64,000 nt of DNA from Arcobacter ellisii. Lineage in GTDB: Bacteria > Campylobacterota > Campylobacteria > Campylobacterales > Arcobacteraceae. The notes beneath the pieces are model-generated. The model was not told the DNA's origin. It did no database searches and was given only the letters and a program-made list of their open reading frames with translations. Shown here piece after piece: positions 1 through 64,000 of the stretch. A program made the position numbers and the translations under genes. How positions within the stretch are numbered: position 1 is the stretch's first letter; each line of letters opens with the position of its first letter. The stretch is taken from NCBI RefSeq assembly GCF_003544915.1, contig NZ_CP032097.1:620001-684000 (forward strand), read 5' to 3'.

Positions 1-425
1 ATAAAAAACTTGATGGTTTAACAATTACTCCAAATTATGCAATTTCAAGAATTGGTGATGGTGGTGGAGCTATGCCAAAACAACATGCAATTTTTGAAGC
101 TTATGGAGTAATTGCAGGAAGTGATGGAAAAGTTGGAACTGCTGATGATATAAATATTGGAAAAGTAGATGCAAAATGGAATATAGAGGCTTTTGACGAA
201 AGAGCTATTGAAGATGAAGATGTTAAATATGTTGGAACAATTGATTCATTTAGTGGAAGATTTACACCATCGTTTGCAGGACCAAATCCAAAAAGAAAAT
301 TTAGCACTAATAATGCTGGAAATATAAAAGTAGTAGCAACTTATAAAGATGGTATTGAAACATATAAAGCAGATTCTCATATGATGGTTACAGTTCAAAA
401 ATGGGTAAATCCTCCAATTAATTAG
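1..425 (+). CDS. qhpA: Quinohemoprotein amine dehydrogenase alpha subunit, C-terminal part (5' end outside window)
   Basis: The reading frame is open from the left edge (first full codon at position 3) to the stop at 423-425, so the ATG at 72 is internal and the gene is cut by the window. What remains is about 140 residues of a beta-rich, glycine- and lysine-containing periplasmic domain, with no CxxCH haem motif because those lie in the missing N-terminal domain. The identification rests mainly on context: qhpD, qhpC, qhpB and the other QHNDH maturation genes follow directly, and the alpha subunit gene is known to precede qhpD. In the family this subunit carries two c-type haems and receives electrons from the CTQ cofactor of the gamma subunit. 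The gap to qhpD is 9 nt and contains its ribosome binding site. Confidence 0.8.
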   Translation, partial: KKLDGLTITPNYAISRIGDGGGAMPKQHAIFEAYGVIAGSDGKVGTADDINIGKVDAKWNIEAFDERAIEDEDVKYVGTIDSFSGRFTPSFAGPNPKRKFSTNNAGNIKVVATYKDGIETYKADSHMMVTVQKWVNPPIN

Positions 426-434
426 GAGTTAATT

Positions 435-1835
435 ATGAGTAATAATGAATTTAAAGTAAATAGACAAAATTTTAGAATTGTTAAAAAAGATAATGAAAAT
501 TTACTTTTTCATGTACCTACAACTTCTTTATTTGAAATAGATGAAACAAATGAAAAATTGTTAAATAGATTAAATAATAAAGAATTAAAAATAACTGATT
601 TTTCCAAAGAAGAATTAGTTGAGTTAGAAAAACTAAATATTATTGGAAATATTGAAAAACAAGAGTACATAGAAGTTAAAAACTTTCCTGCAACTACACT
701 TATTTTAAATGTAGCAACAGGTTGTAATCTTAGTTGTACTTATTGTTATAAAGCAGATTTAACAACTTTGAAAAATAGTGGAAATATGAGTTTTGAAACT
801 GCAACTGCTGCAATTGAACAACTTTATGCAGGTGCTCCTAATCAAAAAGTTTACAATGTAACTTTTTTTGGTGGCGAGCCTTTGAGTAATTTTACTTTGA
901 TTAAAGAGGTTACAACTTTTGCAGTTAAATTTTTTAAAGAGAAAAATGCACTTGTTGATTTTACAATGACAACAAATGCAACACTTTTAACAAAAGAGAT
1001 AATAGAGTTTTTAAAAGCTTATAAGTTTGGAATTACAATTAGTATTGATGGACCAAAAGCAATACATAATAAAACTAGACTTACAAATGCTGGAACTGGA
1101 AGTTATGACGCAGTTAGAAAAAAAGTAGAGATGCTTTTAAGTTTATATAATGATAGACCAATAGGTGCAAGAGTGACTCTTACGCGCGGAGTTACTCAAA
1201 TTGAAGAGATTTGGGACCATTTATATAATGAACTAAAATTTACAGAAGTTGGATTTGCACCAGCAACTGCAAGTGATAACGCTATGTTTAATCTAAGTGA
1301 ATTTGAACTTTTAAAAGTATTTGAAGGTTTTAAAGAGATGGGAGAAAAATATATATATTCAGCTTTAAAAGATGAATTTAATGGTTTTTCAAATCTACAT
1401 AGATTACTTGGCGACATTCACGCAGGAAGAAAGAAAAAACTTCCTTGTGGTGCAGGTGTTGGGTTATTATCAGTTAGTTATGATGGAAATTTTGATTTAT
1501 GCCATAGATTTACTGGAAGTGATTTTGGTAATTTTGGAAATATTAAAACAGGTCTTGATAAACCAAGACTATCAAACTTTATTGAAAAAAGATTAAATAA
1601 AAATGATGGAGATTGTTCAACTTGTCATATTAGAAATCTGTGTGCAGGAGGTTGTTATCACGAAAGTTATATTAGATACAACGACCCTACAAAAGCGGTG
1701 CTTCATTACTGCGATATTATGAGAGACTGGATAGATTTTGGATTATATGCTTATTCAAAAATAAGAAATAATAATCCTAAGTTTTTTGACTTATATTTTA
1801 AAGAAGAAAAAGGAGATGTAAATGGGCTTATTTAA
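435..1835 (+). CDS. qhpD: Radical SAM/SPASM thioether-forming enzyme for the QHNDH gamma subunit
   Basis: 466 residues. The radical SAM cluster motif is CX3CX2C at C97, C101 and C104. The C-terminal third carries a seven-cysteine SPASM pattern (C338, C356, C394, C397, C403, C407, C426) for auxiliary Fe-S clusters. The first 70 or so residues look like a peptide-recognition domain. In characterised systems QhpD uses SAM to make three intrapeptide Cys-to-Asp/Glu thioether bonds in the unprocessed QhpC in the cytoplasm. The ATG is preceded by AGGAG at good spacing. The 3' end overlaps qhpC by 14 nt, which fits coupled translation of enzyme and substrate. SPASM proteins act on many peptides, but the adjacent canonical substrate makes this assignment firm. 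Confidence 0.95.
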
Positions 1836-2145
1836 ACCTTTAAATCCAAAAGCAGATTTATTAAATAAATCTATAAAAGAGGGACGAGAAAAAGAAGTTG
1901 TTGCAATGCAAAGTATTGTTGGGTGTACAAGTACATTTGACCCAGGTTGGGAAGTTGATGCTTTTGGTGGAGTAGCAGGACTTTGTCAACCAATGGAATC
2001 AGACCTTTATGGATGTTCAGATCCTTGTTGGTGGCCAACACAAGTTCCTGATACTATGAATAATCCAGGATGGAGTTCAAAATCACCAGCAAGTTCAAAA
2101 GAGTGGAGAAATCTAAATTCTGTTTTTCCAATAGATGATAAATAA
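1822..2145 (+). CDS. qhpC: QHNDH gamma subunit precursor (CTQ-bearing, thioether cross-linked peptide)
   Basis: 107 residues, the substrate of QhpD, QhpG and QhpE. Numbered with a 28-residue leader removed, the residues of the Paracoccus cross-links fall exactly in place: C35/E44 (Cys7-Glu16), C55/D61 (Cys27-Asp33), C69/D77 (Cys41-Asp49), and C65/W71 (Cys37-Trp43) for the cysteine tryptophylquinone. The core motif GCSDPCWWP lies at residues 64-72. The leader is charged and not a Sec signal, as expected for a peptide modified in the cytoplasm and exported by a dedicated transporter. The cleavage site after A28 is inferred from the numbering and not seen directly. The start codon lies inside the end of qhpD. 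Confidence 0.95.
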
Positions 2146-2156
2146 AAGGTTTTAAG

Positions 2157-3293
2157 ATGAAAAGAGTTTCGATATTAAGTTCATTAGTTTTAGGTATGTT
2201 TATTAGTGGTTGTAGTTTAACACAACCAACAACTCCAACAAGTAATACTCAAAATTTAAAATTAGAAAAAAATAGAGATTATTTAGCAACTGTTAGTAGA
2301 AAAAATGAATTACATATAGTAGATTCAACTACAAATAAACTTTATAAAACTTGTAAATTACAAGGTGATTATATGAGTGGAGGAATGGTTATTTCTCCAA
2401 AAGGTGATACTGCTTATGTTCTACAAGATAATTGGGGTGCAGTTTATGGATATGATTTAAATAGTTGTGAAAATACATTTAGAGCAAAATTTTCTTATGA
2501 TAATGTAAGAGCGATGTCAATTTTTTCATTTACCTTAAGTCCTGATGGGAAAAAGCTTTATACTATTTCGAATCCAACACAAATGTTAAATGATAGATAT
2601 AAAGTTCTTGACCCAGTATTTAAAACATTTAATACAAATGACGGATTAGATGCTAAACCAATTGATAGTTTTAAAGCACCAAGACAAATAACAGTTATGG
2701 CAACTGCTGATGATGGAACTTTATATGCGTCTGGTTCAAATGTATATAAAATAGATCCAGAGAAAAAAGAGTTTTCAATTGCTGCAAAATTGAGAAATTG
2801 GGATAGAGCAAATTACTCTTCAGCTGATGTTTTAGCAATGTGGCCAATTGGAAATGTATCAAAAGAGTTTTTACTTATGTATACAGCTGCCAAATTCCCA
2901 AATGATAAAATGGATATGAATGAAGCAGAGTTTGTTTGGGGAGCAACTAGAGTTGATTTGAAAACAAATGAAATTGTTCAAGAAGATTTTGCACCACTTG
3001 AAAGTGTAATGTTTACAGGTATGACTCATCCAAAAGATACAAATCTTTTATATGGAGTTTTAACTGATTTAACAAAATTTGATAGAAAAAATCAAAAGGT
3101 TATTAAAAGAGTTTATTTAGACCATTCATACTATTGTATAAATTTTGCAACAGATGCTTCTAAAATTTATCTTGGTGGAACTTTTAATGATATAGCGGTT
3201 TATAATCCAGATACTTTAGAAAAAATTACAACAATAAAATTACCTGATGGTGATGTTGGAGCTGGAACTTTACAAGTATTTAGGGTTAAGTAA
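2157..3293 (+). CDS. qhpB: QHNDH beta subunit, seven-bladed beta-propeller, with lipoprotein-type signal
   Basis: 378 residues with YVTN/WD-like propeller repeats (stretches such as VVDSTTNKLY, SPKGDTAYV and SPDGKKLYT), matching the beta subunit that forms part of the QHNDH active site in the periplasm. The N terminus is a signal peptide ending in a lipobox, ISGC with Cys19 followed by Ser20, which predicts lipidation and probably outer-membrane anchoring. That is not what the soluble Paracoccus enzyme shows. The gene follows qhpC by 11 nt with an AAGG ribosome binding site. The identity is inferred from position and fold, since propeller proteins are common, but the operon leaves little doubt. 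Confidence 0.88.
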   Translation: MKRVSILSSLVLGMFISGCSLTQPTTPTSNTQNLKLEKNRDYLATVSRKNELHIVDSTTNKLYKTCKLQGDYMSGGMVISPKGDTAYVLQDNWGAVYGYDLNSCENTFRAKFSYDNVRAMSIFSFTLSPDGKKLYTISNPTQMLNDRYKVLDPVFKTFNTNDGLDAKPIDSFKAPRQITVMATADDGTLYASGSNVYKIDPEKKEFSIAAKLRNWDRANYSSADVLAMWPIGNVSKEFLLMYTAAKFPNDKMDMNEAEFVWGATRVDLKTNEIVQEDFAPLESVMFTGMTHPKDTNLLYGVLTDLTKFDRKNQKVIKRVYLDHSYYCINFATDASKIYLGGTFNDIAVYNPDTLEKITTIKLPDGDVGAGTLQVFRVK

Positions 3294-3297
3294 TAAT

Positions 3298-4935
3298 ATG
3301 TTTAAAAATATTTTATATCCTCTCTTACGTAAAAATAAGAGAGGATTTTTTGTCATTTTCTTTTTTTCAATTCTTGTATCTCTTGGTGGAGCAATTCAAC
3401 CATTTATTATGCAACACATAATTGATAATGCAATTTTAGCTTCAAATATAAATCAACTTTTTTATCTTGTTTTAATCTCTTTTTTTCTTGCAATTTTTGT
3501 GATGTTGATGAGTGCTGTAAATGAGATTTATTACACAAAAAATTCAATGAATATTTTATTTGAATTTAGAAAAATAGTTTTTAATAGACTATTTTTACAT
3601 GATAAAACTTTTTTAAATAAATATCATTCTGCAGATTTGATGAGTAGAGTTCAAGGTGATATTAGTGAACTTCAAAGGTTTTATACAGATAGTATATTTT
3701 CACTATTTTCAACTATCATTAGTCTTGTATTTATCTCTTGTATTATATATTCATATAATATAAAACTAATGATATTAATACTTATATTTTTACCAATAGA
3801 GTTTATTTGTTTAAAACCTCTATATCCACATATGCAAAATAGTACAAAAACTATGAGGGAATCAACTTCAAATATTGGTAAATTTTTTATAGAAAGTTTT
3901 AGATATATGTTAACTATAAAAAATCTTGGAGCAAAAGAACAAGTTATAGACAAACTTGATTTTATTCAAGATGATTATAAAAATATTGTAATAAAAAACA
4001 AAAAAATAAATCTACTTTTTTCTCAAATTCCTGCATTTATCTCTCTTCTTGGAAAAACAATAATTATAGCTTATGGTGGATATTTGACAATTAAAGGTGA
4101 ATTAAAAATAGGTGAACTTGTGGCATTTTTGACATACTTTACTATGATTTTAGCACCAGTTCATACGATATTAGGAGTTATAAATAATTTTCCAAAAGTA
4201 AAAGTAAGTCTTAATAGAGTGCTTGAAATATTACCAAAAGAGAAAGATAATATAGAATTAATAACAAAAAATTTTGATTTAAGCATAAAAAATTTAGAGT
4301 TTTTTTACTCAAACAATAAAATATTTGAAAATCTAAATCTTTTTATAAAAGAAAAAAGTAAAATCGCAATTATTGGAAAAAACGGTGCAGGTAAAACTAC
4401 CTTCGCTGATTTACTTTGTGGATTTGTAAAAGCTAACAATGGAGATATTTTTATAGGAAATCAAAAAATAGGAAAAAATGATTATATAAACTTCTCTTTA
4501 TATTTGGTAAAGTTAGAACAAAGCCCAATTATTTTTGACGATACATTAAAAAACAATCTTCTTTTAGCTAAAAACAATGCAAGTGAAGAGGAGTTAATAG
4601 ATTCTCTAAAAAAAACAGGTATGTTTGAGTGGTTTAAAAAGTTAGAAAAAGGTTTAAATACAAATATTTTAGAATCAGGAGCAAATCTTTCTGGTGGTCA
4701 AAAACAAAGATTAGCTCTTTCAAGATTAATTTTATTAAATCCAAAAATTATAATTTTAGATGAATTTACCTCTTCAATTGATGAAAAAGATAGTACTTGG
4801 TTTTATGAAAATATTTCATTAATTTTCCCAAATTCAACTATTATTGCAATAACACATAATCTAAATATGTTGAGCTATTTTGAAAAAGTTTATTTACTTG
4901 AAGATAAAACTTTAAAAGAGTACAAAAATGCCTAA
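3298..4935 (+). CDS. qhpF: ABC transporter, fused membrane and ATPase domains, probable QhpC exporter
   Basis: 545 residues from the ATG at 3298, chosen because AGGG lies at good spacing and an upstream in-frame ATG at 3247 would overlap qhpB by 47 nt. The N-terminal half has about six membrane segments of an ABC exporter. The ATPase half has Walker A GKNGAGKT at about 360-367, signature LSGGQ at about 464-468, Walker B IIILDE near 485-490 and a switch His in ITHN. In characterised QHNDH operons the ABC protein exports the cross-linked gamma subunit to the periplasm. The end overlaps qhpE by 8 nt. No peptidase C39 domain is visible, consistent with leader removal by the separate QhpE. Confidence 0.88.
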   Translation: MFKNILYPLLRKNKRGFFVIFFFSILVSLGGAIQPFIMQHIIDNAILASNINQLFYLVLISFFLAIFVMLMSAVNEIYYTKNSMNILFEFRKIVFNRLFLHDKTFLNKYHSADLMSRVQGDISELQRFYTDSIFSLFSTIISLVFISCIIYSYNIKLMILILIFLPIEFICLKPLYPHMQNSTKTMRESTSNIGKFFIESFRYMLTIKNLGAKEQVIDKLDFIQDDYKNIVIKNKKINLLFSQIPAFISLLGKTIIIAYGGYLTIKGELKIGELVAFLTYFTMILAPVHTILGVINNFPKVKVSLNRVLEILPKEKDNIELITKNFDLSIKNLEFFYSNNKIFENLNLFIKEKSKIAIIGKNGAGKTTFADLLCGFVKANNGDIFIGNQKIGKNDYINFSLYLVKLEQSPIIFDDTLKNNLLLAKNNASEEELIDSLKKTGMFEWFKKLEKGLNTNILESGANLSGGQKQRLALSRLILLNPKIIILDEFTSSIDEKDSTWFYENISLIFPNSTIIAITHNLNMLSYFEKVYLLEDKTLKEYKNA

Positions 4936-5557
4936 AGAGGTTTTTGTTGCACTAATAGATAGCGGTTGTGATTTTGAAACCTTTGAAAAAATTGCAATAG
5001 AGATTGAAGAGAATGAAATAAAAATAGTAAATCAAAAAAAAATAAATTTTGAACATGGAAATGTTATTGGAAATATTATAAAAGATGAAAATACAAATAT
5101 TTATGATATTCAAGTATTTAACGAAAATTTATCAACTACTCCTAATCATATTTTTGGTGCATTAAATTATCTAAAAGATAAAAAAGTTGATGTAATAAGT
5201 ATGAGTTTGGGACTTAAAACAAACTATAAAGAGATAGAAAGTTTAGTGAATGAATTTATAAAAAAAGGTGTTGTAATAATCTCTTCATACCCAAGGCGTG
5301 GAGAAGAGTTTGTTTATCCCGCTTCTTATGAAAATGTTATAAAAGTAACTTCTGAGGGAATGTGTAAAGATGATAAAGTAGTTGTTTTAGATAAAGAAAA
5401 ACTATTTTTTGGAGCAAATCCATTTTCAAATGTAAAAAATGTAGCAGGTTCAAGTGTTGCCGTTGCTAAGTTTACAAAAGAGTTTTGTTCTTTTTTCAAA
5501 AAGGGTTTTAGTAAAGTTGAGATAATTGAAGAGTTTTCAAAAAGGATTGTTAAATGA
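4928..5557 (+). CDS. qhpE: Subtilisin-like serine protease, probable QhpC leader peptidase
   Basis: 209 residues, very short for the S8 family and with no signal peptide, so it should act in the cytoplasm. A catalytic triad can be assigned: D11 in IDSGCD, H43 in FEHGNV and S176 in GSSVA (equivalent to GTSMA). The usual oxyanion-hole Asn, normally in an AAGN-like motif, is not visible; the matching stretch reads ISSYPRRGEE. In Paracoccus the equivalent protease cuts the 28-residue leader from cross-linked QhpC. The gene overlaps the ABC gene by 8 nt and qhpG by 4 nt. The function is inferred from operon position plus the triad. Confidence 0.88.
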   Translation: MPKEVFVALIDSGCDFETFEKIAIEIEENEIKIVNQKKINFEHGNVIGNIIKDENTNIYDIQVFNENLSTTPNHIFGALNYLKDKKVDVISMSLGLKTNYKEIESLVNEFIKKGVVIISSYPRRGEEFVYPASYENVIKVTSEGMCKDDKVVVLDKEKLFFGANPFSNVKNVAGSSVAVAKFTKEFCSFFKKGFSKVEIIEEFSKRIVK

Positions 5558-6879
5558 ATAGTAATAAAAAGATAGTTGTACTTGGTGCTGGAATTGCAGG
5601 TACTTCTACAGCTATAGGACTTAAAAAATTAGGTTTTGATGTAACAGTGATTTATAAAAATAGACCTTTTACTGCTTTTGAAGGATTTAGTGAAAAAACA
5701 AAAGAGGGACTTATTTCTCAAGGTTGTATAAATGCTTCTAAACTTTTAGTTGAACAATCTTTACGAAATTCAAATTGGGCAACAAAATCAAATAGAGTAA
5801 ATTATGAATTTGTTGTAAATAGAAGCATATTAGACAATGCCTTATTAGAAGATTTAAAAGAGAATCAAATAAAAATAATTGAAGCAAAAGTTGTAGGAGC
5901 AATAGATTCACTTGAAAAAAAACCTAAAATTACATATAAAATAGATGAAGAAAAATATGATTTAATTGCAGATTTTATGGTTGATGCAAGGGGTAGATTT
6001 ACTCCTTTTAAAGATGAATATATTTGTGGTCCAAAAAGTTTTTCTCTTCTTCAAGAATTAGAACTTGAAAATATAAAAGAAAATAAAACTTCCATTGATT
6101 CTGTAAAAGATGGTTGGATTTGGCAAGCTTATGTTGGAAATAAAAGAGGTTATATTCAATTTTCTTGTGATGAAGAGTTTTTAAATAGAGTTAATAGTTT
6201 TGAAGATATGTTAAAAATTTTGCAAGAACAAGATATAAAACTTTGGAGTTTAAATAACTATAAAGTTGTAGGAAAATTAGTAAAAAGAGATTCTTTTTGC
6301 AAAATCCATAAAGAGATAATAAATAATAAAATGATATTAGTTGGGGATAGTGCATCAAGTGTTGACCCACTTTCTGGAAATGGTGCATTTCAAGCTATGA
6401 GTATGTCAAGTATTGCCCCATATGTAATAAATACAATTTTAAATAAAAGTGAAGTCGAACAAAAAGTGGCAATTGATTTTTATAAAAGTAGGGTAGAGTT
6501 TATTTTTGATAAATTTACAAAAATTGGTAAAGAGTTTTATTTATTAGAAAAAAGATTTGATACAATTTTTTGGCAAAAAAGACAAACTTGGCCACAAAAT
6601 AAAGATAAATTAGAAAATCAAATTCCAAGAATAGAAAAAAAAGCAGTCGTAAAAAATGGTTTTGTAAATCAAAGTGAGGTAATAATCACAAAAGAGAATC
6701 CTTTTGGTGCTTGTTATTTTGGTAATATTGAAATTATAGACCTAGCTAAATATTGTTTGAAAAATAGATTTGAAGACTCTTTAGAATATTTTGATGTTTT
6801 TTCCAAAGAGAAAAATCTCTCAATGGAATTTTATAACTCTTTGAAAAAATGGTTTATTTCTCAAGAGATATTATTTTAA
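5554..6879 (+). CDS. qhpG: FAD-dependent monooxygenase, probable Trp dihydroxylase for CTQ formation
   Basis: 441 residues. The N terminus has the FAD-binding motif GAGIAG at 11-16, and a flavin-hydroxylase GD motif (VGDSASSVDPLSGNG) lies near residue 263, as in p-hydroxybenzoate hydroxylase-type and tryptophan-halogenase-like flavoproteins. In QHNDH systems QhpG adds oxygen to the Trp of the cross-linked gamma peptide, the first step to the tryptophylquinone. It overlaps qhpE by the ATGA tetranucleotide and is the last gene of the operon; a hairpin spans its stop codon. Other flavin monooxygenase roles are possible in isolation but not in this context. Confidence 0.9.
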   Translation: MNSNKKIVVLGAGIAGTSTAIGLKKLGFDVTVIYKNRPFTAFEGFSEKTKEGLISQGCINASKLLVEQSLRNSNWATKSNRVNYEFVVNRSILDNALLEDLKENQIKIIEAKVVGAIDSLEKKPKITYKIDEEKYDLIADFMVDARGRFTPFKDEYICGPKSFSLLQELELENIKENKTSIDSVKDGWIWQAYVGNKRGYIQFSCDEEFLNRVNSFEDMLKILQEQDIKLWSLNNYKVVGKLVKRDSFCKIHKEIINNKMILVGDSASSVDPLSGNGAFQAMSMSSIAPYVINTILNKSEVEQKVAIDFYKSRVEFIFDKFTKIGKEFYLLEKRFDTIFWQKRQTWPQNKDKLENQIPRIEKKAVVKNGFVNQSEVIITKENPFGACYFGNIEIIDLAKYCLKNRFEDSLEYFDVFSKEKNLSMEFYNSLKKWFISQEILF

Positions 6880-6890
6880 TATCTCTTTTA
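6864..6890 (+). terminator. Hairpin terminator of the qhp operon
   Basis: A perfect 10-bp inverted repeat (AGAGATATTA at 6864-6873 and TAATATCTCT at 6877-6886) with a 3-nt loop is followed by TTTTA. It spans the qhpG stop codon and lies between convergent genes. Confidence 0.6.
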
Positions 6891-8744
6891 ATAACTACTA
6901 GTATCTTTGTTTTTTAACAAATCTTTTTTAAATCTTACTACTTTATTTCTACCTGTATCTTTAGCTTCATAAAGCGATAAATCTGCAAATTTAATACATT
7001 TCCAAATTTGGTCTGTATCAGTTGGGAAGAAAGAGTATCCTATACTTACAGTTTTACTAAATGATTCATTATTAAATGTAAATATCAATTTAGAGAAATC
7101 TTGATTTATTTTATTCGCTAATTTTAAAGCACTCTCTTCAGTTGGATTTTTCATTATTATTAAAAACTCTTCCCCACCAAATCGAATAATAAATTCATTT
7201 TCACTTACTGCATCTTTCATTGTTTGAGCTAATTTTTGTAAAATAGCATCACCAGCATCATGCCCATAAGTATCATTTATCATTTTGAAATAATCAATAT
7301 CTAAGAACATAATAGCAAAAGTTGTTCCTTCTCTTAATTCAAAAGGAAGTTTTCTATCTATAAATTCATCTAAATATTTTCTATTATAAAGTCCTGTTAA
7401 TCCATCTACTAGATTTCTTTCTCTTAATACATCCATTAAAAGTTTACTTTCTAAAATAGGTTTTGTCTCTTCAAGATATTTTTTAATTATTCCAATTTGA
7501 TATTTAACATGTTTTAAACACTCTTGGTCGTGACAAATTATATGAATAATTACATTTTTTTGGTCATTGATTAAAAATGGAATACAAATATGTTTTGTAT
7601 CATTTTTACAAGTTGCAAGTCTGCAAATTTCTGGGAAATTTTCAGATGAGACAATTGTATCAGTTCTTTCTGCTCTACATCTCTCTTTTATATTATTTGA
7701 TAAATTACAACAAGGAGTAGTATCTTTTGTTGCAAAAATTACTTTTCTTTCATCTTTTATCAAATCTGTTTCAAAAATAAAGAACTCTTGTATTTTTAAT
7801 TTATCTTTTAAAACTTGAATTAATCTATAATAAATATCTTCTTTTGTTAAATCAGTTTCTATTGTTTTTTTATAATTATAAATTTCAGAGATATCTTCAA
7901 TTATCTCTTTTGCACTTAAAAGTTTGTCATTATTTACATTTATTGATCTATTATGTACAAAAGCAGTAAGATTTTTTTCAATTCCAGTTAATACAGTTTC
8001 AAGTTTTTCAATAAGTTCATTTAACCAAGCAGAAGCTTCTTTGTCTTCTTTTAAAACACCAGCTTTTGCTCTTACACTATAATCACCTTCATGTACTTGT
8101 TTTAAAACTTCAGTAATTGAATCAAAAGAAGTAGTATAAGGTTTAATTTTTTTACTAATATAAATCAAAATAAATATTAAAAATAAAGAGATAATTGCAA
8201 TAATATTTAATAAAACAGCGATACTTGAAATTCTATCTTCTTGAATATCAAAAGTTAAAGAAATAGCTCCTAAAACTTCTCCCTCTTGTGCATTATGACA
8301 AGATAAACAATTTGGTTTATCTTGTGAAGAAGCTGTATATGGAATTGTAATTCTTAAAGTTGCATTTGTTAATGACTCTTTTATTACAACTTCTTCTTTC
8401 CCTGTTTCTAATACATCTTTATCTATTTCATCTCTTGGAATTTCATTTGTTAATTTTGATTGTCCAAATTGTTTACTTACACTTTTTGCTCTAATAATCC
8501 ATAAATCATTTACTTCATTTAGTTGACTTATACCCTCTAAAAAAGTCTCTCTTTGATCCATATTTCCATTAACCATATGAGAAGTTAATGATTTTTTTAC
8601 AATATCAGCAGTTAAATAAGCTCTTTTTTTTGCACTATCATATCCACTTTGCCTAGACCCAAGTGCAACTAATGCAACTATGACAATAGTTAGTAGTGTA
8701 ACCATTGAAAAGATAATAATAGTTATTTTTTTATTAGAGTTCAT
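6888..8744 (-). CDS. Membrane diguanylate cyclase with haem-type periplasmic sensor and Cys-rich GAF-like domain
   Basis: 618 residues. A membrane segment at about 7-29, a periplasmic region with a CLSCH (CxxCH) motif at 146-150 of the Tll0287/DUF3365 haem-binding type, a second segment at about 174-197, and a HAMP-like linker precede a cytoplasmic GAF-like region with eight cysteines (345, 346, 356, 374, 379, 387, 404, 409). The C terminus is a GGDEF domain with GGEEF at 523-527 and so should make c-di-GMP. The sensor is likely a redox, oxygen or NO detector. The cysteines could bind a metal or Fe-S cluster, but the ligand is not known from sequence. An AAAGG site precedes the ATG. It converges on qhpG. 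Confidence 0.85.
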   Translation of the reverse strand: MNSNKKITIIIFSMVTLLTIVIVALVALGSRQSGYDSAKKRAYLTADIVKKSLTSHMVNGNMDQRETFLEGISQLNEVNDLWIIRAKSVSKQFGQSKLTNEIPRDEIDKDVLETGKEEVVIKESLTNATLRITIPYTASSQDKPNCLSCHNAQEGEVLGAISLTFDIQEDRISSIAVLLNIIAIISLFLIFILIYISKKIKPYTTSFDSITEVLKQVHEGDYSVRAKAGVLKEDKEASAWLNELIEKLETVLTGIEKNLTAFVHNRSINVNNDKLLSAKEIIEDISEIYNYKKTIETDLTKEDIYYRLIQVLKDKLKIQEFFIFETDLIKDERKVIFATKDTTPCCNLSNNIKERCRAERTDTIVSSENFPEICRLATCKNDTKHICIPFLINDQKNVIIHIICHDQECLKHVKYQIGIIKKYLEETKPILESKLLMDVLRERNLVDGLTGLYNRKYLDEFIDRKLPFELREGTTFAIMFLDIDYFKMINDTYGHDAGDAILQKLAQTMKDAVSENEFIIRFGGEEFLIIMKNPTEESALKLANKINQDFSKLIFTFNNESFSKTVSIGYSFFPTDTDQIWKCIKFADLSLYEAKDTGRNKVVRFKKDLLKNKDTSSY

Positions 8745-8826
8745 TATTCAACCTTTGAGGAATCAATTTAGTTACAAAGAATAACATTATTTTTATTAAA
8801 ATATTTTTTATTTGTTATTAAATAAT

Positions 8827-9534
8827 TTATAAAATTTTAAAAGCTTCTTCTAAATCAAGAGTTCCTTCATAAAAAGCTTTACCAACAATAACACCTGAAA
8901 TGTTTCCGTTATTTTTGCAATTTATGATATCTTGAATATCTTTTACTCCACCACTAGCAATTGTATCAACATTACTTGCCAAAGCAATAGATTCTGTAAA
9001 TTCAACATTTACTCCACAAAGCATACCATCTTTTGAAATATCTGTACAAATAATAGCTTGAACTCCTGCATTTGCAAATTCACGCGCAAGATCAGTTGCT
9101 TTCATAGTTGAAACTTCTGCCCAACCTTCAACTGCAACCATTCCATTCATTGCATCAATTCCAACAGCAATTGGATATTTTGAAGCCATATTTTTAACAA
9201 ATTGAGGGTCTTTTACCGCAATTGAACCAAGAATTAATCTATCAACACCAAGTTCAAGATACATTTTGATAGTCTCTTCATCTCTAATTCCACCACCAAG
9301 TTCGATTTTTAAATTACAGTTTTCTCTAATTTTTTTAATTTGCTCTAAATTTGCAGGTTTTCCAGCAAATGCACCATTTAAGTCAACTATATGAACCCAT
9401 TTTGAACCCAATTCTTCAAATCTTTTTGCCACTTGCCATGGCTCATCAGAATAGATTTTTGCACTATCCATCAAACCTTTACTAAGTCTTACAGCTTTTC
9501 CGTCTTTTAAATCAATTGCTGGTAAAATATCCAT
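8827..9534 (-). CDS. hisA: Phosphoribosylformimino-5-aminoimidazole carboxamide ribotide isomerase
   Basis: 235 residues, the normal HisA length. It is a (beta/alpha)8 barrel with catalytic D8 (LPAIDLKDG) and D127 (GIDAMNG), phosphate-binding GGGIR near 80-84 and CTDISKDGM near 163-171. It isomerises ProFAR to PRFAR in histidine synthesis. It is the last gene of a run that also holds hisH (10414-11022), with an epimerase-like gene between; hisF is not in the window. AAGGA precedes the ATG. Confidence 0.96.
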
Positions 9535-9545
9535 TAAATAAATCC

Positions 9546-10397
9546 TTAACTACATAAATTTTCTATTGTTTCTTCTATTGTTTTAAATTTAAACTCAAAT
9601 CCTAAATCTAATAATTTTTTTGGAATTGCACTTTGTCCATCAGTTAGAACTCTTGCTCCTTCACTAAAAATTAGTTTTAAAACAAATTCTGGTACTGGAA
9701 GTATAGTAGGTCTTTTTAGTGTTTTCCCTAAAGCAAGGGTTAGACCTTTGTTTGTTGTTGGTTTTGGAGCTGTTAAATTAAAAATACCTTCATGAGAATT
9801 TTCAATCACAAATTTGTAAGCATTTAATAAATCATCTATATGAACAAAAGAAAAAGCTTGTTTTCCACTTCCTATTGTTCCTCCAAGACCTAATTTAAAA
9901 GGAGTAATCATTTTTTGTAATGCTCCACCCTCTTGACCCAAAACAATACCAAATCTAAAAATTGCTACTTTTGTTGTTTCATTTTTTGCTTTTAAAGCCT
10001 CTTTTTCCCAATCTTGACAAAGATTAGATAAAAAATCATTTGAAAAAGAGCCATTTTCATCATATGTTGAAATATTGTCATAAATCCCAACAGCAGAAGT
10101 TGAAATTAATATTTTAGGTTTATTTGAAATACTATTTATAGCTTTTACTATTTTTGAAGTTGTATCTATTCGGCTAGAATAGAGTAATTTTTTATAAGAT
10201 TCACTCCATCTATTTATAATATTAGCACCTGCTAAATTTATTACAATATCAGTAGTGTTTAATAACTCTTCCAATTTATTATTGTTATTTAAAATCTCTC
10301 TAGAAATAGGAATAACTTTATATCCTACATTAGAAAAAAATTTAGTTAAGCTTGTACCTACAAATCCACTAGCACCGCTAATTGCAATAGTTTTCAT
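9546..10397 (-). CDS. TIGR01777-type NAD(P)-dependent epimerase/SDR family protein
   Basis: 283 residues. The Rossmann motif SGASGFVG is at 7-14, the middle resembles the extended SDR epimerases, and the C-terminal part (from about 230) looks like the DUF1731 domain typical of the TIGR01777/YfcH group. No substrate is established for this group. It sits 11 nt from hisA and 16 nt from hisH in the same direction, so it is cotranscribed with histidine genes, but nothing in the sequence ties it to that pathway. Confidence 0.85.
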
Positions 10398-10413
10398 ATA
10401 AAATCCTTTATAT

Positions 10414-11022
10414 TTATTTAATATTCATAAAGTTTTTTAAAATTCTTAATCCATTTTCATGAGATTTTTCAGGATGTGGTTGGAAACCATAGATATTATC
10501 TTTGTTTACAGCACTTGCAAACTCATATCCATAAGTTGTTTTACCTATTATATTTTCTTCTTTTGTTACCGCATGATAAGAGTGAACAAAATATAAATAT
10601 GGATTATGAAGTCCTTCAAATAAAGGATGTTCTTTGTTTACAATTGTATTCCAACCCATATGAGGAATTTTAAAATCTTCATGCATTTTTGTTTTGTCAA
10701 ATTTTACAACAACACCATCAATTAACCCTAAACCATCAGTATGACCAAACTCTTGAGAACTTTCAAATAAAAGTTGCATTCCAAGACAAATACCTATCAT
10801 TGGTTTACCACTTTTTGCAAATTCATTAACAGCTTCATTCATACCTGTTTTAATTAGATGTTCCATGGCATCTTTATATGCTCCAACACCAGGCAAAATA
10901 ACTCTATTAAAATTCTTTAAATCATCAGGGTTTTTAACAATAGTTGCTTTTGCATCAAGTAAATGACAAGCATTATAAACACTTGCCAAATTTCCCATAT
11001 TGTAATCAATTATTCCAATCAC
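10414..11022 (-). CDS. hisH: Imidazole glycerol phosphate synthase, glutamine amidotransferase subunit
   Basis: 202 residues. Class I glutamine amidotransferase with the nucleophile C79 in GICLGMQ and the His-Glu pair H183/E185 in QPHPEKS, plus the oxyanion strand PGVGAY at 44-49. HisH hydrolyses glutamine and channels ammonia to HisF, giving IGP and AICAR. Its partner hisF is not in this window. The gene lies downstream of comF and upstream of the epimerase-like gene on the same strand. Confidence 0.96.
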   Translation of the reverse strand: MIGIIDYNMGNLASVYNACHLLDAKATIVKNPDDLKNFNRVILPGVGAYKDAMEHLIKTGMNEAVNEFAKSGKPMIGICLGMQLLFESSQEFGHTDGLGLIDGVVVKFDKTKMHEDFKIPHMGWNTIVNKEHPLFEGLHNPYLYFVHSYHAVTKEENIIGKTTYGYEFASAVNKDNIYGFQPHPEKSHENGLRILKNFMNIK

Positions 11023-11065
11023 TACTTCAGTCCTTTAAATTTGTTCCCAATTTTTAAAGATTATA

Positions 11066-11638
11066 CTAAAGTTTTGCATCAGCTAGGGTTAAAGAGAATA
11101 ATACTTGATTATTTTTTTTCTCTAAAGCCTTTTTTGCTTGTTTAATTGTAGCACCAGTTGTGATTAAATCATCACATAAAATTGTCATTTGATTAGTTAT
11201 ATTTGTAACTTCAAATTTTCTTGGATTTTTCTGTCTAAATTCTAAATCTTTTCCTGCATATTTGACAATATTTGTGGCTTTTAAAGAGTTATATTTTGGT
11301 GTAATAAATTGTGAGTTTAGATGTTTTGCCAAAATTGCAGTATGAGAAAAATCATGTCTTGTATGGTCATCAATTGGAATAGCAAAAACTTGTGAAGTAA
11401 AAGTAAAATTTGAAGCAAATTTAGCAAAAGAGAGTTTTGCTAAAAGATTAAAAACTCTATCTCCATGAAAATAATATTTTGAAGAGATTAAATTTTCAAG
11501 TTCTGAAAGTGAATAAAAAGAGTAGTTAAAAAATCCATCTTCTATTTCTCTTTTGTGAAAAGAGGGTGTTAAAAGATTTGTTTGACAATCTTTACAAATA
11601 ATTTGAAATGATAAGTTTTTACAGGTTAGGCAAATCAT
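11066..11638 (-). CDS. comF: ComF-family phosphoribosyltransferase-like protein
   Basis: 190 residues. The N terminus holds a zinc-ribbon cysteine set (C3, C6, C15, C18) and the C terminus a PRPP-binding motif CDDLITTGAT at 155-164, the layout of ComF/GntX proteins. ComF proteins are needed for natural DNA uptake in some bacteria; whether that applies here is not shown. The gene follows lepA (a hairpin lies between them) and precedes hisH by 43 nt. Confidence 0.85.
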   Translation of the reverse strand: MICLTCKNLSFQIICKDCQTNLLTPSFHKREIEDGFFNYSFYSLSELENLISSKYYFHGDRVFNLLAKLSFAKFASNFTFTSQVFAIPIDDHTRHDFSHTAILAKHLNSQFITPKYNSLKATNIVKYAGKDLEFRQKNPRKFEVTNITNQMTILCDDLITTGATIKQAKKALEKKNNQVLFSLTLADAKL

Positions 11639-11642
11639 AAAA

Positions 11643-11678
11643 TAATTATAGAATTTATTTTATTAAATTCTATAATTA
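11643..11678 (-). terminator. Hairpin downstream of lepA
   Basis: Perfect 15-bp inverted repeat, arms 11643-11657 and 11664-11678, loop of 6 nt, starting 6 nt after the lepA stop and ending 4 nt before the comF start codon. It probably attenuates read-through from lepA into comF-hisH; the following T tract is short. Confidence 0.5.
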
Positions 11679-11684
11679 ATAAAA

Positions 11685-13472
11685 TCAGATTTTTAAAACA
11701 GCCATAAATGCTTCTTGCGGAACATTTACTTTTCCAATTGCTTTCATTCTTTTTTTACCTTCTTTTTGTTTTTCAAGAAGTTTTCTTTTTCTTGTAATAT
11801 CTCCACCATAACATTTTGCAGTTACGTTTTTCCCCATTGATTTCACAGTTTCTCTAGCAATTACTGTACTTCCAATACTTGCTTGAACGGCTACTTCAAA
11901 AAGTTGTCTAGGAATTAACTCTTTTAGTGCTTTTACAAACTCTCTACCTTTTGAAACCGCTTTATCATCAGGAACGATGATTGAAAGTGCATCAACAACA
12001 TCACCAGCAACTCTGATATCAAGTTTTTTAAGATTTCCAGGTCTAAATCCAACTGGCTCATAATCAAATGAAGCATAACCTTTTGTTGTTGATTTTAATT
12101 TATCATAAAAATCCATTACAATTTCATTCATTGGTAAATCATATTCAAGTAAAACTCTTTTCCCTAAATAATCCATTTTTATTTGGATTCCTCTTTTATC
12201 ATTAAGAAGTTTTATAACATTTCCTAAAAATTCATCAGGTACTAAAATAGTAGCTTTTACATATGGCTCAAAAATTGTTTTTATATAGTTTGGTTCAGGA
12301 AGTTCGCTAGGATTTTGTATCTCTATTACTTCTCCATTACTTTTTTCAACTTTATATACAACAGTTGGTGCAGTTGCAATTAAATCTAAATCAAACTCTC
12401 TTTCAAGTCTTTCTTTAATAACTTCCATATGAAGCATACCTAAGAAACCAGTTCTAAATCCACTTCCTAAAGCTGCTGAACTTTCAGGCTCAAAAGAGAT
12501 TGAAGAGTCATTTAATTTTAGTTTATTTAATGCATCTCTTAAATCTTCAAATTTATCAGTTTCAATTGGATAAATTCCTGCAAATACAAATGGTTTTGCT
12601 GGTTCAAATCCATCAATTGGCTCAAGAGTTGGATTTTTTGCATCAGTCATTGTATCACCAACAGCAATACCATCTAAAGTTTTAAGTCCAAGTACAACAA
12701 TACCAATTTCACCAGTTTTGATTTCTAAAGTATCTTGTCTTTTTAATGGATGAGGATACATAAGTCCAATTACTTGATGTTCAACTTTAGTATTCATAAG
12801 TCTTATTTTTTGGCCTTTTTTGATACTTCCATCATAAACTCTTACAAGTGCAAGTGCTCCAAGATAGTTATCAAACCAAGAGTCATAAATAAGAGCTTTT
12901 GTAGGAGCATCTTCATCACCATTTGGAGCTGGAACTCTATCAACTATTGCATCAATTAAATCTTTTACTCCAAGTCCTGTTTTTGCAGAAATTAGATTAT
13001 GTAAAGTACAATCAAGTCCAATAGCTTCTTCAACTTCTTCTAAAACTCTAATAGGGTCAGCACTTGGTAAATCTATTTTATTTACAACTGGCAATAATTC
13101 TAAATCATTATCCATTGCAATATATACGTTTGCTATTGTTTGTGCTTCAACACCTTGAGTTGAATCAACTATTAGTAAAGCACCTTCTGATGAAGCTAAT
13201 GAACGACTAACTTCATATGAAAAGTCAACGTGCCCTGGAGTGTCGATTAGGTTTAAAACATATTTTTGACCATCTTTTACATAATCAAGTCGAACACTTT
13301 GAGCTTTGATAGTAATACCTCTTTCTTTTTCGATATCCATTGTATCCATAACTTGAGAAGTCATTTCTCTATCTGTAATAGCTCCACATTCTTGAATAAT
13401 TCTATCTGCAAGTGTTGATTTTCCATGATCAATATGTGCAATAATACTAAAATTCCTAATATTTTTTTGCAA
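11685..13472 (-). CDS. lepA: Elongation factor 4 (LepA), ribosome back-translocating GTPase
   Basis: 595 residues, the usual LepA length. G1 motif AHIDHGKST at 12-20, RGITIKAQ switch, DTPGH (G3) and NKID (G4) follow the translational GTPase pattern, and the C-terminal end ([16 protein letters not shown]) is the LepA-specific domain. It binds the ribosome under stress and aids initiation or remobilises stalled ribosomes. The start at 13472 fits the conserved N terminus [17 protein letters not shown]. Confidence 0.98.
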
Positions 13473-13568
13473 AGTTCTTCCTACTGTTTGTTTATTGTTT
13501 TATTAAATTATTCGCGATTGTATCTAAAGTTTAGTAAGTTTCTAGTTAAATGGTTTTTTGAGTTAGTT

Positions 13569-13600
13569 TTTAAAGATTTAGAAGATTCTAAATCTTTAAA
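13569..13600 (-). terminator. Long hairpin just downstream of the first OmpA-like gene
   Basis: Perfect 15-bp inverted repeat, arms 13569-13583 and 13586-13600, loop of 2 nt, starting 2 nt beyond the stop codon at 13603. No clear T tract follows on the minus strand, so it could protect the mRNA 3' end rather than terminate by itself. Confidence 0.4.
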
Positions 13601-13602
13601 TA

Positions 13603-14664
13603 TTATTGATTTATTAAAGCTGTAACTCTTCTATTTTTAGCTTTTCCCTCTTCTGTATCATTTGTAGCAATTGGTTGAGTTTCGCCATATCCAATAGCTT
13701 TTAATCTTGTATATTCAATTCCAAAAGATTTAAGTTCATTTACAACAGATATCGCTCTTCTATCTGAAAGATTTTGGTTATATTCGTCACTACCTTTTGA
13801 ATCAGTATGAGCTTCAATAAGAGCTGTCATAGTTTTATTTTGTTTCATTAAATTTGAAAATTGTAATAATTTTTCTTTATAAATAGGTTTTATTTCTGCT
13901 GAATTGTTATCAAAATTGATATTTAAGTTAATAGTTTCAACACAGCCATCTTTATTAACTTTTACACCAGGAGATGTGTTTGGACATTTGTCAAAATTAT
14001 TTTTTACACCATCTTTATCATCATCATTATCAATAACAATTGGTGCTTTAGTTATTTCTTCTTGATATATCTTTTTTTCTTCAATTTTAGGAACTTTAGC
14101 ACTTATTACATCATCTTTATAAGTTTTTCCTAAAGGCATTCCTAAACCTAACGTGTACATTAAATCATTTTGATTTTCTTTAGTTGCTATTAAATGTCTA
14201 ATATCACCTTTGATTGCTATTCCATAATAAGGAATATCATATCTTAAACCAACTCCATAATTAAATAATGCTGAGTCTTGAAAATTACCAAGTTCTTGAG
14301 TAACATCTTGATAACCAATACCTGCTAAGCCATAAGCTGATAATCTATCTGTTAGTTCAAATTTTTTAACAGCATTTAAAAAAGCACGATTTATATTTGT
14401 ATTTCCATTTTCAGAAGAATTATTATAAGCAACATTTGCACTTCTCATATATGCGATTTCAACTTGATCAATGAATAAATCACTGAAATTTTTACCTACA
14501 GAAATTCCTCCATTTATATATGAATCATCATCTAAATTTACTTTACTGTCAGTTAAAATACCTGAAACAAAAGGTGTAATTTCATAATCATAAGTTTTAC
14601 TTGAATCACTTGCAGCAAAAATGATTGAAGAACAGAAAATTGAAGTTAGTAAGATTTTTTTCAT
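13603..14664 (-). CDS. OmpA-family outer membrane protein with beta-barrel and peptidoglycan-binding domain
   Basis: 353 residues. A signal peptide (about 1-17, ending FAA) is followed by an eight-stranded barrel, a short calcium-type linker with the aspartate-rich run DNDDDKDGV and FDKCPNTSPG (thrombospondin type 3-like), and a C-terminal OmpA domain with EAHTDSKGSDEYN and NRRVTALI that binds peptidoglycan. It has the same domain layout as the next gene (14804-15820), so the two are likely an old duplication. It lies 139 nt beyond that gene, separated by a strong terminator, and is therefore probably transcribed on its own. Confidence 0.9.
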   Translation of the reverse strand: MKKILLTSIFCSSIIFAASDSSKTYDYEITPFVSGILTDSKVNLDDDSYINGGISVGKNFSDLFIDQVEIAYMRSANVAYNNSSENGNTNINRAFLNAVKKFELTDRLSAYGLAGIGYQDVTQELGNFQDSALFNYGVGLRYDIPYYGIAIKGDIRHLIATKENQNDLMYTLGLGMPLGKTYKDDVISAKVPKIEEKKIYQEEITKAPIVIDNDDDKDGVKNNFDKCPNTSPGVKVNKDGCVETINLNINFDNNSAEIKPIYKEKLLQFSNLMKQNKTMTALIEAHTDSKGSDEYNQNLSDRRAISVVNELKSFGIEYTRLKAIGYGETQPIATNDTEEGKAKNRRVTALINQ

Positions 14665-14753
14665 TATTTCCCTTTAAATAATTAATTTTTGGATATAATA
14701 ACAAATAAATAATTTTATTTAGTTTAAAATTATTTATTGTTTGAAATAAAAAA

Positions 14754-14775
14754 GGGTCGAGATGATTCTCGACCC
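14754..14775 (-). terminator. Strong intrinsic terminator of the second OmpA-like gene
   Basis: GC-rich 9-bp stem (GGGTCGAGA at 14754-14762, TCTCGACCC at 14767-14775), 4-nt loop, followed on the minus strand by TTTTTTATTT. It stands out sharply from the AT-rich surroundings. Confidence 0.88.
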
Positions 14776-14803
14776 AAAAGAAAATATAATTTTATTTTTA
14801 AAA

Positions 14804-15820
14804 TTATTTAACCATTACAGCTTCAACTCTTCTGTTTTCAGCTCTACCTTCAACAGTTTCATTTGATGCAACTGGTCTAGTTTCACCAAAACCTACAGCT
14901 TTGATTTTTGTGCTATCAACACCTAAATCAGTTAATGCTTTAACAGTAGAAGCAGCTCTTCTTTCTGATAATTTTTGGTTGTAAGCATTTGAACCAACAG
15001 AATCTGTATGTGCTTCAATTGATGCTTTTAATTTTGGATTAGCTTTCATCATTTTTGCAAATTCAGCAATTCTTGAGTTATAAGAATCTTTGATAACAGA
15101 TTTATCAGTATCAAAATTAATATTTAAGTTGATTAAAGTCATACATCCAACTGTATCAACTTTTGCACCTTTCATTGTATCTGGACATTCATCTAAATTA
15201 TCAATTACACCATCACCATCTGTATCTTTTGGTGCTGCAACTGGTGCAGGAGTTTCAACAGGAGCTGGTTTTTCAACAACTGGAGCTGCTTTTGCAACTT
15301 CTCCAAATGGAACAGCAAATCCTAAAGTATATAATAAGTTATTATCTCCATGATCAGCTTCAATTACATGTCTAACATCGAATTTTAAAGATAATTCTTC
15401 AGCAACTTTATATTTGATACCAGCACCGTAGTTACCAAATAATCCATCTTCATTACCTTTAGCTTCATCATCAAAAACTTCTACCCCAGCTCCAACTAAT
15501 GTATATAAAGATGCATCAGCAGTTAATGGATATTCTTTGATTAAGTTAGTAAATATTCTAGTAACACCAGTATCATTGTTAGTTCCTGTGTAACCAACAT
15601 CTTCGATTGATCTTAAGAAACCTAATTCAACTTGGTCAATAAAAGAATCAAATTGATTAAAACCTAAACTTAAACCAGCATTTGCATAGTTTCTATCTAA
15701 ATCTAAATTACCTTCTGTATGAACTCCACCTATTAATGGAGTAATTTCATATTTGTAATCACTGTTCGCAGCTAATGCTAAAGAAGCACAAGCAATTGTT
15801 GATAATAATACTCTTTTCAT
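14804..15820 (-). CDS. OmpA-family outer membrane protein
   Basis: 338 residues with a cleavable signal peptide (about 1-18, ending LAAN), a beta-barrel region, a proline/alanine-rich linker (KPAPVETPAPVAAP near 185), a DTDGDGVIDNLDECPD calcium-type repeat, and a C-terminal OmpA domain (EAHTDSVGSNAYN, NRRVEAVMVK). It ties the outer membrane to peptidoglycan and is likely abundant, judging from the strong terminator and good ribosome binding site (AAAAAGGAAAAAACATG). It is a paralogue of 13603-14664. Confidence 0.92.
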   Translation of the reverse strand: MKRVLLSTIACASLALAANSDYKYEITPLIGGVHTEGNLDLDRNYANAGLSLGFNQFDSFIDQVELGFLRSIEDVGYTGTNNDTGVTRIFTNLIKEYPLTADASLYTLVGAGVEVFDDEAKGNEDGLFGNYGAGIKYKVAEELSLKFDVRHVIEADHGDNNLLYTLGFAVPFGEVAKAAPVVEKPAPVETPAPVAAPKDTDGDGVIDNLDECPDTMKGAKVDTVGCMTLINLNINFDTDKSVIKDSYNSRIAEFAKMMKANPKLKASIEAHTDSVGSNAYNQKLSERRAASTVKALTDLGVDSTKIKAVGFGETRPVASNETVEGRAENRRVEAVMVK

Positions 15821-15879
15821 GTTTTTTCCTTTTTGATAATAATTTCGCGAATTATAACATATTTTTCGAATTTTTAATA

Positions 15880-16812
15880 TTAAGCATTAAAAATTGAATT
15901 AACAGACTCATTATTGTATATTCTTCTAATGGCTTCACCAATTATACTAGAAGCTGTTAAAACAGTTATCTTTTTAGCATTTTTTTGTGTAGGAATTGTG
16001 TCTGATATAACTAATTCATCTAGTTCACCTTTTTCAATTCTTTCATATGCTGGACCACTTAATACACCATGAGTACAACATGCCATTACAGAAGTTGCAC
16101 CTTTTTTCTTTAAAACTTCAGCAGCTTTTACTAATGTTCCAGCTGTATCAACCATATCATCAACTAAGATAACATCTTTACCTTTAACATCACCAATAAT
16201 ATTCATAACTTCAGCAACATTTGCTTTTTCTCTTTTTTTATCAACAATTACTAAATCATAACCTAGTTTATCTGCATACGATCTAGCCCTTGCAACTCCA
16301 CCAATATCTGGACTTGCAATAATTGGATTTTTTAAATGTTTACTTCTAATATAGTTTACGAATAAAATTGAACCAAATAAGTTATCAGCAGGAATATTAA
16401 AAAATCCTTGAATTTGAGCAGCATGTAAGTCAATAGTTACAACTCTTGTAATTCCAGCAGCTTCTAATAAATCAGCAACTAATTTAGCTGTAATTGGAAC
16501 TCTTGGAGCTGCTTTTCTATCTTGTCTAGCATAACCGTAATAGGGCATTACAGCAGAAATAGATTTTGCACTTGAACGTTTAAGTGCATCAACCATTATT
16601 AATAACTCCATCAAATTATCATTTGTTGGTGCACATGTTGGTTGAATTATAAATACATCTTGTCCTCTTACACTTTCTGTTATTTGAACAGAAATTTCAC
16701 CATCACTAAATTTATTTAAAGTTGCATCTGAAACTGGCATACTTAAATATTCACCTACTTTTCTTGCAAATTCAGGATTAGCTGAACCACTAAAAAGTTT
16801 AAATGTTGACAT
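15880..16812 (-). CDS. prs: Ribose-phosphate pyrophosphokinase (PRPP synthetase)
   Basis: 310 residues from the ATG at 16812, which has AAGGA seven bases upstream; an in-frame ATG 45 nt further out would add 15 unconserved residues. The start FKLFSGSANPEFA, the PYYGYARQDRK loop, the VTIDLHAAQIQGFF metal-binding region and the PRPP loop VDDMVDTAGT are classical class I PRPP synthetase motifs. It makes PRPP for nucleotide, His and Trp synthesis. It is divergent from the porin gene at 17073. Confidence 0.97.
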   Translation of the reverse strand: MSTFKLFSGSANPEFARKVGEYLSMPVSDATLNKFSDGEISVQITESVRGQDVFIIQPTCAPTNDNLMELLIMVDALKRSSAKSISAVMPYYGYARQDRKAAPRVPITAKLVADLLEAAGITRVVTIDLHAAQIQGFFNIPADNLFGSILFVNYIRSKHLKNPIIASPDIGGVARARSYADKLGYDLVIVDKKREKANVAEVMNIIGDVKGKDVILVDDMVDTAGTLVKAAEVLKKKGATSVMACCTHGVLSGPAYERIEKGELDELVISDTIPTQKNAKKITVLTASSIIGEAIRRIYNNESVNSIFNA

Positions 16813-16898
16813 AAAAAATTCCTTAGATTGATATACATTATTATATCTAAAGAGCACTTAATGAATTTTAAATTAATCTTTTATTAAGAATTATATAT

Positions 16899-16917
16899 TA
16901 TAATGATAATCAGTATT
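16899..16917. promoter_or_regulatory. Possible Fur-box-like site between prs and the porin gene
   Basis: The 19 bases here match the classical Fur consensus at 16 positions, including the uninterrupted ATAATGATAATCA core. In so AT-rich a genome chance matches are frequent, and the site is about 70 bases upstream of the porin -10 box. Confidence 0.3.
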
Positions 16918-16980
16918 AATTATATGTAAAAATATAAGATGTATAAATAATATAACAAAGAATTATAATGGTAGTTTATT

Positions 16981-17008
16981 TAATGTTATAATTTTATTGT
17001 TCTTCTAA
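16981..17008 (+). promoter_or_regulatory. Extended -10 promoter of the porin gene, copy 1 of a duplicated element
   Basis: Contains the extended -10 box TGTTATAAT (16984-16992) followed by a conserved transcript-start region TTGTTCTTCTAA. The same 28-base element, with one mismatch, lies upstream of the next porin gene (18363-18390). The start codon is 64 bases downstream. Confidence 0.7.
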
Positions 17009-17072
17009 TATGAATTTTACATTTTGCGCGAAATGTTTTATTCAAAAGATTTATTATATTTAAGGAAAAAAC

Positions 17073-18197
17073 ATGAAAAACCTTTTAAGAGGTCAAACAA
17101 TAAGTTTAGTAGCTTGTGGATTAATTTTAACTTCAACTATGTCTTTGGGGGCTGAGACAATAGATAGTGCATTTAAAGAAGGTAAAGTTTCAGGAAGCTT
17201 AGCTTTATATGGTGAAAAACATGATAAAACAGCTGGAAATTTAGATTCTGGATTTGGTAATGGAAATGCAACAATTGGGTATGAAACAGGTTCATTTTAT
17301 GGTTTCACAGCTAAAGCTGAATTTAAAGGAAATCTAGGTCTTGGTGAAATAGAAAAAAATGATAGAGATGGAAATTCAGATTCTGCATTTGCAAATAACG
17401 CATTAATGACTGAAGCATATATAAAATATACAACAGAAGGTTTTGCTATAAGTGCCGGTAGACAAGCTATTGATTTAGAATGGTTGGGTGATTATAATGA
17501 ATCAGTAGTTGCAGCAATTACAGCTATTCCAGATACTACAATTGTATTAGGATTTGCAAATAGACAAGCTGAATCTGGAATTGATTTAAGTGAAGATTTT
17601 ACTGATATCAATGGAAGTAAAGGTGTTTATGTAGTTGATGCTAAATATGCTGGTTTAAAAGATGTTGAATTAAATCCATATTATTACTCAGCTCCTAATC
17701 TTGCTGATTGGTATGGTTTAAAAACAATATTTACAACTGAATATTTTGGTGCTATTGCACACTATGCTGCTTCAAATGAAGAAACACAAAAAGATGGTTC
17801 AATTGGTCATATAGAATTAAATACAACTTTAGAAGGAGTTTCTGCAGCAGTTGGTTATATTAAAGCTGGTAAAGATGTTGGAGCAGGAAGTATGAGTAAA
17901 GGAGGAGACAACATTTCTCCATTTGATACAGGTAATAATACTTATTCAGCAGATGCAAAAACTATATATGGTTCATTAGGATATACAATTGTTGGAATTG
18001 AATTATGTGCTTTATATGGTGAAACAAAATATGGTACAAATGATTATAAAGAAACAGAATTAAATTTAACAGCAGGTTATTCTATAACTGAGTCAATTAA
18101 AACATCGATTTTATATGGTGTTGTTAATGAAGATTCAAGAGAAACATCTTTTTCAGATGATAAATATGTACTAGCAAGTGTAGAATATACTTTCTAA
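17073..18197 (+). CDS. OprD-like major outer membrane porin
   Basis: 374 residues. A long signal peptide (about 1-27, ending LGAE) precedes a mature protein rich in Gly, Tyr and Thr with alternating beta strands and a final strand ending VLASVEYTF, the aromatic C terminus recognised by the Bam machinery. The pattern (DSAFKEGKVSGSLALYGE, AYIKYTTEGFAISAGRQAIDLEWLGDY) matches the OprD/MOMP-like porins of Campylobacterota, which pass small solutes. The substrate is unknown. AAGGA lies seven bases before the ATG, and the promoter is shared in sequence with torF-like 18444-19115. Confidence 0.85.
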   Translation: MKNLLRGQTISLVACGLILTSTMSLGAETIDSAFKEGKVSGSLALYGEKHDKTAGNLDSGFGNGNATIGYETGSFYGFTAKAEFKGNLGLGEIEKNDRDGNSDSAFANNALMTEAYIKYTTEGFAISAGRQAIDLEWLGDYNESVVAAITAIPDTTIVLGFANRQAESGIDLSEDFTDINGSKGVYVVDAKYAGLKDVELNPYYYSAPNLADWYGLKTIFTTEYFGAIAHYAASNEETQKDGSIGHIELNTTLEGVSAAVGYIKAGKDVGAGSMSKGGDNISPFDTGNNTYSADAKTIYGSLGYTIVGIELCALYGETKYGTNDYKETELNLTAGYSITESIKTSILYGVVNEDSRETSFSDDKYVLASVEYTF

Positions 18198-18226
18198 TAT
18201 AAATTTATGTAAATATAATTGGGGAA

Positions 18227-18249
18227 AATTTCCTCAATTTATATCTAAG
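18227..18249 (+). terminator. Possible weak terminator after the porin gene
   Basis: Imperfect inverted repeat (AATTGGGGAAA at 18227-18237 against TTTCCTCAATT at 18239-18249, one G-T pair) 30 nt after the porin stop. No clear T tract follows. The remaining bases to 18362 show no other structure. Confidence 0.35.
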
Positions 18250-18362
18250 ATTAATTACTTTTTAAAATCTCTTGCCTACTTTTCTTGCGTATTTATTGTA
18301 AAATTAATAATTAAAATATTGTATAAAAAATATACATTAAAGGTATTTATAATTTGTTTACT

Positions 18363-18390
18363 TAATGTTATAATTTTTTTGTTCTTCTAA
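18363..18390 (+). promoter_or_regulatory. Extended -10 promoter of the TorF-like porin gene, copy 2 of a duplicated element
   Basis: TGTTATAAT at 18366-18374 is followed by the same TTGTTCTTCTAA region as at 16981-17008, identical except for one base over 28. The start codon is 53 bases downstream. The conserved part includes the expected transcription start and first bases of the mRNA. Confidence 0.7.
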
Positions 18391-18443
18391 GATAAATCTT
18401 TTTCAGTCATGAAAAGTTTTACAAATAATAATAAGGAAAAATT

Positions 18444-19115
18444 ATGAAAAAATTAAGTTTAGCAGCTTTGTTAGCGTTAGGTACACTGGGGTCAGTATCA
18501 ACAATTCAAGCAAATGATTTAGAGGTTAGTGGTAATGTAGGAGCAGCTTCAAATTATATTTGGAGAGGTATGACTCAAACTAAAGATAAATCTGCTGTTA
18601 ATGGTGGTGTTGATTTAAAATATAATGGTTTTTATTTAGGTACTTGGGCTTCAAATGTTGATTTTGGTACACAAGCAAATTATGAATTAGATGGATATGT
18701 TGGTTATAGTAATACAATTAATGATTTTTCATATGATTTATCTTATATTAAATATATGTATCCTGATTCAAAAGATCAATCTGATTTTGATGAAGCAAAA
18801 CTTGCATTAGGTTATACTTTAGGAGATTTATCATTAGGTGCATCTTACTCTAAAGCAATGTATCAAGAATGGGGTGGACACAAACCATATTATGTTGAAG
18901 GAACAGTATCATATGACTTTAAAATCTTAAGTGTAGATGCAAGTTATGGAGATTATCAAGATTATGGTAGAAATTATACAGCTGGAATTAGTAAAACTGT
19001 TGAAATTGAAGGTCAATCAATTGATTTAGCACTTATTTATGCAAATTATAATCCAGATGATACAACTAAAGGTGATCAAAAAAATTTATTTGTAACAGCA
19101 AAATATTCATTTTAA
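18444..19115 (+). CDS. TorF-family putative porin (TIGR02001/gcw_chp type)
   Basis: 223 residues with a signal peptide (about 1-23, ending IQAN). The mature N terminus, VSGNVGAASNYIWRGMTQT, followed by GGVDLKYNGFYLGTW, is the signature of the gcw_chp/TorF outer-membrane family, and the protein ends in TAKYSF with an aromatic last residue. Members form small beta-barrels thought to act as channels; the solute is unknown. AAGGA precedes the ATG. It shares its promoter element with the upstream porin, so the two are probably co-regulated though separately transcribed. Confidence 0.87.
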   Translation: MKKLSLAALLALGTLGSVSTIQANDLEVSGNVGAASNYIWRGMTQTKDKSAVNGGVDLKYNGFYLGTWASNVDFGTQANYELDGYVGYSNTINDFSYDLSYIKYMYPDSKDQSDFDEAKLALGYTLGDLSLGASYSKAMYQEWGGHKPYYVEGTVSYDFKILSVDASYGDYQDYGRNYTAGISKTVEIEGQSIDLALIYANYNPDDTTKGDQKNLFVTAKYSF

Positions 19116-19123
19116 ATATTATA

Positions 19124-19148
19124 TGAGTTGACGTATAATGTCAACTCA
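19124..19148. terminator. Bidirectional hairpin between convergent torF-like and mnmA genes
   Basis: Perfect 9-bp inverted repeat TGAGTTGAC/GTCAACTCA (19124-19132 and 19140-19148), loop of 7 nt, in the 53-nt gap between two convergent genes. Confidence 0.65.
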
Positions 19149-19168
19149 CATAAGTAAATCTTTTAGAT

Positions 19169-20206
19169 TTATTTAGTTCCTTCTATCCAAGCACTTCCAA
19201 TTACTTTTTGTCTATCATAAAAAACTGCAAGTTGCCCATTTGCAACACCATAAACTGGTTCTTTTAAAGTAATATATGCTTTTTCATCTTTAATTTCTAC
19301 TTCGCAAGGTGTTGAAGTTGATCTATATCTTAGTTTTACACTACATGAAAATTTAGTATCATCAATAAACATATTTAGATTATTTCCAACAACTTCATTT
19401 ACTTCTAAAGCTTCTTTTTTACCTACAACAATAGTGTTATCTTTTGGATTTAATTTTGTAACAAAATGTGGTTCATGTGCTCCATGAACTGTAAATCCTC
19501 TTCTTTTCCCAATTGTATAATGTGCAAAACCTTTATGTTTTCCCACTACATTGCCATTTTCATCTAAAACATCACCTTCTTGGTCAATATTTGCATGTCT
19601 TTTTACAACGTCAGTGTAAACTGTCTCAACAAAACAAATCTCTTGAGATTCACTTTTTTCTGTAATTTTTTTGTATGCCACATCTAAATCAGCACCAAAT
19701 TTTACGATGTCTTCTTTTTTATAAGTGCTAAGTGGAAACATCATATATTTTAAGGCTTCTTTATCTACTTGCGATAAAAAATAACTTTGGTCTTTTGTTT
19801 TATCATCAGCTTCATAAAAAAACTTACCATCAGTTTTTGCATAATGTCCAGTTGCTAAAAAATTTGCACCATGTTTTTTTGCAAAATCAAGCATAGCACC
19901 AAATTTTATTTGTTTGTTACATTTTACACATGGATTTGGAGTTGTACCTTCTAAATAAGAATCAACAAAATAGTCATAAACTTCTTTTGAAAATTCATCG
20001 GCTAAGTCTAATATGTGGTATTTAATATTTAAAAAATTAGCTACATCTTCAATGTAAGCTAAATTTTTCTCATGATAACCATCAGTTCTATTATGAAGTT
20101 TTAGATAAACTCCTTCAACTTCATAACCATCTTTTTGTAACATATAAGCAGTAACAGAAGAATCAATTCCACCACTCATTCCAACCATAACTTTTTTTTT
20201 GCTCAT
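19169..20206 (-). CDS. mnmA: tRNA 2-thiouridylase MnmA, paralogue with NPCVKCN motif
   Basis: 345 residues. The PP-loop is GMSGGIDSS at 9-17. The two catalytic cysteines of MnmA are present as C96 in NPCVKCNKQIKF and C191 in SQEICFVE, and the barrel-like domain with KHKGFAHYTIGKRRG follows. MnmA moves sulfur to U34 of Lys, Glu and Gln tRNAs. A second, more E. coli-like MnmA gene lies 11 nt upstream on the same strand. Both keep the active site, so this copy may share the work or modify a different subset; the sequence does not decide. It is probably the second gene of a two-gene operon. Confidence 0.9.
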   Translation of the reverse strand: MSKKKVMVGMSGGIDSSVTAYMLQKDGYEVEGVYLKLHNRTDGYHEKNLAYIEDVANFLNIKYHILDLADEFSKEVYDYFVDSYLEGTTPNPCVKCNKQIKFGAMLDFAKKHGANFLATGHYAKTDGKFFYEADDKTKDQSYFLSQVDKEALKYMMFPLSTYKKEDIVKFGADLDVAYKKITEKSESQEICFVETVYTDVVKRHANIDQEGDVLDENGNVVGKHKGFAHYTIGKRRGFTVHGAHEPHFVTKLNPKDNTIVVGKKEALEVNEVVGNNLNMFIDDTKFSCSVKLRYRSTSTPCEVEIKDEKAYITLKEPVYGVANGQLAVFYDRQKVIGSAWIEGTK

Positions 20207-20217
20207 CTTTTACCTTT

Positions 20218-21321
20218 TTACTTGTAGTAACTTATAAAGCCACCACCAAGACAATAATCACCAGAATATAAAACAAGACTTTGTCCTAATGTTACAGCTC
20301 TTTGAGGATTATCAAACTCAACAACCACTTTTTCATCACTTGCAACAATCACTGTACAAGCTTGTTTTTGTTGTCTATATCTAACTTGTGCCATTAATTT
20401 ATCACCAACTTTTGGTGCTTCTTCAAGTACCCAATGCATATGACTAGCTTCAACTGTTTTACTCATAAGAAGTGGATGATTTGTATCTTGAACAATTGTT
20501 AATGTATTATTTACTACATCTTTTGAAGCTACAAACCAAGGTTTATGTGTATTATTTTCACTTTCATTGCCTTTAATACCACCAAGACCAATACCTTTTC
20601 TTTGTCCCAATGTGTAACAAACTAAACCTTTATGTTTTCCTATAACTTTTCCATTTTCATCTATAATATCACCTGGAATCGCTTGAAGATGTTGAGTAAT
20701 AAATTCATCAAATTTTTGATTTCCAATAAAACAAATTCCTGTACTATCTTTTTTATCACTAACCGGTAAATTATGAGCTCTTGCTATTTCTCTAACTTCT
20801 TTTTTTGTTAAATCTCCAAGTGGAAACATAGCATGTGATAATTGTTCACTTGATAATGCGTGTAAGAAATAACTTTGGTCTTTTGAATTATCTTTTGGAG
20901 TATCTAATACAAAATGATTTTTGTATTTTGCAATTTTTGCATAATGTCCAGTTGCAATCATATCAGCACCCATACTTTTTGCTTCATTTAAAAATACATT
21001 AAATTTTATTTCTTTGTTACATAAAATATCAGGATTTGGTGTTAGACCTTGTTTTAAACCTTCTAAAAATACATCAAAAACTCTATCTCTATATTCTTTA
21101 ACGAAGTCCTTTCCTCTTACCTCTATTCCTATTAAAGCACCAACTTTTTTTGCATCTTCAAATTCAATACGATTAGGACATTGGCTTCCTTTGATTCCAT
21201 ACTCCCAATTTCGCATGAATAGTCCAACAACATCATAACCTTGTTGTTTTAACAATAATGCAGTAACAGATGAATCAACTCCACCTGACATTCCTACAAC
21301 TACTTTTTTATTTTTGCTCAT
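20218..21321 (-). CDS. mnmA: tRNA 2-thiouridylase MnmA, E. coli-like paralogue
   Basis: 367 residues, the usual MnmA length. PP-loop GMSGGVDSS at 10-18, C101 in NPDILCNKEIKF and C197 in STGICFIG match the classical enzyme, as does HKGLVCYTLGQRKG. It uses ATP to adenylate U34 of tRNA-Lys, -Glu and -Gln and replaces the oxygen with sulfur. Its motifs differ from those of the neighbour at 19169-20206, so the pair is not a recent duplication. Genes for tRNA-Lys and tRNA-Glu, two of its substrates, occur elsewhere in this window. Confidence 0.93.
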   Translation of the reverse strand: MSKNKKVVVGMSGGVDSSVTALLLKQQGYDVVGLFMRNWEYGIKGSQCPNRIEFEDAKKVGALIGIEVRGKDFVKEYRDRVFDVFLEGLKQGLTPNPDILCNKEIKFNVFLNEAKSMGADMIATGHYAKIAKYKNHFVLDTPKDNSKDQSYFLHALSSEQLSHAMFPLGDLTKKEVREIARAHNLPVSDKKDSTGICFIGNQKFDEFITQHLQAIPGDIIDENGKVIGKHKGLVCYTLGQRKGIGLGGIKGNESENNTHKPWFVASKDVVNNTLTIVQDTNHPLLMSKTVEASHMHWVLEEAPKVGDKLMAQVRYRQQKQACTVIVASDEKVVVEFDNPQRAVTLGQSLVLYSGDYCLGGGFISYYK

Positions 21322-21336
21322 TTTTTACCTTTAAAA

Positions 21337-21353
21337 AGTTCTTTTTTAGAACT
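21337..21353 (-). terminator. Small hairpin between folK and the mnmA pair
   Basis: AGTTCT/AGAACT stem (21337-21342 and 21348-21353), 5-nt loop, followed on the minus strand by TTTTAAAGG. The stem is short, so read-through into mnmA is likely. Confidence 0.4.
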
Positions 21354-21367
21354 GTATTTACAACAAT

Positions 21368-21853
21368 TTAGTTGTTTTGCATATATTTTAAAGGAATAAT
21401 CACTGACTCTCTATTTGCCCAATTTTTGTGAGGGATAATAAGATTTTTTGTATTTACTTTCTTATTATCAAAAAATATAATATCTATATCTAAGGTTCTA
21501 GGCGCATCTTGAAAGGATCGCTTTCTTCCGAATTTCTTTTCATATCTTTGCATTGCTTTTAAAAAAGCATTAGGACAAAGATTTGTTTGGAGGAGAATTA
21601 TACCATTTAAAAAGTCGCTTTGTTCCAAAAATCCAAAAGGAGGATTTTTAAGAAGTGGTGAACTCATAAGTAAAGTAAATCTTGCATCTTTTTTCAAACA
21701 TAAGATTAATTTATCAAATAAATATTTTGTATTTCCAATATTTCCCCCAATTCCTATAGTTACCTTGTATTTTTTTTGTGAATATGAATTGAACTTTTTA
21801 GGAAAATTAGGAGTATAAAAAAGTGTTAAAGTAGGGCTTAATTTTTTTCTCAA
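21368..21853 (-). CDS. folK: 6-hydroxymethyl-7,8-dihydropterin pyrophosphokinase
   Basis: 161 residues. The HPPK core begins at about residue 29 with VTIGIGGNIGNT and contains PPFGFLEQSDFLNGI and the metal/ATP motif RTLDIDIIFFD near 118-128. It transfers pyrophosphate from ATP to the pterin in folate synthesis. About 28 residues precede the usual start of the family (RKKLSPTLTLFYTPNFPKKF), an N-terminal extension that I believe recurs in related Campylobacterota. No better internal start is visible. Confidence 0.93.
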   Translation of the reverse strand: MRKKLSPTLTLFYTPNFPKKFNSYSQKKYKVTIGIGGNIGNTKYLFDKLILCLKKDARFTLLMSSPLLKNPPFGFLEQSDFLNGIILLQTNLCPNAFLKAMQRYEKKFGRKRSFQDAPRTLDIDIIFFDNKKVNTKNLIIPHKNWANRESVIIPLKYMQNN

Positions 21854-21924
21854 ATTTCTCTCTTTTTTGCTAAAAATAAATTATGACTAAATTTATCAAG
21901 ATTTATTTTTTCTATTTTTTTAAT

Positions 21925-22950
21925 TTATAGTATTACAGCTTTTCCATTTTGCATCACTACAGTATCTTCAATTCTAACACCAAATTCATCTGGAAGATAA
22001 ATTCCAGGTTCTATTGTAAATACCATATTATCTTCAATAATTACATCAGATTTTGAATTTATTGTTGGGAATTCATGTATATCAAGACCAACTCCATGCC
22101 CAGTGCTATGAATAAAATATTTTCCAAATCCAGCTTTTTCTATTATATCTCTAGTTAATTTGTCAACTTCACTTGCTTTCATACCACTTCTTGCTTTTTC
22201 AATTGCATTTAACTGAGCTTTTAAAACAATATCGTATACTTTTTGATGTTTTTCATTTTTGAATTTTTGTTCTCTTTTAAAATTAAAATTTTCAAAATCT
22301 ACATGGCTTGTACAAGTTCTATCTGAACAATATCTTTTATATTTTATTCCTGCATCAACCAATAATAAATCATGAAGTTTTAGTTTTTTTGAAGTTGGAA
22401 GTGCATGTGGTTTTGCAGCATTTTCATTTATTGCAACAATTGGTTCAAAACTTATATCAAGTTTACCTGTTTGGCTCATTTTTTCAAATGCTTTGAAATA
22501 TAAAAATTGTTCAGTTTGATTAAAACCATTTTTTCTTATATATTTTGCAAGTTCTTTGAAACCTTCCCGTCCTGCAACAGCCGCTTTTTTAAGTAAAGTT
22601 ATCTCTTTATCACTTTTTATAATTCTTTTTAATTTTGAAAAGTTTTCTTTAGCTATAAATTCAGTTTTTAGATTTTCAGTCAATTTTGTATAAGAGGCAA
22701 AACTAAAATCATTTGGGTCAAATGTGATTTTTTTGATTTTATTTTTTTTCAAAATCTCTTTTGCTGTATCAATTAGATTTGATGATTCTATCACTTCGCA
22801 TTTTTTTGCATACTCTTTTGCTTCTGTTGTATATCTAGCATCAGTTATAAAAAATCTATCTTTTTCTAAATTCAAAAAAATAACATTATCACAAGAGAAT
22901 TTACATTCAAAATATATTGCATTTTCATTCTGTAATATAAAGTTTTTCAT
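21925..22950 (-). CDS. M24-family Xaa-Pro peptidase
   Basis: 341 residues, with a creatinase-like N-terminal domain followed by a pita-bread fold. The metal ligands can be placed at D199 (LLVDAGI), D210 (YCSDRTCT), the His of STGHGVGLDIHE, the Glu of TIEPGIY and the Glu of RIEDTVV. It should cleave Xaa-Pro bonds in cytoplasmic peptides; the PepP or PepQ type cannot be told apart by eye. It is divergent from aroQ, whose promoter (-10 TATAAT at 22991-22996) lies in the 76-nt gap between them. Confidence 0.9.
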   Translation of the reverse strand: MKNFILQNENAIYFECKFSCDNVIFLNLEKDRFFITDARYTTEAKEYAKKCEVIESSNLIDTAKEILKKNKIKKITFDPNDFSFASYTKLTENLKTEFIAKENFSKLKRIIKSDKEITLLKKAAVAGREGFKELAKYIRKNGFNQTEQFLYFKAFEKMSQTGKLDISFEPIVAINENAAKPHALPTSKKLKLHDLLLVDAGIKYKRYCSDRTCTSHVDFENFNFKREQKFKNEKHQKVYDIVLKAQLNAIEKARSGMKASEVDKLTRDIIEKAGFGKYFIHSTGHGVGLDIHEFPTINSKSDVIIEDNMVFTIEPGIYLPDEFGVRIEDTVVMQNGKAVIL

Positions 22951-23026
22951 AAAAAGCCTTTGTTTGGGTATGGTTTAACAAAAATTTAATTATAATCTTA
23001 CCCAAAATTTATAAAAGGAATATAAT

Positions 23027-23497
23027 ATGAAAATTGCCGTAATTCAAGGACCAAATTTAAATATGTTAGGAATTAGAGAACAACACATTTACGGTCCAAT
23101 GAGTTTAGACCAAATTCATGAACAATTAAAAAATGCTGCAGCTCAAAATGGAGTTGAAGTAGAATTTTTTCAATCAAATTTAGAAGGTGAAATCGTAGAT
23201 AGAATTCAAGAATGTTTAGGAACAGTTGATGGAATTATGATAAATCCAGCTGCTTATTCTCACACTTCTATAGCAATAAAAGATGCTTTAAGTGCAGTAA
23301 ATATGCCTGTAGTTGAAGTACATATTTCAAATATTTATAAAAGAGAAGAGTTTAGACAAAAATCAATTACTGCTGGTGCTTCAACTGGTGTTATTTCTGG
23401 ATTTGGACCATTTGGTTATCATATGGGATTAATTGCTTTAATGCAAATTATTAGTGAAATTAAAGCTGTTGCTCAAGTTCAACAAGCAAATGCATAA
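23027..23497 (+). CDS. aroQ: Type II 3-dehydroquinate dehydratase
   Basis: 156 residues. The conserved [16 protein letters not shown] with its catalytic Tyr, NPAAYSHTS, and [15 protein letters not shown] with the catalytic His are all present. It makes 3-dehydroshikimate in the shikimate pathway as a dodecamer. AAAGGA precedes the ATG. Only 12 nt separate it from mqnF, so the two are likely cotranscribed; both feed chorismate-derived pathways. Confidence 0.97.
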
Positions 23498-23509
23498 AAT
23501 TCTTAATAA

Positions 23510-24733
23510 ATGAAAATAATTAGTGCAAATTGGATTGTTACTTGTGATGAAAACGATAGTATCATAAAGGATGGTGCTATTGTTTTTGATGACAAAATTA
23601 TAGAAATTGATTCTTTAGATAAAATAGAAAAAAAATATCCAAATATAGAAATAAACAAACTTGAAAATAATTCAGTTTTAATGCCAGGACTTATAAACTC
23701 TCATGTTCACTTAGAATTTAGTGGTAATTCAACAACTTTAAAATATGGAAATTTTTATTCATGGTTAACTTCTGTTATCAAACATAGAGAAGATTTAATC
23801 AATAAAGCTGATAAAAAGTTAATCTCTTTAAAACTTGAAAAAATGAAAAGAACAGGAACAACAACTATTGGAGCTATTTCATCTTACTCTTTTGAGTTAG
23901 AAGCTTGTTTAAAATCGCCAATAAATAAAGTCTTTTTTTGTGAAGTTATTGGCTCAAAAGGTGATATGATTGATACACTTTTTGCTGATTTTAAAAGTAG
24001 ATTGAACAATGCAAAAAAATTTGCTTCAAAAAATTTTATTCCAGCAATTGCTATACATTCTCCATATTCAGTTCATCCATTTTTAGTAAGAGAAACTTTG
24101 AATTTAGCAAGAAATGAAAATTTAGCTGTTAGTTCACACTTTTTAGAATCACGTGAAGAGTTTGAATGGTTACATAAAGATGAAGGTTCATTTTTAGAAT
24201 TTTTTAAAAACTTTTTAAATCAAGAAAAAGCTGTTTCAAAACCAATGGAGTTTTTAAATCTTTTTTCAAATATAAAAAATCTTTCATTTACCCATTGTGT
24301 TGAAGTAAGTAATAATGATTTAGAAAAGATTAAAGAGTTAGGTGCAAGTATAAATCATTGTGTTACTTCAAATAGACTTTTAAATAATACAAAATTAGAT
24401 TTAGATAGATTAGGTGAGATTCCTTTTACTATTGGAACGGATGGTTTAAGTTCAAATAACTCTTTATCAATGTTTGATGAATTAAGAAATGCTTTGATGG
24501 CTCATTATGATAAAAATGTAATAGAGTTTTCAAAAAAACTAATAAAAGCTGCAACTGTAAATGGAAGTAGGGCATTAGGATTAAATAAAGGTGTTATTGG
24601 AAAAGATTTTGATAGTGATATTATAAGTTTCTCTTTACCTGATAATCTTGAAGATGTAGAAGATTTATATATGCAAATAATATTACATACAAAATTTGTT
24701 GATAATGTAATTATAGGAGGAGAATATGTTTAA
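23510..24733 (+). CDS. mqnF: Aminodeoxyfutalosine deaminase of the futalosine menaquinone pathway
   Basis: 407 residues, amidohydrolase family. HVHLEFSGN near residue 65 gives the first metal-binding His pair, IHSPYSVHP and THCVEV add further ligands, and GTDGLSSNNSL near 310 carries the catalytic Asp. In Campylobacterota the orthologue (as in Helicobacter) deaminates 6-amino-6-deoxyfutalosine on the route to menaquinone. A guanine or other nucleoside deaminase is the main alternative. It is followed by sppA with an 8-nt overlap. The ribosome binding site is weak. Confidence 0.85.
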   Translation: MKIISANWIVTCDENDSIIKDGAIVFDDKIIEIDSLDKIEKKYPNIEINKLENNSVLMPGLINSHVHLEFSGNSTTLKYGNFYSWLTSVIKHREDLINKADKKLISLKLEKMKRTGTTTIGAISSYSFELEACLKSPINKVFFCEVIGSKGDMIDTLFADFKSRLNNAKKFASKNFIPAIAIHSPYSVHPFLVRETLNLARNENLAVSSHFLESREEFEWLHKDEGSFLEFFKNFLNQEKAVSKPMEFLNLFSNIKNLSFTHCVEVSNNDLEKIKELGASINHCVTSNRLLNNTKLDLDRLGEIPFTIGTDGLSSNNSLSMFDELRNALMAHYDKNVIEFSKKLIKAATVNGSRALGLNKGVIGKDFDSDIISFSLPDNLEDVEDLYMQIILHTKFVDNVIIGGEYV

Positions 24734-25610
24734 TTTTTTTAGAACTCTATTTTCACCAATCATAGCTATACTTGATTTTATAACAAAATATTTTAAAACA
24801 ATTGTTTTTTTAACAATTATGTATTTTATTGTATTTGATTCAAATGAAAATCTAAAAGAGAATACAAGTTTAGCTAATTTACAGAAAATTGAGTTATCTG
24901 GTCCAATTTTAGATGTTAAAAAGACTTTAGAAGATATTGAAAAAGCAAGAACTAATAAAAATATAAAAGGTGTTTTATTTGTAGTAGATTCTCCAGGTGG
25001 TGCTGTTGCTCCTTCTGTTGAATTAGCTTATGCAATTAAAGAGTTAAAGCAGATTAAACCGGTTGTTGTTTATGCGAGTGGTGTAATTGCAAGTGGTAGT
25101 TATTATGCTTCAATTTGGGCAGATAAGATTATTGCAAATCCAGGAAGTATAGTTGGTTCTATTGGAGTTATTATGCAAGGTGTAAATGCAGAAGAACTTA
25201 TGGAAAAAATAGGTGTTTCAACACAAACTGTAAAAGCTGGAAAGTTTAAAGAATCAGGAACTCCAACACGAAAATGGTTTGATTATGAAGAAAAACAACT
25301 TCAAGCTGTAATTGATGATACATATAATATGTTTATTACAGATGTATCAAATGCAAGAAATCTTGATGTAAAAAATCATACTATATTTGCTGATGCAAAA
25401 ATATTCACTTCAAAACAAGCAAAAGAGGTTGGTCTTGTTGATGAGGTTGCCACAATTTTTTATGCTCAAAATTTGTTAAAAGATTTAGCAAAAGTTGAAA
25501 ATCCTGTTTGGCAAAAAGAGGATAAGTTTGAAAAATTTATGGATAAACTTGTAAGTGAAGCAGTTTCTCAAGTTACAATGATGTTTGGGAATTCTTTAAA
25601 AGCTTATTGA
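24726..25610 (+). CDS. sppA: Signal peptide peptidase SppA, short form
   Basis: 294 residues. One membrane segment at about 24-37 anchors a periplasmic S49 protease domain. VVDSPGGAV near 87-95, the nucleophile Ser in GVIASGSYYAS (S123) and the Lys of AGKFKESG (K175) make the Ser-Lys dyad. It degrades signal peptides left in the membrane. It is the short, single-domain form found in many bacteria. It overlaps mqnF by 8 nt and is the last gene of aroQ-mqnF-sppA. Confidence 0.93.
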   Translation: MFNFFRTLFSPIIAILDFITKYFKTIVFLTIMYFIVFDSNENLKENTSLANLQKIELSGPILDVKKTLEDIEKARTNKNIKGVLFVVDSPGGAVAPSVELAYAIKELKQIKPVVVYASGVIASGSYYASIWADKIIANPGSIVGSIGVIMQGVNAEELMEKIGVSTQTVKAGKFKESGTPTRKWFDYEEKQLQAVIDDTYNMFITDVSNARNLDVKNHTIFADAKIFTSKQAKEVGLVDEVATIFYAQNLLKDLAKVENPVWQKEDKFEKFMDKLVSEAVSQVTMMFGNSLKAY

Positions 25611-25637
25611 TTTATTTTGATAGTTAGTTTAGAAAGT

Positions 25638-25672
25638 AAAAAAGGTGAAGAGATTTTTTCTTCACCTTTTTT
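25638..25672. terminator. Strong bidirectional terminator between sppA and ackA
   Basis: Perfect 14-bp inverted repeat (arms 25638-25651 and 25659-25672) with core GGTGAAGA/TCTTCACC flanked by A and T tracts on both sides, in the gap between convergent genes. Confidence 0.88.
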
Positions 25673-25679
25673 TATGAAT

Positions 25680-26879
25680 TTATTTTTCAAGTCCTGAAAC
25701 GATTTTATAAGTATCGTTTGCAATAACATATTCTTCATTTGTAGGAATAACAAAGATTCTAGCAGCAGAGCTATTTGTAGCAATATCTCTAGCTTTCCCT
25801 GATCTTTTGTTATTTTTAGTTGGGTCAATAATTAATCCCATACCATCAAGTCCAGCACAAACGATTTCTCTAATTAATGAAGAGTTTTCACCAATTCCAC
25901 CTGTGAAACATAATGCATCAACACCATCAAGTGCAGCAACATAAGCTCCAACATATTTTTTGATATTGTATGCAACCATTTCAACAGCTAATCTACATCT
26001 ATCATCACCATCTTGCATACCTTGTAAAACTTCTCTTAAATCAGATGATTTTCCAGAAATTCCTAAGATACCAGATTTTTTGTTCATAATATCTAATGCT
26101 TGATCAATTGTAAGTTTTTCTTGGCTCATCATATAAGAAATAGCTCCAGCTCCAACATCTCCAGCTCTTGTTCCCATCATTAAACCTTGAACTGGTGTAA
26201 GACCCATTGATGTATCAATACATTTACCATTTAATACTGCACTTACAGAAGAACCATTTCCTAAGTGACAAACGATAATTCTTGTATTGTGTTTTTTATC
26301 TAACATCCCTCTAGCTTCATTTGAAACAAAGTAGTGGCTAGTTCCGTGGAATCCATATTTTCTAATACCATGTTTAGTATATTGTTCATAAGGTAAAGCA
26401 TACATATAAGCATAATCAGGCATAGTTTGGTGGAATGCAGTATCAAATACAGCAACATTAGGTTTACCAGGCATTAATTCTTGGCAAATTTCCATTCCCA
26501 TAATATTAGCAGGATTGTGTAAAGGTGCTAATGGAATTAATTTTTTCATAGTTTCAATAACTTTAGGAGTTACCATAACAGAAGATGCAAACTCTTCTCC
26601 ACCATGAACAGCTCTATGTCCAATTGCATCGATATCATCAATAGAATTGATAACTTTTCCTTCACTTTCAATTAAAGTTTTTAATACTAATTCAATAGCC
26701 TCTTTATGAGTTGGCATTGAAACTTCTAAAGTTAATTTATTATCACCAAATTCATGTTTTAATATACCATCAATTCCAATTCTTTCACATAATCCAGTTG
26801 CTAAAACTTCTTTTGAAATAGGGTTCATTAATTGATATTTTAGTGATGAACTTCCTGCATTTAAAATGAATACTAACAT
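25680..26879 (-). CDS. ackA: Acetate kinase, copy paired with pta
   Basis: 399 residues. Motifs of the acetate kinase fold are present: NAGSSSLKYQ, GHRAVHGG, FDTAFHQTMP, GFHGTSH, GTRAGDVGAG and the final PTNEEYVIA. It interconverts acetate plus ATP and acetyl phosphate. It sits 28 nt downstream of pta, the standard partner gene, and ends at a strong terminator. It is visibly less similar to the two other ackA genes of this block (28190, 29566) than those are to each other, so it is probably the ancestral housekeeping copy. Confidence 0.97.
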   Translation of the reverse strand: MLVFILNAGSSSLKYQLMNPISKEVLATGLCERIGIDGILKHEFGDNKLTLEVSMPTHKEAIELVLKTLIESEGKVINSIDDIDAIGHRAVHGGEEFASSVMVTPKVIETMKKLIPLAPLHNPANIMGMEICQELMPGKPNVAVFDTAFHQTMPDYAYMYALPYEQYTKHGIRKYGFHGTSHYFVSNEARGMLDKKHNTRIIVCHLGNGSSVSAVLNGKCIDTSMGLTPVQGLMMGTRAGDVGAGAISYMMSQEKLTIDQALDIMNKKSGILGISGKSSDLREVLQGMQDGDDRCRLAVEMVAYNIKKYVGAYVAALDGVDALCFTGGIGENSSLIREIVCAGLDGMGLIIDPTKNNKRSGKARDIATNSSAARIFVIPTNEEYVIANDTYKIVSGLEK

Positions 26880-26907
26880 ATACTCTCTCCTTAGTTATTT
26901 AATATAA

Positions 26908-27903
26908 TTATTTGATTTGTGTTGCTGTAATTGCAACTAAATTTGCAATATCTTCTACTGAACAACCTCTTGATAGGTCATTAACTGGTTGATTTAATCC
27001 TTGAACGATTGGACCGTGAGCTTCAGCTCCTGCAAATCTTTGAACAAGTTTGTATCCGATATTTCCAGATTGTAAATCAGGGAATACTAAAATATTTGCT
27101 TTACCTGCAACTTTTGAACCTGGAGCTTTTTTTGCACCAATTGATTCAATAATAGCAGCATCAGCTTGTAATTCACCATCAAATGAGAAATTTACATTTC
27201 TTTCAGTTAAAATATCACAAGCATATTGTACTTTATCAACTAATGGATGAGAAGCACTTCCTTTTGTCGAGAATGATAACATTGCAACTCTTGGATCTAA
27301 ACCAACAACTGAAGCAGCAGTAGCAGCAGTTGCACAAGCGATATCAGCTAATTGTTCTGCATTTGGTTCTGGAATAACAGCACAATCTGCAAATAAAATT
27401 AAACCATTGTCACCAAATTTACCATCAGCCGTTTCCATAATAAATGTAGAAGAAACAGTATTAATTCCAGGTGCTGTTTTAATAACTTGAATAGCAGCTT
27501 TTAAAACATCAGCAGTTGGAGAATTTGAACCTGCAACTAAACCATCAGCATCACCAAGTCTTACCATCATACAACCAAAAAATCTTGGTTCATTTAACAT
27601 AATCTCAGTAGCTTCTTCTCTTGAAAGATTTTTACTTTTTCTTAGTTCAACTAATTCATCAATATATCTATTGATATTGTCAAAATTTTTAGGATCAACA
27701 ATAGTTGCACCTTCTATATTTGCACCACATTTTGCAGCATCTGCTTTTATTGTTTCAACATTACCAATTAAAACAACTTTCGCAGTTTTTTCTTCAATTA
27801 CTTGTTGTGCAGCTTTTAGAACTCTTTCATCTTCTGGCTCTGGCAGAACAATAGTTCTTAATTGTAGTTTCGCTTTTTCTTTGATACTTTCAATTAAACC
27901 CAT
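26908..27903 (-). CDS. pta: Phosphate acetyltransferase, short form
   Basis: 331 residues, corresponding to the catalytic PTA_PTB domain only (no N-terminal DRTGG/regulatory part). LPEPEDERVLKAA at the start, GSNSPTADVLKAA and SFSTKGSASHP are typical. It converts acetyl phosphate plus CoA to acetyl-CoA. With ackA downstream it forms the reversible AckA-Pta route used for acetate uptake or excretion. A -10-like TATAAT lies on the minus strand at 27942-27947, and a 15-bp inverted repeat lies about 50-95 bases further upstream. Confidence 0.96.
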   Translation of the reverse strand: MGLIESIKEKAKLQLRTIVLPEPEDERVLKAAQQVIEEKTAKVVLIGNVETIKADAAKCGANIEGATIVDPKNFDNINRYIDELVELRKSKNLSREEATEIMLNEPRFFGCMMVRLGDADGLVAGSNSPTADVLKAAIQVIKTAPGINTVSSTFIMETADGKFGDNGLILFADCAVIPEPNAEQLADIACATAATAASVVGLDPRVAMLSFSTKGSASHPLVDKVQYACDILTERNVNFSFDGELQADAAIIESIGAKKAPGSKVAGKANILVFPDLQSGNIGYKLVQRFAGAEAHGPIVQGLNQPVNDLSRGCSVEDIANLVAITATQIK

Positions 27904-27991
27904 TTGTAAGTTATCCTTTCTACTTTAAACTTTGTGGAAAAATTATAATTGAGAAACATAGCATTAAAATAGCAATCTCTTATAATCTCAC

Positions 27992-28042
27992 TTATGTATA
28001 TTTTATATCATAATTAAAAAAAAGTACATAAAATATACATAA
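27992..28042. repeat. Inverted repeat upstream of pta, possible operator
   Basis: Perfect 15-bp inverted repeat, TTATGTATATTTTAT at 27992-28006 and its complement at 28028-28042, with 21 nt between. An outer pair TCTCACTT (27986-27993) and AAGTGAGA (28062-28069) also matches. It lies just upstream of the likely pta promoter, where an activator or repressor could bind. The rest of the 286-nt gap between pta and ackA shows only the palindrome at 28121. Confidence 0.5.
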
Positions 28043-28120
28043 TTATAAAAAAAAATCATAGAAGTGAGAAATAGTGATAATATATGGAGTTTATTTGTTT
28101 TATTTATGTAATAAAGAGTG

Positions 28121-28149
28121 GTATTATGTACAAGAATTGTACATAATAC
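28121..28149 (-). terminator. Palindrome after second ackA (copy A of a shared element)
   Basis: Perfect 13-bp arms GTATTATGTACAA (28121-28133) and TTGTACATAATAC (28137-28149) with loop GAA, 40 nt beyond the ackA stop. The same arms recur after the third ackA at 29517-29548. A T tract is poor here, so an operator is the alternative. Confidence 0.5.
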
Positions 28150-28189
28150 TCAATTTTAAAATAGAATTCTAAAAGGTAACAATTTCCAC

Positions 28190-29377
28190 TTATTTAACTA
28201 AGTTATAAGTGTCTTTTGCAATTACTAACTCTTCATTTGTAGGAATAACAAAGATTTTAGTTTTTGAAGTTTCTTTATGAATTTCTCTTATTCCTGGAGT
28301 TCTAACTTTATTTTTGTCTATATCAATTTCAATTCCCATGAAATCTAAACCTTCACAAACTTTTTCTCTTATTAAATCAGAGTTTTCACCAATACCAGCT
28401 GTGAAACAAATTGCATCAACACCTTGCATTAATCCAGCGTAAGAGCAAAGATATTTTTTTATTCTTCCACATAACATTTCAATTGCAATTTTAGACCTTT
28501 TATCTCCATCATTTGATGCTTTGATTACTTCTCTTAAATCAGAACTAATTCCTGAAACTCCTAAAATTCCAGATTTTTTGTTTAGATAATTGATAATTTG
28601 GTGAGAATCAAGACCCTTTTTTTCCATTAAATATGGAATAACACCAGCATCAATATCTCCACAACGTGTACCCATAATTAAACCTTCAAGTGGAGTTAAT
28701 CCCATTGAAGTTGCAATTGATTTTCCATCTTTTACAGCACAAACAGAAGAACCATTACCTAAATGACAAACAATAACTTTGCTATTTTTTTTATTTAAAA
28801 GTTTATTTGCTTCATTTGAAACATAATAGTGTGAAGTTCCATGAAATCCATATTTTCTTAAGTGATGTTCTGTGTAATCTCCATACGGAACTGCATATAA
28901 AAAGTTTTCTTCTGGCATAGTTTGGTGAAATGCTGTATCAAAAGTCGCAACATTTGGAACATTCGGCATTAATTCTCTACATATTTTTATTCCAATTACG
29001 TGAGCTGGATTGTGCAATGGAGCTAAAGGGATAAGTTCTTCAATTTTATCGATTACTTCATTATCTATTAAAACAGATTTTTTAAAATATTCTCCACCAT
29101 GAACAACTCTATGTCCAATAGCTTCGATTTCACTTATTGAGTTGATAACTTTTGTTTCATCATTTGTTAAAATTCTAAGAACTAATTCAATTGCTTCTTT
29201 ATGTGTAGGAATTGGTAATTCAAAAGTTAATTTTTTATTTTCTCCTACTTCATGTTTTAAAATACCATCAATTCCAATTCTTTCTACTAATCCACTTGCT
29301 TTTAATTCAGATGTTTTTGCATTGATTAATTGATATTTTAAAGAAGATGAACCAGCATTTAATACAAATACTAACAT
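28190..29377 (-). CDS. ackA: Acetate kinase paralogue 2
   Basis: 395 residues from the ATG at 29377 (AAAGGA upstream). An in-frame start at 29422 is less likely because it overlaps a TATAAT -10 box on the minus strand (29421-29426). All acetate kinase motifs are kept: NAGSSSLKYQ, GHRVVHGG, FDTAFHQTMP, GFHGTSH, GTRCGDIDAG and PTNEELVIA. It closely resembles the next gene, ackA at 29566, and less so the pta-linked copy, suggesting a local duplication. It has its own promoter. The substrate could be propionate or another short acid, since members of the family cannot be told apart by these motifs. Confidence 0.93.
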   Translation of the reverse strand: MLVFVLNAGSSSLKYQLINAKTSELKASGLVERIGIDGILKHEVGENKKLTFELPIPTHKEAIELVLRILTNDETKVINSISEIEAIGHRVVHGGEYFKKSVLIDNEVIDKIEELIPLAPLHNPAHVIGIKICRELMPNVPNVATFDTAFHQTMPEENFLYAVPYGDYTEHHLRKYGFHGTSHYYVSNEANKLLNKKNSKVIVCHLGNGSSVCAVKDGKSIATSMGLTPLEGLIMGTRCGDIDAGVIPYLMEKKGLDSHQIINYLNKKSGILGVSGISSDLREVIKASNDGDKRSKIAIEMLCGRIKKYLCSYAGLMQGVDAICFTAGIGENSDLIREKVCEGLDFMGIEIDIDKNKVRTPGIREIHKETSKTKIFVIPTNEELVIAKDTYNLVK

Positions 29378-29516
29378 AAATTTTTCCTTTATTATTTTTC
29401 TAATATAAAATTTGTTTTGCATTATAGTAAAACTTAAATCTAAATTTGCTTTTAAAATTAATTTTGATTTATAAAGATAAAGGAATTTAAAATTTCAAAT
29501 TAAAAAGTAACATAAA

Positions 29517-29548
29517 AGTATTATGTACAATTTGTTGTACATAATACT
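29517..29548 (-). terminator. Palindrome/terminator after third ackA (copy B of a shared element)
   Basis: Perfect 14-bp arms AGTATTATGTACAA (29517-29530) and TTGTACATAATACT (29535-29548), loop of 4 nt, starting 17 nt after the ackA stop. On the minus strand TTTTATG and then a TTTTT run follow, so it can work as a terminator. The arms match those at 28121-28149. Confidence 0.6.
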
Positions 29549-29565
29549 AATTATTTATAGGAGAT

Positions 29566-30756
29566 TTATTTTACAAGATTATATGTATCTCTTGCGATTA
29601 CTAACTCTTCATTTGTAGGTATTACGAAGATTTTAGTTTTTGAAGTTGGTTTATTTATCTCTCTATTTCCATGAGTTCTTATTTGATTTTTTTCTTTATC
29701 AAGTTCAATTCCCATAAAATCAAGATTTTCGCAAACTTTTTCTCTTATTAAATCAGAGTTTTCTCCAATTCCTGCTGTAAAACAAATTGCATCAGCACCA
29801 CCAAGTAATCCAGAATATGAACAAATATATTTTTTTACTCTATTACACATCATATCAATTGTAACTTGTGCTCTTTGGTCACCATCATTAGCAGCACCAA
29901 TAATTTCTCTTAAATCTGAACTAATTCCAGAAACTCCTAAAATACCAGATTTTTTGTTTAGATAATCAATAATTTGATGTGTATCCATACCTTTTTTATC
30001 CATCAAATATGGGATGATTCCAGGGTCAATATCACCACTTCTTGTTCCCATCATTAATCCTCCAAGTGGAGTTAATCCCATTGTTGTATTAATAGATTTT
30101 CCATCTCTTACTGCACAAATTGATGAACCATTTCCAAGATGACAAACAATGATTTTAGAATCTTTTTTATTATTTAAAAGTTTGATGGCTTCTTTTGAAA
30201 CATAATTATGAGAAGTTCCATGGAATCCATATTTTCTTAAATGATGTTCTGTATAATCTTCATGTGGTACAGGAAATAAGAAATGAATTTCAGGCATAGT
30301 TTGATGAAATGCTGTATCAAATACAGCTACATTTGGAACATTTGGCATAAGTTCCATACAGATTTTCATTCCTAAAATATTAGCTGGATTATGTAAAGGT
30401 GCAAGGGGAATTAACTCTTCAATTTTTTTTATAACTTTATCTGTAACAAGAGTTGATTCTTTGAAATATTCTCCACCATGTGCAACTCTATGTCCAACTG
30501 CTTGAATTTCATCAATCGAGTTTATAGTTTTTGTTTCATCATGTGTAAGAGTTTCTAATATAAGTTCGATAGCTTCTTTATGTGAAGGAATATATGCTTC
30601 AATAGTTAATTTTTTATTTTCTGAGATTACATGTTTTAATACACCATCTATTCCAATTCTTTCAACTATTCCACTTGCTTTTAATTCAGAAGTTTCAGCG
30701 TTGATTAATTGATATTTTAAAGATGATGAACCAGCATTTAATACAAATACTAACAT
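29566..30756 (-). CDS. ackA: Acetate kinase paralogue 3
   Basis: 396 residues with all the family motifs: NAGSSSLKYQ, GHRVAHGG, FDTAFHQTMP, GFHGTSH, GTRSGDIDPG and PTNEELVIA. It is the closest relative of ackA at 28190-29377. It lies only 23 nt after the DEDDh exonuclease gene, so it is probably cotranscribed with the DUF294-exonuclease pair and indirectly with the actP genes upstream. That places a kinase for the imported acid directly behind its transporters. Confidence 0.93.
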   Translation of the reverse strand: MLVFVLNAGSSSLKYQLINAETSELKASGIVERIGIDGVLKHVISENKKLTIEAYIPSHKEAIELILETLTHDETKTINSIDEIQAVGHRVAHGGEYFKESTLVTDKVIKKIEELIPLAPLHNPANILGMKICMELMPNVPNVAVFDTAFHQTMPEIHFLFPVPHEDYTEHHLRKYGFHGTSHNYVSKEAIKLLNNKKDSKIIVCHLGNGSSICAVRDGKSINTTMGLTPLGGLMMGTRSGDIDPGIIPYLMDKKGMDTHQIIDYLNKKSGILGVSGISSDLREIIGAANDGDQRAQVTIDMMCNRVKKYICSYSGLLGGADAICFTAGIGENSDLIREKVCENLDFMGIELDKEKNQIRTHGNREINKPTSKTKIFVIPTNEELVIARDTYNLVK

Positions 30757-30779
30757 TATTCTAATTTTCCTTTTCTAGT

Positions 30780-31394
30780 TTATTTAATTTTTTGTAAGTT
30801 TTTAAGTTTTATAAATATCATGGCAGTCATTATTGCATCATTATATGCATCGTGTTTGCCAAGAGTTGGGATTTCAAGCTCTTCCATAATTGAGTTAAAT
30901 CTTAAATCAATATGTCCTTGAGGAATAATTTCGATTTTATAATCATGATAAATTTCAGAAACTTCAAGGGCTCTATTTGGAAGAGTAATTCCAAGTTTTG
31001 GTTTTAAATATTTGTTAATCATAGTGATATCAAATTCTAAGAAATATCCAACTAACGGTCTATTTCCTATAAATTCAATAAATTCTATGATTACATCATT
31101 GATATCTTCAGCATGAAGTAAATCACACTCTCTGATATGATGGATTTTTATAGCTTCTGCTTGTAATTTTGTTTTAGGTTTAACAAATTTAATAAATTTT
31201 TTACTTGATACAATAGTATTATTTTTAATAATTACTGCACCAATTGAGATAATGTCATCAACTTTTGGATTTAATCCTGTTGTTTCACAATCAAAACAAA
31301 CATACTCTTCATTTGAAGAATTTTCAAACAAATAAGAGTATTTTTCGTCTTTTAGATTTTTTTTATTAAAATAGTTTTTTATATTTCTAAACAT
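30780..31394 (-). CDS. DnaQ-like DEDDh 3'-5' exonuclease, copy 1, linked to acetate symporter
   Basis: 204 residues. The exonuclease motifs are complete: D35 and E37 in CFDCETTGLNP, a middle Asp in GYFLEFDITM, and H181/D186 in HDAYNDA. About 30 residues precede the fold. It overlaps the DUF294 gene upstream by 8 nt. The same gene pair occurs again at 37717-40169. In many bacteria this exonuclease and DUF294 protein accompany actP-like genes; the target nucleic acid or nucleotide is unknown. It is too short to be a polymerase subunit and lacks the extra domains of PolC. Confidence 0.9.
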   Translation of the reverse strand: MFRNIKNYFNKKNLKDEKYSYLFENSSNEEYVCFDCETTGLNPKVDDIISIGAVIIKNNTIVSSKKFIKFVKPKTKLQAEAIKIHHIRECDLLHAEDINDVIIEFIEFIGNRPLVGYFLEFDITMINKYLKPKLGITLPNRALEVSEIYHDYKIEIIPQGHIDLRFNSIMEELEIPTLGKHDAYNDAIMTAMIFIKLKNLQKIK

Positions 31395-33228
31395 AGTTTA
31401 ACTTGAAATGAAATTCTAATTTTTTCTTTAATTTATTTACAATTTTAAACGACTCTTTTAATAAATCTTTTTCCATTGTATTCAAATTATCAGGGTTAAT
31501 ATAATTATCTATATCACTTTTTTTATCTAGTTTTTCTAGATTTGATTTTAATTTTAGATTTGTTAAAAAATTAAATGCCATTGTTAACTCTTTTGCAAAC
31601 TCTTCTTCTAAAACACCAAGTTCTGTAAGTTTTTTAATTCTTTTATTTGTGTTTGTATTAAAAATTTTATTTTCTAAACTAAGACTTCTAATACCTTGAA
31701 CAAGAATAAAAATACCACCTCTTTTTATATCAATCTCATTTTTGTGTTTGTTATCTTTACTATTAAATACAAAACCATCAAAAAATCCTAATGGAACATC
31801 AAAACTTGTAATAACTTTTGCAAAATGTGCATAAAAAGATAAACTATTTGAAGTAAGTTTAAATAGATATTCTTTTAAATGTGTAATTAAATTTTTATTT
31901 CCTGAAACACAAACAGCATCATAAAATATTGCAATATTCATGAAGTTATCACCATTTGGTTCATTTATCCAAGTATAAATTAAATCTTTAAAATCTGATT
32001 CTTTTCTACACCAATAAGGATTTGAAACCATGATATTTCCTTCACATCTTGGAAAACCAAAATCAACTAAAGTTTCAGTAAATTTTGTTGTAAATTCTTG
32101 AAGTTCTTTTTCATCAATAGTACAATCATCAGATAAAATCAAAGCATTATCTTGGTCTGTTTTTAGGATTTGTTCACCTCTTCCTTCACTTCCCATTACT
32201 ACTAAACATGATTTTTCATATAATTCAGAAGGTGCTAAAACTTTGTATAATTTATCTAAAAGTTTTTTATTTAATTGATTAATTAATTTTGAAATAAATT
32301 CAATTTTTACACCTTTTGCATTTAGTGATTTTATGATTTTTATAAATGATAATGATGCTTCTTTTAACTCATCTATAGTTTCAGCTTTTACGATTTGATT
32401 TGAAACTGAAAAAATGTTTGTGGCAAAAAATGAAGATAAAGAGATTTGGTCTAAGATACCAATTATTTCATCTTTATCATTTTTTACAACAACTCTTTTT
32501 ATTCCATGTTTAGCCATTATCAATTGAGCATTAAATAAAAAGTCATCTTCATTTATATATATTAAACCTTTTGTTGCAATTTTTACGATTTTATCGTCAA
32601 AATCCATTCTATTTAATATTACTTTTTGTCTAAAATCAGAATCAGTTACTATATACATTTCACCATTTTCATCTTTTAATAAAATAGTTGGAACTTTCTC
32701 TTTTTTTATGATTGTCGCAGCTTCAAAAATAGAAATATTTGTATCAACGATTACAGCTTTATGAATTTTTGCATCTTTTACTTTTGCAATCATGATATTA
32801 GCCATCTCTTTATTTTTTTCATAAAGAGTGTTGTTATTTAATTTTTCTGCAATTGATTGGAAAAAATAGTTCTCTAACTCTTGATTTTCATGAAGTATTT
32901 CTATAAAAATCTCTCTTGGAAGAGTGTAACAAATCGTCTCTTCTGCAGTCACAAAACTATTTTTTGAATAATTTTCGATTAAAGATATTGAATCAAAAAT
33001 CTCATTTTTTGAATAAATTGAAAAAACTTCGTCATCTTGTTTTTCTTGAATTATTCCTTTTAAAATAAAAAAAAGTGATTGAGGAGTTGAACCTTGTGCT
33101 TGTACAGTTTCATTTTTCTTAAAATAAACAATATCCATATTTTCAACAAATGTATCTAGTTGTTCTGATGTTAAGTTTTGAAATGGATGAATTGAAGAGA
33201 TAACTTTTTTTTGTTCTAATATACTCAT
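31387..33228 (-). CDS. cNMP-binding/CBS/DUF294 nucleotidyltransferase-like protein, copy 1
   Basis: 613 residues with four parts: a cyclic-nucleotide-binding-like domain (about 15-125), a pair of CBS domains (about 155-270), a GlnD-like nucleotidyltransferase core with GSEGRGEQ at 346-353 and the metal-binding D358xD360 in KTDQDNALIL, and a C-terminal DUF294_C helical region (about 470-613). The architecture suggests a protein or nucleotide modifier controlled by adenine nucleotides. Its substrate is not established. It follows actP after a double hairpin and overlaps the exonuclease gene by 8 nt. A full paralogue lies at 38349-40169. Confidence 0.88.
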   Translation of the reverse strand: MSILEQKKVISSIHPFQNLTSEQLDTFVENMDIVYFKKNETVQAQGSTPQSLFFILKGIIQEKQDDEVFSIYSKNEIFDSISLIENYSKNSFVTAEETICYTLPREIFIEILHENQELENYFFQSIAEKLNNNTLYEKNKEMANIMIAKVKDAKIHKAVIVDTNISIFEAATIIKKEKVPTILLKDENGEMYIVTDSDFRQKVILNRMDFDDKIVKIATKGLIYINEDDFLFNAQLIMAKHGIKRVVVKNDKDEIIGILDQISLSSFFATNIFSVSNQIVKAETIDELKEASLSFIKIIKSLNAKGVKIEFISKLINQLNKKLLDKLYKVLAPSELYEKSCLVVMGSEGRGEQILKTDQDNALILSDDCTIDEKELQEFTTKFTETLVDFGFPRCEGNIMVSNPYWCRKESDFKDLIYTWINEPNGDNFMNIAIFYDAVCVSGNKNLITHLKEYLFKLTSNSLSFYAHFAKVITSFDVPLGFFDGFVFNSKDNKHKNEIDIKRGGIFILVQGIRSLSLENKIFNTNTNKRIKKLTELGVLEEEFAKELTMAFNFLTNLKLKSNLEKLDKKSDIDNYINPDNLNTMEKDLLKESFKIVNKLKKKLEFHFKLNYV

Positions 33229-33257
33229 ATTTCCTCTTTTGTAAATATAAAAGACAA

Positions 33258-33279
33258 GATTGAATTAAAAAATTCAATC
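33258..33279 (-). terminator. Second of two hairpins between actP (copy 1) and the DUF294 gene
   Basis: GATTGAATT/AATTCAATC stem (33258-33266, 33271-33279) with a 4-nt A loop on the + strand (TTTT on the transcript). It follows the hairpin at 33294-33323 in the transcript and probably lowers read-through into DUF294. Confidence 0.5.
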
Positions 33280-33293
33280 GACAGAACACAGTT

Positions 33294-33323
33294 AAAATAT
33301 CAAAGGAAAACCTTTGATATTTT
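33294..33323 (-). terminator. Hairpin directly after the actP (copy 1) stop codon
   Basis: Perfect 13-bp stem (arms 33294-33306 and 33311-33323), 4-nt loop, beginning 4 nt after the actP stop. No long T tract follows on the minus strand, so it may also stabilise the actP mRNA end. Confidence 0.6.
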
Positions 33324-33327
33324 TAAA

Positions 33328-34998
33328 TTAATGAGAAACAGCTCCAGCTGCACCAATTCCTGTATTTGCTCTTATATTTTGAGCTCTAAATAATTCTTTT
33401 TCATTTTTAGCTCTAGCAGAGTTATCAAGTTTTGAGAAAAACCAAATAGAAACGAATGCAATAGTAACTGAGAATAGTGCAGGGTGTGCATAAGGGAAAA
33501 TCGCTTTTTCATTTCCTAAAATTTGTACCCAAACATTTGGTCCTAAAACAACGAACATTACAGCAGAAATTAATCCCATAAATCCACCAATAAATGCACC
33601 TTTTGTTGTTAATCCACTCCAGTAAATTGATAAGAATAAAATTGGGAAGTTAGCAGATGCAGCAATACCAAATGCAAGACCAACCATGTAAGCGATATTT
33701 TGAGATTCAAAAGCAATCCCTAAAACAACACCAATAATTCCAACTAATATAACTGTAATTTTTGAAATTTTTACAACTTTTTCATCAGATGCATTTGGAT
33801 TAATAACATTTGCATAAATATCGTGTGATATAGCAGAAGCTCCTGCTAATGTTAATCCTGAAACAACCGCTAAAATAGTAGCAAATGCAACAGCTGAGAT
33901 AAATCCTAAGAAGGCATTTCCACCTAACATGTGTGATAAGTGAACAGAAGCCATATTACTTCCACCAAATAGTTTTCCACCATCAATATATGCTTTTGCA
34001 TCATCAAAATATTGAGCACCTTCAGCACTATTTAAAAATGCAATTGCACCAAAACCAACAATAGTGATAATTACCCAGAAGTACGCAACAAAACCAGTTG
34101 CATAAACAACAGATTTTCTAGCCTCTTTTGCATTACCAACTGTAAAGAATCTCATTAAAACGTGAGGAAGACCTGCAGTTCCAAGCATTAAAGCCATACC
34201 TAAAGAAATAGCAGAAATAGGGTCAGTAATAAATCCACCTGGACTTAAAATAGCTTCACCAGATTTATGATTTTCAACAGCTTTAACAGCAAGTGATTCA
34301 AAAGAGAAATTGAAATGGTATAAAACCATAATTGCCATAAATGATACACCAGAAAGTAATAAACAAGCTTTGATAATTTGTACCCAAGTAGTTGCTAGCA
34401 TCCCTCCAAATGTTACATAAATAATCATTAATGCTCCAACCATAAATACAGCATATTCATAATCCATACCAAAAAGAACTTGAATTAATTTTCCAGCTCC
34501 AACCATTTGTGCAATTAAGTATAAAATAACAACTGAAATAGAACCAAATGCAGCAAGTGTTCTAATCTCTTTTTGTCCTAATCTATAAGCAGCGATATCC
34601 GCAAAAGTAAATTTACCTAAGTTTCTTAATTTTTCAGCCATAAAAAATAGAATAATTGGCCAACCAACAAGGAATGAAACGGCATAAATAACTCCATCAT
34701 AACCTTTCATATAAATAAGACCAGAAACCCCAAGGAATGCAGCAGCAGACATATAATCTCCAGCAATTGCTAAACCATTTTGGAAACCTGAAATTCCTCC
34801 ACCAGCTGTATAAAAGTCACTAGCAGATTTTGTTTTTCTTGCTGCCCAATATGTAATTCCTAAAGTACCAACAATAAATACAAAAAACATAATAATTGCA
34901 GCTACATTTAAGTCTCTTTTTGTTGCTTCAAAAGTCGCATCACCTGCTGCAAAAACAGATAGTGCAATAATTGAGATAAGTGCTAAAATTCTTAACAT
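33328..34998 (-). CDS. actP: Cation/acetate symporter ActP, copy 1
   Basis: 556 residues, very close in length and sequence pattern to E. coli ActP. A leader-like first hydrophobic segment is followed by [22 protein letters not shown], the [26 protein letters not shown] region that lines the substrate path, [30 protein letters not shown] and about 13 transmembrane segments in all. It belongs to the sodium:solute symporter family and imports acetate and related short acids. Its start codon touches the yjcH stop. A second copy is at 35581-37230. Confidence 0.94.
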
Positions 34999-35312
34999 TA
35001 TAATAAATCCTTTACATCTTTTTTGATTTGATTTGTTAAATCTTCAAATTCAGTATTAGCTTTTTTTACATAAATTAGTGTTGTAATAAAACTAATTACT
35101 AAAATTGCTAATGCAATAGGAAATGCAATTGTTGTAACACCATCCCCGATTTTTGTTGATAAAAGTTCTTTGTTAAATGCAATAACTAAAATATATGCAT
35201 AAAACATAACTAATACAAAAATACCTAGCTTAATTCCTAAGCCATTTCTTTTTGAAACTAACTCTTTATATTTAGGATTAGATTCAATTCGATTAACCAA
35301 TTCGTCGTTCAT
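34998..35312 (-). CDS. yjcH: DUF485 (YjcH-like) membrane protein, copy 1
   Basis: 104 residues from the ATG at 35312, chosen for the GGGAG ribosome binding site; the longer frame to 35366 adds 18 residues of poor quality. Two transmembrane segments (about 26-47 and 60-80) and the [12 protein letters not shown] start are typical of DUF485. The family always sits next to actP and is thought to help transporter assembly or function. The stop overlaps the actP start by one base. A second copy is at 37230-37547. Confidence 0.9.
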
Positions 35313-35547
35313 TTTTGCTCCCTTTTTTCTAGTTAATAAACAATAATGTCTATTAGCCTTTTTCATTTAAACTAATTTTTAAATGAAAAAAAGTAACTGA
35401 TTATACAAGCAAATACAAATATGTAGGGATTTTTTTTTCAAAATGTGTAAAAATTGTGTAGTATTTTGTAGAAATGTAACAAAAAATTGAATTATAAATT
35501 ATTAATTTTAATTATAATTCTTAAGCAAAATTTTATAAAAAGATGAA

Positions 35548-35576
35548 ATTACTAAAGAGAAAATCTCTTTAGTAAT
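35548..35576 (-). terminator. Terminator after actP copy 2
   Basis: Perfect 13-bp stem (35548-35560 and 35564-35576) with a 3-nt loop, starting 4 nt after the stop codon of actP copy 2, followed on the minus strand by a T-rich run containing TTTTT. The 235 bases from here to yjcH copy 1 show no gene. Confidence 0.78.
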
Positions 35577-35580
35577 ATTT

Positions 35581-37230
35581 TTAGTGAGCAACAGCTCCGT
35601 CAGCTCCAATACCAGTATTAGCTCTAACATTTTGTGCTTCAAATGATTCAATTTCTTCTTTTGCTCTAGCTGATTTATCAGTTATAGAGAAGAACCAAAT
35701 TGCAACAAAAGCAGCAGTTACAGAGAATAATGCAGGGTGTTTATAAGGGAAAATAGCTTGTGCATTTCCTAAAACTTCAACCCATACAGTTGGACTTAAG
35801 ATAACTAATACAACAGCAGTTATAAGACCAACAAATCCACCAATAAATGTTCCTCTTGTTGTTAATTTAGACCAGTAAATTGAAAGGAATAAAATAGGGA
35901 AGTTAGCAGAAGCAGCAATAGCAAATGCAAGACCAACCATGAATGCAATATTTTGATTTTCAAATGCAATTCCTAAGATAACTCCAACAATTCCGATGAT
36001 GATAACTGATCTTTTTGAAACTTTGATTTCATCAGCTTCAGTTGCTAATCCTTTTTTTACAACGATTGCATAGATATCATGAGAAATTGCAGAAGCTCCA
36101 GCAAGTGTTAATCCTGAAACAACCGCTAAGATTGTAGCAAATGCAACTGCTGAAATAAATCCTAAGAAAATATCTCCACCAACAATATGAGATAAGTGAA
36201 TAGCAGCCATATTAGCTCCACCAACTAATTTACCATCTTTGAAGTAAGCAGCACCTTCTGGAGAGTTTAAGAATACAATAGCTCCTAAACCAATTACAGC
36301 AATAATTAAGTAGAAGTAACCAATAAACCCAGTTGCATAAACAACAGATTTTCTAGCTTCTTTTGCATTCCCAACTGTAAAGAATCTCATTAAAATGTGT
36401 GGTAAACCAGCAGTTCCTAACATTAATGCCATACCTAAAGAGATAGCAGAAATAGGGTCAGAAATAAATCCACCAGGAGCCATAATAGCTTGACCTTTTG
36501 TATGAGTTTCAACAGCTTTTGTAGCTAATGCTTCAAAAGAGAAACCATAATGAGCCATTACCATTAATCCCATGAAAGTTACACCAGATAATAATAATAC
36601 AGCTTTGATAATTTGTACCCAAGTAGTTGCAAGCATACCACCAAAAGTTACGTAAACAATCATCATAACACCAACAAGGATAACAGCGTACTCATAATCC
36701 ATACCAAATAAGATTTGAATTAATTTTCCAGCTCCAACCATTTGTGCAATTAAGTATAAAGTAACAACAGATAAAGAACCAAACGCAGCTAAGATTCTAA
36801 TCTCTTTTTGTGATAATCTATAAGCAGCAATATCAGTAAATGTAAATTTACCTAAGTTTCTTAATTTTTCAGCCATTAAGAATAAAATTACAGGCCATCC
36901 AACTAAAAATCCAACAGCATAAACTAAACCATCAAATCCACTTAAGTAAATCATACCTGAAATACCAAGGAAAGAAGCAGCAGACATATAGTCTCCAGCA
37001 ATAGCCATACCATTTTGGAATCCTGAAATTCCTCCACCAGCTGTATAGAAATCTGAAGCAGATTTTGTTTTACTAGCAGCCCATTTAGTAATACCTAATG
37101 TTCCAGCAATAAAGATGAAGAACATAATAATAGCAGAGATATTTAAGTCTCTTTTCCCTTCAAATGTTGCATCACCAGCAGCAAACATAGCTAATGCAAA
37201 TAAAATTAATATTGTAACAATTCTTAACAT
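35581..37230 (-). CDS. actP: Cation/acetate symporter ActP, copy 2
   Basis: 549 residues, the same length as E. coli ActP. It carries [60 protein letters not shown] and a final [14 protein letters not shown] tail. It is highly similar to copy 1 along its whole length. Its start overlaps the yjcH copy 2 stop by one base, the same arrangement as in copy 1, so the yjcH-actP unit was duplicated as a whole. A clear terminator follows, so it forms its own two-gene operon. Confidence 0.95.
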
Positions 37231-37547
37231 TATAATAAATCCTTTACATCATTTTTGATTTCATTTGTTAAATCTTCAAATTCACTATTTGCTCTTTTAA
37301 CATAAATTAATGTAGTAATAAAACTAATTACAATAATCGCAGCACCAACTGGAAACGCAGCCGTCATTACTCCCTCACCAATTTTTGTAGCTAATAATTC
37401 TTTGTCAAAAGCAATTACAAGTACAAATGCATAAAACATTACTAAAACAAAAATAGAAAGTTTTAAAGAAAACGAGTTTCTTTTTTCAACTAACTCTTTA
37501 TATTTAGGATTAGACTTAATTTTGTTAACTAATTCTTTATCCATCAT
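37230..37547 (-). CDS. yjcH: DUF485 (YjcH-like) membrane protein, copy 2
   Basis: 105 residues with two membrane segments and the [12 protein letters not shown] start, nearly the same as copy 1. The ribosome binding site AGGAGG is strong; it sits 3 nt from the first ATG and 6 nt from the second (37544), so translation may really begin one codon later. The 169-nt gap upstream holds the terminator of the exonuclease gene and presumably this unit's promoter. Confidence 0.91.
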
Positions 37548-37695
37548 TCCCCTCCTGTGTAAGATTCTTTTTAAATGTCTGGAATATTAGACTATAAAAG
37601 TCGCAATAACATAGCATTTAAAATATTTTCAAAAAATTTTAATAATATTTTCATTATGAAAATATATTGAGTTATTATATTATTAAAATATAAAA

Positions 37696-37726
37696 TACAA
37701 ATTAGGAAAAAAGTTTCTAATTTGTA
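37696..37726 (-). terminator. Terminator at the end of exonuclease copy 2
   Basis: TACAAATTAG (37696-37705) pairs with CTAATTTGTA (37717-37726) across an 11-nt loop; the right arm includes the exonuclease stop codon. A TTTTATATTTTAAT run follows on the minus strand. Confidence 0.7.
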
Positions 37727-38349
37727 TAAAAAGTAGTTTTCGCTGGAGTTAAATCTTTTAATTTAAGAAACATCATTGCTGTCATTATTGCATCGTTTAA
37801 AGCATCATGTTTACCAAGAGCAGGGATATCTAAAGTTTTTAAAATAGTATCAAATTTCAAGTCAATAAATTCATAATCACTTGATCTTTTTCTAGTTTTG
37901 AAATACAAAGATGAAACTTCAATTGTTTCATTAGGAAGTTTTATTCCAATAAAATTTTTTGTATATTTTGAAATAATTGTAACATCAAATTTTATATAAT
38001 AGCCAACAATTGGTCTTGAACCAATGAAATCTAATAGTTGATAAATTGCATCTTCTGGATTAAGGGCATTTTCTAAATCCACTTTTCTTATGTGATGAAT
38101 TTTAATAGATTCTGCATTTATATTTTTTGATGGCTTTAAAAAAACATTAAATGTTTTCCTCATCAATATCTTGTTATCTCTTATTAAAACAGCACCAATT
38201 GAAAGAATTTCATCTTTTTTAGGATTTAATCCTGTTGTTTCACAATCCAAAGAGATAAATTCATTTGGTAATGGTTCATCAAATAAAAAATCATATTTTT
38301 TATTTTTTAATCTTTTTTTATTCCAATTTCTAAAAAAATTTTCTAACAT
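37717..38349 (-). CDS. DnaQ-like DEDDh 3'-5' exonuclease, copy 2, linked to a symporter
   Basis: 210 residues. D35/E37 in SLDCETTGLNP, a middle Asp in YYIKFDVTI, and H181/D186 in HDALNDA make the DEDDh active site. It matches copy 1 (30780-31394) along its length, including spacing of the motifs. Its start codon overlaps the DUF294 stop by one base (TAATG), so the two are translationally coupled. A terminator spans its end. The target is unknown. Confidence 0.9.
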   Translation of the reverse strand: MLENFFRNWNKKRLKNKKYDFLFDEPLPNEFISLDCETTGLNPKKDEILSIGAVLIRDNKILMRKTFNVFLKPSKNINAESIKIHHIRKVDLENALNPEDAIYQLLDFIGSRPIVGYYIKFDVTIISKYTKNFIGIKLPNETIEVSSLYFKTRKRSSDYEFIDLKFDTILKTLDIPALGKHDALNDAIMTAMMFLKLKDLTPAKTTFYTN

Positions 38350-40169
38350 TATGAAATCTTATCTATTTTAAATACATAATTAATGAATTTTTTAAATTCA
38401 ATAACAATTTTGAAAGAGTCTTTTAATAAATCCCTTTCAATTTTTCCTAAACTATGTGTGTCAATTTCATTATTGATTTTTTTCCCAGCTTGAATATCTT
38501 CTAATTGAGACTTTAATCTTAATGTATTTACAACATCAAAAGCTTCCAATAATTCAGCTGCTTTGTCTTTTTCTAAGATTTTTTTCTCTTCTAAAATTTT
38601 TATTCTTTTTACAGTTGTTGTTTCTCTAATTCTTTCTCTTAAAGCTAAACTTCTAATTCCTTGAACGATTGGAAAAACAGCTGCTTTTTTAATATCAATA
38701 AAGTGTGTTTTTGTCATAAAATTAGAAATTGTTGTTGGTGTATCAAAAGCAAGTGTTGCCCTTGCAAAATATGCCATAAATACGTCTTTATCGTGAAGTT
38801 TATTAAATAAATTATCTTTTAAATTAATTAATAACTCTTTATCTCCTGCAACTGCAAATGAATCAAAGAATATTGCTAAATCCATATAATTTTGCATATC
38901 AGGAGCTTCTATCCATCTTACTGTTTCAGCTTTATACTCTTTTACATTTTTGCACCAAAATGGATTTGAAACCATAATATTACCTTCACAAGGAGGATAA
39001 CCAAAGTCTATTAAGTGTTTAGTTATTTCTTGCATATAAGGTCTATATTGTTCAACATCAACATCATCTCTTACAACTAAAGCATTATCTTGGTCAGTTT
39101 TTATAATCTGTTCATTTCTTCCTTCACTTCCCATTACAATCAGACAAGCATCATTTCTTAACTCTTTTGGTAAAACTAGGTTATAAAGTTTTTGATAAAC
39201 TTTTGTATTTAATTGACCAATTAGATTTGAAATATGATTTACTTTTACACCTTTTGCGTGTAAACTTTTTATGATATTAATTAAATCTTTACTTGCAGAT
39301 TTTAAGTCCTCAACATTTTTAGCTTTTTTGATTTTTGAATCTACAACATAACTGTGATTTGCAAAATGTGAAAGAACATCAATTTGTTCTAATATTCCTA
39401 TCATTTCACCTTTACTATTTGTTACACCAATTCTTTTTATATTCTTTTTGATTAATATTGTAAGAGCTTCAAATAAATAGTCATCATTATTTACAGTTAG
39501 AAGAGGGAAAATAGCAATACTTTCTACTGGAATATCTAAATCTCTACCCTCTAATAATACTTTTACTTTTAAAAGTGAATCTGTAATAATTCCATATTCA
39601 CCAGATGCTTTTTTTATAATTATTGTTGAAGTTTTATACTCCATTGATTTTTGAATTGCATCAATTAATTTTGTATTTTCTTCAACTATACAAGCTTCAT
39701 GAATTAAAGTATCTTCAACTTTTGCAATCATAAATGACGAGAGTTGAGAAGTGTACTCTTTATCTTTTAGTGATTGAATTTTATTTACTAAATCTTTTAG
39801 AAAATAGTCTTTGAATTGTTGATTTTTTTCAATTAAATTAAGAAAAGTATTCTTTTCAATTTCATAACAAATTAGTTCTTCATTTACTCTAAATGTGTTA
39901 GAACATTTTCCATAAATCAAAGAGTTTGAATCAAAAGAATCTTCACTTTCATAATCCATAACAACAACATTATCAGCAGAGTACTCATAAACTGAACCTT
40001 TTATAATAATAAAAAAATGATTAGGAATTTTTTCTGGACTAATTAATATCGTATCTTTAGGATAATAAGCGATATCCATATGTTGAATACATAAAGACAT
40101 TTGTCCTGGAGTTAAAACTTGAAAAGGATGAATATTTGAAAGAAAAGCCTCTTGATCTTGTATACTCAT
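38349..40169 (-). CDS. cNMP-binding/CBS/DUF294 nucleotidyltransferase-like protein, copy 2
   Basis: 606 residues, same layout as copy 1: cyclic-nucleotide-binding-like domain (about 15-125), CBS pair (about 155-270), nucleotidyltransferase core with GSEGRNEQ at 347-355 and D359xD361 in KTDQDNALVV, then DUF294_C. Both acidic residues needed for two-metal catalysis are kept, so the enzyme is likely active. The N-terminal sensor halves of the two copies differ much more than the catalytic halves, which suggests they answer to different signals. It lies behind the VC_2705-type symporter, separated by a strong terminator. Confidence 0.88.
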   Translation of the reverse strand: MSIQDQEAFLSNIHPFQVLTPGQMSLCIQHMDIAYYPKDTILISPEKIPNHFFIIIKGSVYEYSADNVVVMDYESEDSFDSNSLIYGKCSNTFRVNEELICYEIEKNTFLNLIEKNQQFKDYFLKDLVNKIQSLKDKEYTSQLSSFMIAKVEDTLIHEACIVEENTKLIDAIQKSMEYKTSTIIIKKASGEYGIITDSLLKVKVLLEGRDLDIPVESIAIFPLLTVNNDDYLFEALTILIKKNIKRIGVTNSKGEMIGILEQIDVLSHFANHSYVVDSKIKKAKNVEDLKSASKDLINIIKSLHAKGVKVNHISNLIGQLNTKVYQKLYNLVLPKELRNDACLIVMGSEGRNEQIIKTDQDNALVVRDDVDVEQYRPYMQEITKHLIDFGYPPCEGNIMVSNPFWCKNVKEYKAETVRWIEAPDMQNYMDLAIFFDSFAVAGDKELLINLKDNLFNKLHDKDVFMAYFARATLAFDTPTTISNFMTKTHFIDIKKAAVFPIVQGIRSLALRERIRETTTVKRIKILEEKKILEKDKAAELLEAFDVVNTLRLKSQLEDIQAGKKINNEIDTHSLGKIERDLLKDSFKIVIEFKKFINYVFKIDKIS

Positions 40170-40232
40170 TTATTTCCTTTAATAATAATATTTTTTTAAA
40201 TTAAAGTATTATTTTAATTTAAAAAAATACTA

Positions 40233-40258
40233 AAAGTATACCTTTGAAGGTATACTTT
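40233..40258 (-). terminator. Strong terminator after the VC_2705-type symporter
   Basis: Perfect 12-bp stem AAAGTATACCTT/AAGGTATACTTT (40233-40244 and 40247-40258), followed on the minus strand by TAGTATTTTTTT, 7 nt after the symporter stop. Confidence 0.85.
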
Positions 40259-40265
40259 ATAGTTT

Positions 40266-42162
40266 TTAGTGATCTAACGCTTCACCAGCACCAGAAGGAA
40301 TTCTGATTCTCTCAACTAATTCTTGAATTTCAGTTGGAGGTGGAGGAGTCATTCTTGATACAATTAAAGCAACAATTAAGTGTAAAATAGTACCAATAGT
40401 TCCAATTCCAGTTGGGTCAATTCCAAATAGATAGTTTTCTTTTAATCCACCCCATGAATACGAAGTAAACAATATATCCAAATGTGAAGATTAATCCAAC
40501 TAAAATACCTGCAATCGCACCTTCTTTATTCATTCTCTTATCAAATACCCCAAGGATAATTGTAGGGAAGAATGCAGCAGCTGCTAAACCAAATGCAAAA
40601 GCAACAACTTGTGCAACGAAACCTGGAGGGTTAATTCCTAAATATCCTGCAATAACGATTGCAACGATAGCTGAAATTCTTGCCCACATTAACTCTGTTT
40701 TTTCATTTAATGTAGATTTACCAGTTGCTTTATCTTTAAAGATAACTTGTCCCATTAAATCGTGTGAAATAGCTGACGCAATTACAAGTAATAATCCAGC
40801 TGCTGTTGATAATGCTGCTGCTAAACCTCCAGCTGCGATAAATGCGATAACCCAGTTTGGTAAGTTTGCAATCTCAGGGTTTGCAAGAACCATAATGTCA
40901 TTATCAACATAGATTTCATTAGCAATTCCATTACCTTTTGCTAATTCTTTCTCATCAGCTGCACCTTTAGCATTAGTACTTAACTTATGTCCATCTTCTG
41001 CTCTTTTATCTCCATCGTATGCAGGTTTTCCACCTTTACCATCAAATGCAGCTCCAGAAGCATATTGGATTTTACCATCACCATTTCTATCATTCCATGC
41101 TAATAATCCACCATTTTCCCAAGTAGCAAACCATTTACCATTATTTGATGTTCCATCAATATGTTTTGCTTCACCATTTACAAATGCAGAATACTCAACA
41201 TTTTGTACATTTTTAATTAAGTTGATTCTTGAGAAAGAAGCAACAGAAGAAATAGTTGTATACATAATAGCAATGAATACTAAAGCCCATCCAGCAGATA
41301 CTCTTGCATCTTTTACTGTTGGAACTGTAAAGAATCTAACGATAACGTGAGGAAGACCAGCTGTTCCTAACATTAAAGCAGTTGTTAACATAAATACATT
41401 CCATAAGTTACCTGGCTCAGTATAAGGTTTAAATCCTAAATCAAGTAAAGATTGATCTAGTGCATGTAAAAGGTAAGTTCCTTCAGGAATTACTTGTACA
41501 CCTGTACTAAATGCAAACGTAGTTGTTGCAAAAATACCTAATTGAGGTAAGAATGTATCAGTTACTTGTAATGATAAGAAAATTGCTGGAATTGTATAAG
41601 CAAAAATCATTACAACATATTGTGCAACTTGAGTATACGTAATACCTTTCATACCACCAAGAACAGAGTAGAAGAATACAATTGCCATACCAATAATAAC
41701 ACCTGTATTTACATCAACTTGTAAGAATCTTGAGAATACGATACCAACACCTCTCATTTGTCCTGCAACATAAGTAAATGAAACGAAAATTACACCAATA
41801 ACAGCAACAAGTCTAGCTGTATCAGAATAGTATCTATCACCTACGAAATCTGGAACAGTAAATTTACCAAATTTTCTTAAATAAGGAGCAAGTAACATTG
41901 CAAGTAGAACGTATCCACCAGTCCATCCCATTAAATAAGCAGCTCCATCACTTCCTTTGAAAGCAATAATACCTGCAAGTGAGATAAATGACGCAGCAGA
42001 CATCCAGTCAGCAGCAGTTGCCATACCATTTGCAACAGGGTGAACTCCACCACCAGCAACATAGAAATCTTTAGTTGATCCAGCTTTTGCCCACAATGCA
42101 ATACCTATATAAATTGCGAAAGAAACACCTACGAATAGATAAATTAATGTTTGTAATTCCAT
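40266..42162 (-). pseudogene. VC_2705-type sodium:solute symporter, interrupted by a one-base frameshift near its 3' end
   Basis: One protein is split over two frames. From 42162 a 581-residue frame codes an SSS-family symporter ([41 protein letters not shown], a long polar loop with DNDIMVLANPEI typical of the VC_2705 family) but ends in unrelated residues WIKRKLSIWN at 40417. The proper C terminus, GLKENYLFGIDPTGIGTIG to IRIPSGAGEALDH, continues in another frame and ends at 40266. The shift lies at a CCCC run (+ strand 40450-40453); one C fewer restores a full protein of about 635 residues. It may be a sequencing error, a phase-variable site or true loss. The neighbour DUF4212 gene is its usual partner. 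Confidence 0.88.
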
Positions 42163-42174
42163 TTTCTATTCTCC

Positions 42175-42429
42175 CTATTCATTTACGCCATATTTCTCAT
42201 CAATTCCTGTCATTACTTTTACGTAAACAAAAATTAAGATAACAAATATATAAATTGCACCTTGTTGTGCAAACCAGTAACCTAATTTAACTCCACTAAT
42301 CTCAATAGTGTTTAGTTCGTTAATAAATAAAATTCCACAACCAAAAGAAACTAGAAACCAAACTACAAGTAATTTGATAATCATAGAAATATTTTCTTTC
42401 CAGTATGCTTGTGCTTTTTCTGGACTCAT
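42175..42429 (-). CDS. DUF4212 small subunit of a sodium:solute symporter
   Basis: 84 residues from the ATG at 42429, which has AGGAG eight bases upstream; a longer frame to 42462 lacks such a site. Two transmembrane segments (about 16-38 and 50-72) and the AYWKENISMI start are characteristic of DUF4212 proteins, which occur next to VC_2705-type symporters in the way YjcH occurs next to ActP. It lies 12 nt before the symporter start. Its function is inferred from that constant pairing. Confidence 0.88.
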   Translation of the reverse strand: MSPEKAQAYWKENISMIIKLLVVWFLVSFGCGILFINELNTIEISGVKLGYWFAQQGAIYIFVILIFVYVKVMTGIDEKYGVNE

Positions 42430-42604
42430 CTTAGCTCTCCTTTTTGAATTTTTATCAAACAAATTAATGTCAAATAATTAACAATGAAACTATAACAATT
42501 ATGAATAGCAAAAAGGTAGCAATTAATTTTTTTTTGGAAAATTTAATTATTTTTGAGAAAAGAGTTAGACTCAAATCTAAGATAAGAGCCTAAATATAGT
42601 GCTT

Positions 42605-43267
42605 TTATACAGAATAATATCTGTCTATTTTATAACCAAGACCTCTAATATTTTTTATAAAATCTTCTTTTAATGCTTTTTTTAATCTTGAAATTTCAGC
42701 TCTAATTGTTGGGTTATCAATATTTTCTCCATCCCATATATCAATTCTGAATCTTTCAAAATCAACAATCATATTGATATTTAATGCTAGAATATGGATG
42801 ATTTCTAACTGTTTTTTTGTTAGATTTTGTGGTTCACCATTAAAATATAAAGTTTGTTTATCTTTTGAGTAAGAATAGTTTTCTGAAAATCTAATATGTG
42901 AAGTGTTATTTTGTTCTTTTTTTAGAATTTGATTTATTTTGATACCTAATTCACCTAAATGAAAAGGTTTTTTTATATATTCTCGACATCCTAAATCATA
43001 TGCTTTAGAAATATCTTCAATATCAATCAATGCAGAAATAAAAATAGTTGGAATATAGATTTTTTTGCTATTTAATTCACTTAAAATCTCAAAACCATCT
43101 TTTGTAGGAACATTTATATCTAACACAAGTAAATCATATGAACTATTTATATTATCAAGAACTTCTTGTCCATCTGAAAAACTTTCAACCATATGACCTA
43201 TATTTCTTAAATATTCACTTATTGCATTATTTAGCATTAATTCATCTTCAAGCAGTAGTATCTTCAT
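42605..43267 (-). CDS. OmpR-family response regulator, probable regulator of the symporter block
   Basis: 220 residues. Receiver domain with acidic pocket LLEDE and phospho-acceptor D50 (LLVLDINVPTKDG), then a winged-helix DNA-binding domain ending RGLGYKI. Its start lies inside the last 20 nt of the kinase gene, so the two form a translationally coupled pair. The 175-nt gap to the DUF4212 gene would hold the promoter it most likely controls. Regulation of acetate uptake is inferred from position only. Confidence 0.92.
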   Translation of the reverse strand: MKILLLEDELMLNNAISEYLRNIGHMVESFSDGQEVLDNINSSYDLLVLDINVPTKDGFEILSELNSKKIYIPTIFISALIDIEDISKAYDLGCREYIKKPFHLGELGIKINQILKKEQNNTSHIRFSENYSYSKDKQTLYFNGEPQNLTKKQLEIIHILALNINMIVDFERFRIDIWDGENIDNPTIRAEISRLKKALKEDFIKNIRGLGYKIDRYYSV

Positions 43268-44831
43268 TTATTTTAAACCTATAAGTAAATTTTGTCTCTT
43301 TTTCATTTGAATTAAGATTGATTATAACTAAATTTTTATCACATATATCTTTTACGATTTTTAAGCCTAATCCAAAACCACCTCGGGCTGAATTTTCTCT
43401 ATAAAAATCATCAAATATTTTTTCTGTATCTTCTATTTTTTTAGAGTTTGTTGTTACTGAAAACTCTATTTCATCATCATTTAAATAATACAATTTTACA
43501 AAAATTGCAGATTGGGCAAATGAGTATTTAATTGCATTTGAAAGATTATTATCAATTATCCTTTGAAGCTCTGTAACATTAAATTTTATATATAAATCAT
43601 CTTCAATACTATTTATAAAATATAAAGAGTTTGATTTTGCAATTTCATCAAAAAAATCTAATCTATTTTTTAAAATATTAGTAAAATCCAAATACTCTTT
43701 TTCATAAATTACTCTATCTTTTTTTATTAAATATGATAAATCATCATAAATATATTGAATGATTTTTGAACCTGATTCAATATTTGTAATATATTTGTTA
43801 TTTGGAATTTTCATTTTAAGTAAATCAATATTTGTTCTTATAATTGATAAAGGTGTATTTATTTCGTGAACTGAATTTTTTATAAATTTTTTTTGAGATT
43901 CAATCAAGTTGGTTAATTCTTTTGTTTTTTCATTTACTTTGTATTCAAGATTTTTATTTAAATCTTCAAGCATATGAGTTTTTAATTTTATATTATTCAT
44001 TGCATCTGTTGCATAATTAGCAATTACTTTAAATTCCCCAAAAATAATTCTATTTTGATTAATAGGTTCATCATTTTTTTGTGATTCTTTAAAATATTTT
44101 CCTATCTCTTTTACGTCATTAACAATTAGTATGGTTGCATTTTTATATATAAAAATAGAGTAAAGAATTAACATAACTGTTAAAGAAGTAATTTGAAGAG
44201 TATAGTTTGATATTTTTTGATTGTATTCTTCTTCTTTTAAGTGTACTAATTTATCAATTTCATCTAAATATACACCTTTTCCAATTGACCAATTCCAAGC
44301 ATTATAAGATTTTGCATATGATACTTTATTGGTTTCTTTATTTATCTCTGGTTTAAACCAAACATAATCAACATAACCACCAAACTCTTTTTTAGAAGTG
44401 TTTATCAATTCTTTAATAACTTCTTTTCCCTTTGAATCAACAACATTTAAAAAGTTTTTACCAATATTTCCTTTTGAAACAGAATTTTGTATTACAGTAC
44501 CATTAAAATTGTATATAAAAATATATTCATTTGGATTATCTCCAATTCTTAGTTTCTCAATGGCTTCAATAACTTCTTTTTGGATAGTTTCTAAAGGCTT
44601 TTTATCTTTGTTTTGGTTGTAATAATAATCAATAAAATTAATTACATAGTTAACTTGATTTTTAATCAAAGTTTTTTGACTATTAGTATAATCATTTTTT
44701 AAAGTGTGTATTTTTTCTTGTAATTCTTCGTGAGCATTATTTATGATGATAAAAGTAAAAAAAGATATTAGAATAATAATAAATAAAATACTATATACGA
44801 TGAGATGATATAAACTTTTTGCTTTTAACAT
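43248..44831 (-). CDS. Cache-domain sensor histidine kinase
   Basis: 527 residues. A membrane segment at about 10-30, a periplasmic single-Cache domain (about 40-205, with FIYNFNGTV and SYAKSYNAWNWSIGKG), a second segment at about 213-238, then a coiled linker and the kinase core: phospho-acceptor H322 in VHEINTPLS and an ATP-binding domain ending GGFGLGLKIVKDIC. Cache domains of this type bind small organic acids in many kinases and chemoreceptors, which suits a sensor of acetate or related acids beside three symporters. The ligand is not shown. Confidence 0.9.
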   Translation of the reverse strand: MLKAKSLYHLIVYSILFIIILISFFTFIIINNAHEELQEKIHTLKNDYTNSQKTLIKNQVNYVINFIDYYYNQNKDKKPLETIQKEVIEAIEKLRIGDNPNEYIFIYNFNGTVIQNSVSKGNIGKNFLNVVDSKGKEVIKELINTSKKEFGGYVDYVWFKPEINKETNKVSYAKSYNAWNWSIGKGVYLDEIDKLVHLKEEEYNQKISNYTLQITSLTVMLILYSIFIYKNATILIVNDVKEIGKYFKESQKNDEPINQNRIIFGEFKVIANYATDAMNNIKLKTHMLEDLNKNLEYKVNEKTKELTNLIESQKKFIKNSVHEINTPLSIIRTNIDLLKMKIPNNKYITNIESGSKIIQYIYDDLSYLIKKDRVIYEKEYLDFTNILKNRLDFFDEIAKSNSLYFINSIEDDLYIKFNVTELQRIIDNNLSNAIKYSFAQSAIFVKLYYLNDDEIEFSVTTNSKKIEDTEKIFDDFYRENSARGGFGLGLKIVKDICDKNLVIINLNSNEKETKFTYRFKINEDTTA

Positions 44832-44917
44832 AACTTAGACTACCTTTGTGCAATTAAATGGTTGATATGGTATCTAGTTTTTTATAATAAGAATCTTTTT
44901 TTAGATTATATTTCAAG

Positions 44918-44994
44918 TGGCGCGGCTGACGAGACTCGAACTCGCGACCTCCTGCGTGACAGGCAGGCATTCTAACCAACTAAACTACAGCCGC
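44918..44994 (-). tRNA. tRNA-Asp (GTC), copy 1
   Basis: Reads on the minus strand with acceptor GCGGCTG/CAGCCGC, anticodon loop CTGTCAC (GTC), TTCGAGTC T-loop and encoded CCA. Identical to the copy at 45305-45381. It is the last tRNA of the operon. Confidence 0.97.
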
Positions 44995-45015
44995 ACTTGG
45001 AAATATATAAAGAAG

Positions 45016-45091
45016 TGGTGGTCGATATAAGACTCGAACTTATGACATCTACCTTGTAAGGGTAGCGCTCTACCAACTGAGCTAATCGACC
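45016..45091 (-). tRNA. tRNA-Val (TAC), copy 1
   Basis: Minus strand, acceptor GGTCGAT/ATCGACC, anticodon loop CTTACAA (TAC), encoded CCA. Identical to 45446-45521. Confidence 0.97.
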
Positions 45092-45110
45092 GTTTGTTGC
45101 ATATTTGGCT

Positions 45111-45185
45111 TGGTGACCCCTAGGGGATTCGAACCCCTGTGGCATGGATGAAAACCATGAATCCTAACCGTTAGATGAAGGGGCC
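45111..45185 (-). tRNA. tRNA-Glu (TTC), copy 1
   Basis: Minus strand, acceptor GGCCCCT/AGGGGTC, anticodon loop TTTTCAT (TTC), encoded CCA. Identical to 45541-45615. A likely MnmA substrate. Confidence 0.97.
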
Positions 45186-45208
45186 AAGATTATGCAACAA
45201 TGTAAAAG

Positions 45209-45284
45209 TGGTGACCCGTGATGGATTCGAACCATCGGCCCCCTCATTAAAAGTGAGATGCTCTACCGGCTGAGCTAACGGGTC
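45209..45284 (-). tRNA. tRNA-Lys (TTT), copy 1
   Basis: Minus strand, acceptor GACCCGT/ACGGGTC, anticodon loop CTTTTAA (TTT), encoded CCA. Identical to 45639-45714. A likely MnmA substrate. Confidence 0.97.
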
Positions 45285-45304
45285 ACATAAATAAACAATA
45301 AAAG

Positions 45305-45381
45305 TGGCGCGGCTGACGAGACTCGAACTCGCGACCTCCTGCGTGACAGGCAGGCATTCTAACCAACTAAACTACAGCCGC
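45305..45381 (-). tRNA. tRNA-Asp (GTC), copy 2
   Basis: Same sequence as 44918-44994, with encoded CCA. The spacer to the next tRNA-Val (45382-45445) is longer and unlike that of copy 1, the only real difference between the two repeat units. Confidence 0.97.
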
Positions 45382-45445
45382 ACTTTATAAACAAAGTCAC
45401 AATAAAATAAAAATCCTATACTAACTGTATTTTTAGATTTTTAAG

Positions 45446-45521
45446 TGGTGGTCGATATAAGACTCGAACTTATGACATCTACCTTGTAAGGGTAGCGCTC
45501 TACCAACTGAGCTAATCGACC
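45446..45521 (-). tRNA. tRNA-Val (TAC), copy 2
   Basis: Same sequence as 45016-45091, with encoded CCA. Confidence 0.97.
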
Positions 45522-45540
45522 GTTTGTTGCATATTTGGCT

Positions 45541-45615
45541 TGGTGACCCCTAGGGGATTCGAACCCCTGTGGCATGGATGAAAACCATGAATCCTAACCG
45601 TTAGATGAAGGGGCC
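45541..45615 (-). tRNA. tRNA-Glu (TTC), copy 2
   Basis: Same sequence as 45111-45185, with encoded CCA and the same flanking spacers. Confidence 0.97.
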
Positions 45616-45638
45616 AAGATTATGCAACAATGTAAAAG

Positions 45639-45714
45639 TGGTGACCCGTGATGGATTCGAACCATCGGCCCCCTCATTAAAAGTGAGATGCTCTACCGGC
45701 TGAGCTAACGGGTC
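45639..45714 (-). tRNA. tRNA-Lys (TTT), copy 2, first tRNA of the operon
   Basis: Same sequence as 45209-45284, with encoded CCA. It is the first tRNA after the promoter at 45761-45789. A small hairpin (arms 45731-45737 and 45744-45750) lies in the leader just before it. Confidence 0.97.
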
Positions 45715-45760
45715 ACATATTTTGTCCTTCTTTAAGTTGTTCTACTTAAATTGGACTGGA

Positions 45761-45789
45761 ATTATAGTGCAAAACATTTTATTTGTCAA
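45761..45789 (-). promoter_or_regulatory. Perfect sigma70 promoter of the tRNA operon
   Basis: On the minus strand TTGACA (45784-45789) and TATAAT (45761-45766) are both exact consensus hexamers with a 17-nt spacer. The -35 box lies inside the last codons of cinA. Expected transcription start is near 45754. Confidence 0.9.
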
Positions 45790-46285
45790 GAGTTTTTTGA
45801 ATAAATTTTGAAATTTCTTTTAAAGATGTTTTTGCAGCTTGTATTTGCACTTCTTCTCTTGAACCTTTAAAGTGGTACATATTAACGATTTTATGGTTGT
45901 TTGAGTCACTTATTCCAATAACAACTGTACCTACAGGTTTATTTTTTGTTTTACCAGTTGGACCTGCAATTCCTGAGATAGCTATTGCAAAATCTGCATT
46001 AAATTTTTTAATTACTCCATCTAACATCTCATTTACAACTTCAATACTAACTGCACCAAATGTTTCTAAAGTTTCATTTTTTACATTTAATTCTTGATTT
46101 TTTATTTTATTTGAGTATGTAACTATGCTTCCATTAAAAATATCAGATGAGCCAGAGATTTTTGTAATTAAACTTGCAACTAAACCTCCTGTACAAGATT
46201 CAGCAGTTGTAATAGTTTTATTATATGTTCTTAAAAGTTCTTGTAGCTTTATCATATCATTTTCATTAAATATATCTTCATACAT
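45779..46285 (-). CDS. CinA-family nicotinamide-nucleotide amidohydrolase (PncC-type)
   Basis: 168 residues, only the C-terminal CinA domain without the N-terminal molybdopterin-binding part. TTAESCTGGLVAS near 25-37, NGSIVTYSNKIK and GIAGPTG are the family motifs, with the Ser of AESCTGG as likely nucleophile. Members deamidate NMN in NAD recycling. Its 3' end carries the -35 box of the tRNA promoter, so transcription of the two is linked physically. Confidence 0.92.
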   Translation of the reverse strand: MYEDIFNENDMIKLQELLRTYNKTITTAESCTGGLVASLITKISGSSDIFNGSIVTYSNKIKNQELNVKNETLETFGAVSIEVVNEMLDGVIKKFNADFAIAISGIAGPTGKTKNKPVGTVVIGISDSNNHKIVNMYHFKGSREEVQIQAAKTSLKEISKFIQKTLDK

Positions 46286-46373
46286 AACTTTTCCTTTGTA
46301 AAGTAATTATTTGATGTATTTTAATGATTATAAGATTAAATAGGGATAATTATAAGAATATAGAAGAAATTAA

Positions 46374-46393
46374 TAGAAGAAAAAATTCTTCTA
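46374..46393 (-). terminator. Hairpin after mqo
   Basis: TAGAAGAA/TTCTTCTA stem (46374-46381, 46386-46393), 4-nt loop, 13 nt after the mqo stop, followed on the minus strand by TTAATTTC. Moderate. Confidence 0.55.
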
Positions 46394-46406
46394 CTAATTA
46401 TATAGA

Positions 46407-47765
46407 TTATTTGTCGTCAGTAAAGTCAGCTAAGAATTGATCTTCATAGAAAGTTTTACCTAAGTGTTCACAAACTTTTTTGATATCTCTTTCTGCATTT
46501 CCTAAACAAGATGTAGCACCTGGTGATGGAGTCATATTAAAGATAATTCCTTCAAGCTCAGTAATTGAAGCTTCTCCAAGCATTAATTTTTTCTCAGTTT
46601 TATTTAAAACTTGAGGTCTAACCCCTCCAAATCCTTTTGCATATTCAATATCATCTACACTTAAAGATGGAACGATTTTTCTAGCATCTTTTACGAATAG
46701 ACCTTTATTAATTCCTGGTACTTCAAATAAGAAGTTTTTGAATACATAATTTCTAATATCTGAATCTTTTAATAAGTCCCAGAAAATTTTCATAATGCTT
46801 CCATCAAAATTCATAGTTTTTAGACATTGGAAGAATGATTTTCCACCTTTGTATCTTTCAAGAACTAATAATGCTAATGCAGTTGGTCCAAATCTTGTTT
46901 TACCTTCACAAAGGATATCTGGATCTCCATGAAGAGCAGCAAATGGTAATTTATCATTTTGAACCATGTAAACTTTACCATTTAAGTAAGTTCCATTTGT
47001 AATATAGAATGACCCTGCCATTGATAAAGAACCCATATGTTTTCCATAACCCATTTTGTGAGCTAAGAATAATGAGTGAGCACCAGCGTCAACAACAACG
47101 AAATCAGCGGTATAAACTGTACCATTTGTTGTAGTTAATTTGAATTTACTTCCAACTTTTTCAATCTCTTCAACTTCAGAATTAAAGAATACATCAGTTG
47201 TTTTAGAACTATCAGCATTTTGACCAGCTTTAACTAATTCTTTAGTCATTGCTCCAAAATCAACAGTTGTATATTGATCATCTGTTCCCATAGCAATAAT
47301 TGGTTCTGGTCTTTCTTTTGTTCTTTCTTTATCTGCCCAAACTAATAAAGGTTCTTTTTCTTTTAAAGTCTCTTTATCCCATAATTCTAAGTAAGGGAAA
47401 ATTTCTTTAAATTTGTTATATCTATCAGTTATAAATTGAACTTCTTTTTCACCAACTCCAAGAGCCATTTTTTGGTGTTTGAACATAATTTTATCTTGAA
47501 GATTATACATTAAGTTGAATTTTTCAATCATCTTAGCTGTTCTTTTTGTGATTTTAGCTTTTTCAAATGTATAATTTGTTTCAATATCTCCCACGTGAAT
47601 AGTTTGAGAGTTACTTGTACCTTTTGAATTTAATGTAGCTAAGTCTTCGTATTTTTCTAATAAACACATACTGTTTACATCAGAATATTTTGCTAACTCG
47701 AAAAATAGAGCTGCCCCAGAGATTCCTCCACCAACAATTACTACTTCATAGTGTTTTTCATTCAT
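46407..47765 (-). CDS. mqo: FAD-dependent malate:quinone oxidoreductase, Campylobacter type
   Basis: 452 residues. N-terminal FAD motif VVIVGGGISGAAL, then NSKGTSNSQTIHVGDIETNY, which is typical of the Campylobacterota Mqo-like enzymes, and a C-terminal GGVRPQVLNK and MTPSPGATSCLGNA. It is shorter than E. coli Mqo. It should oxidise malate to oxaloacetate and pass electrons to menaquinone at the inner membrane. A related 2-hydroxyacid dehydrogenase is the main alternative. It is divergent from ileS. Confidence 0.85.
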   Translation of the reverse strand: MNEKHYEVVIVGGGISGAALFFELAKYSDVNSMCLLEKYEDLATLNSKGTSNSQTIHVGDIETNYTFEKAKITKRTAKMIEKFNLMYNLQDKIMFKHQKMALGVGEKEVQFITDRYNKFKEIFPYLELWDKETLKEKEPLLVWADKERTKERPEPIIAMGTDDQYTTVDFGAMTKELVKAGQNADSSKTTDVFFNSEVEEIEKVGSKFKLTTTNGTVYTADFVVVDAGAHSLFLAHKMGYGKHMGSLSMAGSFYITNGTYLNGKVYMVQNDKLPFAALHGDPDILCEGKTRFGPTALALLVLERYKGGKSFFQCLKTMNFDGSIMKIFWDLLKDSDIRNYVFKNFLFEVPGINKGLFVKDARKIVPSLSVDDIEYAKGFGGVRPQVLNKTEKKLMLGEASITELEGIIFNMTPSPGATSCLGNAERDIKKVCEHLGKTFYEDQFLADFTDDK

Positions 47766-47928
47766 TTATCTTTCCTATGCTTTTTTGTGAAATATCTGAG
47801 GATTTTATCATATAAATTTTATATTTAACATAAATACTACACAAAATTACACAATATTAAATAAATTATAGATTTTAGTAACAAACTATTATTTATAAAT
47901 GCTAAATTTAGTTTTAAATTTAATTAGA

Positions 47929-47934
47929 TATAAT
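47929..47934 (+). promoter_or_regulatory. -10 box of ileS
   Basis: TATAAT at 47929-47934 inside an upstream in-frame extension of the ileS frame. It puts the transcript start near 47941 and so argues against the ATG at 47899 as start. Confidence 0.5.
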
Positions 47935-47985
47935 CAACGATTTAATGAAACAACAAATAAATATTTGAAAAATGAAGGTGTTATA

Positions 47986-50715
47986 ATGGATTATAAAGAG
48001 AGTTTATTACTTCCAAAAACAGATTTCCCAATGAGAGGGAATCTTCCTCAAAATGAGCCAGTGAAATATAAGCAATGGGATGACAAAAAAGTTTACGAAA
48101 AAATGAAAAAAAATAGAGTGGGGTGTCCATCATTTACACTTCACGATGGACCTCCTTATGCAAATGGGAATATTCATATTGGTCATGCTTTAAATAAAAT
48201 TCTAAAAGATATTATTAACAAATTTCATTATTTTGAAGGAAAATCAATTAGATATGTTCCAGGATGGGATTGTCATGGTTTACCAATTGAACAAAAAGTT
48301 GAAGAGAAAATTGGTAGTGAAAAGAAAAAAGAGTTACCAAAATCAAAATTAAGACAATTATGCAGAGACCACGCAACTAAATTTGTTGAAATTCAAAAAG
48401 ATGAATTCAAAAAATTAGGTGTAATTGCTGATTGGGAAAATCCATATTTAACGATGGATTTTAAATTTGAAGCTAATATTTATAGAGAATTATGTGCAAT
48501 TGCAAAACAAGGTTTATTAGTTCAAAGAAGCAAACCAGTTTATTGGTCTTGGGCTGCTCAAACTGCGTTAGCTGAAGCTGAAGTTGAGTATGAAGATAAA
48601 ACATCTCCATCAATATTTGTGGCGTTTAAACATGAAAGTATTGATGCAAGTATAATTATATGGACAACTACTCCTTGGACACTTCCAGCAAATACAGGGA
48701 TTTCATTAAATGGTGAAGAAGAGTATGTAAAAACAGCTGATAAATTTATTGTTGCAAAAAAATTATATAACTCTTTAATAGAAAGTGGAGTTATAAGTGG
48801 TGAAGTAGTTGAAACTATTAATCCAAAAGATTTAGAAAACACATTTGCAATTAATCCATTAAATGGAAGAACTTCTAAAATTGTTTTAGGTGACCATGTT
48901 ATGATGGATTCAGGAACTGGAGCAGTTCATACAGCACCAGGTCATGGAGAAGATGACTATAAAGTTGGATTAAGATATAACTTAGATGTAATTATGCCAG
49001 TTGATGCATATGGAAAATATGACGAAACAATAGTTAGAGAAAAACTATTTAAAGACACAGATAAATATTTAGGATTAAATGTATTTAAAGCAAATGAGTT
49101 AATTTTAGAAGAGTTAGGAAGTGCTTTATTAAAAAGAGTAGATATTAGACACTCTTATCCACATTGTTGGAGAACTCATACACCAATTATTTTTAGAGCA
49201 ACAAAACAATGGTTTATTTCAATAGATGATAAATATGGTAATAAAAATAATACATTAAGAGAAAATGCTTTAGAAGTTGTTGAAAATTTAAAATTCTATC
49301 CAGAGTGGGGAAGAAATAGATTAAAAGCAATGTTAGAAGGAAGACCTGATTGGTGTATTTCAAGACAAAGAGATTGGGGAGTTCCAATTGCATTTTTTAG
49401 AAATAAAAAAACTGATGAAATCATTTTTGATGAAAAAGTTTTAAATTATACAGCAATGATTTTTGAACAAAAAGGTTGTGATGCTTGGTATGATTTAGAG
49501 ATTTCTGATTTATTATATCCAGGAAGTGGATTAAATCCAAATGATTTAGAAAAAACTGTTGATATTTTAGATGTTTGGTTTGATAGTGGTTCAACACAAA
49601 ATGCAGTTTTAAGAAGTAGAAATTATGATGCGGGAACTTTCCCAGCTGATATGTATTTAGAAGGAAGTGACCAACATAGAGGTTGGTTCCAATCTTCACT
49701 TTTAACAACTTTAGCTTCAAGTGAAATTGCTCCTTATAAATCGATTTTAACACATGGATTCACTGTTGATGAAAAAGGTGAAAAAATGTCTAAATCAAAA
49801 GGAAATGTTGTTGCTCCTGATAAAGTAATCAAAGAGTACGGAAGTGAAATTTTAAGACTTTGGGTTGCTATGAGTGATTACCAATCTGATTTAAAAATCT
49901 CTGATAATATCTTAAAACAAAATGGTGAGTTATATAGAAAAATCAGAAATACTGCAAGATTCTTACTTGCAAATATTGATGATTTAGAAGAAATCATTAG
50001 TGTTGATAAAATGGGACCTTTAGATAAATGGGTTTTAAATAAAGCTAAAAAAGTATTTGATGAAATTGAAGCTGCATTTTATGCTTATGAATTCTCAAAA
50101 GGTTTAAATAAATTAAATAACTTCTTAGTTGTTGATTTATCTGGAATCTATTTAGATGTTTGTAAGGATAGATTATATTGTGATGATAAAAAAGATATTC
50201 ACAGACTTGCATCTCAAAGTGCAATGGCATTAATCGCTAAAAAATTAATCTCAACATTAGCTTGTATTTTAACTTATACAATGGATGAGTTATTAGAGTA
50301 TGCACCAGCATTTATAAAAGATGGATGTGAAGATATTTTTGATTTCAAAAAAGTTGAATTACCAGAAGTTGAATCAACTTTAAATGAAGTAGTTTTATTA
50401 ACTGCAAAAGAAAAATTCTCTGAAATCAAAGATGCTTTAAGTAAAGAAAAAGTAATCAAATCAACTTTAGAATTAATGATTTATACAAACTGTGAAGAAA
50501 TTTTAGCTTTAGATGAAGTAGAATCAAGTGATTGGTTCTTAGTAAGTTCTGTAACAAATAATAAACAAAACTCTGATATACTTGGAAGTTTCCAAATTGA
50601 TGGAAAAGATTTCGAAGTTTATAAAGCCGTAGCTCACAAATGTCCAAGATGTTGGAAATTTACAGCAACAGCTGAAGAAACTCTTTGTAATAGATGTGAA
50701 GACGTTTTAAAATAG
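47986..50715 (+). CDS. ileS: Isoleucyl-tRNA synthetase
   Basis: 909 residues from the ATG at 47986 (AAGG upstream). A frame open from 47899 would add 29 residues but spans a -10 box and is not conserved in type. HIGH is seen in NIHIGHALNK, the editing domain in the middle (TTPWTLPANT, MDSGTGAVHTAPGHG), KMSKS in EKMSKSKGN, and a C-terminal zinc-binding CPRCW-CNRC pair. It charges tRNA-Ile and edits Val. The bacterial, zinc-bearing type is the one normal for this group. Confidence 0.98.
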   Translation: MDYKESLLLPKTDFPMRGNLPQNEPVKYKQWDDKKVYEKMKKNRVGCPSFTLHDGPPYANGNIHIGHALNKILKDIINKFHYFEGKSIRYVPGWDCHGLPIEQKVEEKIGSEKKKELPKSKLRQLCRDHATKFVEIQKDEFKKLGVIADWENPYLTMDFKFEANIYRELCAIAKQGLLVQRSKPVYWSWAAQTALAEAEVEYEDKTSPSIFVAFKHESIDASIIIWTTTPWTLPANTGISLNGEEEYVKTADKFIVAKKLYNSLIESGVISGEVVETINPKDLENTFAINPLNGRTSKIVLGDHVMMDSGTGAVHTAPGHGEDDYKVGLRYNLDVIMPVDAYGKYDETIVREKLFKDTDKYLGLNVFKANELILEELGSALLKRVDIRHSYPHCWRTHTPIIFRATKQWFISIDDKYGNKNNTLRENALEVVENLKFYPEWGRNRLKAMLEGRPDWCISRQRDWGVPIAFFRNKKTDEIIFDEKVLNYTAMIFEQKGCDAWYDLEISDLLYPGSGLNPNDLEKTVDILDVWFDSGSTQNAVLRSRNYDAGTFPADMYLEGSDQHRGWFQSSLLTTLASSEIAPYKSILTHGFTVDEKGEKMSKSKGNVVAPDKVIKEYGSEILRLWVAMSDYQSDLKISDNILKQNGELYRKIRNTARFLLANIDDLEEIISVDKMGPLDKWVLNKAKKVFDEIEAAFYAYEFSKGLNKLNNFLVVDLSGIYLDVCKDRLYCDDKKDIHRLASQSAMALIAKKLISTLACILTYTMDELLEYAPAFIKDGCEDIFDFKKVELPEVESTLNEVVLLTAKEKFSEIKDALSKEKVIKSTLELMIYTNCEEILALDEVESSDWFLVSSVTNNKQNSDILGSFQIDGKDFEVYKAVAHKCPRCWKFTATAEETLCNRCEDVLK

Positions 50716-50722
50716 GAAAATA

Positions 50723-50839
50723 ATGTTTCAAGAAGAAGTAACACTTTCTTTTATATTTCAAACAATAGCTGTAATTTTAGTAATTACAGCTGTTGGAATA
50801 TATTTTGTAAAGAAAAAAGCAAAAGAGGTAAAAAAATAA
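50723..50839 (+). CDS. 38-residue single-span membrane microprotein between ileS and nfuA-like gene
   Basis: Open frame ATG at 50723 to TAA at 50839, with AGGA nine bases before the start and the stop directly against the next gene's ATG. It encodes an acidic N terminus (FQEEVTLSF), one hydrophobic span (about residues 8-28) and a basic lysine-rich tail (VKKKAKEVKK), so a positive-inside rule places the C terminus in the cytoplasm. The tight packing in the ileS operon argues it is translated. Function not recognised. Confidence 0.7.
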   Translation: MFQEEVTLSFIFQTIAVILVITAVGIYFVKKKAKEVKK

Positions 50840-51118
50840 ATGATGCCATTTTCTGATGAAGATTTACAAGCACCAGTAAGTTCAATTATTGAAAATAAAA
50901 TTGCTCCAATGTTAGCAAGAGATGGAGGAGCAATTAAACTTTTAGATATAAAAAATGCAAAAGTTTATGTTCAATTACAAGGTGCATGTGTTGGTTGTAG
51001 TGCAAGTGGAAGTACTTTAAAATATATTGTTGAAAAAGAGTTAAAAGCTGCAATACATCCAGATTTAGGAATTGTTAATGTACCACAAGGTATGGAAAAT
51101 AAATTAGAGGAATTATAA
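50840..51118 (+). CDS. NifU-type iron-sulfur scaffold protein (NfuA-like, C-terminal domain only)
   Basis: 92 residues. The NifU C-terminal domain with C50 and C53 in GACVGCSASG, which bind a [4Fe-4S] cluster between two subunits for transfer to client proteins. VSSIIENKIAPMLARDGGAI is the usual start. Two ATG codons in a row begin the frame. It sits between the microprotein and a tetratricopeptide-like gene in a string that leads to murE. Confidence 0.92.
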   Translation: MMPFSDEDLQAPVSSIIENKIAPMLARDGGAIKLLDIKNAKVYVQLQGACVGCSASGSTLKYIVEKELKAAIHPDLGIVNVPQGMENKLEEL

Positions 51119-51120
51119 TA

Positions 51121-51714
51121 ATGATAAACGAGAATAGGTTATTAAATGAGGCAAATTCACTTTTTGTTCAAAAGAAGTTTGATGAAGCTTTATTTTTATA
51201 TTCACAACTATCATCAAACTTTCCACAAAACAAAGAGTATAAAGTGTACGCACTTTTTTGTGATATTGCAACTGAAGATGTTCAAAAAGCAATGTCATTA
51301 TTTGACTATTTTAGTATAATCAAAGATGAAAATTTAGATGAAGCTATAAAATATGTTGAAGATGTAATTAATGCATATGATGGTGATATAGATAAGATGA
51401 TGGAAATTCTAAAAGATTTAAGTACATCAACTGTTGAATCACTTGATGCAATTAGATATGACGATTTTAAAAAATTAATAGAATCAAGAGGTTCTTTTAG
51501 AATTGCTTTTGAAGATATAATGTTTTCAACAAAAGTTGCAATTGAAAATAAAGATGATTTTTTTGATTTTGTTACAAAGTTGATTGACAATGATTTTAAC
51601 ACAACAGCTTATTCATATTTAGATGGATTTAATGAATATTTTTCATATGATAAAGAGATTGAAAAATTATATAAAAAATTAGAAGAGAAAAACCTTGCAA
51701 CTAATCATAAATAA
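51121..51714 (+). CDS. Uncharacterised protein with TPR-like N terminus
   Basis: 197 residues, not recognised as a named family. The first 60 residues look like two helical repeats of the TPR sort (LLNEANSLFVQKKFDEALFLYSQL). The rest is acidic and helical, with no signal peptide or membrane span, so it is likely cytoplasmic. It follows the NfuA-like gene by 2 nt and overlaps murE by 20 nt, so it is translationally coupled to murE. No function can be given; protein-protein contact is likely. Confidence 0.75.
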   Translation: MINENRLLNEANSLFVQKKFDEALFLYSQLSSNFPQNKEYKVYALFCDIATEDVQKAMSLFDYFSIIKDENLDEAIKYVEDVINAYDGDIDKMMEILKDLSTSTVESLDAIRYDDFKKLIESRGSFRIAFEDIMFSTKVAIENKDDFFDFVTKLIDNDFNTTAYSYLDGFNEYFSYDKEIEKLYKKLEEKNLATNHK

Positions 51715-52981
51715 TAGAGTTTATACTGATAATTCAAATGAAGTAGATGAAAATTCTGTTTTTGTTGTTTCAAAACAGAATGAAAAATTTAAACAAAGTG
51801 CAATTGATAATGGATGCCGTGAGATAATAACTGCAAGTGAATTAAAAAATCATTTGGATATGTCATCTATCAAAGTTATTGGAATTACTGGAACAAATGG
51901 AAAAACTACAACAGCAGCAGCTATTTATTCTATTTTATTAGATTTAGGGTATAAAGTTGCACTTCAAGGTACACGAGGTTTTTTCATAAATGATGAAAGA
52001 GTTGAAGAATACTCTTTAACAACTCCTGTTCAACTTGGAAACTTTGCTCACATTCAAAAAGCTATACAAAATGGTTGTAATTTTTTTGTGATGGAAGTAA
52101 GTTCTCATGCGATTGAACAAAAAAGAATTGAAGGTTTGGAGTTTGCTTTAAAAATTCATACAAATATAACAAGAGACCATCTTGATTATCACAAAACTAT
52201 TGAAGAGTATGTAAGAGTTAAAAACTCTTTTTTTGAAGATGAATCCCCAAAACTTATAAATAAAGATGACCCAAAAGTAGTATGTAATCCAAAAAATGGA
52301 TTTGCATACTCTTTGGAAAATCCATCAACATATAAAGTTGATGCATACTCTTTTAAAAATGGTATGCATGTAATGTTTAATCATTTTGGAAAACATTTCT
52401 CTTTTTCATCAATGATGATGGGAATTTTTAATGTTTATAATTTAATGGCAGCTGTTGCAGCAGTTCATATAACTACAAAAAAACCTTTAGAAGAGATTTG
52501 TGAAGCTCTTGAAGGATTTGGTGGAGTTAGTGGAAGAATGGAAACAATTAGTGTAAATCCATTAGTTATAGTTGATTTTGCTCACACTCCTGATGGAATG
52601 GATGAGGTTTTAAAAAGTTTTAATGAAAAAGATATTATTTGTGTGTTTGGTGCAGGTGGAGATAGAGATAAACTTAAACGTCCATTGATGGGAACTGTTG
52701 CAGCAAAATATTCAAAACATATTATTGTAACAAGTGATAATCCAAGATTTGAAGACCCAGATATGATTATTGAAGATATATTAGCTGGAATTAAAAATCA
52801 TCCAAGTGTTTTAGTTGAAATAAATAGAAAAGAGGCCATTAAAAAAGCAATTGATATGGCTGATGAGAATAGTGTTGTTTTAATTCTTGGAAAGGGTGAT
52901 GAATCAACACAAATAATTTACGATAAAAAATTCCCTTTTTCTGATAAAGAAGAAGTTTTAAAGATTTTAAATAAAGAGTAA
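51695..52981 (+). CDS. murE: UDP-MurNAc-tripeptide synthetase, meso-diaminopimelate-adding
   Basis: 428 residues, slightly short for MurE because the N-terminal UDP-binding domain is reduced. ATP-binding GTNGKTT at 66-72, LTTPVQLGNF, MEVSSHAIEQ and the DNPR motif (TSDNPRFEDP) are present; DNPR marks the enzymes that add meso-DAP rather than Lys. It acts in cytoplasmic peptidoglycan precursor synthesis. The start overlaps the upstream gene by 20 nt. Confidence 0.95.
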   Translation: MQLIINNRVYTDNSNEVDENSVFVVSKQNEKFKQSAIDNGCREIITASELKNHLDMSSIKVIGITGTNGKTTTAAAIYSILLDLGYKVALQGTRGFFINDERVEEYSLTTPVQLGNFAHIQKAIQNGCNFFVMEVSSHAIEQKRIEGLEFALKIHTNITRDHLDYHKTIEEYVRVKNSFFEDESPKLINKDDPKVVCNPKNGFAYSLENPSTYKVDAYSFKNGMHVMFNHFGKHFSFSSMMMGIFNVYNLMAAVAAVHITTKKPLEEICEALEGFGGVSGRMETISVNPLVIVDFAHTPDGMDEVLKSFNEKDIICVFGAGGDRDKLKRPLMGTVAAKYSKHIIVTSDNPRFEDPDMIIEDILAGIKNHPSVLVEINRKEAIKKAIDMADENSVVLILGKGDESTQIIYDKKFPFSDKEEVLKILNKE

Positions 52982-52992
52982 AAACTCTTTAT
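52971..52992. terminator. Bidirectional hairpin between murE and the convergent operon
   Basis: Perfect 9-bp stem ATAAAGAGT/ACTCTTTAT (52971-52979, 52984-52992), loop of 4 nt, spanning the murE stop codon and lying 4 nt from the stop of the opposite gene. Confidence 0.65.
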
Positions 52993-52996
52993 TTAA

Positions 52997-53557
52997 TCAA
53001 ACTGCTCCCATAAGAGCTTTTTTTGTATTTCCTATTAAAGCTAACATTTCATCATAAGTTTTATTAACTTCTTCTTTTTCTAAATTTGCTAATTCATCAT
53101 AAATTGCAACTAATTTATCTTCATTTGAAAGTTTTTTCAAATCACCTTTTTCTAGTGATAAAAAATCTAAAACTTCATTCCATACTGAATTTTCATATAA
53201 CATAATTGCATTAAATTTTATACCTTCGTATTCAAAAATCCCATTTCCATCTAAATCAATAACATAAAGTACGATGATAGAATCTTTGTCAAAGAAAGTT
53301 TTATATTTTTCAAAAAATGCTTCAAAATAGTTAAATGTTTCTAACTCACAAGCAAAAAATTTAACTTTGTCATTTTCACTTATCATAATCACTTGTTTTG
53401 CTTGAGCTTTTGGAGGCATGATTTTTGTTTCTGAAAGTTTTTTACCCTCTTCAATAATTAATGCTCCTCTATAAGCATTTAAAGAAGATGAAATAGAACC
53501 ATTAAAAGATGGTTGCCATTCAAGTTTGTTTGTTTTGATGTATTCATTTGGTGTCAT
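52997..53557 (-). CDS. Uncharacterised protein with an EF-hand-like loop
   Basis: 186 residues from the ATG at 53557 (AAGGA eight bases upstream); the frame can extend 10 residues further but without a good site. No signal peptide or membrane span. A DLDGNGIFEYEG stretch near residue 115 resembles an EF-hand loop but lacks the final Glu. No family recognised. It is the last gene of a run of six on this strand starting with the MoxR ATPase, 33 nt after the histidine kinase. Confidence 0.7.
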   Translation of the reverse strand: MTPNEYIKTNKLEWQPSFNGSISSSLNAYRGALIIEEGKKLSETKIMPPKAQAKQVIMISENDKVKFFACELETFNYFEAFFEKYKTFFDKDSIIVLYVIDLDGNGIFEYEGIKFNAIMLYENSVWNEVLDFLSLEKGDLKKLSNEDKLVAIYDELANLEKEEVNKTYDEMLALIGNTKKALMGAV

Positions 53558-53590
53558 AGAAAATCCTTTTTTAAGGATTTTATGCAATTT

Positions 53591-54949
53591 TTATTCCGTA
53601 GTTGAAATTTTATTTAAAGGAATAGTTATTGTAAAAAGTGCTCCAGTGTAATTTTCATTTTTATAATTAAAATCTACAGTTGCTGCTTTTATTGTTCCTT
53701 TTAGGTGTTTTGAAATTATCTCTTTTGACATATAAAGACCAATCCCAGTACCTTTATCTTCACTTTTTGTTGTGAAATAGGGTTCAAAAATTCTATCTAT
53801 AATTTCACTTGAGATTCCTCCTGCATTATCTTTTAGCTCTATTATTAAATTGTCTTCAACTTTTTTAATATCAATAAATATATATTTATTTGTGTTGATA
53901 TTTTCAAAGGCATCTATTGAGTTATTAATCAAATTAATTAAAACTTGAATAATTTCACTTTCATAACTATCAAATTCTATCTCTTGGTCATTTTGAACTA
54001 TTTTTATATCTCTTATTTTTAATCTTGAATCTATAAGTTTTATTGTTTTGTCAATTAAAGTTTTTGTATTAATGCTACTTTTTGGATTATCTTTTTTAAA
54101 GAAATTTTTAAAATCATCTATTGTTTTAGATAGATATTGAGCATTTGCATTTATGTTATCTAAAGATTGTTTTTCATAATCTTCATTTGAAATATTTAAC
54201 TCTTTTTGTAATTTCATTCCTGTTGAAAGAGTTGAAATTACAGATAAAGGTTGTCTCCATTGATGAGCAATATTTGCAATCATTTCTCCCATAGAAGCTA
54301 GTTTTGATTGTTGGATTAGTAACTCTTCTTGAGATTTTATTTGATTTTGTTTTTCTATTTCTTCTGTTATATCTTGAATCACTCCAAGAACACCAATTAC
54401 AGAACCATTTTTATCAAATAATGGAACTTTTGAAGTATTTAAAATTTTAAGGGTTTTATCTTTTGGTGTGATTGTTTCAATATAGTTTAATTTAGGTTGT
54501 TTTGTACTCATTACAAGCATATCATCACTTATATAATCCTCTTTTTCATTAATAGCAAAATTAGAATCAGTCTTTCCTAATAATTCATCTTTTGATTTTA
54601 GATTCATTAATTCTAAAAATTGAGTATTACATCCAAGATAAACACCTTTTTTACTTTTCCAAAAGATTATTACAGGTGCATTTTCCAGCACTTTTTCAAG
54701 TAGTTCATTTGCTTTGGCTAATTTATCTCTTTCTTCTTCCACATAAGAAAATAGTTTTTTTGATAAGAGATATAAAAGAATTGAAGATAGACTTATGAAA
54801 AACCAACCTTTGATTGTTTGTAAAAATTGTAATTTTTCTAAATCTTTAACTAAAATATTTATTATAGAATCAGAAAAATAAATCCATAACAAACTAAATA
54901 GAAAATATATTAAAGTAATTTTTAGTGGTAAAGATATATTTTTAAACAT
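53591..54949 (-). CDS. PAS-domain sensor histidine kinase (HQWRQPL type)
   Basis: 452 residues from the ATG at 54949 (AGAGGA six bases upstream) rather than the longer frame to 54967. Two membrane segments (about 10-30 and 47-65), a PAS domain (about 85-195), H229 in IAHQWRQPL and an ATP-binding core with INNSIDAF, DNAGGI and GTGIGLYMSK. No response regulator gene is adjacent. It follows the VWA gene of the MoxR operon, so it may report envelope or metabolic state linked to that complex. Confidence 0.9.
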   Translation of the reverse strand: MFKNISLPLKITLIYFLFSLLWIYFSDSIINILVKDLEKLQFLQTIKGWFFISLSSILLYLLSKKLFSYVEEERDKLAKANELLEKVLENAPVIIFWKSKKGVYLGCNTQFLELMNLKSKDELLGKTDSNFAINEKEDYISDDMLVMSTKQPKLNYIETITPKDKTLKILNTSKVPLFDKNGSVIGVLGVIQDITEEIEKQNQIKSQEELLIQQSKLASMGEMIANIAHQWRQPLSVISTLSTGMKLQKELNISNEDYEKQSLDNINANAQYLSKTIDDFKNFFKKDNPKSSINTKTLIDKTIKLIDSRLKIRDIKIVQNDQEIEFDSYESEIIQVLINLINNSIDAFENINTNKYIFIDIKKVEDNLIIELKDNAGGISSEIIDRIFEPYFTTKSEDKGTGIGLYMSKEIISKHLKGTIKAATVDFNYKNENYTGALFTITIPLNKISTTE

Positions 54950-54980
54950 TTTGATTCCTCTTATCATATTATAACCTTTT

Positions 54981-55883
54981 TTACTCTTTATTCCTTAAAT
55001 ATATGAATATAATTAAACATAAAACAGCAAGGAAAAGTGGATAGAAGAATAAATAATCTTTTAGAACAATTTTATTTTGCTCAATTTGTGATTTTTCTAA
55101 TTTATTGATATCTTCATAAATAAAAACTAAATCTTCTTTTGAGTAGGCTGTATAAGCTTTTGCTTTAGATTCAATTGCTAAAGAGTTTAAAATAGAGTTG
55201 TTAAAATTTCCAATTCCAATAGTATAAACTTTTATACTATATTTTTTTAATAATTTTATTACTATTTCAAGAGGAATTGAACTAGAATTATCTTCTCCAT
55301 CACTTAATAAAATTATGATATTTGATTTAGCTTTTTTATCTTTTAGAATATTTATACCAGAAGCCACTGAATCAATCAAAGCAGTATTTTTCCCTGCCAT
55401 TCCAACATCTAAATAATCAATTATTTGTTTTTGAGCCTCTTTATCAAAACTAAGTGGACTTGAAATTAATACAGAATCTCCAAATAAAATAATACCAATA
55501 TTGTCAGCAACTCTTTTGCTTATAAAATCTTTTACTATCTCTTTTACAACATCAAAACGATTCTTTTCATTATTTTCATCCAAATCCATTTCATACATTG
55601 AAAAACTTGCGTCTAAATTTAAAATAATATTTATTCCATCATTTTTTAAATTAACTGTATCATTTATTTTAATTGGACTACAAAGAGCTATGATTGAAAA
55701 AATAATCACAAGATATTTTAAGATATTAGTAAATAGAGTTGATTTTTGATTTACTTTTTGAAAAATATTTAGATGAGGAATTAAATATGAAGGAGATTTT
55801 GCTCTACAAAAAAATGAACAAAACATAAATAAAAGAATTAATAATAAAAAATATGGATATTCAAAAGTAAAGTTATTAAACAT
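54981..55883 (-). CDS. BatA-like membrane protein with von Willebrand factor A domain
   Basis: 300 residues. Membrane segments at the N terminus (about 9-25 and 52-70) and at the C terminus (about 276-296) flank a VWA domain with an intact MIDAS: D91-S95 (DASFS), a Thr in GKNTALID and Asp in LLSDGEDN. BatA-type proteins work with MoxR ATPases. It overlaps the upstream 131-residue gene by 8 nt and is followed by a histidine kinase. Confidence 0.88.
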   Translation of the reverse strand: MFNNFTFEYPYFLLLILLFMFCSFFCRAKSPSYLIPHLNIFQKVNQKSTLFTNILKYLVIIFSIIALCSPIKINDTVNLKNDGINIILNLDASFSMYEMDLDENNEKNRFDVVKEIVKDFISKRVADNIGIILFGDSVLISSPLSFDKEAQKQIIDYLDVGMAGKNTALIDSVASGINILKDKKAKSNIIILLSDGEDNSSSIPLEIVIKLLKKYSIKVYTIGIGNFNNSILNSLAIESKAKAYTAYSKEDLVFIYEDINKLEKSQIEQNKIVLKDYLFFYPLFLAVLCLIIFIYLRNKE

Positions 55884-56271
55884 CTAAAGAATCCATAAAA
55901 ACTAAAAATTTTGCTTTGATTGTTTCATCTATTTTTTCAACATTTTTTTTGTATTTATATTTTTCAAGCTCTTCTATTAGTTCATTTGCCAATTTTTTTT
56001 CTCTTTCATTTGTAGTTATTAGTCTTGAATATTTTGTAATAACATAAGCAGATTTTTTAGAATCACTAAAATCAATATTTTTTAAAATTTCAAAATAGAT
56101 TTTTCTTGGACTTTTTTTTCTATTTTTAAAAAATTTAATTAGAAAAAAAATTAGAGTTGTTAAAATTAAAATAGCTAAAAAAATTAAAAATGAAAATATA
56201 AATATTGAGTTATCAGGAATTTTTTCCAACTCTTTTATATCATTTAGTTTTGATAAAAGTTCTTCTTTCAT
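55876..56271 (-). CDS. Single-span membrane protein of the MoxR-BatA operon (DUF4381-like)
   Basis: 131 residues. One transmembrane segment (about 23-47) followed by a basic cytoplasmic helix-rich part (KNRKKSPRKIYFEILKNI). Its position between the DUF58 and VWA genes and its size match the small DUF4381-type protein of such operons, but the sequence alone is too plain for a firm family call. It overlaps both neighbours (4 and 8 nt). Confidence 0.7.
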   Translation of the reverse strand: MKEELLSKLNDIKELEKIPDNSIFIFSFLIFLAILILTTLIFFLIKFFKNRKKSPRKIYFEILKNIDFSDSKKSAYVITKYSRLITTNEREKKLANELIEELEKYKYKKNVEKIDETIKAKFLVFMDSLDV

Positions 56272-57101
56272 CTTAAAACTCCAATTAGTTTTTTGATTGG
56301 GTCTTCATTTGTATAAATTTTAGTAAATCTAACAGCACAATTTTGTAGATGATTATAAAGTTTGTGGTCATTTTCTAAAACTTTTTTTTCATACTCTAAA
56401 ATAGAAGTTTTATTTAAAATTGATTCAAAAATTTTATTATTGTTTGGGTCAATAAAACTTACGTTTCCAAGTTCGATTGGATTTTCTTCAAATTTATCTC
56501 TAACTATAAGTGTGATTATTTCATGTTTTTGACAAAGAAGTTTTAAATCTAGTTTTTCAATATCAAAAAAATCCCCAATCAAAAAGATTAAAGATTTCTC
56601 TTTTATTGATTTAAAAAGCTCTTTTGTAATTTTTTCATAATTTATATTTTTACCAATAACATTGTAGTTATATAATAAATCAGCCATAAAATTTACATTA
56701 AAAATTTGTTTAGATTTTTTTGTACAAACTTCAAGATTTTCATTTGCAATATATGAAGAAAAAGGATTTCCTTGTTTTATACAAATAAAGCCTAAACTTG
56801 AAGCAATTTGAGTGATAATCTCTTGTTTAAAAACATCAGTTCCAAAATAAGTAGAACCATTTAATAAACAAACAATATTTACGTTTAACTCCTTTTGGGA
56901 ATAAAAAACTTTCACATAAGGTTTTTGCATTTTTGCACTTACAACCCAATCAATATTTTTTACATCTTCTCCATATTCATACTCTTTTAACTCACAAAAA
57001 TCATAACCTTCACCTTTTAGTTTTGTACTGTTATTTCCTATGATTTCTGAAAAAACTTGTTTTTTTGTTTTTATGAGTATTTTTTTTAAAGCTTGATTCA
57101 T
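56268..57101 (-). CDS. DUF58 domain protein of the MoxR operon
   Basis: 277 residues. It shows the DUF58 signature near residue 35-60 (GEGYDFCELKEYEYGEDVKNIDW) followed by a degenerate VWA-like fold, with no membrane segment. DUF58 proteins partner with MoxR ATPases and BatA-like VWA proteins; the joint role is thought to be chaperone-like assembly or metal insertion. It starts 3 nt after moxR. Confidence 0.9.
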   Translation of the reverse strand: MNQALKKILIKTKKQVFSEIIGNNSTKLKGEGYDFCELKEYEYGEDVKNIDWVVSAKMQKPYVKVFYSQKELNVNIVCLLNGSTYFGTDVFKQEIITQIASSLGFICIKQGNPFSSYIANENLEVCTKKSKQIFNVNFMADLLYNYNVIGKNINYEKITKELFKSIKEKSLIFLIGDFFDIEKLDLKLLCQKHEIITLIVRDKFEENPIELGNVSFIDPNNNKIFESILNKTSILEYEKKVLENDHKLYNHLQNCAVRFTKIYTNEDPIKKLIGVLR

Positions 57102-57104
57102 ATT

Positions 57105-58058
57105 TTATGGAATTGCAATTTTCTCTAAAATTTTTTGAATTACATCATCTATATTAATCTCTTTTGCCATGGCTTCATAAGTTAAAATAATTCTATGTCT
57201 TAAAATATTTTTTGCAACCATTGCAATATCAATTGGTGAGACAAAATCATTTTTTCTTAAATATGCATTTGCTTTTACAGCTTTAAACATATCAATAGTT
57301 GCCCGTGGACTTGCTCCAAAATGAATAATATCAACTAACTCTTCTAAGGCATAATTTTTTGGATTTCTACTTGCATCAATAATATCTACAATATATTCTT
57401 CCAACTCTTTATCAATATGAATATTTTTAACTGCTTGTTTTAACTCTTCTAAATCTTCTTTATTTAAAACTTTGTTTATAGTTTCAAAAGAGTTCATAGT
57501 AGCTTTTTTAGCAATTTCATACTCTTGTTCTTTTGTATTATATGAAACAACAATTTTAAACATAAATCTATCAAGTTGAGCTTCAGGCAGACTATAAGCT
57601 CCTTCTTGTTCTATTGGATTTTGAGTAGCTAGAACTAAGAAAGGAGAATCAACTTTAAATGTATTTTCTGCAATTGTAACTTGTCTTTCTTGCATAACTT
57701 CAAGAAGTGCAGATTGTACTTTTGCAGGAGCTCTATTTATCTCATCGGCTAAAAGTAAATTTGTAAATATTGGTCCTTTTTTGATTTTAAACTCATTTGT
57801 TTTCATATCAAAAATTTGAGCACCAATAATATCACTAGGAAGTAAATCAGGAGTAAATTGTATTCTTTTAAAATCAAGATTTAGTGCTTGTGAAACTGCT
57901 TTTACAGTTGTAGTTTTAGCTAAGCCTGGAACACCTTCTAGTAAAATATGTCCAGAAGTTAAAAGTCCAATTAAGATGGAATTTACCATCTCTTCTTGAC
58001 CAATTACACCTTTTGAAATCTCTTGTCTTAATTCATCTAATTTATCTTGTAAACTCAA
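57105..58058 (-). CDS. MoxR-family AAA+ ATPase
   Basis: 317 residues. Walker A GVPGLAKTT at 42-50, Walker B LLADEINRAP near 105-114, LATQNPIEQEGAY sensor 1 and SPRATIDM near the end are typical MoxR motifs. It drives conformational remodelling of partner proteins with its DUF58 and VWA neighbours. It is the first gene of an operon of six and divergent from rpsB. Confidence 0.95.
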   Translation of the reverse strand: MSLQDKLDELRQEISKGVIGQEEMVNSILIGLLTSGHILLEGVPGLAKTTTVKAVSQALNLDFKRIQFTPDLLPSDIIGAQIFDMKTNEFKIKKGPIFTNLLLADEINRAPAKVQSALLEVMQERQVTIAENTFKVDSPFLVLATQNPIEQEGAYSLPEAQLDRFMFKIVVSYNTKEQEYEIAKKATMNSFETINKVLNKEDLEELKQAVKNIHIDKELEEYIVDIIDASRNPKNYALEELVDIIHFGASPRATIDMFKAVKANAYLRKNDFVSPIDIAMVAKNILRHRIILTYEAMAKEINIDDVIQKILEKIAIP

Positions 58059-58153
58059 AATCTATCCTTTTATATAAGAGTTTGAATTTTAGCTAATTAC
58101 AAATTAAAAATATTGTTAAATTAAGATTAAAGTTAAATTAAATTTAATTTAGA

Positions 58154-58295
58154 TAAAATCGTCGTTCTAATTTTAAATTAGAACCTCACATGTGTCAATC
58201 CTTGTACGGGTTGTGACAAGAGAAATCTTGACATTAAGGGACACAGAGGCTAAACCCTATTACAAAAAATACAATTAATTCAAGGAGAATTACTC
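58154..58295 (+). ncRNA. Structured rpsB leader, candidate S2 autoregulatory region
   Basis: A -10-like TAAAAT at 58154-58159 precedes a long untranslated leader. It holds a 9-bp palindrome (TTCTAATTT 58165-58173, AAATTAGAA 58175-58183), a long-range pair TGTGTC (58191-58196) with GACACA (58240-58245), and inside it a CAAGA/TCTTG hairpin closed by a GAAA tetraloop (58217-58230). Such a fold suggests feedback by S2; this is inference. Confidence 0.5.
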
Positions 58296-59093
58296 ATGGT
58301 TACAATGAAAGACCTATTAGAGTGTGGTGTACACTTCGGACACCAAACAAGAAGATGGAATCCAAAAATGAAAAAATTCATTTTCGGTGTTAGAAAAAAT
58401 ATCTATATTATAGATTTACAAAAAACGTTAAGATATTTCAGATATACATATAACGTAGTTAGAGACAGAGCTGCTCAAGGTGAAACTATGATTTTCGTAG
58501 GAACTAAAAAACAAGCTAGCGAAACAATTAAAAAAGCTGCTATTTCTTGTGGTATGCCATACGTTAACCACAGATGGTTAGGTGGAATGTTAACTAACTT
58601 CGGAACAATTAAAAAATCAATTAGAAAATTAGAAATTATTAAAAAAATGAGAGAAGAAGGTCAATTAGATCTTTTAACTAAAAAAGAAGCTTTAATGCTT
58701 ACTAGAAAAGAAGAAAAATTAGAATTATACCTTGGTGGTATCAAAGAAATGCACAAACTTCCAGATATGATGTTTGTTCTTGATGCTGTTAAAGAAAAAA
58801 TTGCTATTCAAGAAGCTAGAAGATTAGGAATCACTGTTGTTGCTCCTTTAGATACAAACTGTGATCCTGATGTTGTAGATTTACCAATTCCAGGAAATGA
58901 TGATGCTATCAGATCAATTCACTTATTCTGCAACGAAATGGCTGCAGCTATGAATGAAGGTAAAGCAGCATTAGCTGATGAAACTGGTGCTGAAATTGAG
59001 CCAATTTCTGTTGAAGAAACTGAAGAATTAATTGCTGAAGCAGTAGCTGAAGGTGAAGAAGAATTCAAATTTGCAGAAGGTGAGGAAGCGTAA
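58296..59093 (+). CDS. rpsB: Ribosomal protein S2
   Basis: 265 residues. The start [24 protein letters not shown] and [12 protein letters not shown] are diagnostic for S2. The C-terminal 30 residues form an acidic tail ([18 protein letters not shown]) longer than in E. coli. It binds the small subunit near the mRNA channel. AAGGAG precedes the ATG, and a structured leader lies upstream. The stop overlaps the tsf start by one base (TAATG). Confidence 0.98.
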
Positions 59094-60139
59094 TGGCAGG
59101 AGCAACTCCACAATTAATTAAAGAATTAAGAGAGATGACTGGTGCAGGAATGCTTGATTGTAAAAATGCACTTAATGAAACTGGTGGTGATTTAGAAAAA
59201 GCTGTTCAAGCTTTAAGAGAAGCTGGTTTAGGAAAAGCTGCTAAAAAAGCTGGAAATGTTGCTGCTGAAGGTTTAATTTCTGTTTTAGTTAATGCTGATA
59301 ATACAAAAGCTGTAATGTTAGAATTAAACTCTCAAACAGACTTCGTTGCAAAAAATGAAAACTTTGTTAATTTAACAAAAGAGATTACATCTCATGCGTT
59401 AAATAATGGAATTGAAAATGCAGAAGCTTTAGCTGCATCTTCAATTAATGGACAAGATTTCCCAACTTTCTTAAATGAAAAAATTGCAACTATCGGTGAA
59501 AACTTAGTTGCTAGAAAACTTGCAAATGTTTCTGGACAAGTTGTTAATGCTTATGTTCATGCAACAGGAAGAGTTGGAGTTGTTTTAGCTGCATCTTGTG
59601 ATGAAGCTGTAAAAGATAAAGCAGCTGCTTTATTAAGAAATATTGCAATGCACGCATCTGCAATGAAACCAACAGTTATTTCATATAAAGATTTAGATCC
59701 AGCATTTGTTGAATCTGAAAACAAAGCAATTGTTGCTGAAATTATTGCTGAAAATGATGAATTAAAAAGATTAGGAAAACCATTAAAGAAAATTCCTGAG
59801 TTTGTTTCTAAATCTCAATTAACAGATGAAGCAATTGCAAATGCAAAAGCTAGATTTGAAGAAGAGTTAAGAGCAGCTGGTAAACCAGAAAAAATTTGGG
59901 CAAACATCATTCCTGGACAAATTGAGAGATATATCACTGATAATACTCAATTAGATGGAAGATTTGCACTTTTATCTCAAGCTTATGTAATGGATGACAA
60001 AAAAACTGTAGAGCAAGCAATTGCTGAAGTTGATGCATCTATTAAAATTACTGAGTACATTAGATTTGAACTTGGTGAAGGTATTGAGAAAAAAGAAGAA
60101 GATTTTGCAGCAGAAGTTGCAAAACAAATGGGTAAATAA
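59093..60139 (+). CDS. tsf: Elongation factor Ts
   Basis: 348 residues. N-terminal LIKELREMTGAGMLDCKNAL and the core TDFVAKNENF motif that contacts EF-Tu are present. It recycles EF-Tu-GDP. The length and order rpsB-tsf are standard. Between the core and the C terminus an extended region (about 200-280) resembles other Campylobacterota EF-Ts. Confidence 0.98.
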   Translation: MAGATPQLIKELREMTGAGMLDCKNALNETGGDLEKAVQALREAGLGKAAKKAGNVAAEGLISVLVNADNTKAVMLELNSQTDFVAKNENFVNLTKEITSHALNNGIENAEALAASSINGQDFPTFLNEKIATIGENLVARKLANVSGQVVNAYVHATGRVGVVLAASCDEAVKDKAAALLRNIAMHASAMKPTVISYKDLDPAFVESENKAIVAEIIAENDELKRLGKPLKKIPEFVSKSQLTDEAIANAKARFEEELRAAGKPEKIWANIIPGQIERYITDNTQLDGRFALLSQAYVMDDKKTVEQAIAEVDASIKITEYIRFELGEGIEKKEEDFAAEVAKQMGK

Positions 60140-60184
60140 TTCGTAGTTAAAAAAACTACAATGTAAAAAAATAAAAGGAAGTAT

Positions 60185-60871
60185 GTGATGAGTGAAACTA
60201 ATAATTTGGATGCACTCATTGCAGAGGACCTTTTACTACAAGCAAATAATTTATCTCATAAATTTGATTATGAGCTTTTCAAAGATATAAATCTATCACT
60301 TTATAAAAAAGAATCAATTGCAATTATAGGTACAAGTGGAAGTGGAAAATCAACACTTTTAAATATTTTGTCTTCACTTTTAAAACCATCATCTGGAAAA
60401 GTTGTTTTTAAAAGTAAAGATATGTACTCAATCAAACAAAATGAACTTTTAAAAATTAGAAGAGATGATTTTGGTATAATTTTTCAAGCACATTATCTAT
60501 TTCGTGGATTTTCAGCAATTGAAAATTTAGAAATTGCTACATTATTAAGTGGTGAAAAAATAGATCATGATTTATTAAAAGAGTTAAAAATTGAGCATGT
60601 AATTAATCAAGGTGTTGGAGAATTAAGTGGTGGACAACAGCAAAGATTGTCAATTGCAAGGGTTATGACAAAAAAACCAAGAATAATTTTTGCAGATGAA
60701 CCAACTGGAAATTTAGATAAAGAGACAGCAAATGTTGTAATGAATACTTTGTTTAATTATATAAAAAATAATGAAGCTGGTTTAATTTTAGTTACACATG
60801 AAAATGAATTAGCTATGAGATGTGATAAAGTATATAAATTGGAAGAGCTGAGATTGCAGGAGTTGAAGTGA
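60185..60871 (+). CDS. LolD/MacB-type ABC transporter ATPase
   Basis: 228 residues. Walker A GTSGSGKST at 48-56, Q-loop in GIIFQAHYLF, signature LSGGQQQR near 150 and Walker B RIIFADEP near 170 belong to the LolD/FtsE/MacB subfamily. No permease gene is adjacent, so the partner must be elsewhere. A role in lipoprotein release (LolCDE) is likely but not proven. It follows tsf by 45 nt and overlaps the next gene by 4 nt. Confidence 0.88.
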   Translation: MMSETNNLDALIAEDLLLQANNLSHKFDYELFKDINLSLYKKESIAIIGTSGSGKSTLLNILSSLLKPSSGKVVFKSKDMYSIKQNELLKIRRDDFGIIFQAHYLFRGFSAIENLEIATLLSGEKIDHDLLKELKIEHVINQGVGELSGGQQQRLSIARVMTKKPRIIFADEPTGNLDKETANVVMNTLFNYIKNNEAGLILVTHENELAMRCDKVYKLEELRLQELK

Positions 60872-61683
60872 AATTATTATTAATTTGTGAAACAGCAATT
60901 ATTGAACATATTTTTACTTTAGTTTGTAAAAGATTAAACATAAGTTTAACAGTTCAAAAAACAAATAGTGTTAATGAAAAATTTGATTTAATAGTTGTTG
61001 ATCAAAATTTTATTGATGATAAATTTAACTCTTTTAAGCAACTTTCAAAAAAATTAGGTGCAATTAGTTCAGAAGAATTACCTTTTGATAAATCAAGAGA
61101 TTTTATTATTCCAAGACCATTTTTACCAACAAAATTAGAATCAATGCTACTTGAACAAATAGAGTTTATTAAAGAAGAAGAGGAGTATGAGCATAATAGA
61201 AAAGTAACTACATTTTCTTCTTATGATGAAGATGATGATGAAGAAGTTACGATTCCTGTTGTTAATTATGTAAGTAATATGATAGAAGAGAAACAAAGTG
61301 TTATAGAAGAAGATGATGAGTTTGGATTAGATAATGATGAAAGTATAGTAAGTCTTGCTTCATTAAATATAGGTGGAGTTTTAGATTCTAGTGAATTAAA
61401 TAAGATAAATGATATTTTAAGAGAAGATACTATACAAAATGAGATAAACCTTGAAAAGAATGATTGGAAAGATATCTCTTCTATTATTGATGATGCTTTA
61501 GCAGAAGTTAAAGAGTATGAATTTGATTTAACAAAAGAGCCAATTAAGCCTTATAATTTAGTATTAAGTAATTTTAATATTAATGAATTAAGACCATTAT
61601 TAGAAAAATTCGACCAATCTGTAATTGATAAACTTTCAACTGGGGAAACAGTTGATGTTAGAATTACATTGAAGGATAAATAG
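60868..61683 (+). CDS. Acidic protein with a pseudo-receiver N-terminal domain
   Basis: 271 residues, no named family recognised. Residues 1-105 resemble a response-regulator receiver fold: LLLICET start, FDLIVVDQNF with D45 at the phospho-acceptor position, and IIPRPFLPTKLESML where active receivers have KPF. The conserved Lys is Arg and the acidic pair is incomplete, so phosphorylation is doubtful. Residues 110-220 are very acidic and probably flexible (EDDDEEVTIP, EEDDEFGLDNDES), followed by a short helical C terminus. It is coupled to the ABC gene (4-nt overlap) and ends directly before gmk. Confidence 0.75.
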   Translation: MKLLLICETAIIEHIFTLVCKRLNISLTVQKTNSVNEKFDLIVVDQNFIDDKFNSFKQLSKKLGAISSEELPFDKSRDFIIPRPFLPTKLESMLLEQIEFIKEEEEYEHNRKVTTFSSYDEDDDEEVTIPVVNYVSNMIEEKQSVIEEDDEFGLDNDESIVSLASLNIGGVLDSSELNKINDILREDTIQNEINLEKNDWKDISSIIDDALAEVKEYEFDLTKEPIKPYNLVLSNFNINELRPLLEKFDQSVIDKLSTGETVDVRITLKDK

Positions 61684-62307
61684 ATGATAAAAGAGAAAAA
61701 AGGTGCAATTTTAATCATCTCAGGACCTAGTGGTTGTGGTAAATCAACATTATTAAAAGAAGTATATAAAGATATAGATAACTACTATTTTTCTATTTCA
61801 ACTACAACAAGAGCTCCAAGAGTTGGAGAAGTAAATGGAGTTGACTATTTTTTTGTATCAAAAGAAGAGTTTGAAGAAGATATAAAAAATGATGATTTCT
61901 TAGAGTATGCAAAAGTACATGACAACTATTATGGTACATCTTTAAAACCTATAAATAAAGCTTTAGATGAGGGTAAATTAGTTATCTTTGATATTGATGT
62001 TCAAGGGCATGAAATCGTTAGAAATAAGATAGATTCATTGGTTACATCTGTATTTATTACAACACCATCTTTAAATGTTTTAGAAGAGAGATTAAATAGT
62101 AGAAATACAGATAGTATAGAAATAATAGAAAAAAGAATTAAAAATGCTAAAGCAGAAGTTGAATTTTTTCAGGATTATGATTATTTAATAATTAATGATG
62201 ATTTACAAACAGCAGCAAAAGAGTTAGTTTGTATTGCAAATATTACAAGAATAAAAACTAAACTTTTTGACAAAGAAAAAATAGTATCAAATTGGCTAAG
62301 TAATTAA
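61684..62307 (+). CDS. gmk: Guanylate kinase
   Basis: 207 residues. P-loop ISGPSGCGKST at 12-22, STTTRAPRVGEVNGVDYFF (GMP-binding region) and the DIDVQGHE strand are diagnostic. It phosphorylates GMP to GDP, and so supplies GTP for nucleotide signalling such as c-di-GMP. It starts directly after the acidic protein gene. Its stop lies within a long hairpin shared with the opposite gene. Confidence 0.97.
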   Translation: MIKEKKGAILIISGPSGCGKSTLLKEVYKDIDNYYFSISTTTRAPRVGEVNGVDYFFVSKEEFEEDIKNDDFLEYAKVHDNYYGTSLKPINKALDEGKLVIFDIDVQGHEIVRNKIDSLVTSVFITTPSLNVLEERLNSRNTDSIEIIEKRIKNAKAEVEFFQDYDYLIINDDLQTAAKELVCIANITRIKTKLFDKEKIVSNWLSN

Positions 62308-62330
62308 TTACTTAAGCTATTTGATACTAT
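62281..62330. terminator. Long imperfect hairpin joining the ends of gmk and the EAL regulator gene
   Basis: Two 25-nt arms (62281-62305 and 62306-62330) pair with only 3 mismatches. The arms contain the last codons of both convergent genes, and the centre lies around AATTAATT. It probably stops transcription from both sides. Confidence 0.6.
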
Positions 62331-63939
62331 CATAACTTATTGGCTTTTCGAAATAATACCCTTGACAATAATCAATATTTAACTCTTTGATTTTATTATA
62401 AATATCTTCATTTGAAACATATTCAGCAACAGTTTTTACTTTAAACTCTTTTGAGAAATTAGCAATTGTATTTACAATAATTTCTAAATCTTTTGATGTA
62501 TTTATTCTTTCAATTAAAGAACCATCAATTTTAACAAAATCGATATCAAGAAGAGTTAGAAGATTGAAGTTTGAGTATCCTGCACCAAAATCATCAACTC
62601 CAACAATACAATCAAATTTTTTGATTTCAGAAATGAATTTAGAAACTTCATTAAAATCTGAAATCTCCTCTGACTCTAAAATTTCAAATTCTAAAAACTG
62701 AGTATATTCTCTATTTTGTTCTAATATCTCATAAATAAATGATGTAGTTTCACTATTTGCTATATCATCAAAAGAGATATTTACAGATACTCTTTTGTTT
62801 TTATTTTTTATGAGTTTAAAAGAGTCTTGAATTACAATTTTTATGATATTTGGATAAAGTTTAGTCTTTTTAGCAACATTTATAAAGTTATATGGAGCTA
62901 TTTCAACACCTTCTTTTGTAACATATCTGATTAATGCTTCATATTTATGAACTTCTTTTGTTTGAGTATCAACAATAGGTTGAAAATAGGCTTGAAATAG
63001 ATTCTCTCTAAAACCAATTTTTAGTTGTTTTACCCATTTTATATTTTCTTCAAAAGATTGCTGAATTTTAAATGACTCATTATAAATCATAATTCTTTGA
63101 AGTTTTGTTCTTGCATAATTTATAACTCTTTGTGAGTATTTATAAGCTCTTGCTCCATCGCCTTGAGCTATTCCAATAGTTATGTTTATATCAATTTCAT
63201 CTTCATCAATAAGTAATGACTCTTTTTCGATTTTATCTGCAAATATTTTACAAATATCGTAAAATTCATTTATATCTTTATTATTTTGTTTTGCGACAAT
63301 TGCAAATTTATCAGCTTCAATTCTATATACAAAATACTCTTCATTACTAAAATAGCTTTTTAGTTTGTTTGCTAATTCATATAAAATTGTATCACCAATT
63401 TTTTCACCAAAAAGGTCATTAACTGTAGAAAATTCATCGATATCAAGAAGAGCCATTAAATCAATACTATTTTCATCTAAATCTTTTTTTAATTTATTTC
63501 TATTTGGTAAGTTTGTAAGTTTATCAGTGTATAAATCTTTTAATTCGTGGTAAACAAGAGATTGAGACATAACTTGTAAAAGTTTTGCTATATCAATAGG
63601 TTTTAATACGTATTTATCAACACCAATGTCAATTGCTTCTAGTAAATACTCTTTATTTGAAAATGCAGTTGCCACAATAATAGGGATATTCATATTTATT
63701 TTTTTTATCTCTTTTACCATGTCTAAACCGTTTAAAATAGGCATATTAACATCAGTAATAATTAAATCAATTTCATTTTCATATTTTTTAAAAAGTTCTA
63801 AACCCTCTTGTCCATTTTGTGCAACATATTGCTTTTTGGTAAAGCCTTTTAATATTTGATGTGTAACTTCTCTTAAGTCTTTTTCATCTTCAGCATATAA
63901 AATTGTTATATTTTTCAGTATTGAAATATTATTTATCAT
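62317..63939 (-). CDS. Response regulator with degenerate GGDEF and intact EAL domain (c-di-GMP phosphodiesterase)
   Basis: 540 residues from the ATG at 63939, which has GGAGAG at good spacing; an upstream TTG at 63957 is less likely. Receiver domain with D63 (LIITDVNMP) and K113 (LKP), GGDEF-like domain (about 135-290) whose signature reads RIEADKF (206-212) and so should not make c-di-GMP, and an EAL domain (about 305-540) with E334 (YEALIRY), N387, E419, D449/D450 (VDDFGAGYS), K470 and E506. It should degrade c-di-GMP on phosphorylation. No kinase gene is adjacent. It balances the cyclase at 6888-8744. Confidence 0.9.
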   Translation of the reverse strand: MINNISILKNITILYAEDEKDLREVTHQILKGFTKKQYVAQNGQEGLELFKKYENEIDLIITDVNMPILNGLDMVKEIKKINMNIPIIVATAFSNKEYLLEAIDIGVDKYVLKPIDIAKLLQVMSQSLVYHELKDLYTDKLTNLPNRNKLKKDLDENSIDLMALLDIDEFSTVNDLFGEKIGDTILYELANKLKSYFSNEEYFVYRIEADKFAIVAKQNNKDINEFYDICKIFADKIEKESLLIDEDEIDINITIGIAQGDGARAYKYSQRVINYARTKLQRIMIYNESFKIQQSFEENIKWVKQLKIGFRENLFQAYFQPIVDTQTKEVHKYEALIRYVTKEGVEIAPYNFINVAKKTKLYPNIIKIVIQDSFKLIKNKNKRVSVNISFDDIANSETTSFIYEILEQNREYTQFLEFEILESEEISDFNEVSKFISEIKKFDCIVGVDDFGAGYSNFNLLTLLDIDFVKIDGSLIERINTSKDLEIIVNTIANFSKEFKVKTVAEYVSNEDIYNKIKELNIDYCQGYYFEKPISYDSIK

Positions 63940-64000
63940 TATTAAGACTCTCTCCAAAATTATTAAGATATAATATCATAAATTAACATAATATCTAAAT

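Follow-up and report, generated by a model that had tools for sequence, protein, structure and literature searches.

A probable hybrid operon for quinohemoprotein amine dehydrogenase in Arcobacter ellisii

The first 6879 positions of the window, a 64,000-nucleotide stretch of the Arcobacter ellisii genome, carry an operon for quinohemoprotein amine dehydrogenase (QHNDH) which, judged from its genes, is complete, with the enzyme activity predicted. The operon is very probably a hybrid, in which a front part of one clade (clade I) has been joined to qhpF and qhpG of relatives whose own fronts belong to clade II, most likely by way of a tandem stage. The gene set itself is not new to the Arcobacter group, QHNDH having been reported as novel in the epsilon subdivision with the 2007 genome of A. 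butzleri RM4018 (PMC2147049); the new part is the hybrid variant. As far as the available portions of that account go, the RM4018 locus (AB0466, AB0467) shares with the window the enzyme, radical SAM and gamma genes and a proposed lateral origin, whereas cassette exchange and duplicate fronts, as found in the window's family, are not described there (PMC2147049). Neither cassette exchange nor a lipoprotein beta subunit was pointed to in the titles or abstract openings of a literature search that was aimed at other matters. The seven genes lie in a row, as follows.

1..425, plus strand: qhpA (alpha, dihaem subunit), 3' part; TIGR03908 555 bits (cut-off 274), 1jmx_A E 2e-115, two CxxCH
435..1835, plus strand: qhpD, radical SAM/SPASM enzyme; TIGR03906 571 bits (cut-off 453)
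1822..2145, plus strand: qhpC, gamma subunit precursor; NF037958 152 bits (cut-off 50), 1jmx_G alignment
2157..3293, plus strand: qhpB, beta subunit, predicted lipoprotein; TIGR03907 378 bits (cut-off 223), 1jmx_B match
3290..3300, no strand: junction where the clade I front meets the F-E-G part, from the change in DNA identity in 50-base bins
3298..4935, plus strand: qhpF, single-chain ABC exporter, 545 aa; start set by homology, longest ORF open from 3247
4928..5557, plus strand: qhpE, subtilisin-like protease; NF049966 185 bits (cut-off 165)
5554..6879, plus strand: qhpG, flavin-dependent peptidyl-tryptophan dihydroxylase; NF049967 392 bits (cut-off 240), 7ctq_A E 5e-59
6888..8744, minus strand: GGDEF protein gene, bordering the insert and not an operon member

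Six of the seven genes pass the cut-off of the curated NCBIfam equivalog model given above. No qhp-specific model was among the NCBIfam matches of the seventh, a putative qhpF by its place in the operon and by its exporter domains, ABC_membrane and ABC_tran; in a tree built from operon exporters alone QhpF groups with the exporters of other qhp operons. The sequence-only reading had described a complete qhp set with overlaps of 14 (qhpD/qhpC), 8 (qhpF/qhpE) and 4 nt (qhpE/qhpG), and both the gene set and the overlaps are exactly as described. The alpha gene that it counted is indeed present, but most of it lies outside the window, which holds only the C-terminal 140 aa; the full gene (G000:C1:618818-620425, 535 aa) starts upstream. 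Haem motifs had been expected in that upstream part, and since the full-length protein carries both CxxCH motifs (CVACH, residue 47; CARCH, residue 135) the expectation held. The alpha domains are PF09098, PF14930, PF09099 and PF09100.

Among the closest known systems are the QHNDH enzymes of Pseudomonas putida (PDB 1jmx) and Paracoccus denitrificans (1jju). Against 1jmx the alpha subunit aligns over residues 39-534 of 535, beta over 36-375 of 378, and the gamma precursor from residue 29, following a 28-residue leader (the G207 gamma row has no leader in the ORF call, though its frame is open across the leader). All eight CTQ and cross-link residues of gamma in 1jmx and 1jju are kept in the window, at precursor positions +28 (Cys37/Trp43, Cys7, Glu16, Cys27, Asp33, Cys41, Asp49). 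By homology, QhpD would make three thioether cross-links in this subunit, two of which involve Cys7, Glu16, Cys27 and Asp33. The third joins Cys41 to Asp49, and the CTQ pair is Cys37/Trp43 (PMC7876137). The CxxxCxxC motif of QhpD (Cys 97/101/104) is kept in 28 of 28 rows and seven further cysteines in 27, the sole miss being the truncated G401 row. Asp11, His43 and Ser176 of QhpE, conserved in all 20 rows, are a candidate catalytic triad by comparison with subtilases, and QhpG aligns with that of PDB 7ctq over residues 5-397 at the E value listed (PMC7876137). All operon genes show constraint by dN/dS.

The window locus differs from the 1jmx and 1jju systems in that its porin gene adjoins the regulator gene and its beta subunit has a lipobox (ISGC, then Ser). 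The lipobox is present in six of six clade I and none of nine clade II beta subunits, so that those of clade I look like lipoproteins, and the window form of the enzyme should therefore be membrane-tethered. Gene order also differs from that in Paracoccus sp. TOH (A-D-C-B-E-F, with the flavoprotein gene divergent), the window having a single run A-D-C-B-F-E-G.

By homology, the gamma precursor would be cross-linked in the cytoplasm by QhpD, the CTQ tryptophan would be dihydroxylated by QhpG, the leader cut off by QhpE and the product exported by QhpF; in the periplasm gamma would then join the dihaem alpha subunit and the beta propeller. The enzyme would oxidise a primary amine to the aldehyde, with cytochrome c or a blue-copper protein receiving the electrons by way of the haems. 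The front and back parts of the hybrid, though of different clades, would cooperate in the cell. There is a real prospect, if something short of an even one, that the intact operon serves another purpose than growth on simple amines, which would be compatible with the hybrid origin; removal of a biogenic amine, or the use of amines as an electron or nitrogen source only, are examples. Consistent with this, A. butzleri RM4018 is reported to show no growth when n-butylamine, benzylamine or methylamine is its only source of carbon, although this is another strain than that of the window (PMC2147049). Two aldehyde dehydrogenases are recorded for RM4018 (PMC2147049), as in the window genome, where two full genes are found and neither adjoins the operon.

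The fronts (AraC, A, D, C, B) split into two diverged clades, I and II, and in the window a front of clade I, made up of AraC, TorF-type porin, A, D, C and B, meets F-E-G at the qhpB/qhpF boundary. In bins 2900-3250 DNA identity with clade I fronts is 86-98% (G373 copy 1) and 76-94% (G448), against 42-80% with G297, which carries a clade II front; in bins 3300-3650 it is 78-100% with G297 and 46-70% with G448. Across A, D, C and B the identity of the window is 80-95% with G373 copy 1 but 42-64% with G297 and G346; for LepA the corresponding figures are 87% and 96%. AU tests, with groups defined after the identities had been seen, argue against placing the window front with clade II (p 0.001 for A, 0.0018 for D, 3e-73 for B, 0.01 for C) and against placing its back part with the clade I operons G448, G304 and G434 (p 9e-7 for F, 6e-14 for G). 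For QhpE the clade I grouping is not rejected (AU p 0.167), and in the tree the window group neighbours the clade I proteins.

In quick tree searches without bootstrap, QhpF and QhpG group the window with G401, G346 and G297 (95 and 99), so that its QhpG sits with QhpC and QhpD of a different clade than in its nearest relatives. Since the QhpG tree roughly follows taxonomy and has no clade I/II split, a clean swap is seen for QhpF alone. The LepA tree places the window genome in one clade with G401, G346, G297, G398 and G400 (98), and its HisA is 97-98% identical to those of G401, G346 and G297 and 95% to that of G373; the LepA tree does not hold the genus together, and LepA may thus itself have been exchanged. 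The truncated main QhpD of G401 was excluded from the qhpD trees, the qhpF set excludes a Leisingera plasmid exporter annotated in two pieces and one unrelated ABC gene each in L034 and L073, and genes that had been fetched twice were dropped from L106 and L107.

The tandem stage would have had two fronts ahead of one F-E-G, as is still the case in two relatives (G373 and G406), followed by loss of one front. Alternatively, and as a possible though somewhat doubtful course, a clade I front from another species displaced a resident clade II front in one step by homologous recombination, the conserved flanks acting as recombination arms. The MutS-type gene to the left of the operon has its nearest match in G373 and groups with the G373 set in the protein tree (96), at odds with LepA and HisA, as if it had been carried along. 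However, a left break was sought within this gene and no clean one was found, tandem arrangements do exist, and in G401, the nearest genome by LepA, a clade I front is found at another place. This second front is intact and lies 0.74 Mb from the operon without F-E-G, and because of it clade I may be older in the window lineage.

At the G401 operon itself qhpD has a frame change and the gamma CTQ tryptophan is replaced by cysteine, while F-E-G are open; dN/dS shows constraint in this front too, so the damage is either recent or a sequence error. QhpD of the window and of the G401 second front are 97.6% identical, which at first gave the impression that only qhpD had been swapped, and recently. 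Compared in 200-base bins, the DNA of the two fronts is 94-98% identical in D and the beginning of C, 82-92% in the 3' part of A, 53-72% upstream of this and 64-86% in B. Given these values and LepA DNA identity of 92% between the two genomes, common descent of that tract, its flanks having been replaced, explains the pattern equally well.

Movement of the operon between phyla had been proposed in the sequence-only reading, and the distribution fits this: the alpha cut-off is exceeded in seven of 397 sampled genomes of the phylum, all from the window genome's family. Plasmids of Leisingera, Paracoccus, Cupriavidus and Pseudomonas carry copies as well. That the operon as a whole came in recently from a different phylum is, however, very improbable, and was rejected because the best outside QhpD found is 48-49% identical and each of the seven gene trees shows the family as a single clade, with support of 100 in five (A, D, F, E, G) and weak support for B and C, against 13 outside rows for A-D-C-B and 7-8 for F-E-G, all Pseudomonadota or MAGs titled so. 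The GC of the insert, 0.264 against 0.278 for the window, also speaks against it. A scan of genome contigs with one protein gave only two loci, and outside relatives were drawn from plasmids (E 1e-40 limit) and other genomes; the stretches fetched held no F, E or G for five outside loci (Rhodocyclales, G522, G764a, G606, G518) and no G for the MAG in L075. For A. butzleri, a lateral but not recent transfer was suggested (PMC2147049). The movement that can be shown from these comparisons is within the family. Plain vertical descent of one operon, with front genes evolving faster than F-E-G, would suit the single site in the genus and the order A-D-C-B-F-E-G shared by mapped carriers with a back part, but is scarcely credible and was rejected on the AU tests (six of seven genes) and on an identity shift at a single gene boundary, with the front closest to a genome that is the more distant by LepA.

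QhpD, QhpG and QhpE each work a single time on a given substrate molecule, and there is a ternary complex of QhpC, QhpD and QhpG (PMC7876137), so the set might be expected to evolve as one block. All 12 carriers have one QhpE and one QhpG over the cut-off, and three of them (G373, G406, G401) have two gamma genes with these single copies. The chances are about even that production of the enzyme is modular in this family, with a plug-in cassette that sets specificity swapped at one chromosomal site, comprising a regulator, in some cases a porin, the enzyme subunits and the radical SAM cross-linker that belongs to them, and with a shared exporter, protease and tryptophan hydroxylase that would process gammas of more than one clade, including those encoded far away. 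If so, G401 would be a natural test, having a damaged operon front, an intact distant clade I front and no second QhpE or QhpG. The genomes with two gammas and one QhpE and QhpG, together with the natural enzyme/exporter hybrid, make it possible to ask where partners have to match and where they are interchangeable, a question relevant to the recombining of RiPP-like maturation systems. Since the cassettes of clades I and II have separate regulators, they may be meant for different amines, a lead on the Arcobacter substrate.

The AraC-domain gene and the TorF-type porin gene lie divergently upstream of qhpA. An AraC-type gene, with generic domain matches only, adjoins all 15 mapped fronts of the family, and that of the window is a putative QhpR, the amine-inducible regulator of qhp operons, assigned by position and domain. 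The operon occupies a single site common to the genus, which is empty in G398, where the alignment breaks off as the MutS-type gene ends and picks up again at the end of the GGDEF gene. Of the 18 non-carriers fetched, out of 24 in the genus, five have these two genes side by side.

The window (G000:C1:620001-684000) belongs to a genome made up of a single contig of 2.80 Mb, and the quinohemoprotein amine dehydrogenase (QHNDH) operon that the sequence-only reading placed in it is real. Seven plus-strand genes in the order A-D-C-B-F-E-G start before window position 1 and end at 6879; six score above the curated thresholds of their NCBIfam equivalogs (QHNDH alpha, maturation protein, gamma, beta, QhpE and QhpG), the seventh being an ABC exporter, and the overlaps of 14, 8 and 4 nt reported between them are exact. 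The qhpA start lies about 1.2 kb upstream of the window, and both haem motifs of the alpha product, CVACH and CARCH, are encoded. The three subunits have solved relatives in 1jmx and 1jju, and QhpG has one in 7ctq. The QhpC precursor matches mature chains from residue 29 onward, giving a leader of 28 residues, as already reported for the gamma subunit (PMC7876137), and it retains all eight cofactor and cross-link residues. The genes farther upstream are:

Farther upstream of qhpA, divergent: TorF-family porin gene
Farther upstream of qhpA, divergent: AraC-domain gene
L009:6059-9013 (fetched locus), beyond the porin and AraC genes and upstream of the window: MutS-type gene, 984 aa, with MutS domains I, III and V

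At its C-terminus, the MutS-type gene product also matches DUF968 weakly, with a score under the cut-off.

The system is ordinary in kind and has been known from A. butzleri since 2007. The RM4018 genome paper describes QHNDH with AB0466 and AB0467, regards it as new to the epsilon subdivision, and lists two aldehyde dehydrogenases. According to that paper, growth failed when n-butylamine, benzylamine or methylamine was the only source of carbon, and the locus is among clusters suggesting lateral, not recent, transfer (PMC2147049). A later paper mentions that qPCR for A. butzleri can target the gamma gene (PMC6403187), and more than 1300 species are stated to have a qhp operon (PMC7876137). 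The principal claim of the sequence-only reading, a complete operon in an Arcobacter-like genome, was therefore already in print for A. butzleri. The present sequence comparisons add the hybrid structure, the shared back part and the predicted lipoprotein beta subunit.

The same 12 of the family's 104 genomes carry QhpA, QhpC and QhpG (the last above its cut-off), and a search of those 12 found one QhpE copy in each. Seven of 397 sampled genomes of the phylum passed the alpha cut-off, every one a member of this family, with four further weak matches below it; among 398 sampled genomes from the phylum to which a Rhodocyclales MAG belongs, 7 were above the cut-off, the MAG's own genome counted. 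Within the genus, 7 of 31 genomes are carriers.

In trees of A, D, C and B, the family sequences split into two groups of fronts (AraC, A, D, C and B). Clade I comprises the window, G373 copy 1, G448, G304, G434 and the second locus of G401, and clade II comprises G297, G346, the G401 main front (left out of the D tree), G373 copy 2, G406 copy 2, G337, G424 and G207, with G406 copy 1 as a deep branch. The AraC tree matches this split for the genus, with G424 and G207 set apart and G406 copy 1 placed with clade I on a long branch. A beta lipobox is found in all six clade I fronts, its Cys 20-21 residues ahead of the propeller core, and in none of nine clade II fronts; the single pattern match among 13 outside rows (Rhodocyclales) lies within a hydrophobic stretch and is not counted as convincing. 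The clade I-type beta of the window is thus predicted to carry a lipid anchor. The TorF porin gene accompanies three of six clade I fronts (window, G373 and G448), those at the MutS site. In G406 a front has acquired a different kind of porin: a 355-aa Porin_4 protein is encoded between AraC and qhpA of copy 1, the first, deep-branching front (L036:6382-7449).

The complete operon of the window is very probably a hybrid, in which a clade I front is joined to the exporter and flavoprotein genes (F and G) of relatives with clade II fronts, likely via a tandem stage. Its QhpF shares 90% identity with that of G297 and 42-45% with those of G304, G434 and G448, which have clade I fronts, and in the F tree it falls within the clade II lineage beside G297 (support 100). 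The G tree groups the window with G297, G346 and G401 (99) but lacks a split by clade, leaving F as the one clean case of a swap. With groups picked after the identities had been seen, AU tests rejected the alternative placement for A (0.001), D (0.0018), B (3e-73), C (0.01), F (9e-7) and G (6e-14), and did not reject it for E (0.167). A sliding comparison located the change in identity near 3290, at the qhpB/qhpF boundary. In the LepA comparison the window's genome falls nearest G401, followed by G346, G297, G398 and G400, and lies apart from G373, G337 and G406; HisA identities are consistent with this. However, the MutS-type gene disagrees with both, G373 being nearest, and the LepA tree mixes genera, which points to flanking genes with histories of their own and slightly lowers confidence in the hybrid explanation.

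Relatives suggest that the back part can be shared. G373 and G406 have two tandem fronts upstream of a single F-E-G, and in G401 one front is accompanied by F-E-G and another, lacking them, sits 0.74 Mb distant; each of the three has two gammas, and one QhpE and one QhpG above cut-off. The G401 main front (L033:9983-11689) has a frame change in qhpD and a cysteine in place of the gamma tryptophan from which CTQ is made, next to open qhpF-E-G; in the distant front all four genes are open and gamma retains the tryptophan. This combination suggests that F-E-G act in trans for the distant clade I front. Sequencing error is a less likely cause, since there are two separate lesions; dN/dS showed no relaxed selection in the damaged front.

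In each of the seven carriers within the genus, qhp genes lie between the MutS-type and GGDEF genes, a site shared in G297 with an RND-type pump set (named by eye). In G448, from another genus, they lie between the MutS-type gene and hisA, a different gene replacing the GGDEF gene, and the remaining four carriers have other neighbours. Among 18 flanking regions examined from the 24 non-carriers of the genus, the flanking genes are adjacent in five, other genes lie between them in nine, the MutS-type gene is outside the examined stretch in three, and the contig ends early in one. Alignment of G398 with the window breaks off at -2992 and picks up again at 6888, which makes the insert about 9.9 kb of operon, putative regulator and porin. 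The stretch from the MutS-type gene to the GGDEF/hisA side (G000:C1:617013-626888 on the window's own chromosome, to window position 6888; loci L108-L125) is a recurrent cargo site of the genus.

The proposed movement of the operon between phyla is plausible as a gain long ago. A recent gain is not supported: in all seven gene trees a single branch separates the family from the outside rows (13 for A, D, C and B; 7-8 for F, E and G), its support being 100 in the A, D, F, E and G trees, 94 in that of B and 80 in that of C, the closest outside QhpD found has 49% identity, and the GC of the insert (0.264) is similar to that of the window (0.278). In the plasmid-borne qhp operon of Leisingera, the annotation splits the exporter gene (L064:11829-13570) in two.

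Maturation would proceed through the steps worked out in P. putida and P. denitrificans (PMC7876137), and electrons may pass to cytochrome c or azurin and a cbb3 oxidase, as proposed for A. butzleri (PMC2147049); the substrate of the window's enzyme would be a primary amine, and the AraC-domain gene is its putative regulator. Two full-length aldehyde dehydrogenase genes occur in the genome, neither adjoining the operon, along with an additional match in two pieces of one frame. Elsewhere in the window, a tRNA block (Asp-Val-Glu-Lys) is present in two head-to-tail copies at 44918-45714.
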